Part shown: in pieces, positions 1 to 28,582 of the stretch
Layout of the letters: every line of letters starts with the position of its first letter
How positions within the stretch are numbered: position 1 is the stretch's first letter
Origin: a virus
Strand: one strand, 5' to 3'
Length of the DNA stretch: 28,582 nt
Virus record (IMG/VR): IMGVR_UViG_3300028025_001592
Location: 1-28,582 of that record
Position numbers and translations under genes: made by a program
Notes under the pieces: generated by a model
The model's input: the letters and a program-made list of their open reading frames with translations, nothing else
Told to the model about the DNA's origin: nothing
Databases searched by the model: none

Positions 1-34
1 GTTCTGGCGTAAGAGAAAACAAAGAGAGGCAATC

Positions 35-466
35 ATGAACACAATCAGTATCAGCATGGATATAAACGGAGAGACCAATACAATTACATACACTGAACTA
101 GAAGTTCTTAAGTTCATTGAGCGAGCAAAGGAAACAGATGCTATCCAACAAGTCGCAGACAGGTATGACAAAATCATCCGTGACAATCGTACTCATGTCC
201 GTGACTTCTTCAGTGAAGGTGAATGGCAAAACGGTGAAACAACAATCAACAAGGGTGATGTCAACACATTACTCGAAGAGATTGGTTCACACAAACTCAC
301 CACTAAATACGGTGGAACATTCACTATCAACGGTACATTCTTAGTCGAAGCAGAAGATGAAGATGAGGCAACTCAGATGATAGAGAATGATATAGATGTA
401 TCATTCTATGGTGGAGATGTAGATGTAGACAACATCGAAGTCCACGACATCGACGAAGATAACTAA
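35..466 (+). CDS. hypothetical acidic protein
   Basis: I do not recognise this 143-residue protein. It is strongly acidic, above all in the last 40 residues, where Asp/Glu-rich stretches alternate with Val and Ile. A short beta-like segment around residues 88-105 (GGTFTINGTFLVEAE) resembles a small beta-sheet module. There is no signal peptide, membrane segment or Cys cluster. The start is the ATG at 35 with a purine-rich AGAGAGG site just upstream; an in-frame ATG at 56 is possible but has poorer upstream sequence. A TAA at 10-12 may be the end of an upstream gene cut by the window. The stop overlaps the next start as TAATG, so the two genes are probably coupled. Position ahead of the replication genes suggests an early gene; function unknown. 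Confidence 0.75.
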   Translation: MNTISISMDINGETNTITYTELEVLKFIERAKETDAIQQVADRYDKIIRDNRTHVRDFFSEGEWQNGETTINKGDVNTLLEEIGSHKLTTKYGGTFTINGTFLVEAEDEDEATQMIENDIDVSFYGGDVDVDNIEVHDIDEDN

Positions 467-831
467 TGGCTGAGTACCTACCGTATGGTGGTACTGCTGG
501 TTGGTCTGGAACTACTACATCTAAAGAACGAGCAGTTCATAATGTAGTACACAAGCGAGAGAACTCTAACCAAGCATTAGCCATGACGCTGTTAAGAAAA
601 TCAAGCGATGGATTAACATGGAAAGAACTAGCAATAGAAACAGGCTGGCATCACGGCACATCTAGTGGCGTGCTGTCAGTACTGCACAAGGGTGGATACA
701 TAGTACGCAGTACTAATGTACGCAACAGGTGTAAGGTGTACTACCACCCAACAAAAACTGAAGGTGTAGTTGCGGAAGCACACGGCAGACAAAAGTTCTG
801 CCCGCATTGCGGCAACGACATCAATGCATAA
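466..831 (+). CDS. winged helix-turn-helix protein with C-terminal zinc ribbon
   Basis: This 121-residue protein has a helix-turn-helix region at about residues 35-85 (LTWKELAIETGW, then SGVLSVLHKGGYIVR), with the pattern of a winged helix: two helices, a recognition helix rich in His/Ser/Thr, then a basic wing ending RCKVYY. The C-terminus carries half a zinc ribbon, CPHCG. The N-terminus (YLPYGGTAGWSG) is low in predicted structure and is typical of a family often annotated as HTH DNA-binding protein in actinophages. It probably acts as a DNA-binding transcriptional or replication accessory protein in the cytoplasm. With only one CxxC pair, zinc binding would need dimerisation or another ligand such as the His in HGRQKF. 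It overlaps the previous gene by one base and is followed by the first sizeable gap of the + operon. Confidence 0.8.
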   Translation: MAEYLPYGGTAGWSGTTTSKERAVHNVVHKRENSNQALAMTLLRKSSDGLTWKELAIETGWHHGTSSGVLSVLHKGGYIVRSTNVRNRCKVYYHPTKTEGVVAEAHGRQKFCPHCGNDINA

Positions 832-842
832 GCCGTCACTTA

Positions 843-851
843 TGCTATGAT
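843..851 (+). promoter_or_regulatory. possible extended -10 promoter
   Basis: TGC followed by TATGAT gives an extended -10 element in the gap between the HTH gene and the nuclease gene. I see no convincing -35 box 16-18 bases upstream, so this would rely on the TGN extension or on an activator. It would start a transcript near 858, just before the hairpin at 868-897. It may be chance. Confidence 0.35.
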
Positions 852-867
852 GAGACAACCAGTGGGC

Positions 868-897
868 GGTAGGTTTTGGCTCTCTCCTTGTCCTACC
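868..897 (+). promoter_or_regulatory. leader hairpin upstream of nuclease gene
   Basis: GGTAGG (868-873) can pair with CCTACC (892-897) around an 18-base pyrimidine-rich loop. There is no U-tract after it, so it is not a standard intrinsic terminator. It lies between the possible -10 element and the AAAGGAGA ribosome site of the next gene and may be a leader structure. Confidence 0.35.
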
Positions 898-923
898 CCC
901 TCTGGTCTAATCAAAGGAGAATC

Positions 924-1697
924 ATGGCAAAGTTAGAAATACCTAGAGATAGGTATGGCAGACCTATGGTTGTACCACCGAAAGGTGGTAAGCCAGTACC
1001 ATACACACGAACAACTACAGTTGCAGGTTCATTAGATGACGGCACTGCATTGGTTGCATGGAAGTTGCGCATGGCAGCAGCAGGATTAACACTGCGCCCT
1101 GACCTATTGCTAGCAGCAAGTGCACATCGTGATAACAAGTTAGAGATGGACAAGTTAGTTGAAGATGCAATGGAAGCAGCAGGTGCTACCAAGCAGGCAA
1201 CTATAGGCACAGCCATCCACACACTAACAGAGAAGTATGACAGAGGCGAAGACCTCGGAGTCATACCAGAAGATTATGTTGCAGACATACAAGCGTATGC
1301 AGATGCAACTAAAAACTTTGAGAATGTAAACATAGAACAATTCTGCGTGCTTGATAAGTACAAGATAGCAGGTACACCTGACCGCATAGTTAGATACAAA
1401 GGTGAACTGTTTATCTCTGACCTCAAGACAGGCAGCATCTCATATCCAAACAAGATTGCCATGCAGTTAGCGGTGTATGCACACGGCTTGCCGTATGACC
1501 CCGCCACGACAACCCGTGGTACTTGGGGTGATGTTAACCAAGAGAAAGGAATCATTGTCCACCTGCCAGCAGGCAGTGGTAAATGTGAACTGCATTTTGT
1601 TGACATCAAACAAGGATGGAAAGGTATAGAATTAGCAATGAAAGTTCGTACCTTTAGAGATACAAAAAAATCCCTAGTCACACCAATCAAGGAGTAA
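924..1697 (+). CDS. PD-(D/E)XK nuclease, Cas4/RecB-like
   Basis: This 257-residue protein has the ordered motifs of the Cas4/RecB nuclease fold: GTAIH at residues 95-99 (metal-binding His), a conserved Glu at 139, GTPD at 150-153, the catalytic DLK at 166-168 followed by TG, and the QLAVY motif at 181-185. Such enzymes degrade or trim DNA ends and in phages work in recombination, replication-fork processing or host DNA breakdown. I see no four-Cys iron-sulfur cluster, so it is closer to single-domain phage RecB-like exonucleases than to Cas4 proper. The start is the ATG at 924, which has AAAGGAGA directly upstream; an in-frame ATG at 876 lies inside the leader hairpin and lacks a ribosome site. 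Together with the resolvase and ATPase downstream it forms a recombination/replication set. Confidence 0.85.
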   Translation: MAKLEIPRDRYGRPMVVPPKGGKPVPYTRTTTVAGSLDDGTALVAWKLRMAAAGLTLRPDLLLAASAHRDNKLEMDKLVEDAMEAAGATKQATIGTAIHTLTEKYDRGEDLGVIPEDYVADIQAYADATKNFENVNIEQFCVLDKYKIAGTPDRIVRYKGELFISDLKTGSISYPNKIAMQLAVYAHGLPYDPATTTRGTWGDVNQEKGIIVHLPAGSGKCELHFVDIKQGWKGIELAMKVRTFRDTKKSLVTPIKE

Positions 1698-1698
1698 C

Positions 1699-2139
1699 AT
1701 GCATACAGAAGCACCAATCAGTATCACAGTTAAGTCATTAGCAGGCTCGCTCGTAACAGTACGAGCATCTAATGCAGAAGAACTAGACCAGACAATTGCG
1801 CTAACACTAGCGTCACTAGCATCTGCAACAGCCGAGTTAGAAACAGCAGTGCGTGGCGCTAATGCAGCGGTGCCACCAGCACCTGCAACTGCAGCAATTG
1901 CAGCAGCATTTAATGCTACAGTCATTGACTCGGTACCTAATGCAGCACCAGGAGCAGGCGCTCGTCAATGTCCACACGGTACAATGACACGCATCCATGG
2001 GTTATCAGGTAAGTTTGGCGCATACAAGGGACACTTCTGTCCTGCTAAACAAGGTGACCCAACTAAGTGCGCTAACGTATATGTTAAAGCAGGCTCACCA
2101 GAGTTTGCATCATTCGTAGCAGACCAAACAAAGGCATAA
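1699..2139 (+). CDS. Cys/His-containing small protein of the replication operon
   Basis: The 146-residue product has three parts: an N-terminal segment (about 1-55) with a Val/Ile/Thr beta pattern followed by an Ala/Glu-rich helix, an Ala/Pro-rich linker (about 50-90), and a C-terminal region with CPHG, later FC and KC. The last part looks like a zinc-binding knuckle (C-x-H, C, C), with aromatic and basic residues between (KFGAYKGHF). Similar proteins occur in actinophages beside RecB-like nucleases and DnaB-like ATPases. A role as a single-stranded DNA-binding or recombination accessory protein is an inference from context only. The start follows the previous stop directly, with AAGGAG inside the upstream coding end; the next gene starts right after its TAA. 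Confidence 0.7.
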   Translation: MHTEAPISITVKSLAGSLVTVRASNAEELDQTIALTLASLASATAELETAVRGANAAVPPAPATAAIAAAFNATVIDSVPNAAPGAGARQCPHGTMTRIHGLSGKFGAYKGHFCPAKQGDPTKCANVYVKAGSPEFASFVADQTKA

Positions 2140-2955
2140 ATGAAAACACTCCGCCGAAGTATCGGTAAGCCAGAGGTGGGGGGCGAACCACTTGCCCCTC
2201 CCTTTCAGGCTTTCCAACGTGAAGGTATCATTCTGCGACGAGCAGAAGTTACAGTCATAGCAGGTACTCCAGGCGCAGGTAAGTCATCTATTGCATTGCA
2301 TATCGCAGCAAGATTAAAACAACCTACCTTATACTTCTCTGCGGATACCAATGCACATACAATGGCAATGCGTTTGCTTGCTATGAAAGCCAAGATTACA
2401 CAGCAACAGTCAGAGTATATGCTCAAGACTGACCCAGATAAAGCAGCCGAATACTTACGAGAGTTCGGTAATATGTATTGGTCCTTTGAACCTAGCCCTA
2501 CATTAAAAGATTTAGATGAAGAGGTCTCAGCATTTGAGACCATGTGGGGTAGAAGTCCTACGCTTATAGTTGTAGACAATCTTATGGACATTGCTATTGA
2601 TGGACATGAAGAGTTTGCAGGTATGCGTGCAGTGATGAAAGAACTTAAGTATCTTGCAAGAGATACTAACGCAGCAGTACTAGTGCTACACCACACACAA
2701 GAAGGTGCACCTGGCTACCCATGTCAGCCTCGCTCTGCATTGCAGGGTAAGGTTGCACAGATTCCAGCGATGGTGTTAACCGTAGGTCAGATGTTGCAAG
2801 GTGCAGATGCATACTTATGTGTAGCCCCTGTTAAAAATCGCTATGGCAAAGCAGACCCTACTGGTGCAACATATATATCCTTATCATTTGACCCTGCATC
2901 TATGTACTTAGAAGATGTAGTCCGAGACTATAGACAGGTAGAAATGACAGTATGA
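2140..2955 (+). CDS. RecA/DnaB-fold ATPase, probable replicative helicase
   Basis: This 271-residue protein has a Walker A motif GTPGAGKSS at residues 42-50, an aromatic/acidic strand LYFSAD at 64-69 that fits the catalytic Glu/Asp strand region, Walker B TLIVVDN at 141-147, and a DnaB-type H4 sensor segment LVLHHT at 181-186. A Gln-containing loop (LQGKVAQIP) follows, as in the DNA-binding loop of DnaB. It lacks the N-terminal primase-binding domain of full DnaB, so it is a core-only helicase of the DnaB/KaiC/RadA class. It probably unwinds DNA at the phage fork with the primase encoded just downstream. RadA-like recombinase is the main alternative. It overlaps the next gene as ATGA. Confidence 0.85.
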   Translation: MKTLRRSIGKPEVGGEPLAPPFQAFQREGIILRRAEVTVIAGTPGAGKSSIALHIAARLKQPTLYFSADTNAHTMAMRLLAMKAKITQQQSEYMLKTDPDKAAEYLREFGNMYWSFEPSPTLKDLDEEVSAFETMWGRSPTLIVVDNLMDIAIDGHEEFAGMRAVMKELKYLARDTNAAVLVLHHTQEGAPGYPCQPRSALQGKVAQIPAMVLTVGQMLQGADAYLCVAPVKNRYGKADPTGATYISLSFDPASMYLEDVVRDYRQVEMTV

Positions 2956-3302
2956 GTAGTGCAGCCAAAGCCAAAGGCTCAGGTGCAGAACGCGATGTCG
3001 TTAAGTACTTGAAGGAACAGGGATTTCCATATGCCGATAGGCGTTTGGCTGGTGCTACTCTAGATAAGGGTGACATCTCAGGTATACCTGGAGTTACAAT
3101 CGAGATAAAGAACCATGCCAAGATGAACTTGGCAGGTTGGACAGAAGAGTTGATAGTCGAGATGGCTAACGACAACGCATGGACAGGCGTGGTGTGGCAC
3201 AAGCGCAAGGGTAGGGGAAGCCCTAGTGAGTGGTACTGCACCATGCCTGGCTATGTATATGTAGACTTACTAAGGAGAGCAATTGGAGAAGCCAAGCATT
3301 GA
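2952..3302 (+). CDS. Holliday junction resolvase-like nuclease (Hjc type)
   Basis: This 116-residue protein has the features of the small archaeal-type PD-(D/E)XK resolvases found in many phages. These are an N-terminal KGSGAERDV with the metal-binding Glu at residue 13, the catalytic GDISGIPG (Asp near 41) and the EIKN motif about ten residues later. The C-terminal half has a Trp-rich strand region (TGVVWHKRKG) and closes with a helix. Hjc-like enzymes cut four-way junctions as dimers; in phages they resolve recombination or branched replication intermediates before packaging. Its start overlaps the stop of the helicase gene (ATGA), which argues for coupled translation. It could instead be a VRR-NUC-like nuclease, but length and motif order favour Hjc. 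Confidence 0.8.
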   Translation: MSSAAKAKGSGAERDVVKYLKEQGFPYADRRLAGATLDKGDISGIPGVTIEIKNHAKMNLAGWTEELIVEMANDNAWTGVVWHKRKGRGSPSEWYCTMPGYVYVDLLRRAIGEAKH

Positions 3303-3660
3303 AGAATATCTCCACTACATAGGTGCAGACACACCTGCAATAGGTAGCGGTTGGCGTAAGATGAAGTGTCCTTTTCATGGTGACACACACGCTAGTGCTG
3401 CAGTAAACTATGATAAGAATGCATTTGTATGCCACGGATGTGGAGTGAAAGGCGACACTTACTCGCTTATTATGTATAAAGAAGGGGGAGATTATCGTGA
3501 GGCTGTCAAGTTCGCAGCGTCAGTTCTTGCTACTGGCAACACAGAGGTACGCCAGCAAGATAGAACTCGCAAAGGATTATCTATCAAGCCGTCAACTCTC
3601 GGTAGAAGAGGCAAACATATTTCACTTGGGAGTGGTAGACGACCCACTTCCAGGGCATGA
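3283..3660 (+). CDS. DNA primase, N-terminal zinc-binding part (frame broken)
   Basis: The start is TTG at 3283 with AAGGAG five bases upstream, overlapping the resolvase gene by 20 bases. Residues 29-53 form a CHC2 zinc finger (C29, H32, C50, C53), followed by the usual GVKGD and an amphipathic helix (residues 60-82) as in DnaG-type primases. After about residue 90 the translation becomes an Arg/Ser/Gly-rich string with no family resemblance, ending at a TGA at 3658-3660. The rest of the primase is in the +1 frame, in the overlapping entry starting at 3497. The functional protein, if joined, would be about 281 residues. A sequencing indel, a programmed +1 frameshift, or two separate polypeptides are all possible; see findings. 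Confidence 0.8.
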   Translation: MEKPSIEEYLHYIGADTPAIGSGWRKMKCPFHGDTHASAAVNYDKNAFVCHGCGVKGDTYSLIMYKEGGDYREAVKFAASVLATGNTEVRQQDRTRKGLSIKPSTLGRRGKHISLGSGRRPTSRA

Positions 3661-4129
3661 TGCTTACAAAGGTAGGCTAGCAATACCATACATCACACCA
3701 TCAGGTGTGGTTGATATTAGATTCCGTGCAATGCACAATGAAGACCCTAAGTACATGGGTCTAGTCGGTGCCAAGACCACGATGTTTAACACACAGGCTT
3801 GCTTCGTAGCAGACAAATACATCTGCGTAACCGAAGGTGAGTTCGATTGTATTATGATGTCAGTTAAAACTATACACCCAACTATAGGTATTCCAGGGGC
3901 TAACAACTGGAAGCCACATTACGCTAAGATACTTGATGACTTTGACATTGTGATTGTACTAGCAGATGGTGATGCAGCAGGGCTAGAGTTCGGCAAGAAA
4001 ATTAGCCGTGAGGTAGGCAATGTAAACATCATCTCTATGCCAGAAGGCGAAGATGTAAACAGCATGATGATAAAGATGGGGAGTGAATGGATTGACGAAC
4101 GAATCAGAGAATGCATTACCATTGGATGA
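3497..4129 (+). CDS. DNA primase, TOPRIM catalytic part
   Basis: This reading frame holds the catalytic half of the phage primase. Numbered from the GTG at 3497, residues 22-45 (KIELAKDYLSSRQLS and FHLG) and 60-77 (RLAIPY, DIRFR) match the region between zinc finger and TOPRIM. The TOPRIM core follows: VTEGEFD at 111-117 with the catalytic Glu, and LADGDAAG at 155-162 with the Asp pair, ending in PEGEDVNS. It makes RNA primers at the fork with the helicase encoded upstream. The GTG at 3497 has GGGGGAG six bases upstream, so separate translation is possible. Its first ~19 residues, however, look like an out-of-frame reading of the N-terminal part. It overlaps the next gene by 47 bases. Confidence 0.8.
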   Translation: MRLSSSQRQFLLLATQRYASKIELAKDYLSSRQLSVEEANIFHLGVVDDPLPGHDAYKGRLAIPYITPSGVVDIRFRAMHNEDPKYMGLVGAKTTMFNTQACFVADKYICVTEGEFDCIMMSVKTIHPTIGIPGANNWKPHYAKILDDFDIVIVLADGDAAGLEFGKKISREVGNVNIISMPEGEDVNSMMIKMGSEWIDERIRECITIG

Positions 4130-4403
4130 AAGTTTCTGGGAGCACATGGCTCATGAAGGACTTACTGTAGGCATACCAGTATCTAGTAATAAAACTATGG
4201 ATGTACTGGCTGTACTTGAAGACATTTACTACACGATTAATGATGACCCAATGGAAGCACAACGCTTGATTATCATGATGGCTGCGCTATTAGTAGCCAG
4301 CAAGGATGGACAAGCAGACTTTCTTTGGCAAGAATTTACAGTAGAAGCAGCCATGCAAGACCTAGACCACACACTTAAGGACATACTCAATGAAGAATCC
4401 TGA
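4083..4403 (+). CDS. hypothetical protein
   Basis: I do not recognise this 106-residue acidic protein. It seems all-helical: a segment with FWEHMAHEG (about residues 19-27), then a long helix VLAVLEDIYYTIN, a hydrophobic helix RLIIMMAALLVAS (62-74) that is amphipathic rather than clearly transmembrane, and an acidic C-terminal helix. The start is uncertain: GTG at 4083 has GGGGA directly adjacent with no spacer, while a TTG at 4122 would give a product beginning at LDESFW but has no clear ribosome site. The gene overlaps both neighbours (47 and 14 bases), which places it in the coupled replication operon. The function is unknown. Confidence 0.65.
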   Translation: MNGLTNESENALPLDESFWEHMAHEGLTVGIPVSSNKTMDVLAVLEDIYYTINDDPMEAQRLIIMMAALLVASKDGQADFLWQEFTVEAAMQDLDHTLKDILNEES

Positions 4404-4713
4404 TGACCTATTTATAATTGGAAATGAATTACAAACCATCATGCTTAAGAAGCATGCAGACTATGGACCAATGAACATATCAGGTGCACCAGGTGGTGCA
4501 ATGAATGGGCTACGAGTACGTATGTATGACAAGTTGGCACGACTCAACAACCTGATAGATACAGGCGACACGCCGAACTACGAGTCTATTGAAGATACCC
4601 TAATTGACCTAGCAAACTACGCTATAATTGGGCTACTTGTTCAACGTGGACAGTGGGAAGGTTTACCCAATTCAAATGGCGAAACAATCAAAGCGAGTCG
4701 TGGTCCTCAGTGA
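4390..4713 (+). CDS. DUF1599 / nucleotide-modification-associated (MazG-like) protein
   Basis: This 107-residue protein matches the DUF1599 pattern: K-H-x2-YG at residues 21-26, a D-K-LAR segment at 47-51, a conserved ES-x-EDT at 65-70 and DLANYAIIG at 73-81, then G-x-W. The acidic residues of the two helices (E65, E68, D69, D73) are placed as in all-alpha NTP pyrophosphohydrolases of the MazG/dUTPase superfamily, where they hold magnesium. The family is associated with nucleotide modification or nucleotide-pool control in phages; the actual substrate is unknown. It overlaps the gene before it by 14 bases and the metallophosphoesterase after it by 38 bases, a pairing that would fit two-step nucleotide or pyrophosphate handling, but this is inference. 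Confidence 0.8.
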   Translation: MKNPDDLFIIGNELQTIMLKKHADYGPMNISGAPGGAMNGLRVRMYDKLARLNNLIDTGDTPNYESIEDTLIDLANYAIIGLLVQRGQWEGLPNSNGETIKASRGPQ

Positions 4714-5428
4714 CCTTCAGATTCCTTATCAAGATAACACAGCCGTAGATGCTACGTTAGACTTCATCCGCGATTACAAACCAGATGAACTCTGGTGTGT
4801 AGGAGATGAACTCGATGCACCCGAACCAAGTCGCTGGAATAAAGGCATGCTTGGTGAATACGCAGATACACTACAAGACAGCATTGATTTAACAAATGAA
4901 ATAATGTCTGATTATAAGACAGCGTTAGGTAAGAACAAACCGTTCTATGTCCAACGCTCTAACCATACTGACCGCATTGATACTTACATGCGTAAGTTTG
5001 CACCAGCATTTAGCAGCCTAACCTCACTTAAGATTGAGGAACTACTTGGCTATAAAAAACTAGGTATCAATTACTTGCATAAGATGCATGAGTTATTACC
5101 TGGTTGGGTTATGGCACATGGAGATGAAGGCGCACTTAACCGTGCACCAGGTGCTACTGCATTGAACCTAGCAAAACGTTTAGGTAAATCAGTAGTGTGT
5201 GGGCACACGCATCGTGTTGGTTTACAACATGAGACTACAGGTTTTTATGGCAAGACTAATACTCTATACGGATTAGAAGTCGGACATATGATGGATATGG
5301 CACAGGCAAGTTACCTTACTTCAGGTAGCGCCAACTGGCAGCAAGGCATTGGTATCCTAGTGCAGACAGGTAACAAAGTTACACCGTTTGCTGTACCAAT
5401 TGTAGATGGTCAGGTAATTATTCCATAA
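4676..5428 (+). CDS. calcineurin-like metallophosphoesterase
   Basis: The 250-residue protein shows the metallophosphoesterase motifs in order: LSDLQIP at residues 11-17, GDELD at 43-47, SNHTDR at 95-100, AHGDEG at 147-152 and CGHTHR at 175-180. The first motif is D-x-Q, not the classical D-x-H, a replacement I associate with phage members of this fold. The enzyme would hydrolyse a phosphoester on DNA ends, a nucleotide or a protein; the substrate cannot be read from sequence. I chose ATG 4676 because the motif I strand begins just after it; an ATG at 4628 would add 16 residues lying inside the preceding gene. GGAAGG at 4656-4661 is a distant ribosome site. The stop overlaps the sigma-like gene as TAATG. 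Confidence 0.85.
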   Translation: MAKQSKRVVVLSDLQIPYQDNTAVDATLDFIRDYKPDELWCVGDELDAPEPSRWNKGMLGEYADTLQDSIDLTNEIMSDYKTALGKNKPFYVQRSNHTDRIDTYMRKFAPAFSSLTSLKIEELLGYKKLGINYLHKMHELLPGWVMAHGDEGALNRAPGATALNLAKRLGKSVVCGHTHRVGLQHETTGFYGKTNTLYGLEVGHMMDMAQASYLTSGSANWQQGIGILVQTGNKVTPFAVPIVDGQVIIP

Positions 5429-6078
5429 TGAATTACATTGAAGAGTATAACGAAATGGTACAGACTCTAGCAACAGATTACTCGCGCAAGTACAGCATGC
5501 TTGAGCGAGATGACATTGCACAAGAGTTGTGGGTGTGGTTTGTTGGACACCCACGCAAGTACAAAGAATGGTCAGCATTAGAGCAAAAGGACCGCGATAA
5601 ACTTATCGCTAAGTCTCTACGAAATGCAGCATTAAAGTATTGTGAACGGGCTAAATCCCAGAAGATTGGGTACGATATGTCCGATTTATACTACTATGAT
5701 GTGTCAGTTGTAGAGGCTTTCTTGCCTTCCATCATTGGTGAGACCTACGAAATACCAGTTAAAATCAAGGATTTGGGCAGCCAAGTCAAGTCAAATGAAA
5801 TCAGTGATGGTAACAATTGGCTAGCCCTACGCTCAGATATAGCAACAGGTTACTACAAGTTAACGGAAGCAAAACAAAATGTGTTGCGTTTACGCTTTAG
5901 TGTAGAACAACCAGACTGGGCAACACTATCTAAAGAAATGGATAGCACACCAGATGGTGCACGTAAGAAAGTAGAGCGTGCGCTTGCATCGCTTGTTAAG
6001 AACTTAGGGGGGTGGAGACCATACCATGACAAAGACACAGTCGAAGAAACAAACAATGAAACCCAACACACAGAATAA
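5428..6078 (+). CDS. RNA polymerase sigma-70-like factor
   Basis: This 216-residue protein has the two-domain layout of a small sigma factor. Residues 5-48 resemble region 2 (ERDDIAQELWVWF, the core-binding helix), followed by a basic helix to about 80. Residues 145-195 resemble region 4, with LTEAKQNVLRLRF, a turn, then WATLSKEMDSTPDGARKKVERAL as the helix-turn-helix that would read a -35 box. The middle (85-140) is a divergent linker. Such factors in phages may redirect host polymerase to middle or late genes, which would fit the opposite-strand structural operon of this phage; that target is inference. The C-terminal 20 residues are acidic and poorly ordered and overlap the next gene by 53 bases. 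Confidence 0.75.
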   Translation: MNYIEEYNEMVQTLATDYSRKYSMLERDDIAQELWVWFVGHPRKYKEWSALEQKDRDKLIAKSLRNAALKYCERAKSQKIGYDMSDLYYYDVSVVEAFLPSIIGETYEIPVKIKDLGSQVKSNEISDGNNWLALRSDIATGYYKLTEAKQNVLRLRFSVEQPDWATLSKEMDSTPDGARKKVERALASLVKNLGGWRPYHDKDTVEETNNETQHTE

Positions 6079-6748
6079 TAAAATTATTTTATGTTGGTGT
6101 GACAACGGTACAGTAGATGGTAAGTTTGCCGAAGGTCTTATTTACTCAGTACTTAGCAGCCCACTACCTATTGCATCAGCAATGCGTGTACAAGGTAACC
6201 AGATAGGACGACAGCGCCAACAAGCAATGGAGTTTTGGTACAAAGAAACAAACTTTGACTGGATACTATGGGTAGATAGCGACATAGTTCTTACTAACGA
6301 AGCATTAGAAAAAGTATGGCGTTCAGTTGATTCTGTTAACCGTCCTGTTGTATCGGGTACTTATTTTGTATCCAAGGAAAACGAGCAATCGCTTATGGCT
6401 CCATATCCAGCCTTGTTTAACTTTGTTGATGGTGAAGAATTTAAAATGGCATACGTGCATCCGTTACCAAAAGATGCATTAATACCAGTAAATTCAGCAG
6501 GCTTTGGGTTCTTGCTTATGCACCGTAGTGCAATTAAAAAGATGCTTAAAGTTCATGGTGATAAACCATTCTTTAATGAGACTGGTGTAGGTGACAAGTT
6601 TGTATCTGAAGACATAAACTTCTTTAAGTTAATGTATGAGGCTGGTGTGCCCTTGTTTGCACACACGGGTGCGGTAGTCAAGCACATGAAACGCTTTGCC
6701 TTTGACCTTGAATTCTATAAGTTATTCTGGAACAATGGACGACCTTAG
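6026..6748 (+). CDS. glycosyltransferase, GT-A fold
   Basis: The 240-residue protein has a first strand IILCWCDNG, then a DxD motif DSD at residues 84-86 within WILWVDSDIV, the metal/nucleotide-sugar binding site of GT-A transferases. Later come SAGFGFLLM (157-165), an acceptor-side strand seen in phage family-2-like enzymes, and SEDINFF (194-200) with the probable catalytic acidic pair. It would transfer a sugar to phage DNA, a virion protein or a host surface molecule; the acceptor is unknown. Start ATG 6026 has GGAGA eight bases upstream; ATG 6056 is an alternative. It sits in the early arm, not with the tail genes, which slightly favours DNA or host modification. There is no signal peptide or membrane segment. 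Confidence 0.8.
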   Translation: MTKTQSKKQTMKPNTQNNKIILCWCDNGTVDGKFAEGLIYSVLSSPLPIASAMRVQGNQIGRQRQQAMEFWYKETNFDWILWVDSDIVLTNEALEKVWRSVDSVNRPVVSGTYFVSKENEQSLMAPYPALFNFVDGEEFKMAYVHPLPKDALIPVNSAGFGFLLMHRSAIKKMLKVHGDKPFFNETGVGDKFVSEDINFFKLMYEAGVPLFAHTGAVVKHMKRFAFDLEFYKLFWNNGRP

Positions 6749-6911
6749 AGGTACGCCCACCTTTGCCTGCATATGCGGTTGTCTTATGTTTAAGATAACC
6801 GTTATGTGGGATGAGGACACCAGAGCAGTTGGCTGGTATGATTTGAAACAAGAATGTGTAGAGTGTGGGACTATCACAACTGCACCAACAGAGATAGATG
6901 GATGTGAGTGA
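6735..6911 (+). CDS. small zinc-ribbon protein
   Basis: This 58-residue protein starts at ATG 6735 inside the end of the glycosyltransferase gene. It carries C-x-C near residues 11-13, another Cys two residues on, and ECVECG near 43-48, a spacing that fits a small zinc ribbon with a beta hairpin (MFKITVMW) between the knuckles. The protein is acidic. Function is unknown; like the next two genes it is a Cys-rich miniprotein, so together they form a metal-binding trio. An ATG at 6696 in the same frame would lengthen it by 13 residues but has no ribosome site. Confidence 0.65.
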   Translation: MDDLRGTPTFACICGCLMFKITVMWDEDTRAVGWYDLKQECVECGTITTAPTEIDGCE

Positions 6912-7072
6912 TGCCAAACTATGACTTTAAATGCGAAACATGTGGCTCGGTGGTGGAAGTACAAGACCCAGCACCAATCCCATGTACCACATGTGGGAAC
7001 ACAATGGTTAGAATCTGGACAGCGCCAGCCATTAAGTTCAATGGCGGTGGCTTTTACTCAACAGGAGGATAA
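6911..7072 (+). CDS. FmdB-like zinc-ribbon miniprotein
   Basis: This 53-residue protein begins MPNYDFKCETCG and continues to PCTTCG, giving the CxxC...CxxC ribbon of the FmdB family at residues 8-11 and 25-28. The opening M-P-x-Y-D-F/Y-x-C is the diagnostic FmdB start, and the tail (APAIKFNGGGFYSTGG) also fits the family. FmdB-like proteins are proposed regulators, but their biochemical role is not established. The start overlaps the preceding TGA by one base, and the ribosome site for the WhiB gene lies inside its C-terminal codons. The gene is easily missed because of its size. Confidence 0.85.
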   Translation: MPNYDFKCETCGSVVEVQDPAPIPCTTCGNTMVRIWTAPAIKFNGGGFYSTGG

Positions 7073-7074
7073 AG

Positions 7075-7335
7075 ATGTTCCGACCAAGTAGTACACCTGC
7101 TTGTCAAGGTACAGACGAAGAAGCATTCTTTGTGCCAGATGGTTCCAGTACATACAGCGACATTGCTACCCTTAGAAGGGTATGTAGTGGGTGTCAGGTC
7201 AAGACTGAGTGTCTTAACTATGCACTCAACCATGCAGTGTTAGGGTACTGGGGTAACACAACAGAGCACCAGCGTGCTGACCTCCGTAAAAAACTTAATA
7301 TAATTCCACAACCGCTATACCTTAGTTACGCATAG
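7075..7335 (+). CDS. WhiB-family iron-sulfur transcription regulator
   Basis: The 86-residue protein has the four WhiB cysteines, C10, C37, C40 and C46 (C...CxxC-x5-C), which hold a 4Fe-4S cluster, followed by the beta-turn motif GYWGN at 57-61, a variant of the usual G[VI]WGG, and a basic C-terminus (RADLRKKL) for DNA contact. WhiB proteins are confined to actinobacteria and their phages, so this gene is the best host marker in the window. In phage TM4 a WhiB homologue represses host whiB2 and blocks septation; a similar role here is possible but inferred. The start has a perfect AGGAGG six bases upstream, the strongest ribosome site in the + arm, suggesting high expression. Confidence 0.93.
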   Translation: MFRPSSTPACQGTDEEAFFVPDGSSTYSDIATLRRVCSGCQVKTECLNYALNHAVLGYWGNTTEHQRADLRKKLNIIPQPLYLSYA

Positions 7336-7342
7336 GAGAATC

Positions 7343-7549
7343 ATGTTAACAACCAACGATATAATCATAGGAGTATTCATTGCCTTTGTACTACGAGATG
7401 TACTTACAACAGTACTTGACTACACAGCAGACATCATTGAACGCCGTCGTGTAAACAAGGCGTTAGAGGAATACTTTGATGAACTAGACCGCGTTGAGAC
7501 CCAGAAGAAACACCCAGCAGGTCGCAAGCGCACCGTAAAAAAGAAGTAG
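7343..7549 (+). CDS. small membrane-anchored protein, basic tail
   Basis: This 68-residue protein has one hydrophobic N-terminal segment (about residues 7-25, IIIGVFIAFVL) and then a charged helix (about 30-52, ADIIERRRVNKALEEYFDELDRVE) ending in a Lys/Arg-rich tail. It is probably a bitopic inner-membrane protein with its charged part in the cytoplasm. AGGAGA lies three bases before the ATG and overlaps the WhiB stop. It is the last gene of the + operon, directly before the terminator. Function is unknown. Confidence 0.7.
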   Translation: MLTTNDIIIGVFIAFVLRDVLTTVLDYTADIIERRRVNKALEEYFDELDRVETQKKHPAGRKRTVKKK

Positions 7550-7563
7550 AAATAGAAAAAAGA

Positions 7564-7598
7564 CCCCCAGTCGGTAGGTTAATGTACCGAACTGGGGG
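7564..7598. terminator. bidirectional intrinsic terminator between convergent operons
   Basis: CCCCCAGT (7564-7571) pairs with ACTGGGGG (7591-7598), and CGGTA (7572-7576) pairs with TACCG (7585-7589), giving a 13-bp stem with one bulged A and an 8-base loop. On the - strand it is followed by a run of six Ts within TCTTTTTTC (7556-7563), a textbook terminator for the late operon. On the + strand the trailing CTTCTTGTCTT is a weaker T-tract. The rest of the gap (7550-7647) shows nothing else. Confidence 0.92.
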
Positions 7599-7647
7599 CT
7601 TCTTGTCTTAAAACGCCCTTAGAAGGCGTGTGAGGGGCACTGCTAGG

Positions 7648-7839
7648 CTACTTGGTGCGTCCAAATTCTGGAGCATTCTTGTCCAAAGCCTTGAGGATTG
7701 GGCCAACAAGACCTGCAAGGAACGCAGTTGCCAATATCTTTGGGTCATGCTGACCTGCTGTATATAGGGCTACTGCTGATGCTACTGCTGCGCGTCCATA
7801 GGACAGCGCTATCTGCTTTAACTTTTCTTTATCGAACAT
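7648..7839 (-). CDS. small membrane protein of the lysis cassette
   Basis: This 63-residue protein has a basic N-terminus (MFDKEKLKQ), two short hydrophobic stretches (about residues 15-27, RAAVASAVALYTA, and 36-51, LATAFLAGLVGPILKAL) and an ending NAPEFGR. The ending and layout are common in small actinophage proteins next to the endolysin. It may be a second holin-like protein, but the hydrophobic segments are short and it may only be membrane-associated. AAGGAGA lies just upstream of the ATG. It is the last gene before the terminator. Confidence 0.7.
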   Translation of the reverse strand: MFDKEKLKQIALSYGRAAVASAVALYTAGQHDPKILATAFLAGLVGPILKALDKNAPEFGRTK

Positions 7840-7848
7840 GGGTTCTCC

Positions 7849-8361
7849 TTATGATTTGAATACTGGCTTACCAAAACCAACGACTGTCACGGCTTGTGAC
7901 TTGCGTAGTTTGGAACCATTCTTCTTCTTGAACGCACGCACCTTCAGGCATACTTGCCCTCCATTGCGCTGGTCGCCCTTTTTATCTGGGGCAGTATTGC
8001 CTTCGATACAAGTGACCGTTCCATCGCCGTTATCTTTAACGACAATTCCAATGTGTGAGATACGGTCAACACCATCATTAGGGAAATCAAAGAATACAAT
8101 ATCCCCTGGTAGTGGCTGTGCTGTATTGCTTGCCTTCTCCCACTGGTTCTTCTTCATAAATGCTGAGGCTCCATTAACTGTAGATACACAGTTAGGAATC
8201 TTTAGGTTGACCTCATTGGCACACCAGTTAACAAATGACCCACACCAAGGTAGGAAGTTAGCCTTTGTGAATGCACCATACTTAGTTTCATTATCCTTTG
8301 GACCTTCGATAACACCAAGTTGTGACTTGGCTGTTTCAATAAAGTCTAAACGCTGTCCCAT
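7849..8361 (-). CDS. endolysin, CHAP-type peptidase/amidase
   Basis: This 170-residue protein is a single catalytic domain with the CHAP/NlpC-P60 layout. The catalytic Cys is C40 in LPWCGSFVNWC, the His is H103 in ISHIGIVV, and the third polar residue is E120 in IEGN. The segment LPGDIVFFDF (about 84-93) is the usual strand between Cys and His. It would cut peptide bonds in host peptidoglycan at the end of infection. There is no signal peptide and no recognisable cell-wall-binding domain, so export would depend on a holin, and candidates are encoded right upstream. Its ATG overlaps the TAA of the preceding holin-like gene (TAATG), so the two are probably made in fixed ratio. An assembly-associated virion lysozyme is the alternative. 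Confidence 0.88.
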   Translation of the reverse strand: MGQRLDFIETAKSQLGVIEGPKDNETKYGAFTKANFLPWCGSFVNWCANEVNLKIPNCVSTVNGASAFMKKNQWEKASNTAQPLPGDIVFFDFPNDGVDRISHIGIVVKDNGDGTVTCIEGNTAPDKKGDQRNGGQVCLKVRAFKKKNGSKLRKSQAVTVVGFGKPVFKS

Positions 8362-8603
8362 TATTCGCCCTTCTTTGCATCTACCTTAGCAAATGCCTCG
8401 TTGATTTCTTCTGCTGATAGGTTTCCATCTGCTAGGTAGAAGCGAGCAAGCGCTTCAATAACCTTCATTGCACCAAGTGCACCAGCAAGAACGCCTGCCT
8501 GCCATACTTCAATGCCAACTAAAGAGCCAGCACCAATAACTCCAAGAGACTCTGCTGCAATTACAGCAAGAATTCTCATCATTACACTTTTAAATGTTTC
8601 CAT
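8361..8603 (-). CDS. putative holin
   Basis: The 80-residue protein has a hydrophobic region at about residues 9-50 (ILAVIAAESLGVIGAGSLVG, then AGVLAGALGAMKVIE) that can form two membrane helices, followed by a charged C-terminal part with LSAEEINEAF and a Lys-rich end. Size, topology and position immediately before the endolysin fit a class II holin; similar proteins stand beside endolysins in actinophages. It overlaps both neighbours by one base (TAATG). The 57-residue gene upstream is a second holin candidate, and the two may act as holin and antiholin. Confidence 0.75.
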   Translation of the reverse strand: METFKSVMMRILAVIAAESLGVIGAGSLVGIEVWQAGVLAGALGAMKVIEALARFYLADGNLSAEEINEAFAKVDAKKGE

Positions 8604-8776
8604 TATTCTTCGTCCTTTAGGTTACGTAGCGGGAAAGTAATACCCCAGATGATGAGGCATATACCAATTGCATAACCAACTATTGATTTGGCAGAACCTT
8701 CAAGGACTACCCAAGCAACGAACATTCCAAGGAGTGTCCATAATTGGTTGGCAATATCTGATAAAAATTTCTTCAT
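8603..8776 (-). CDS. small two-helix membrane protein, second holin candidate
   Basis: This short gene encodes 57 residues with two hydrophobic segments, about 12-29 (LWTLLGMFVAWVVLEG) and 31-50 (SIVGYAIGICLIIWGI), between a basic start (MKKFLSD) and a charged end (RNLKDEE). The N-terminal positive charge and the C-terminal acids suggest both ends face the cytoplasm. The ATG overlaps the TGA of the proline-rich protein gene (ATGA), whose last codons contain its AGGAGA site, and its TAA overlaps the next ATG. It is likely a holin, antiholin or pinholin-like protein. Confidence 0.75.
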   Translation of the reverse strand: MKKFLSDIANQLWTLLGMFVAWVVLEGSAKSIVGYAIGICLIIWGITFPLRNLKDEE

Positions 8777-9807
8777 GGTTTTCTCCTATAGGTGGCTCCT
8801 GCTGCAGCGGATGCTGCTGCTTGTGTTGCTATACCCCCTGCGATAATGGCAGATACGACTACCTTCTCGGATTGTTCTCTCACTTCTGGTGTCATGTCTG
8901 CACCAACTGACCCCAACGCAGCCAACGCTGCGCCTGGGTTTGTAAATATTTCTTGCAGCATTGCTGCTGGGTCTTGTAATAATTGAACTGCTATTGCTAC
9001 CTGTGCCGTAACTACAACACCATTTGATAATTCAACTGGCGTGTCGGGAGGCAGCGCCTCCAACTCAACCTCATCTACCTGTACAATTTCAGGTTCAGGT
9101 TCTGGTTCAGGCGCTGGAGCAGGAGGCTCAGGCGCTGGTTCTGGAACGGGAGGTGGTTCAGATGGAATTGGTTCAGGTTCTGGAGCAGGTGTTTGTGGCT
9201 CTTCTACAGGTGGCAGTGGCTCCACTGCTGGTGGTAACTCTGGTTCTGTTACTACTGGTATTTGTGGAACGGAAGGAATAGGCGTTGGTTCAGGCGCAGG
9301 TTCTGGTGATGGCTGCGGTGTCGGTTCTTGCGTTGGTTCTGGCAACGGCAACGGTTGGGGAGTTGGCTCAACTGAGGGTTCTGGTGAAGGCTCAGGAGTT
9401 ACAACTGGCTCAGGAGAAGGTGAAGGTTCGACAGTTGGAGTTGGCTCAGGCTCAGGCGTTGGAGGCACAGAGGGTTCAGGAGTTGGCTCAACGACGGGCA
9501 TCGGAGTGGGACTTACATTAGGCACTAAGCCAGCATAGTAACCAAGAGAACTGTCAGAAAGATTATCACTAACGTAAATGTTGTATTGTCCTGCATATCC
9601 ACCCGTGCAATAAAAGGCAGGAATATATCCCTTGCCATCAAAGAATGATTGGTTATTATCCCAACCAATTTGTGCTGTATGTGTTTGACCTTGTGCGTTA
9701 GCACACACTACTGTTGTGTAAGCAGAAGTAGCATTAGCAAACGGCAAAGAAAATAAAGAAGTACCCACTACAATAGAGATAACTGCAAGTAAACGGGGAA
9801 GTTTCAA
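8773..9807 (-). CDS. secreted proline-rich membrane-anchored protein
   Basis: The start is TTG at 9807 with AAAGG six bases upstream. The 344-residue product has a signal peptide (MKLPRLL, hydrophobic core, ANATS with likely cleavage near residue 26). A small domain with two Cys (about 27-95, VVCANAQG to AFYCTGG) follows, then roughly 155 residues of Pro/Glu/Thr/Ser repeats (PTPEP, PEPEP). Next come a short acidic-to-apolar region (about 250-310) and a final hydrophobic segment (VVVSAIIAGGIATQAAASA) ending in YRRKP. The topology is therefore a surface domain on a stiff stalk anchored by a C-terminal helix with basic residues inside. It lies in the lysis cassette. A wall-spanning lysis aid or a superinfection-exclusion protein are possibilities; I do not recognise the globular part. 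Confidence 0.75.
   Translation of the reverse strand: MKLPRLLAVISIVVGTSLFSLPFANATSAYTTVVCANAQGQTHTAQIGWDNNQSFFDGKGYIPAFYCTGGYAGQYNIYVSDNLSDSSLGYYAGLVPNVSPTPMPVVEPTPEPSVPPTPEPEPTPTVEPSPSPEPVVTPEPSPEPSVEPTPQPLPLPEPTQEPTPQPSPEPAPEPTPIPSVPQIPVVTEPELPPAVEPLPPVEEPQTPAPEPEPIPSEPPPVPEPAPEPPAPAPEPEPEPEIVQVDEVELEALPPDTPVELSNGVVVTAQVAIAVQLLQDPAAMLQEIFTNPGAALAALGSVGADMTPEVREQSEKVVVSAIIAGGIATQAAASAAAGATYRRKP
9057..9513 (-). repeat. low-complexity Pro/Glu repeat tract within the secreted protein gene
   Basis: A degenerate 6- to 12-base repeat (on the + strand, variations of GGTTCAGGTTCTGG) encodes the PTPEP/PEPEP stalk. The repeat keeps an open frame on the + strand as well, which translates as Ser/Gly strings and should not be called a gene. 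Such tracts change length by slippage. Confidence 0.8.
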
Positions 9808-9818
9808 GTCAGACCTTT

Positions 9819-9902
9819 CTAGTCTTCGTCGTCGTCCTCATACCAATCAGGTTGAGGTGCTGTTGGTGTCCCCCACAATGGTTCAGGTAATATGAAACCC
9901 AT
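9819..9902 (-). CDS. very small acidic-tailed protein
   Basis: A 27-codon frame (ATG 9902, TAG at 9819-9821) fills the gap between the coiled-coil membrane protein and the proline-rich protein. The product has Pro and Trp in the first half (PEPLWGTPTAPQPDW) and ends YEDDDED. There is no good ribosome site, but the start is two bases from the upstream TAA, so restart by coupling is possible. It is short, yet the biased composition is unlike random translation. Confidence is moderate. Confidence 0.45.
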   Translation of the reverse strand: MGFILPEPLWGTPTAPQPDWYEDDDED

Positions 9903-9903
9903 T

Positions 9904-10098
9904 TTATTTTTCACATAACATTTCGTATATGCGGTCCACTCTATCCTCTAATCTATTGACCGAGTCACGAAGACTGCTGCCCCCATTGGGGCGTAGTTCA
10001 CTTAGATAGTGCTTAACAAGCCATCGAACAAGACCAGCAAAGCCTGCTGTAATTGTCATAAGGGCTACTGTTAAGCCAGCCCAATCCATTGCGCTCAT
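9904..10098 (-). CDS. small membrane protein with coiled coil
   Basis: The 64-residue protein has one N-terminal membrane segment (about residues 6-27, WAGLTVALMTITAGFAGLVRWLV), a Gly/Asn turn (RPNGGSS) and a C-terminal heptad helix (LRDSVNRLEDRVDRIYEML). This type of protein is common next to tail and lysis genes of actinophages and is sometimes called holin-like. The coiled coil suggests oligomerisation at the inner face of the membrane. Its start shares one base with the stop of the large tail gene (TAATG). Confidence 0.7.
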   Translation of the reverse strand: MSAMDWAGLTVALMTITAGFAGLVRWLVKHYLSELRPNGGSSLRDSVNRLEDRVDRIYEMLCEK

Positions 10099-12335
10099 TA
10101 AACCGTCCTAATTGTAAGAGTGATAATGCCACCAAAACCAGTAAGTCTTTTATCTGGTGGCGTTAAATCCGTAAACTTAACTTCTTCAATAAGACATTGC
10201 TGTATCTCGTTAGTACGCAGGTCTTGCCAAGTTATAACATCACCTAATGCCTCAAGTGTTTCAAGGGCAAACAGGCGTTCTTTTGCTCTACCTTCATAGC
10301 CAACAGTCAGGTTATACTTATCGGTTTCAGTATCATAATTAGATAACGGAATCGTAATGATACGATTACGTGGAGTAGCGGGCACAGCCTTTAGTTGATA
10401 GCCCTTAAATGTAGGACCTTTAGTATCATCGGTTGCATCTCTATAAAGCACAAAGCGCAGACCCATAGAGTCTTGTGCACCAGCAGGTGCAGTAATAGTA
10501 ACTTCAGGTGAGCCAATAGCAGCATCGTATGAGATAGCATCATAAAGCGTGCCACCTTGACTACGTGTCTGTATAGTCATAGAGCCATAGTCAAATACAC
10601 CACGCCCCATTATGCGTTTAAAGTTCTTAGGCTCTAGCGTATTGTATCGAATAAGACCTGTCTCAATGTACCCGTTAGTACGCAACTGTGTTGCATCCTC
10701 AATGTAAACAGCACCAATTTTCTTTACCTTAGCAGCAGAAGATGATACGGCAGTAGAGGCTACGTTACTTGTACTGCGAGCGTAAGTAAATGTTGTACTT
10801 GTAGGTATAGATAACACTGCGTCACCTGTATACGGTGAGCCAGTATTAAATGTAGCGTCAACGCCTTCTACCCAAACCATATCGCCAACGGCTAAGCCAT
10901 GGTCTGATGACATGGTAAGCGTAGCAATATTGGAAGTAAGAGCCTTGTTAGTTACAAGTGTATCTGCACTTGTTGCAGCAATAGCAAAAGCAATACGGTC
11001 ACTATTGCCAACAAAAGCACAAGCAGTTGTTATTGTACCTGTGTAATTATCAAAGTGTATATCATGAGCGTATGCAAACCGTAAGGGTTCAATTTCATTA
11101 CTAAGGTCAATTCGGATAAGACCAGGCTCACCACTTACACCTGTTGCACACCACACATAAGTATCCCGTGCACAAAAATCATAGCAAGGCTGGTCAGTAT
11201 GTACAATAATTGGACCGTAAGTAAGAGAACCATTGGCGTCAATAGACGCAACGCGGATACCTTTGCTTGTACCAATCATCATATATGCACCAAGATATGT
11301 GTATATCTTGTGGATAATTTCACCCTCTGGCATTTCAGCAGCCACTACGGCTGATGTTAATGCTGGCATAGCACCTGCATTATCAACATTCATACGGAAA
11401 ATAGAAGAGTGAGAACCTAAGAAACCAGATACATATACAGCAGTACCTGATTCAGCAATACTAGTAAATACATAACTAGTATTAGGATGTGTATAAATAT
11501 CAACAAGAGATGCTGATGTAGATGCACTTGTAGGTACTGTAGATATGACATTGTTTACTGCTACAACTATACGATGTTTAGCATATTCCATTACTGCTCT
11601 TGTTACTGTTGTTCCTGTTCTAGTAAACATAACAGTAGGTGAAACACCAGATGTAGCATTTAATGCTTTTTTATCCATTTCAAGTTTGCCCGAAGCAGTA
11701 TCATTGGTTATCCAATATGCAAACTGACCGTCATCACACATAGCGTATACAGGGTCGTTAGTTCCAACTGTATAATCAACCCAATTGCTAAGCGTTCCAT
11801 CTGCATCAATACGGTCAATATCATAACCATCTAATAAAAGAAAAGCATCAGTATCATTATAATGAATAGTACGCATAATTTGACCTGGCATACGTGTAGA
11901 TGCATTAATTTCCTGTGTAGTAAGGTGTACATAGTTTACATCTTTAAGTAATGTAACCTGACCTTGAGTCCAAATATCTACACCGTATGATTCTTTAATG
12001 CGGTATGCATTAGATGCAATAGTTGTTGAGTACGGGTTGGCTAGTGGGTCATAGAATACAATACCTTCACCAGCATGGAATGACATCTGGCTACGTAACC
12101 ACCAGTTAGAGAGCGATTGCTCTCCTGGGTCACGTTGTGAGTCAAACTGTTGCTTACGAAACTGTGCAGTTGCGCGTTCGTATGGATGCTCGTCATCAAT
12201 TGCACCTAGAAAAGGTAGACCACCAATAGCAAAGTCATACTGCACACCTGAGTTTTGCCAGATAGTGCCAGTGTTTAGCCCAATGTCAACGGCAATAGCA
12301 CGGGTACTTCTACCATCGGTAATGTCTCTTGCCAC
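10098..12335 (-). CDS. large tail/baseplate-like structural protein
   Basis: This 745-residue protein starts at GTG 12335 with AAGGAG seven bases upstream. The N-terminal 130 residues (AIAVDIGLNTG, WWLRSQMSFH, IVFYDPLANPY) have a pattern I associate with virion tail proteins. Residues about 130-430 show repeating four-stranded units with small-residue turns, consistent with a beta-propeller (LLLDGYDIDRID, YAMCDDGQFAYWI, YVWCATG). Residues about 470-540 form an inserted beta module (TLTMSSDHGLAVGDMVWV, FTYARSTSN) of a kind found in many phage proteins, and the last 200 residues are beta-rich. It is probably a tail tip, nozzle or receptor-contact protein. Position between the adhesins and the lysis genes agrees. 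I cannot name a homologue. Confidence 0.7.
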   Translation of the reverse strand: MARDITDGRSTRAIAVDIGLNTGTIWQNSGVQYDFAIGGLPFLGAIDDEHPYERATAQFRKQQFDSQRDPGEQSLSNWWLRSQMSFHAGEGIVFYDPLANPYSTTIASNAYRIKESYGVDIWTQGQVTLLKDVNYVHLTTQEINASTRMPGQIMRTIHYNDTDAFLLLDGYDIDRIDADGTLSNWVDYTVGTNDPVYAMCDDGQFAYWITNDTASGKLEMDKKALNATSGVSPTVMFTRTGTTVTRAVMEYAKHRIVVAVNNVISTVPTSASTSASLVDIYTHPNTSYVFTSIAESGTAVYVSGFLGSHSSIFRMNVDNAGAMPALTSAVVAAEMPEGEIIHKIYTYLGAYMMIGTSKGIRVASIDANGSLTYGPIIVHTDQPCYDFCARDTYVWCATGVSGEPGLIRIDLSNEIEPLRFAYAHDIHFDNYTGTITTACAFVGNSDRIAFAIAATSADTLVTNKALTSNIATLTMSSDHGLAVGDMVWVEGVDATFNTGSPYTGDAVLSIPTSTTFTYARSTSNVASTAVSSSAAKVKKIGAVYIEDATQLRTNGYIETGLIRYNTLEPKNFKRIMGRGVFDYGSMTIQTRSQGGTLYDAISYDAAIGSPEVTITAPAGAQDSMGLRFVLYRDATDDTKGPTFKGYQLKAVPATPRNRIITIPLSNYDTETDKYNLTVGYEGRAKERLFALETLEALGDVITWQDLRTNEIQQCLIEEVKFTDLTPPDKRLTGFGGIITLTIRTV

Positions 12336-12344
12336 TGTATCTCC

Positions 12345-12431
12345 TTATATAATTGATGCTTCTGCTTCGTCTACTGCGTCGTCTATGGTACGACCATGCT
12401 CCTTAGAGCAGTTCTCGCACTGTTTACACAT
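12345..12431 (-). CDS. 28-residue CxxCxxC miniprotein
   Basis: This short frame starts at ATG 12431 with AGGGGA just upstream (overlapping the sulfotransferase stop codon) and ends at TAA 12345-12347, ten bases before the GTG of the large tail gene. The product begins MCKQCENCSKEHGR, three Cys in a CxxCxxC array followed by His, then an acidic Asp/Glu/Ala helix. It could hold zinc or a cluster. The good ribosome site and tight packing support a real gene; function unknown. Confidence 0.6.
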   Translation of the reverse strand: MCKQCENCSKEHGRTIDDAVDEAEASII

Positions 12432-12439
12432 GCTATCCC

Positions 12440-13276
12440 CTAAAAATCTTTTCCTTTAATTTTCATTAAGGAATCTTTACGCCAAAACTCCATATTAGAA
12501 TACTTGTGCTTTATATAATCTGATAGTATGTCCGTACTGGTTGTAGACTTAGATAGACTTTTTCTTATGTCGTGTAAATTCTTAGGCAGTCCTATAGATT
12601 CATCATCGTCTATTTCTACCTTTTCAATCTTCTTAAAGTTATGTTCATACTCAGGTAACTCTAAAAATTTGTAGATACCAGACATTGTTTCTTCTGGCTT
12701 AAGGACTAAATCATTATACTCTACAATGTGGAACATACCTTTGTTCTCTGGCAAGAAAGCAGTTGCTAAACCAAGCAGTGCTCTATCTAACTCACCATTA
12801 GGAGCCATTAGATATTCTACTACACAATCTTTTTCTGAGCGATAGTTAAGATAAAAACTTGAACTGTTTGCAGTATTTGTTTTTAAGTAGTCAGCATCCA
12901 TCTTAACAAAAGAAGCAATAATGTCTAACACATCACGAACCGTAACTATAATTTTAGGGGTCGGTGTTATGTATTCTTTTATTAAAGCCAAGTTAGCGGG
13001 TGTTCCCCAATTTTTTTCTCTATCAATTACTATTGGCTTTTCAATATCTTTATAAAAGTTATTCATAAAAGAAGATAAAAACTCATCAGCCCTAAGTTTG
13101 TTTTCTTTATTGCGAGTAATTGCTTCTGTATGATATGAACCTCTATAGTCCCACATAAGCCCAGCAATAGGGCTTAGTGGACTACTATAGATGTCTGGGT
13201 TTTGATTAAATATTGAAGATAGAAGTGTGTTACCACTTCGTGGTAGCCCTGCTAGAAAGTGATATTTTTTATCCAT
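12440..13276 (-). CDS. PAPS-dependent sulfotransferase
   Basis: The 278-residue protein begins with the PAPS-binding P-loop GLPRSGNTLLSS (residues 10-21) after strand YHFLA, typical of the Sulfotransfer_3 family. The 3'-phosphate site follows as VTVRDVLDIIASF (111-123), with R114 and S122 in the canonical R-x7-S spacing. DREKNWG (85-91) stands where the family has its acceptor-side Lys/Asn. The enzyme moves sulfate from PAPS to a hydroxyl or amino group on a glycan, lipid or protein; its acceptor is unknown. It is cytoplasmic, with no signal or membrane anchor. By eye it is richer in A+T than the flanking tail genes, has its own apparent promoter and no ribosome site, and interrupts the tail-gene series: the signature of a moron acquired by transfer. 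Confidence 0.88.
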   Translation of the reverse strand: MDKKYHFLAGLPRSGNTLLSSIFNQNPDIYSSPLSPIAGLMWDYRGSYHTEAITRNKENKLRADEFLSSFMNNFYKDIEKPIVIDREKNWGTPANLALIKEYITPTPKIIVTVRDVLDIIASFVKMDADYLKTNTANSSSFYLNYRSEKDCVVEYLMAPNGELDRALLGLATAFLPENKGMFHIVEYNDLVLKPEETMSGIYKFLELPEYEHNFKKIEKVEIDDDESIGLPKNLHDIRKSLSKSTTSTDILSDYIKHKYSNMEFWRKDSLMKIKGKDF

Positions 13277-13281
13277 AGTAA

Positions 13282-13310
13282 ATTATACCACCCTTGTAAT
13301 ATTTTGTAAG
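13282..13310 (-). promoter_or_regulatory. promoter giving a leaderless sulfotransferase mRNA
   Basis: On the - strand, CTTACA (13305-13310) and a perfect TATAAT (13282-13287) are 17 bases apart. Only five bases (TTACT) separate the -10 from the ATG at 13276, so the A of the start codon is the expected +1. No Shine-Dalgarno sequence is present. Leaderless transcripts are common in actinobacteria. The promoter occupies the 34-base gap after the polyglycine gene. Confidence 0.75.
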
Positions 13311-14147
13311 TTAGCCAGTTACTATAATGACTACACCTGAACCACCATTGGAACCATTAAAGTTTCCACGACCAGCACCTCCACCACCACCACCTGTGTT
13401 TGTGCCTCCTGCAGTTCCAGAACCTGGACTACCTCCGCCTCCACCGTTACCGCCACCACCTGAACCGCCAGTGCCAACTGCGGTGTATCCTCCACCGCCA
13501 CCACCACCTGCATAAGTTACAGATGAACCAGTAATAGATGAAGCAAACCCTGCACCACCATTGCCACCTTTTGAACTTGTTGCATTTACTCCAACGGCAG
13601 AACCACCACCCCCACCACCACCGTGATTAGAGCGTGCTTCACCGCCAGCAAAACCTTGCCCACTGATACCACTACCTTGTTGATAAAAACTTCCACCAAC
13701 AGAGCCACCACCTGAGCCACCAATGCTTGCCCGTCTATTAGATGCGCCACCGCCTCTACCACCACCTACTGCAGTAATTAGCGCATCAATAGCACTTGGA
13801 AAACCAATTTGACCTAAGCCATCAGCATTTGTGGCATTGCCACCAGCACCTACTAATATATTTAATGTTCCGCTTGGAAGATATTGTGAAGCACGATATA
13901 TTACTCCACCTGCTCCGCCACCTCCAGCACCGTCACCACCGCTTTCGGCTCTTCCGCCTGAACCACCACCGCCTACAACAAGAATTTCAGCAGTGCCAGC
14001 AGTGCCAACAGTAATAGAACCAGAGGCGTTAAATGTGTAAATAGTTTTACCAGCACGGCTGCTTGTGTCAACAGATGGTGAACCAGTAGTGGAAGTTATT
14101 GCAGCCTTACCAATTCCTCCACCACCAACGGGGGTAAACAATGGCAT
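13311..14147 (-). CDS. polyglycine-rich tail adhesin-like protein
   Basis: This 278-residue protein has an ordinary beta-like N-terminus (about residues 15-55, with KTIYTFNASGSITVGTAG and then ILVVGGGGSGG) that matches the start of the glycine-rich domain of phage tail proteins. After that it is dominated by Gly runs (many GGGGG, GGNGGAG, GGSGGGG) broken by short Ser/Thr/aromatic segments such as SVTYAGG and VIYRASQYLPSG. It ends in VVIIVTG. Such sequences can pack as polyglycine-II helix bundles, as in the gp38-type adhesins of T-even-like phages, with receptor specificity in the loops. It probably sits at the fibre tip and binds the host surface. It resembles the 257-residue protein at 14947-15720 in plan. 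Confidence 0.78.
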   Translation of the reverse strand: MPLFTPVGGGGIGKAAITSTTGSPSVDTSSRAGKTIYTFNASGSITVGTAGTAEILVVGGGGSGGRAESGGDGAGGGGAGGVIYRASQYLPSGTLNILVGAGGNATNADGLGQIGFPSAIDALITAVGGGRGGGASNRRASIGGSGGGSVGGSFYQQGSGISGQGFAGGEARSNHGGGGGGGSAVGVNATSSKGGNGGAGFASSITGSSVTYAGGGGGGGYTAVGTGGSGGGGNGGGGGSPGSGTAGGTNTGGGGGGAGRGNFNGSNGGSGVVIIVTG

Positions 14148-14157
14148 CTATATCTCC

Positions 14158-14703
14158 TTAAGCGTATTTAATGGGACCAGCACCAAGGACTGTGTAAGTC
14201 GCTGATGCAGTCTTAATGATTGTAAAAGAATAGGCATCTATTGCAGATGCGTTACCCGCAGATGGAGCAGTTCCACCAGACCACTTAACCGTCTGTGCTG
14301 AACCATCAATGGTAAGTGCTGAGTGCTTATATGCTGTTGAACCATTAGTGACTAAGAAAGCAACTGTAGTTGAATCACCAGTAGCCAACTTAGAGTTAAT
14401 GGTTGTTGAGCCTGAGCCACGAACATTAAGAGTCCAGTCAGCAGAAGCATTAGTTGTATAGTACAGAACACCTTGAGTGTCAGCATCAAAGTTAATAGTG
14501 CCAGTTGCTGCCGTAGCAGATACTGTCATTCTTTCTTCTGGGCTGATTACCAATGGTGCAGTAAGAGTAGGTGTAGCAGTTGGAGCCTTAGTATCTATCT
14601 GTGTCTGAATAGCAGAGGTAACACCATCTACATATCCTAGTTCAGTTGCCGATACAGTAGTTAATGCAGTACCTGCATTTGCTAGGTCTCTTGCTTTACT
14701 CAT
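14158..14703 (-). CDS. tail fibre-like protein
   Basis: The 181-residue protein starts at ATG 14703, with AGAGG upstream, and overlaps the preceding gene by eight bases. The N-terminal segment SKARDLANAGTALTTVSATE and then LGYVDGVTSAIQTQIDTK is a widespread phage tail-fibre motif, a helical trimerisation stretch. It leads to a beta-rich C-terminal part (TINFDADTQGVLYYT, WTLNVRGSG, TTVAFLVTNG, YTVLGAG) that looks like a fibre head with a jelly-roll-like strand pattern. It is likely a secondary fibre or fibre-tip subunit. An ATG at 14730 in the same frame is inside the upstream gene and less likely. Confidence 0.75.
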   Translation of the reverse strand: MSKARDLANAGTALTTVSATELGYVDGVTSAIQTQIDTKAPTATPTLTAPLVISPEERMTVSATAATGTINFDADTQGVLYYTTNASADWTLNVRGSGSTTINSKLATGDSTTVAFLVTNGSTAYKHSALTIDGSAQTVKWSGGTAPSAGNASAIDAYSFTIIKTASATYTVLGAGPIKYA

Positions 14704-14935
14704 CAGTTGCCTCTGGTTCCATAACTCCAATAGAAATTAAATATTCTTCTGTTGGGTCGGTAAATGTTGTTCCATCATATGATGAATATTTTACAGGTTT
14801 ATCTTCTCCAACCCATACGGCATCGTCATAGCCTTGTTCTTGCGCTACGAGGTCAGCAAGTTCTTCATCTTGTGAGGCAAAAACAGCAATGTTTTCTACA
14901 CGATTGTTTTTAATAAATGCGTAATGTTCTTCCAT
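14696..14935 (-). CDS. small acidic fibre-associated protein
   Basis: The 79-residue protein begins with YAFIKNNRVENIAVFASQ, a beta hairpin, then an acidic helix (DEELADLVAQEQG), WVGEDKPV and a strand SSYDGTTFT before an acidic end. Small proteins of this plan (a viewable N-terminal strand pair, then W-x-G, then YDGT-x-F) occur among phage fibre genes, often described as fibre assembly helpers or hypothetical. AGGAGA stands six bases before the ATG at 14935. It lies between the two polyglycine proteins, so a chaperone or cap role is possible, but this is inference. Confidence 0.65.
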   Translation of the reverse strand: MEEHYAFIKNNRVENIAVFASQDEELADLVAQEQGYDDAVWVGEDKPVKYSSYDGTTFTDPTEEYLISIGVMEPEATDE

Positions 14936-14946
14936 AGTTTATCTCC

Positions 14947-15720
14947 TTATGACCAGTAGGTAATACGACAGTAGCCTGAACCACCAGCGCCACCAGTACT
15001 GGTGTTAGTACCGCTACCACCACCACCACCGCCAGTGTTAGCAGTTCCTGCATAGCCACCACTACCGCCATTACCGTTACCACCACCGCTGCTTGCAGCA
15101 CCGCCAGAACCTGAGCCTCCGCCCCCGCCTCCACCGCCACCGAAGCCATCAATACCAATACCACCAACGCCAGGAATACCACCGCTGCTGGCAAAACCTC
15201 CTGCGCCGCCCTGATTGCCTTTACCGCCTCTGGCTTGAGAGGAGGCACTAGAAGTACCACCGCCATTTCCGCCAGGACCTCCTGCACCACCTCCGCCACC
15301 ACTAGCAGAAGTTCCTCCTGCCGTGCCAGCACCTCCGCCAGTACCACCAGTTTGAGCCTTACCACCGCCACCGCCTTGGGCAGTTAGTAAAGCACCAAAA
15401 GTAGAGTTACCTCCATTACTTCCAGGAGGATTTAATCCAGAAGCACCATTGCCACCAGCACCACCAGCGCCAATAGTAATTGTATAAGTTGTTGAAGGAA
15501 CAACTGTTATTTCTCTTTTTAGAACAGCACCTCCACCGCCTCCACCACCAGATTGGCTGCTAGGGGAATAACCACCCATACCTCCGCCACCACCTGCAAC
15601 TAAAAATACATCAACAGTTGTTACATTTGCAGGGGATGTCCAAGTACCTGTACTTGTAAATGTTTGTGTCTTTTGTGTTAAACCTGCAGCACTAGGTGCT
15701 GGAAATACTGTTGATGCCAT
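14947..15720 (-). CDS. polyglycine-rich tail adhesin-like protein, paralogue
   Basis: The 257-residue protein opens with an Ala/Pro/Thr segment and the strand pair KTQTFTSTGTWTSPANVTTV, then VDVFLVAGGGGG, the same start of glycine-rich domain as in the protein at 13311-14147. Most of the rest consists of Gly runs with Ser, Asn and Ala (GGGGGGGAV, GAGGAGGNG, GGGGGGSGSGG), with an ordered insert KREITVVPSTTYTITIGAG near residues 68-86. It ends GYCRITYWS. The Gly-rich blocks probably form a polyglycine-II core with variable loops. Presence of two such genes suggests two adhesins or a duplication that diverged. Its start shares one base with the end of the preceding gene. Confidence 0.78.
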   Translation of the reverse strand: MASTVFPAPSAAGLTQKTQTFTSTGTWTSPANVTTVDVFLVAGGGGGMGGYSPSSQSGGGGGGGAVLKREITVVPSTTYTITIGAGGAGGNGASGLNPPGSNGGNSTFGALLTAQGGGGGKAQTGGTGGGAGTAGGTSASGGGGGAGGPGGNGGGTSSASSQARGGKGNQGGAGGFASSGGIPGVGGIGIDGFGGGGGGGGGSGSGGAASSGGGNGNGGSGGYAGTANTGGGGGGSGTNTSTGGAGGSGYCRITYWS

Positions 15721-16022
15721 TACGCTATCTCCACTCCGCTAATGTGAAATGTAACTGTAGTTGCTGATGCCGAACCTTCAATAAGGTCAGTTGCAACAAG
15801 TACTTGCTTTAAGTCAAACATTGCTGTTGAGTTTGCAGCCAAGGCTGTATCATTAAAAATCTGTACGCCATCAAGAGCAAGGTCAAACGTAGCAGCAGAT
15901 GATGCTGTGTTTGCTACTACAATATTAGTTACTACTGTAGTCGTCGCTGATGGAGTTGTATATAGTGTTGCATTTGATGTAGAGGCTGCTGTTCTAGCCA
16001 GCACTTTAGATGTTGTAGCCAT
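15720..16022 (-). CDS. small beta-rich virion protein
   Basis: The 100-residue protein is rich in Ala, Thr, Ser and Val with alternating hydrophobic strands (TTVVTNIVVANT, ATFDLALDGVQIF, TAMFDLKQVLV, TVTFHISGVEI). This is the profile of a single beta-sandwich, as in small fibre or head-decoration subunits. I do not recognise a named family. It lies between the long tail fibre and the adhesin, joined to the latter by TAATG. An attachment collar or trimeric cap on the fibre are guesses. Confidence 0.65.
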   Translation of the reverse strand: MATTSKVLARTAASTSNATLYTTPSATTTVVTNIVVANTASSAATFDLALDGVQIFNDTALAANSTAMFDLKQVLVATDLIEGSASATTVTFHISGVEIA

Positions 16023-16037
16023 TAGTTACTACCCTTC

Positions 16038-18353
16038 TTAGTATGCACCCATTATGTTCATAATGGTGTTGTTATTTTCTGTTGTAATAGTTGCGTAAGT
16101 TGATGCTGCTGTTGAAGAAGTTAGGTAAGATGATAGGTCTACTGCTCCCCAGGTTAAGCCTGTGGCAGTAGATGAATCAGCCTTAAGGAAATATCCATTA
16201 GTACCTACTGCTAATTTGCCAACAGTATCTGCAGCAGTTCCTACTAGGATGTCGCCCTTAGCATCAAAGATTGTCTCTTCAATTGCAGAGGCTAGTTCAA
16301 ATGCTGTAAAAGTAATAATCTCAAGAATGTCTCCAGAAGCAAGGGCTGCAAGAGATGTAATACTTGTTCCGCTTGTTGCTGTATAGTCAGTTGTTGGAAC
16401 AAGAAGCACACCATTGAGATATACCTGAGCCTTGCCAGGCATGTAGGATAGTGTTAAACCATTAGAGTCTGTGCCTGATACTGATGTTTCTCCACCAGAT
16501 GCATTAAAGCGATAACGGTAGATTGCTGCAGTTGAAGAAATAGAACCCCAAGCAGAACCTGACCAAGCATACATATTGTTAGATGTTGTGTCCCAATAGA
16601 TAGCACCAGTAATAAGAGCATTACCGTCATTGTCTACAGATGGTGGTGTTGATTTAGCACCAAGGTAGCGGTCATCAAATGAGTCGTAAGACGCAGCAGC
16701 AGCAGCAGCAGAGGCTGCAGCAGCAGTAGCAGAACCAGCAACTGTATCTACATATACTTTAGTAGCAGCATCTGCATCAGAAGTAGGGGTACCAAGACCA
16801 GTAACCTTAAACCCACCAGCAGCAAGATTGCCCAGCAATGTTCCAGTAGTGCTGTTTAGGTATGTACCCGACAGGCTTACCGCTCCAGTTAAACCATCTA
16901 CAGATAACACTGCATCTGTTGGAGTAAGAAGTTCTTGCCAGTTAGCAAGAGTGGAAGCAGGTGTTGCTGTAAGAATAAATGATTTATTAACATCTGTACG
17001 AACCGCTACATCTCCAGTTTGTGCTGAGAGTGCAGTCATTGCTGACTGTGATGTAACAACAAATGTTTCCGAAATAGCAAGGGCTGGCAAATGGTCAATA
17101 GGAACTTTACCTGTACCATCAAGTGGTGCAATGCCATTGATAACACCCTTTTGTCCTTCAATGTAATTAATAGTTACTGCATCTTGTGCAGATGTAGGGT
17201 CTGCAAGACCTGTAATCTTTTGAGCACCCATAGCAACTGCTGCTGTAGGTGTAGCCATTTGGTCTAAACGGTTAGTACGAACTGCTGTGTTAAAGTCTGA
17301 GATAGTAGAGGCAGTCTGTGTGCCTGTGTGGTTAGCACGGGCATATGGGTCAGTAACCATTTTGGCTGCGGTAATAGTAGCGTCAGCAATATCGGCTGCA
17401 ACAATAGTTCCATCTACAAGGTCAGCAGAAGTAATAGTTCCGCCAAGGTTTAACTTGCTCTTAGCAATGGCAGCAGATGCATTTATATCTGCATTAAGAA
17501 TTGTACCATCAAGAATCATTGTGCTAGTTACTGTGCCAGTATCGCTAGTCTTAATAAGAGTTGCGCTGGTTGGAATTGTTGTGCCGTTGATTGTAGTTGC
17601 AGTTGCTGCACCTAGTACTGGTGTTACCAGTGTAGGACTAGTAGCAAATACTAAATTGCCAGAACCTGTTTCAGTTGTTACTGCAGCAGCAAGGTTTGCG
17701 CTAGTTGGTGTAGCAAGGAATGTTGCTACGCCTGTTCCAAGACCAGAGATACCAGTAGATACTGGAAGACCAGTTGTATTGGTAAGCACACCAGATGCTG
17801 GTGTACCTAATGCTGGGGTTGTAAGAACAGGTGATGTTAAAGTCTTATTGGTAAGTGTTTGTGCTCCACTTAGTGTAACAACAGATGTTGAGAGTGTGTT
17901 TGTAACACTAGATAAATCCTTGTTTGTTAGTACTTGAGTTTTATCTGTACCAACAAGGTCGCCATCTCCAGCACCAAGACCGTGTAGGCTGTGAACGCCA
18001 GTACCATCGTTATAGGCAGCCGTTGCCTCAATGTGTAAGTTAGACTCACGAAGGTCACGACCAATAATCATATGGCGTACCACTGCACCCGCTGAGTGGT
18101 CTTGAGCCGTAGTACCCGCCATGTCAATGGCGCGTGTAACTGTCAGGTTATTAGAACTTGCGCTGGTTACTTCGACAATTTCTTCAAGCGCTGTATCTGG
18201 GTCTAGGACAACTGTGAATGTACCAGCAGTAGAAAATGATACGCCACCTAAAAGATTTGTAGCATTGGCTACTGGTATAACTGTAGCACCAGAGGTGACT
18301 GCTGCTGTTAATGTTGTTTGCTGTGAACGAGAACTGTATTTACGAGTTGTCAT
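16038..18353 (-). CDS. long repetitive tail fibre
   Basis: This 771-residue protein is the main fibre. An N-terminal beta module (residues 1-95, with [16 protein letters not shown] and [19 protein letters not shown]) probably docks on the particle. Residues about 125-270 have Thr/Leu repeats ([19 protein letters not shown], then LVTPVLG) forming a thin beta shaft. Residues about 270-345 carry DGTI-x-NADI and related repeats ([18 protein letters not shown]). A poly-Ala/Ser helix (about 539-555) precedes [14 protein letters not shown], a motif widely found in phage fibres, and the C-terminus has [20 protein letters not shown], another common fibre motif. The poly-Ala stretch comes from a GCA/GCT triplet run at about 16695-16735. 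The protein is expected to be trimeric. Confidence 0.85.
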
Positions 18354-18361
18354 CTATTTAC

Positions 18362-19255
18362 CTATCGGCTGTAATGGACGCGGGTTGGGTACTGAAGTTT
18401 TTGCTTTAATGATTCTTCCTCAAGACGATTGAGGTATAGAGCCTGAAGTTGTTTAGTGATATTGGCACCTGTGCCATATGGACGCTTGCTGTCAATTTCA
18501 TCAGCCTGTGGAGATGTAATAGATACACGTGCTGGGTCAATGTAGGATGACAGACGCCATGCTGCACCGTATGCCACAACGTCACGCATAGACGAAGGCA
18601 AGCCTGTAGTGAGTTCAAAATCACTTGTGTTGCTAGTCATGGTTACTGGCAAGTGTGCGTATACTGTCTGTATCTTTCTACCAGGCAGAACATTATCATA
18701 GATAGATACGGTGCGTCCCGTTGGGAACGCGCCGCTGTTAGCAATAGGGTCCCAACGCCATTGGCGTATTGGGAGCCATTCCTTTGTAGGTCCTACTGAC
18801 TGCCAAGCCATTGAAAGAATCTGAATGGCATCTGCTGGCAATGGGTAGGTAGTACGGCTAGCAAGGAATGATAACTCTGTTGCACTGACTGCAAATACCT
18901 TTGGGTATACTGCACCAACTGTATCGTTAATTGCACGCTTAACTACAGCGCGTGGATAAGTTGGAGTAATAGTTACTTTTGAATTAAGCGTATGAGCAGC
19001 AGCAGTAGTGCCGTTGTATCCGCGACCAAAAGGAGCAATGGTAATAGTGTTTGTTTGACGGTCATATGAATCCACCCACATCATCTCATCGTTAATTTCA
19101 ATGACGCCTTTTCCGATATTGTCTGTTGATGCTACGTTTAGTACTAGGTCAGAACTACTTGTATCTGTAAGCAAATAGGTGACACGGTCTTGGCGGTATG
19201 TATAACCGCTAAGGTCCATCTGAACATCGTCAATTAAATTATTAAGTGTTGTCAT
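18362..19255 (-). CDS. head-tail connector or tail tubular protein-like
   Basis: The 297-residue protein starts with a helix (TLNNLIDDVQMDL), followed by a beta module (about 25-100) with GVIEINDEMMWVDSYD and TITIAPFGRGYNGT, a surface module found in several phage virion proteins. Residues 100-297 contain a helix PRAVVKRAINDTVGAVYPKV, Trp-containing strands (WLPIRQWRWDP) and a late helix DVVAYGAAWRLSSYID with an extended C-terminal helix (LEEESLKQKLQ). The last two are typical of proteins closing the neck of short-tailed phages. I assign a neck or tail-tube role from this pattern and the position between capsid-side and fibre genes. The start overlaps the end of the 110-residue gene by four bases. 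Confidence 0.6.
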   Translation of the reverse strand: MTTLNNLIDDVQMDLSGYTYRQDRVTYLLTDTSSSDLVLNVASTDNIGKGVIEINDEMMWVDSYDRQTNTITIAPFGRGYNGTTAAAHTLNSKVTITPTYPRAVVKRAINDTVGAVYPKVFAVSATELSFLASRTTYPLPADAIQILSMAWQSVGPTKEWLPIRQWRWDPIANSGAFPTGRTVSIYDNVLPGRKIQTVYAHLPVTMTSNTSDFELTTGLPSSMRDVVAYGAAWRLSSYIDPARVSITSPQADEIDSKRPYGTGANITKQLQALYLNRLEEESLKQKLQYPTRVHYSR

Positions 19256-19584
19256 GAAGCAACCGTTCTTAGTGCTGTAACAATCTCAAGGTATTTAGCA
19301 GGGTCAGTAATGCCAGCAATTTCTGAGGCAACAGCATTGTGTCCCTTATAATTAGGGTACTTGCGGTTAGGGTCTGCTTTTAAATTAAGTGCAGACATAA
19401 GCGGTGTTCCTGGTGGTGTTCCCACCCAGTCATTTACCGCACCGTCTTCATCGGTGTATTCTGTGTAAGGTGGATACTCTCCACCGTTTTTAAGTCTATT
19501 TAATTCATCACGAAGGGTAGAGCCAGGACGACCATACAATGTGTATGAAGTCCCGTTATATATAGCAGTTCCATAAACTGTCAT
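19252..19584 (-). CDS. hypothetical neck-region protein
   Basis: I do not recognise this 110-residue protein. It has an N-terminal Tyr/Thr-rich beta pair (VYGTAIYNGTSYTLYG), a Pro/Tyr-rich middle with YPPYTEYTDEDGAVNDW, and a C-terminal helical part (KYLEIVTALRTVA). No Cys cluster or membrane segment is present. It is coupled to both neighbours by ATGA overlaps (four bases each). It probably belongs to the virion neck or is an assembly factor, judged only by position. Confidence 0.6.
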   Translation of the reverse strand: MTVYGTAIYNGTSYTLYGRPGSTLRDELNRLKNGGEYPPYTEYTDEDGAVNDWVGTPPGTPLMSALNLKADPNRKYPNYKGHNAVASEIAGITDPAKYLEIVTALRTVAS

Positions 19585-19742
19585 TTCTTTCCCTTCTTCT
19601 GTGCTGCACGCATATTGTCTACAAGGTTAGGGTATTTTCTACCAGCCTTTTTAGCAGCAGCCTTTGCTGATGCTTTAGCAGCAGATGTTAATGGTGTTGA
19701 TTTTTTCTTTGGGTTTGGTGTTTCCCAAACTTTCTTAGCCAT
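19581..19742 (-). CDS. small Lys/Ala-rich basic protein
   Basis: This 53-residue frame (ATG 19742) encodes a product starting MAKKVWETPNPKKK, with a middle of Ala/Lys/Ser heptads (SAAKASAKAAAKKAG) and an end of QKKGKK. About a third of residues are Lys or Arg. Its TGA overlaps the next ATG as ATGA, and its start shares a base with the stop of the preceding gene. The composition recalls histone H1-like tails and suggests nucleic-acid binding. Confidence 0.75.
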   Translation of the reverse strand: MAKKVWETPNPKKKSTPLTSAAKASAKAAAKKAGRKYPNLVDNMRAAQKKGKK

Positions 19743-20044
19743 TACTTCTTGCCTTTGTTACGTGCGCTAATAGCAGCGGCTTTCTTTTTTGCATCTGACT
19801 TTGATGACGCCCCCCACGCTTGAAGCGATAACAACAAGCGGGTAGGGTCACCATTAGGTTTACGTTCTGGTCCAGGCATGTTACCCATGCGAGCAAGAAA
19901 ACTTGCTCTGCGTGGATTGTCACCAGCCTTGACAGGTGGCTTTAGGTTTGAACCCTGAGCCTTAGCGGATGCACGTCCCTTTGCATTTAGTCCACCCGTA
20001 GGTGACTTGCCTTCTTTACGCTGCCATGCTGGTGATTTAGCCAT
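19742..20044 (-). CDS. DUF6321-like basic protein
   Basis: This 100-residue protein has the sequence signature KSPAWQRKEGKSPTGGLNAK, then PPVKAGDNPRRASFLARMGN, MPGPERKPNGDPTRL and LQAWGASSKSDAKK, which I recall as the DUF6321 family of phage proteins. It is strongly basic, with a Lys-rich C-terminus (SARNKGKK). There is no membrane segment. The role is not established. Its presence among other small basic proteins encoded between capsid and neck genes suggests a DNA- or RNA-binding virion component or an assembly factor. Family naming is from memory and should be tested. Confidence 0.7.
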   Translation of the reverse strand: MAKSPAWQRKEGKSPTGGLNAKGRASAKAQGSNLKPPVKAGDNPRRASFLARMGNMPGPERKPNGDPTRLLLSLQAWGASSKSDAKKKAAAISARNKGKK

Positions 20045-20206
20045 TTACTTTCCCTTAACCTTTTTTAAGTTTGGATTCTTTTTCTTTGCTGCGGGTGATG
20101 CTTTACGTGCACCCGCTGCTAGGATTGCTCCAGCATTCTTCATAGGAATGCCTTGCTTTTTAGCAATAGATTTTTGGGCTGCTTTAAAACCCATACCCTT
20201 TGCCAT
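20045..20206 (-). CDS. small basic protein
   Basis: The 53-residue frame starts at ATG 20206 and its TAA directly precedes the ATG of the next gene. It begins MAKGMGFKAAQKSIAKKQGI, then has an Ala-rich helix (AGAILAAGARKASPAAKKK) and ends LKKVKGK. Small phage proteins of this style (a KAAQ-x-IAKKQG segment followed by an Ala-rich helix) occur next to structural genes in other phages. It has about 28% Lys/Arg. The function is unknown; DNA binding is likely from charge. Confidence 0.72.
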   Translation of the reverse strand: MAKGMGFKAAQKSIAKKQGIPMKNAGAILAAGARKASPAAKKKNPNLKKVKGK

Positions 20207-20409
20207 TATTTTTGCTTTCCGTTTTTATCGTAACGACGGTTCTGTAGTAGAGCGCCGTAGAACTGACCTGTCTCTTTACCGCGAGGATTAGGATTCTTTG
20301 CCTTATCCCATGCCTTGTATGCACTTACTACGTTACTAATGTAACCTGCAACAGGCTTGTAAATTGAGTTCATGTTAGAACGGTCTTCTGCTGATTTACG
20401 GTCAGCCAT
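20206..20409 (-). CDS. small basic hypothetical protein
   Basis: This 67-residue protein has a polar N-terminus (ADRKSAEDRSNMNS), a central helix with aromatic residues (YISNVVSAYKAWDKAK) and a basic C-terminus (GALLQNRRYDKNGKQK). I do not recognise it. It overlaps its downstream neighbour by one base (TAATG) and belongs to the run of very small proteins between capsid and neck genes. Confidence 0.65.
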   Translation of the reverse strand: MADRKSAEDRSNMNSIYKPVAGYISNVVSAYKAWDKAKNPNPRGKETGQFYGALLQNRRYDKNGKQK

Positions 20410-20411
20410 AA

Positions 20412-20642
20412 TTAAATCTTACGTCCGCCAGAAGGCTGTGTGTAAACGCCTTGGATGACAGTTGCAGGTCCGCTAGAAGTTCCTCCGCCTGAGCGTGGAG
20501 CAGATGTTGGAGCCTGTCCTGGTGCTGGCTGTGACTTGTAGTCTGATGTTACAGATGACTTGTCAGTTGCAGCCTTGCGTACCTTAGCAGGAACAGTTAG
20601 TCCTGCACCAGTTACGTTGCTATTCATATATTCGTTAGCCAT
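20412..20642 (-). CDS. small Ser/Gly/Pro-rich hypothetical protein
   Basis: The 76-residue protein looks mostly disordered: MANEYMNSNVTGAG, a Lys/Ser segment (AKVRKAATDKSS) and then a Pro/Gly/Ser-rich stretch (PAPGQAPTSAPRSGGG) ending in VIQGVYTQPSGGRK. It directly follows the stop of the Cys-starting gene. I do not recognise it; a virion linker or flexible tail protein is possible. Confidence 0.6.
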   Translation of the reverse strand: MANEYMNSNVTGAGLTVPAKVRKAATDKSSVTSDYKSQPAPGQAPTSAPRSGGGTSSGPATVIQGVYTQPSGGRKI

Positions 20643-20828
20643 TTATTTTCCTTTTCCGTATGGTGCTGGAACATTCCAGCCTTTGATTACTGAGGCATCT
20701 GAGTTATGCAACTCTTGCCCACCGACCTTAGATGCACCTGTATATGATGGTGCAACATGCTTGGTATTTGTACGCACTGGTGCGTCAATTGTTACTGCTG
20801 TATCTTTACATCCACATGCTGTGCACAT
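20643..20828 (-). CDS. small protein with N-terminal Cys cluster
   Basis: The 61-residue product begins MCTACGC, giving CxxCxC within the first seven residues, and has no further Cys. A Thr/Val strand (DTAVTIDAPVR) and a polar, Gly-rich remainder follow, ending WNVPAPYGKGK. Metal binding would need a partner or dimer. It stands two bases downstream of the Lys/Met-rich gene. The function is unknown. Confidence 0.6.
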   Translation of the reverse strand: MCTACGCKDTAVTIDAPVRTNTKHVAPSYTGASKVGGQELHNSDASVIKGWNVPAPYGKGK

Positions 20829-20830
20829 AA

Positions 20831-21037
20831 TCAGCCCTTCTTGTTCTTCATAATCTTGTTGCGAAGCGCTGTGTCCATACGCTTATCTGCTGCTGCAGAT
20901 GGCTTCTTCTTGTCCATCTTAATGTCAGCCTTCTTAAATGCAGCCTTCTGTGCAGGCTTCATGCCTCTCATCATTGCGGCGTCTTGCTTCATGTCCGCCT
21001 TCTTAGACATAGGAGCAGCCTTTTTCATTGTAGCCAT
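20831..21037 (-). CDS. Lys/Met-rich basic protein
   Basis: The 68-residue protein has 18 Lys and 10 Met. Short K/M/A blocks repeat (ATMKKAAPMSKKADMKQ, MMRGMKPAQKAAFKK, DIKMDKKKPS), ending NKIMKNKKG. There is no aromatic residue apart from one Phe. I chose ATG 21037 because it overlaps the stop of the previous gene (TAATG); the same frame is open to 21235, but that part lies inside the 147-residue gene and is out of character. The composition suggests binding to DNA or RNA as an extended or helical polycation, perhaps packaged with the genome. Confidence 0.7.
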   Translation of the reverse strand: MATMKKAAPMSKKADMKQDAAMMRGMKPAQKAAFKKADIKMDKKKPSAAADKRMDTALRNKIMKNKKG

Positions 21038-21480
21038 TATATTTTTCCAATCTCTTTCATGACGGATACTACTTCTTTTGTGATGTGTTTTGCTTCTGGC
21101 ATCTTTTCCGCATTGTAGGGTTTGTTTAAAACCTCTGATGCTTCGAGTGCTTTTTCTACAGCCTTGCGATTTGTGCCTTGGGGCTGTACGCCTTGCGACC
21201 TTGCTTGTTTGTAGAAATCTAGTTCTTTGTCCCATTTCTTCTGGGTAGTACCACTAGCAATAATATTACCTGCGGCATCTCCAGTTGCTAACTGCAATCC
21301 TTTAGCCTTACAGCCAAAGCAGTCATCATCGCATGCGCTGTGGTCAATTGAAATGTCTTCATACTCAAATGGTTTATCTGCTTTAACATCGCACAACACG
21401 CAACCCCAAAGGCTTGCTTTAAAGTTATGGTCTTCTGTGAATCCCCATTCAAGCACCTTACTTATATGTTGGTGCTCCAT
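21037..21480 (-). CDS. Cys-rich protein of the capsid region
   Basis: This 147-residue protein has an N-terminal zinc-binding region: WGCVLCDV (near residues 26-30), then HSACDDDCFGCKAKG (about 47-61), five Cys and a His in a spacing that suits one zinc ribbon plus an extra ligand. The C-terminal half is helical and charged (KKWDKELDFYKQAR, then AVEKALEASEVL, and KEVVSVMKEIG). There is no signal peptide. It is coupled to both neighbours by TAATG. I do not know its function; its site just after the capsid gene and its neighbour suggests an assembly role. Confidence 0.65.
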   Translation of the reverse strand: MEHQHISKVLEWGFTEDHNFKASLWGCVLCDVKADKPFEYEDISIDHSACDDDCFGCKAKGLQLATGDAAGNIIASGTTQKKWDKELDFYKQARSQGVQPQGTNRKAVEKALEASEVLNKPYNAEKMPEAKHITKEVVSVMKEIGKI

Positions 21481-21740
21481 TACTCCGCCCTTACGTTTGC
21501 CCCGTATCCTGCATTGGTTAACTCTACATAAACACCTTGGCTAATCTCATACTCATGACCACCAAGATAAAATAGTTCTGCTTCTTTTATTACATCCTCA
21601 GTAGGAAAGGCTGTCTGAGACCATACGCCATTAACGCGCATTAGGCTTTCGCCACGTGTCAACTTATAACGGATAAACAAACGTCCACCGCCTGCTGGAC
21701 CGTACTCCACCGTTGGTGGGGTTAGATAGTACTTAGTCAT
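21480..21740 (-). CDS. hypothetical head-region protein
   Basis: The 86-residue protein is probably all-beta: KYYLTPPTVEYGPAGG, RLFIRYKLTRGESLMRV, then AELFYLGGHEYEIS and VYVELTNAGYGANV. Size, strand pattern and place directly after the major capsid gene fit a small head-completion or decoration protein, but I cannot name a family. AAGGAG lies just before its ATG at 21740 and after the hairpin at 21753-21807. Confidence 0.6.
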   Translation of the reverse strand: MTKYYLTPPTVEYGPAGGGRLFIRYKLTRGESLMRVNGVWSQTAFPTEDVIKEAELFYLGGHEYEISQGVYVELTNAGYGANVRAE

Positions 21741-21752
21741 TAGTCTCCTTAG

Positions 21753-21807
21753 TTGACTGGCTGCAATGCAGGGTACTGTTCAAATATGCACCCTGCACTG
21801 CCGTCAA
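21753..21807 (-). promoter_or_regulatory. hairpin after the major capsid gene
   Basis: TGCAGGGT (21767-21774) pairs with ACCCTGCA (21790-21797), and the stem extends with gaps through GGC/GCC to TTGAC (21753-21757) pairing with GTCAA (21803-21807). No T-tract follows on the - strand; the next bases lead into the AAGGAG of the next gene. It is probably a partial terminator, RNA-processing site or 3' stabiliser that sets capsid mRNA above downstream genes. Confidence 0.65.
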
Positions 21808-21814
21808 TTAACTA

Positions 21815-22981
21815 TTAGTAGTTGATTGAAGAAGATGTCTCTACGCGGTAGAGAGCCTCTTCACGGTAACGAGCGAAGCCAAGTACGCCGTACCATCCGA
21901 GTGGACGGTGACGCATCAACTTGTCAACGACTGGTCCGATAACTACGTGTGGCTCTTCAGCAGTTGCTTCCGCAAGTGCTTGCTGTCCAGCAAAGTAAGT
22001 ATTGAACACGCGTGTATCGTGTGTGAATGTAACTGATGTACCAGATGTAACCTGAGTTACAATAGCAGCATCAATTGTTACAGTTGTTCCGCTAACTGCG
22101 GTTACCTGTGCACCTGTAGGAACGTTAGTTCCTGCAGCAGTGTCACCAACAAGAATACCTGAAGATGATGTAACTGTAAGAGTTGTAGCACCAACTGCTG
22201 ATGAAGCAGAAGTTGTTGTTGTTGATGTTGACTTAGCAGCACCAACTGTGTCGTTGTACAGACGTGGTGATTCTACATAGAATGCACCTTCGTATGTACC
22301 AATTTCTCCAGCCCAGATTGAATCTGCTGCTGAGTACTCATGTGGCTGACGCCATGAACCTACACCAGTCTCAGCACGAAGGTCGTGTGAAACTTCTGGG
22401 TGGATTCCTGCCCAGTAAAGTGAACCCTTACGTGGGATAGCCTTGTTTGCACGCAACTTAGCAGTTGTCTTACGAGCAAGTGCTGAAGTGAATACGTCTG
22501 ATGAAGCAAGCGCCGCTGTTGAGCCTGCAGTTCCACCGCGAAGAACGTTGTCTCCACCGCGTAGTACTGTCTGTGCAACATCGTCAATTGAGTCTGCCAT
22601 GTTGAACGCAATGATGTTAGCAACTGCTGGGTCTACATCTGCAAGTGAGAAGAGTTCCAAAGCGCGTGTAACAAGTACTGCGTTACCATACTCTGCAAGA
22701 GTAATAGTTGTGTATGTTGGTGTAGCCAGAGCGACTGCATCTGGGTCAGTTGTTTCTGTAAGAGTTGAAGTAACCTTTGTAAGGTCTACGTAACGCTGCA
22801 AGACAACAGATGAACCAGGGATGCTTTGTTTGGCTGGGGTCTTATCTGCTACTGAGCGGATAAGTGGTTGAGCACGGAGTGCGAACTCGATAAGACGGTC
22901 ATACGCCTTTTGTACGAGACCAGCACCACCAATTGTACCGCCGAGAGACGACGAACCTGTGGTTGTATATGCATTAGCCAT
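21815..22981 (-). CDS. major capsid protein, N4-gp56-like
   Basis: The 388-residue protein shows the pattern of the N4-gp56 family of HK97-fold capsid proteins. It has an N-terminal helix (VQKAYDRLIEFALRAQ) with PLIRSVADK, then GSSVVLQRYVDLTKV with TLTE, the strand TITLAEYGNAVLVT (typical of this family), and ADSIDDVAQTVLRGGDN. The rest of the core contains PEVSHDLRAETG, GEIGTYEGAFYVESPR and GWYGVLGFARYREEALYRVE. Residues about 245-318 are an inserted Thr/Ser-rich beta module (TTTTSASS, ATTLTVTSSSGILVGD, TVTFTHD) similar to those in the tail and connector proteins, perhaps exposed on the shell. AAGGAGG ten bases before the ATG suggests high expression. Confidence 0.85.
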   Translation of the reverse strand: MANAYTTTGSSSLGGTIGGAGLVQKAYDRLIEFALRAQPLIRSVADKTPAKQSIPGSSVVLQRYVDLTKVTSTLTETTDPDAVALATPTYTTITLAEYGNAVLVTRALELFSLADVDPAVANIIAFNMADSIDDVAQTVLRGGDNVLRGGTAGSTAALASSDVFTSALARKTTAKLRANKAIPRKGSLYWAGIHPEVSHDLRAETGVGSWRQPHEYSAADSIWAGEIGTYEGAFYVESPRLYNDTVGAAKSTSTTTTSASSAVGATTLTVTSSSGILVGDTAAGTNVPTGAQVTAVSGTTVTIDAAIVTQVTSGTSVTFTHDTRVFNTYFAGQQALAEATAEEPHVVIGPVVDKLMRHRPLGWYGVLGFARYREEALYRVETSSSINY

Positions 22982-23020
22982 GTTTTTTGCACCTCCTTAT
23001 GAGGGTATTAGTTCGGTTGT

Positions 23021-23500
23021 TTAATTAAAATCGCCAGAATGAATCATCGCAATAATCTCATCAGCGCTAGAAGCGTTGTTGAGACGAAGCAATGCATCAT
23101 CTGCACGGTCAGGCGTGATAGCCTGTTGAGTAACAATGTCCTGCTGGCGTAACGCCGCACGGTCAATGTTATTCGTGGCATCTTCCTTTGGTGCTGCTTG
23201 AAGTCCAAACACCTCAGCATTATCATCTAACCAGTTTGCAACTGTGTCTTCTGATACTTCTGTTAGGTCGTTCATAATCAAGCGTGCAGCCTTTGGACTC
23301 ACGCCTTTTGTTTCTAGGACTTTCTTAATAACTGACTCACGTTGCGCCTTGTTAAACGTTTCCAATTGCTCGGTAAGTTCTTTGATACGTTTCTCATCAG
23401 CACGCTTGGCTTTACGTAACTGCTTAATGCCGTTATCGTCTTCCATTGTGTTGGTTGTTGTATCTTCGTCATCGTCTTCATCCCAGTAGTTGTTGCTCAT
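23021..23500 (-). CDS. scaffolding-like protein
   Basis: The 159-residue protein has an acidic start (NNYWDEDDDEDTTTN), a heptad coiled coil at about residues 24-60 (KQLRKAKRADEKRIKELTEQ and on to LETFNKAQ), further helices (KGVSPKAARLIMND, EDTVANWLDDN) and a C-terminal stretch DDALLRLNNASSADEIIAM. Acidic, helical, and directly before the major capsid gene, it fits an internal scaffold. ATG 23500 has GGGAGG nine bases upstream; an ATG at 23524 would put the ribosome site inside the gene. It is expected to be lost from the mature head. A GC-rich structured RNA region lies just upstream. Confidence 0.75.
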   Translation of the reverse strand: MSNNYWDEDDDEDTTTNTMEDDNGIKQLRKAKRADEKRIKELTEQLETFNKAQRESVIKKVLETKGVSPKAARLIMNDLTEVSEDTVANWLDDNAEVFGLQAAPKEDATNNIDRAALRQQDIVTQQAITPDRADDALLRLNNASSADEIIAMIHSGDFN

Positions 23501-23529
23501 AGCAACCGTCCTCCCATATTTCATTAGTT

Positions 23530-23625
23530 GAATCGCAGACCACAGGTCTAGTTCGGGGAAACTAGGCTGGCTTCTACTCCCAGTCTTTTACACCGCTCGG
23601 GGCTGGTCGGTCCGAGTCGGGATTC
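23530..23625 (-). ncRNA. candidate structured RNA between virion genes
   Basis: This intergenic stretch stands out by G+C content and pairing. On the - strand the ends pair as GAATC (23621-23625) with GATTC (23530-23534), enclosing CTCGG/CCGAG (23612-23616 with 23596-23600), CTGG/CCAG (23580-23583 with 23567-23570) and CTAGTT/AACTAG (23560-23565 with 23548-23553). The fourth, AGACC/GGTCT (23545-23549 with 23537-23541), shares two bases with the third, so these two compete. There is no T-tract, no T-loop of a tRNA and no open frame. It could be a leader regulating scaffold and capsid synthesis, an attenuator, or a packaging-related signal. Confidence 0.5.
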
Positions 23626-23628
23626 TAT

Positions 23629-24795
23629 TTAGAAACTGCCCTGTGTTGTACGGCTCAAACTTCCTGAACCTACGGCAGACTCACCAGAGAACTGTGCTCT
23701 CTCTAGTGACTTTAATCGCTTACGCTTTTCAATTGCACTTGTGTCACCCTTAAAGAATTCGGCTTCACCAGTTGCCTGGTTGTAGTCAATGCCTGCTTCT
23801 TTATAAATGCTACTTAGATTCTTAGCAGATGGAAGCACCTCTGCTACGTTGCCGTAGCCCTGAAGGGCTGCAGCACGGTCAACACCAAACGCTGCCAAAT
23901 CTTCAGCAGACTTCTTATATACTGCAATCTCGTCTGCAGTTGAACCCATGTTAAAGCCCTTGCCATATGCTGCTGCACCAATTTCTGCGGCAGTAGCCTT
24001 GCGCTCTAAGTCAACAAGCGCTTGGTCTGGTTTAAGGAAATAAGACACCAAATCAGCATCTGTAATAGCAGGATAGAATGCTTTTAATTGTTTTTTAATT
24101 TCAGGGTCTGCTTTTTGTACACGGTCTACCGCAATGTTAATACGCTTACCAACCTCATCAGGTGCTACTGCTCCACCAATAAGGTCCGCATATAACTTAC
24201 GGCTACCTAAGTTTTGTACACCGCCAGCAGTAAGATATTGAAGAAAAGAATCTTCTTGTGCTAGGTAGTCTGCTTCACTCAAAGCATTTATTCCTGCTTT
24301 AACGCGAGTTTCATTACCAGCAAAACGTGTTTTATATGAAGTCAAACCACGCATATCAATGATAGCCTGCTCTGGTCCAATACGGGGATTAGTAAGAACA
24401 CCCGAAATATAGGAATCAATCTCTTTCATTTCTGCTTCGGTAAATCCATATGTGAGCATTACCTTGCGGATAGAAGCAAAAGCATCACGACGCTCATTGC
24501 CTTCTTTAGTTTGCAATGGGTCAATAGGAGTACCTACTATTTCATAAGTACCATCTTCAAAAACATTTGTAAATGTACCATCTGCATTTTCTATAGTACC
24601 AGTCTTAAGTTTGCTAGGCATGGCATTTGCAGTCTCAATCATTGCGTTTGCTTTATTAGCCGAAGATGTAGCAGTCTCTTGTGCTGTAGCGGTGCCAACT
24701 TTTTTAGCAACTTTATTAGTAAGGGTTGCTAATTGCTGAGCCTTTTTTGCAGCGGCTAGCGCTGCTGCTTTCTTTTGTGCAGTTGTTTGCGCCAT
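23629..24795 (-). CDS. internal virion-like protein
   Basis: The 388-residue protein starts with a long Ala/Lys/Gln helix (about 1-60: QKKAAALAAAKKAQQLA), then a short beta hairpin (GTFTNVFEDGTYEIV), and is mostly helical afterwards (RDAFASIRKVMLTYGFTEA; QLKAFYPAITDADLVSYFLK; ALVDLERKATAAEIGAAAYG). The element DADLVSYFLKPDQALVDLE recalls helical internal-core proteins of short-tailed phages. The end is Ser/Arg-rich (SGSLSRTTQGS). ATG 24795 overlaps the TAA of the preceding gene; an ATG at 24813 lies inside that gene. Together with its two upstream neighbours it forms a set of three large proteins that may be ejected with the DNA. I cannot give a firm family name. Confidence 0.65.
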   Translation of the reverse strand: MAQTTAQKKAAALAAAKKAQQLATLTNKVAKKVGTATAQETATSSANKANAMIETANAMPSKLKTGTIENADGTFTNVFEDGTYEIVGTPIDPLQTKEGNERRDAFASIRKVMLTYGFTEAEMKEIDSYISGVLTNPRIGPEQAIIDMRGLTSYKTRFAGNETRVKAGINALSEADYLAQEDSFLQYLTAGGVQNLGSRKLYADLIGGAVAPDEVGKRINIAVDRVQKADPEIKKQLKAFYPAITDADLVSYFLKPDQALVDLERKATAAEIGAAAYGKGFNMGSTADEIAVYKKSAEDLAAFGVDRAAALQGYGNVAEVLPSAKNLSSIYKEAGIDYNQATGEAEFFKGDTSAIEKRKRLKSLERAQFSGESAVGSGSLSRTTQGSF

Positions 24796-26240
24796 TAGCC
24801 CACCTTCCCCCATGTTTTAAGAATTGTATTAATAAATCCAGCAGATGCTTCATTGGCTTTCTTTGTATAACGCCAGTTAGGGTCTTGACGAATGGTTGCA
24901 ATGTAATCATTTTCATTCATTGGTCCCTTGTCATAACGCAAGGCTTTCTGCACGCTGTCATCAAAGATGTTTACAGAGTTTGCTGTAAGTTCTAACTCTG
25001 CTTCTTTCTTGCGCTGATAGGTAGCGGCAATATCACTAACCTTTAAACCTGAATCAATTGATTGCGCTAGGAATGGATAGTAAACTTTTGATGCCTGTGT
25101 CATGCTTTTCTTCTGCTCATCTACTGAGCCACCAGGAATAATTGCTTTGGCTGCACGGTCAATAAGGTTAATCTGGTCTACTGGTATGCCCATTTCGTAA
25201 GCATGTTCTGTTAACTGTGTGTATGTGTCACCGATAAGACCGCCAGACCTTTGCAATGCATCTGGCTTTACGCCCATAATGCCAGTACTTTTTTGCACAG
25301 TACCTTGCTTATTCTTAACCTGACCGCCCTTAGTAATTAAACCAATACGCATTTCAAGACGGTCTACTTCTGTAAGTTGTGTATATGAAACACCTGAACT
25401 TACACGGTTACCAAATATGTCTGTCTTGCTAAAACTAGATGATTGCCGTTGCATTTCAGCATTATGCAATTTTTCCCAGTAGGCTTCAGCCAATGTAGGT
25501 AGGTTATTAACCAATGCTGGGTCACCAACATACTGCTGAACAGTACGATAGAACTCAGCCAATGCGTCGGCACGCATGGTTAATCCACCAGTACGTTCAC
25601 TACTTGTAGTAGGAGTTGCTACTTGCGGGCGAGATAATACATATGAATCAAATGTATAAAGATTTTGTGCTAAAGGAGCACTGGGGTTCTTTTTCTTTTC
25701 TGCAGCATTTAATGCACCAGAGTTAAAGTTAGATACAGATACCTCTGAAAGGGCACGCTTAACAGCCTGTTGAAAAGAAACATCTTTATCCTTGGTGGCA
25801 TATGATGTTCTAAATGCTTTATCAGATGGGTAGTATGCGCGGAGTTGAGCCTTGTAGTTTTGGATATTACTGGCTGTTAAACCAGTCATACTATCCTGGA
25901 CTATTTTATCAAGGTCTTGAATATAATAACCAGAGCCATCTGCACTTGGAAGAATTACCACAGCCTTTGGCTGTCCACCTGGTGTAGCCACTGCTGAAAC
26001 ATATGGCGCAGTCTGTACTCCACCTGTAGTAGAACCAGAGTTTAATACTAAACCACCATTGGTAAATGCAGACCAATCAGTAGAAACACCATTGCTAATT
26101 ACTGGCAGTTGATTTTGCTCACCAACCAACGGTGCTTCAACTGGTGCTTTTTGATTAGGATTGCCACCTAGTTTTGTTTCAGCATTAGCAGCAGATGTTG
26201 GTACTGGCTTTGGATTCTTCTTTGGTTTAGGAACTGCCAT
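24795..26240 (-). CDS. internal virion-like protein
   Basis: The 481-residue protein has a disordered Lys/Pro/Asn-rich start (VPKPKKNPKPVPTS), an extended Gly/Ser/Thr region to about residue 95, and a helical remainder. Recognisable patches include YYIQDLDKIVQDSMTGL, ALAEFYRTVQQYVGD and QINLIDRAAKAIIPGG with an end helix GFINTILKTWGKVG. The mid part (LEMRIGLITKGGQV) has mixed character. There are no Cys clusters or membrane helices. It stands between two other large proteins of similar make-up and is tightly packed with both (two-base gap upstream, TAATG downstream). A role inside the virion or as an ejection protein is inferred from size and place. Confidence 0.6.
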   Translation of the reverse strand: MAVPKPKKNPKPVPTSAANAETKLGGNPNQKAPVEAPLVGEQNQLPVISNGVSTDWSAFTNGGLVLNSGSTTGGVQTAPYVSAVATPGGQPKAVVILPSADGSGYYIQDLDKIVQDSMTGLTASNIQNYKAQLRAYYPSDKAFRTSYATKDKDVSFQQAVKRALSEVSVSNFNSGALNAAEKKKNPSAPLAQNLYTFDSYVLSRPQVATPTTSSERTGGLTMRADALAEFYRTVQQYVGDPALVNNLPTLAEAYWEKLHNAEMQRQSSSFSKTDIFGNRVSSGVSYTQLTEVDRLEMRIGLITKGGQVKNKQGTVQKSTGIMGVKPDALQRSGGLIGDTYTQLTEHAYEMGIPVDQINLIDRAAKAIIPGGSVDEQKKSMTQASKVYYPFLAQSIDSGLKVSDIAATYQRKKEAELELTANSVNIFDDSVQKALRYDKGPMNENDYIATIRQDPNWRYTKKANEASAGFINTILKTWGKVG

Positions 26241-26242
26241 TG

Positions 26243-28582
26243 TTATCTACCCATCGCTACGGTTGGAATTGTATATAAATCATTAAGGTATGGAGAAATG
26301 ATTGAATCAAATGCCTCAGATAAAGCAGCGTTACCCGCTGCATATTTCTTTAGATTTGTTAATCCATTAGTTAATTCTGCTTGAATTGTTTCTTCTCCAT
26401 TAAACTGAGAACGAATGTTGACATCTTCTAGTACAGCAACTACGCGCTTTGCAAGCGGTAGCATTTGCTCTGAAAGAATATATGAAGCAGTCTCTGGAAG
26501 GTATTTGCTAAACTGTTTGCTATTAACCAACTGGTCTAAGTGGTTAAATCGCTTAGCCAAAGCCTGACGTGTATCAAATGCTGAGGTACCTAATACCTCT
26601 TTAAGCGCTGGATTAACAGCCAACATATTAGCCTTAACTGCCTTAGCATTAGCAATCTCTTCTTGACGGTATGTTGCTCTGTTACGCTCTGGGTTGTTAG
26701 GGTCATTTAATTTACGCTGAAGTTCGCGGTCAACGTTATAGTAATCATTGCGAGCCTTGGCAACTGATATAGTAACCAGATACTTCTTTAACTGTGCACC
26801 ATTTAAATCAAATGGACTGCTTTTTGTAGCAATAAGGTCCGCTGCTTCAAGATACTTAACAACAGACGGGTCGTACTCGCCTACATGCGGAGCAAATACA
26901 AATGCTACATCACCGTACTTATCAAGCAATGGACCATTCTTCATGACCCACTGTTTAGTTTCATTGGTGTAGTTAATAGCCAATTGAGCCGACTTAGTAT
27001 TAGGACTTACTGTATATACAGTCTTATCAGGGTAGTTTGCCGCAAACATAGATACAGCAGTACCAATAGGGTCTCCTAATTGATAACCATACTTAGAGTT
27101 AACATCTAATACTGCACGAAGTATATCGCTAAATTCCTGACGGAATGTAACAATACCAGCACGACGTAACTCTTCTGGTATGTTTGGTTCCGTTGAGCCA
27201 ATAGGAGCACCGCTTATTGTATTAAATCCAAGTTTAACTGATACTACATTGTGAGCCTGAAGACGCAACCAGTCATACCATTGCTCAACTTTCTCAGCAT
27301 TGCCCCAGTCAGCAGGCAACATACGTGTTGCCTTATTAGCCTGTAGATATGCAGCAGCCTGTACTAATGTACTGGCTTCAACAGCAGTCTTGTGCTCTTT
27401 ATCGTATTGACCCCAAATGTTAAGTAAATTACCTGGAACAAGTGCACGTGCCCATGTAGTATTATCTGATTGTGGACCAAGTATCCAATTATCTAAATTA
27501 TCACCAATGTTTTTTATTCTTGGGTCATCAGATAAACCTAATAAAGCCTTTACCCCAAGTACTGGTATAGCCATAGTAGGACCAGTAAGAGATGGGACAC
27601 CAGAACCCTCAGCGTATGATGGATTTAGTAATGAAATCTTAAGTGTTGATTGGTTCCATGCTGGTTGCTTAAAGAAGTCCCAGTTACCACGTGCAACCTG
27701 TGTTGCCGCACGGAATGGATTCATAATGGCTGCAAATGCAGGCGCAACTGAGCGCCATATAATTCCATCATTAGGAATCAATACATATGATGTACCATTA
27801 TCGTCTGTATAAACAACACCAGAGCCACTCATAGCCTGTGATGTATGACCTAAACGATAGATAACTTTATCTGGATGTGCCGCTAAATAGCGAGCCATAC
27901 GCTTTGCGTAATCCTCAGTAGCACGGTAGAACTTGCCAACGGCACGCCCATTCCAGGCTAACTGTGTGCGGATATTAGGGTTATCTGCATACTTAAGTAG
28001 TTCATCGGCAGCATTTGCTGTAGCACGGTTATCAAAGTAAATATCAGCCTGCAAAAGGGCATCATCTTTTCTAACGCCCTCTTTAACTAGGCGTTGAACC
28101 ATGTTGGCTTCATCTGCTGACATAATCTTGCGCTGTTGTAGCAACTTAATAGTAAACGCATCAGCACGATAGAAGTCAGTTAACTGACGGTCCATCATTT
28201 CCCAAGGGATACTGCTATATGTTTCAAATGCTTGCTTTGCTGTGTTAATAAGACGTGGAAAATCATAAGAAGTCTTTAATGCGCCTTCAATAAGGTTATC
28301 TTTAACCAATACTTCGTAATCAGCAAATGGTGTTTCACGCACATGATAGGCAGCATTTGAAATCTCTGCCTCAAATCCAGCCTGCTTCTTTGCTTTTTCA
28401 GCATTAGGTTCAGGAGCAAACTTAGAGCGCTTACTGGCGCGTTCAGCAATCTTTGCCTGTGCTTCTCCCATTTTTCCCTGCAAGTAAGCAAGCAATTTAT
28501 CATTAGTCTTAACTGAATTGCCATGAAAAATTGTGTACATTTCAACAGCAGCATTGCGAACAAGTCCTTCGCTAATTTGGGC
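26243..28582 (-). CDS. large internal virion-like protein (N-terminus beyond window)
   Basis: The frame is open from the right edge; upstream of the first Met (28540) the codons read AQISEGLVRNAAVE and join smoothly, so the start is probably outside the window. At least 779 residues are visible. The protein is largely helical, with charged helices (AKIAERASKRSKF, EDYAKRMARYLAAHPD), a strand segment YRLGHTSQAMSGSGVVYTDD, and an apolar stretch (VAPAFAAIMNPFRAA; GPTMAIPVLGVKALLGL) that could touch membranes. The later part has many Tyr, Asn and Lys (KARNDYYNVDRELQRKLN). Size and neighbours fit a large core or ejected protein such as the gp15/gp16 class of podoviruses. I see no clear catalytic motif in the visible part. 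Confidence 0.65.
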   Translation of the reverse strand, partial: AQISEGLVRNAAVEMYTIFHGNSVKTNDKLLAYLQGKMGEAQAKIAERASKRSKFAPEPNAEKAKKQAGFEAEISNAAYHVRETPFADYEVLVKDNLIEGALKTSYDFPRLINTAKQAFETYSSIPWEMMDRQLTDFYRADAFTIKLLQQRKIMSADEANMVQRLVKEGVRKDDALLQADIYFDNRATANAADELLKYADNPNIRTQLAWNGRAVGKFYRATEDYAKRMARYLAAHPDKVIYRLGHTSQAMSGSGVVYTDDNGTSYVLIPNDGIIWRSVAPAFAAIMNPFRAATQVARGNWDFFKQPAWNQSTLKISLLNPSYAEGSGVPSLTGPTMAIPVLGVKALLGLSDDPRIKNIGDNLDNWILGPQSDNTTWARALVPGNLLNIWGQYDKEHKTAVEASTLVQAAAYLQANKATRMLPADWGNAEKVEQWYDWLRLQAHNVVSVKLGFNTISGAPIGSTEPNIPEELRRAGIVTFRQEFSDILRAVLDVNSKYGYQLGDPIGTAVSMFAANYPDKTVYTVSPNTKSAQLAINYTNETKQWVMKNGPLLDKYGDVAFVFAPHVGEYDPSVVKYLEAADLIATKSSPFDLNGAQLKKYLVTISVAKARNDYYNVDRELQRKLNDPNNPERNRATYRQEEIANAKAVKANMLAVNPALKEVLGTSAFDTRQALAKRFNHLDQLVNSKQFSKYLPETASYILSEQMLPLAKRVVAVLEDVNIRSQFNGEETIQAELTNGLTNLKKYAAGNAALSEAFDSIISPYLNDLYTIPTVAMGR

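Follow-up and report, generated by a model that had tools for sequence, protein, structure and literature searches.

Does a phage primase that changes reading frame midway belong to one protein or to two? The question is raised by a locus in an IMG/VR virus record (IMGVR_UViG_3300028025_001592), whose whole stretch of 28,582 nucleotides is here called the window. A sequence-only reading had placed a CHC2 zinc-binding domain in frame 1 (from TTG 3283) and a TOPRIM domain in frame 2, had regarded both as parts of one protein, and had offered a sequencing indel, programmed frameshifting or a two-subunit primase as explanations. The two genes, called P1 and P2, and the features around them are as follows, with Shine–Dalgarno energies computed against an assumed actinobacterial 16S tail:

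2140–2955, plus strand: DnaB-like helicase gene, upstream and in the same direction (phrog_243, 2.2e-71)
2952–3302, plus strand: Holliday-junction-resolvase-like gene between helicase and P1 (phrog_244, 1.2e-23)
3273–3282, plus strand: Shine–Dalgarno of P1 (AAGGAG) before TTG 3283, anti-SD duplex -8.2 kcal/mol
3283–3660, plus strand: P1, DnaG-type zinc-binding domain protein, 125 aa, start TTG 3283, stop TGA 3658–3660
3480–3496, plus strand: internal Shine–Dalgarno for P2 (AAGGGGGAG), duplex -14.0 kcal/mol
3497–3499, plus strand: GTG start of P2, an NTG in 159 of 159 close loci
3497–3660, plus strand: dual-coding overlap, 164 nt, with phase-specific substitution rates and depleted P1-radical changes
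3497–4129, plus strand: P2, DnaG-type RNA-polymerase (TOPRIM) domain protein, 210 aa, GTG 3497 to TGA 4129
3571–3574, plus strand: AAAG, the proposed slip site, non-conserved (16 of 159 close loci)

Profile searches confirm both domain assignments. P1, an ORF occupied by the CHC2 zinc-binding domain, matches Pfam Zn_ribbon_DnaG (1.9e-13), phrog_360 (2.7e-28) and the structures 1d0q and 2au3; Foldseek with the P1 model also leads to 1d0q. The zinc ribbon covers residues 1–83 and is followed by a basic Gly/Arg/Ser tail (residues 85–125), and the AF2 model is folded up to residue 83 and disordered from 85. C29, C50 and C53 do not vary in either alignment of relatives, nor does H32 in the first. 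P2 matches Toprim_2 (Pfam, 4.7e-7) and phrog_849 'DNA primase' (2.4e-42), its profile matches in the PDB are DnaG RNA-polymerase domains, and residues E113, G114, E115, D117 and D159 are invariant in the alignment of relatives.

Modelled alone by AF2, P2 has a mean pLDDT of 94.5, with helix 5–19, encoded upstream of AAAG, at ~98. Residues 2–210 align with residues 98–350 of the Aquifex primase 2au3 (VIA-align Z 22.4, rmsd 2.7, 208 aligned) and with residues 112–368 of the B. subtilis DnaG RNA-polymerase domain 5guj (Z 22.3, rmsd 2.3, 206 aligned), and by these scores P2 has the fold of the DnaG RNA-polymerase domain. Since P2 aligns from residue 2 with the start of that domain, it begins at the inter-domain boundary. 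Its N-terminus is conserved among relatives and is predicted to fold as the first helix of the DnaG RNA-polymerase domain. Frame 2 had been considered primase-like from KIELAKDYLSS; it is instead primase-like from its start, where LSSSQRQFLLLATQRY forms P2 residues 3–18.

P2 lies in the +1 frame relative to P1, and their overlap encodes the first helices of P2, which are ordered, and the tail of P1, which is disordered. The frame break and the +1 relation were found in 159 of 159 close loci (the window plus IMG/VR, with some contigs counted twice), which answers the homologue alignment that had been proposed as a check on conservation of the break. Both recur in all 80 ct2KA10-like loci; of the loci from isolate phages 13 of 14 have them, and of those on bacterial genome contigs 32 of 38. 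When every locus was classified by profile, there were 322 overlapping +1 pairs, some of them duplicate contigs, and 40 non-overlapping pairs; on this comparison, the overlapping arrangement is far beyond chance. In none of the 159 close loci do the zinc-binding and RNA-polymerase domains share a chain; all have them in separate frames, so the locus is described as a split primase rather than as an ordinary DnaG. The TOPRIM domain lies in the following ORF with its own start, and this, together with the conserved separation of frames, supports two proteins instead of the single one first assumed.

Substitution rates were obtained from 52 disjoint pairs of relatives, which are only approximately independent. 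The P1 third-position rate per site is 0.177 upstream of 3497 vs 0.022 in 3500–3541, where P2 third positions take over the substitutions. The phase flips at GTG 3497, 74 nt upstream of the proposed slip site, and thus selection on P2 starts at 3497 and not at the suggested crossover. The P2 third-position rate is 0.105 within the overlap vs 0.209 beyond it; this halved rate indicates that P1 is still in use within the overlap. On the 3' side of AAAG, P2-silent changes that are radical or a stop in P1 occur at 0.44x and 0.34x of expectation (0.77x and 1.08x in the control region), a depletion with a binomial p of ~5e-9 on pairs that are only approximately independent. Frame 2 is constrained from 3497 and frame 1 to ~3646, and constraint is not handed from the first frame to the second at the suggested crossover. 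The frame change envisaged between ~3540 and 3574 is replaced by a stretch in which constraint spans both frames, switching on for P2 at 3497, and what had been dismissed as Arg/Ser/Gly junk after residue ~90 of frame 1 is a constrained tail by the same analysis. The silent-site constraint could come in part from RNA-level signals.

The start codon of P2 in the 159 close loci is GTG in 152, ATG in 3, TTG in 3 and CTG in 1. Across these loci, the P1 codon above it always ends in T (NNT), and the P1 residue encoded there varies among eight (R, S, H, I, G, P, N and V). GGGGGAG ends 6 nt before the GTG, as the sequence-only reading had noticed, and the internal Shine–Dalgarno sits within P1 codons for Lys-Glu-Gly-Gly-Asp. 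Its duplex is the strongest among seven starts tested, and only 0.19% of positions reach that energy. Synonymous randomisation of P1, however, gives a mean of -15.4 kcal/mol vs the actual -14.0 at this site, against the same assumed 16S tail. The strong site is dictated by the conserved Lys-Glu-Gly-Gly-Asp, and thus its strength is not independent evidence: the ribosome site is as strong as had been claimed, but its strength follows from P1 residues, and its use as independent proof was rejected because randomised P1 gives equal or stronger sites. In cluster A phages, a site that looks strong by its sequence, GAGGAGGTGA, arises from other residues (Glu-Glu-Val-Ser). A strong Shine–Dalgarno alone is weak evidence for a separate P2 start.

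Could the two frames nevertheless be joined during translation? If ribosomes were programmed to shift by +1 within the overlap, the product would be a P1–P2 fusion, that is, a conventional one-chain primase. The two domains do share one chain in DnaG, T4 gp61 and T7 gp4, and overlapping relatives keep a constant +1 frame relation. However, AAAG, at which the slip had been placed, occurs in just 16 of the 159 close loci, constraint acts on P2 already before this site and on P1 still after it, and a fusion made at 3571–3574 would lose or replace the P2 N-terminal helix. A Jevington-like group has no overlap and shows all three frame relations, and in a relative of Kumquat (L325), 371 nt separate P1 from P2. 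Frameshifting of this kind is thus very improbable. A mixed reading, in which P1 and P2 are made mainly separately and a little fused primase comes from infrequent frameshifting at some point of the overlap, could draw on the conservation of overlap and frame relation wherever the overlap exists and on T7 gene 4, which yields long and short forms (a 56-kDa form is mentioned in PMC9198812). It is impossible in the non-overlapping group and finds no conserved slippery site at 3571–3574 in the 159 close loci, and we consider it unlikely.

That an error of sequencing or assembly broke one intact primase gene would be conceivable for a metagenomic virus record, where single-base errors occur. Yet independent contigs, all close relatives and finished isolate genomes that carry two annotated primase genes share the break, and the substitution patterns are those of long-term dual coding, which leaves an indel with next to no probability. 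The remaining option of the sequence-only reading, a two-subunit primase with a separate start at GTG 3497, agrees with the conserved NTG start and with constraint on both frames. Comparison shows that the split, the P2 start and both frames are conserved among relatives, and separate synthesis of P1 and P2 appears well supported. The locus very probably encodes an obligately split DnaG-type primase, with two proteins translated separately and P2 started internally.

The locus belongs to a widespread type. A tblastn search with P2 returned 1,452 phage records, mainly from phages of Mycobacterium, Streptomyces, Propionibacterium/Cutibacterium, Rhodococcus and Gordonia, and two 'DNA primase' genes are annotated in most of the matches listed. 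The second gene is in the +1 frame and overlaps the first by 149–185 nt in Chargerpower, JSwag, Dinger, Kumquat, BroPlease, Phlei and P100_A; the 164-nt, +1 overlap of the window fits this actinophage two-gene primase pattern (~150–185 nt or immediate adjacency). The Gordonia phage JSwag has its genes gp66/gp65 annotated as 'N-term'/'C-term', and two primase genes, gp31/gp32, are present at annotation level in a P. acnes phage (PMC3094311). Thus, the two-gene layout is already publicly annotated (cluster A and P. acnes phages), and the window adds another case. A literature search, thin on subscription journals, found annotation-level mentions only and no paper working out the mechanism of a split primase.

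Mycobacteriophages of the cluster A/L5 type (Chargerpower gp58/gp57), JSwag and Propionibacterium phage P100_A (gp31/gp30) have the domains, gene order, +1 overlap and P2 start position of the window. Their P2 proteins are ~29–47% identical to that of the window, and their start codons and ribosome-site sequences are different. Phages of Streptomyces and Propionibacterium share with the window the order helicase, resolvase-like gene, zinc protein and TOPRIM protein, to which BroPlease adds a single small ORF; the window, with helicase and resolvase directly upstream, resembles these phages and not the cluster A records compared. The Jevington/Salutena-like Streptomyces phages keep homologous P1 and P2, as the window does, but with a spacer of 13, 14 or 15 nt (frames +1, +2 and 0) in place of the overlap. 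At each spacing, they have their own AAGGAGG ribosome site ahead of the P2 TTG, and neither the P1 tail (GGYVPAWKRK) nor the P2 N-terminus (LSTSQKEMLEEA) has been lost.

Some loci of unusual appearance were rejected as exceptions. L396 (Streptomyces sp. TSRI0281) at first resembled a natural fusion, but a stop interrupts the zinc motif of its ORF and the first helix of P2 is gone; it looks like a decayed copy. The +2 call of L402 arises solely from its own broken P2. The 513-aa gp53 of Mycobacterium phage Fushigi (L091, 28–1569) is not a P1–P2 fusion but a P2 whose TOPRIM region holds an intein-like insert; the insert follows directly after the conserved Glu-Gly-Glu, starts with CLRGDAEVLTPEGW and ends in VTGN before C. 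Amelie gp57/gp58 (PMC11797047) has an unrelated layout. Separately, Streptomyces loci L394 and L397 have an intact P2 and a P1 remnant with the tail but without the zinc motif, as if P1 had been truncated. The 45.5-kb IMG/VR contig 3300028025_001941 contains two different split-primase copies (L200 and L250, at 2.1–7.7 kb and 41.3–45.5 kb), reflecting either a join of two phages or duplication of the module.

Other genes of the window were recorded in passing. A sigma-factor-like protein is encoded at 5428–6078 (phrog_354 'sigma-K factor', 1.1e-16) and an 86-aa ORF with a WhiB-like cysteine pattern at 7075–7335. On the minus strand, 8773–9807 encodes a 344-aa protein with a signal-like N-terminus and then a long Pro/Glu repeat region, 12440–13276 is a sulfotransferase-type-like ORF (LPRSGNTLLSSIF) amid tail-region genes, and 13311–14147 and 14947–15720 encode two very glycine-rich, possibly fibre-like proteins in the tail-gene region.

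Known primases show how such a pair might work. Bacterial DnaG (2au3, 5guj and 1dd9) has the same zinc-binding and RNA-polymerase domain folds as P1 and P2, but it is a single chain with a C-terminal helicase-binding domain, whereas the window is predicted to have two chains and no such domain was seen in it. For DnaG, a zinc domain acting in trans was reportedly described by Corn et al. in 2005, going by the title of that work as cited in PMC6163395. In T7 gp4, the alignment with P2 runs from residue 59–64, with gp4 residue 64 at P2 residue 5, and the T7 short form 4B begins at an internal codon near this position, omitting the zinc domain. The internal start of T7 gene 4 (4A/4B) is in frame and its short form exists beside the full-length primase-helicase; in the window, the P2 start lies in another frame, and a full-length form is not predicted. 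In T4 gp61, the zinc-binding and RNA-polymerase domains are two mobile lobes on the helicase, each binding it separately (PMC10359460), which makes an unlinked primase plausible. An 18-residue linker connects the T4 domains and has been proposed to contribute to measuring primer length (PMC10359460), whereas the window pair would have no covalent link.

For the split primase, one mRNA would give P1 (the zinc-binding domain with its disordered basic tail) and, separately, P2 (the complete RNA-polymerase/TOPRIM domain), initiated at the GTG behind the internal Shine–Dalgarno. P1 and P2 would then cooperate in trans: P1 may bind the template and recognise the priming site, P2 may polymerise the RNA primer, and both may act, on or near the DnaB-like helicase encoded alongside, as parts of a primosome. 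Internal initiation or translation coupling would set the P1:P2 ratio.

These results correct a tempting misreading of a phage locus that is very common, namely that it reflects a frameshift or an error. Because P1 is left unannotated in some records (e.g., Serenity and pa59), the P1/P2 pair should be annotated together. We lean towards the view that in a whole, ancient lineage comprising phages and prophages of actinobacteria the primase lacks the covalent tie between zinc-binding and catalytic domains, with the zinc domain always acting in trans, the overlap under dual selection coupling and proportioning the subunits, and the P1 tail replacing the linker as a binding element. These phages appear to be linker-free and would offer a natural test case for the linker proposal made for T4 (PMC10359460).
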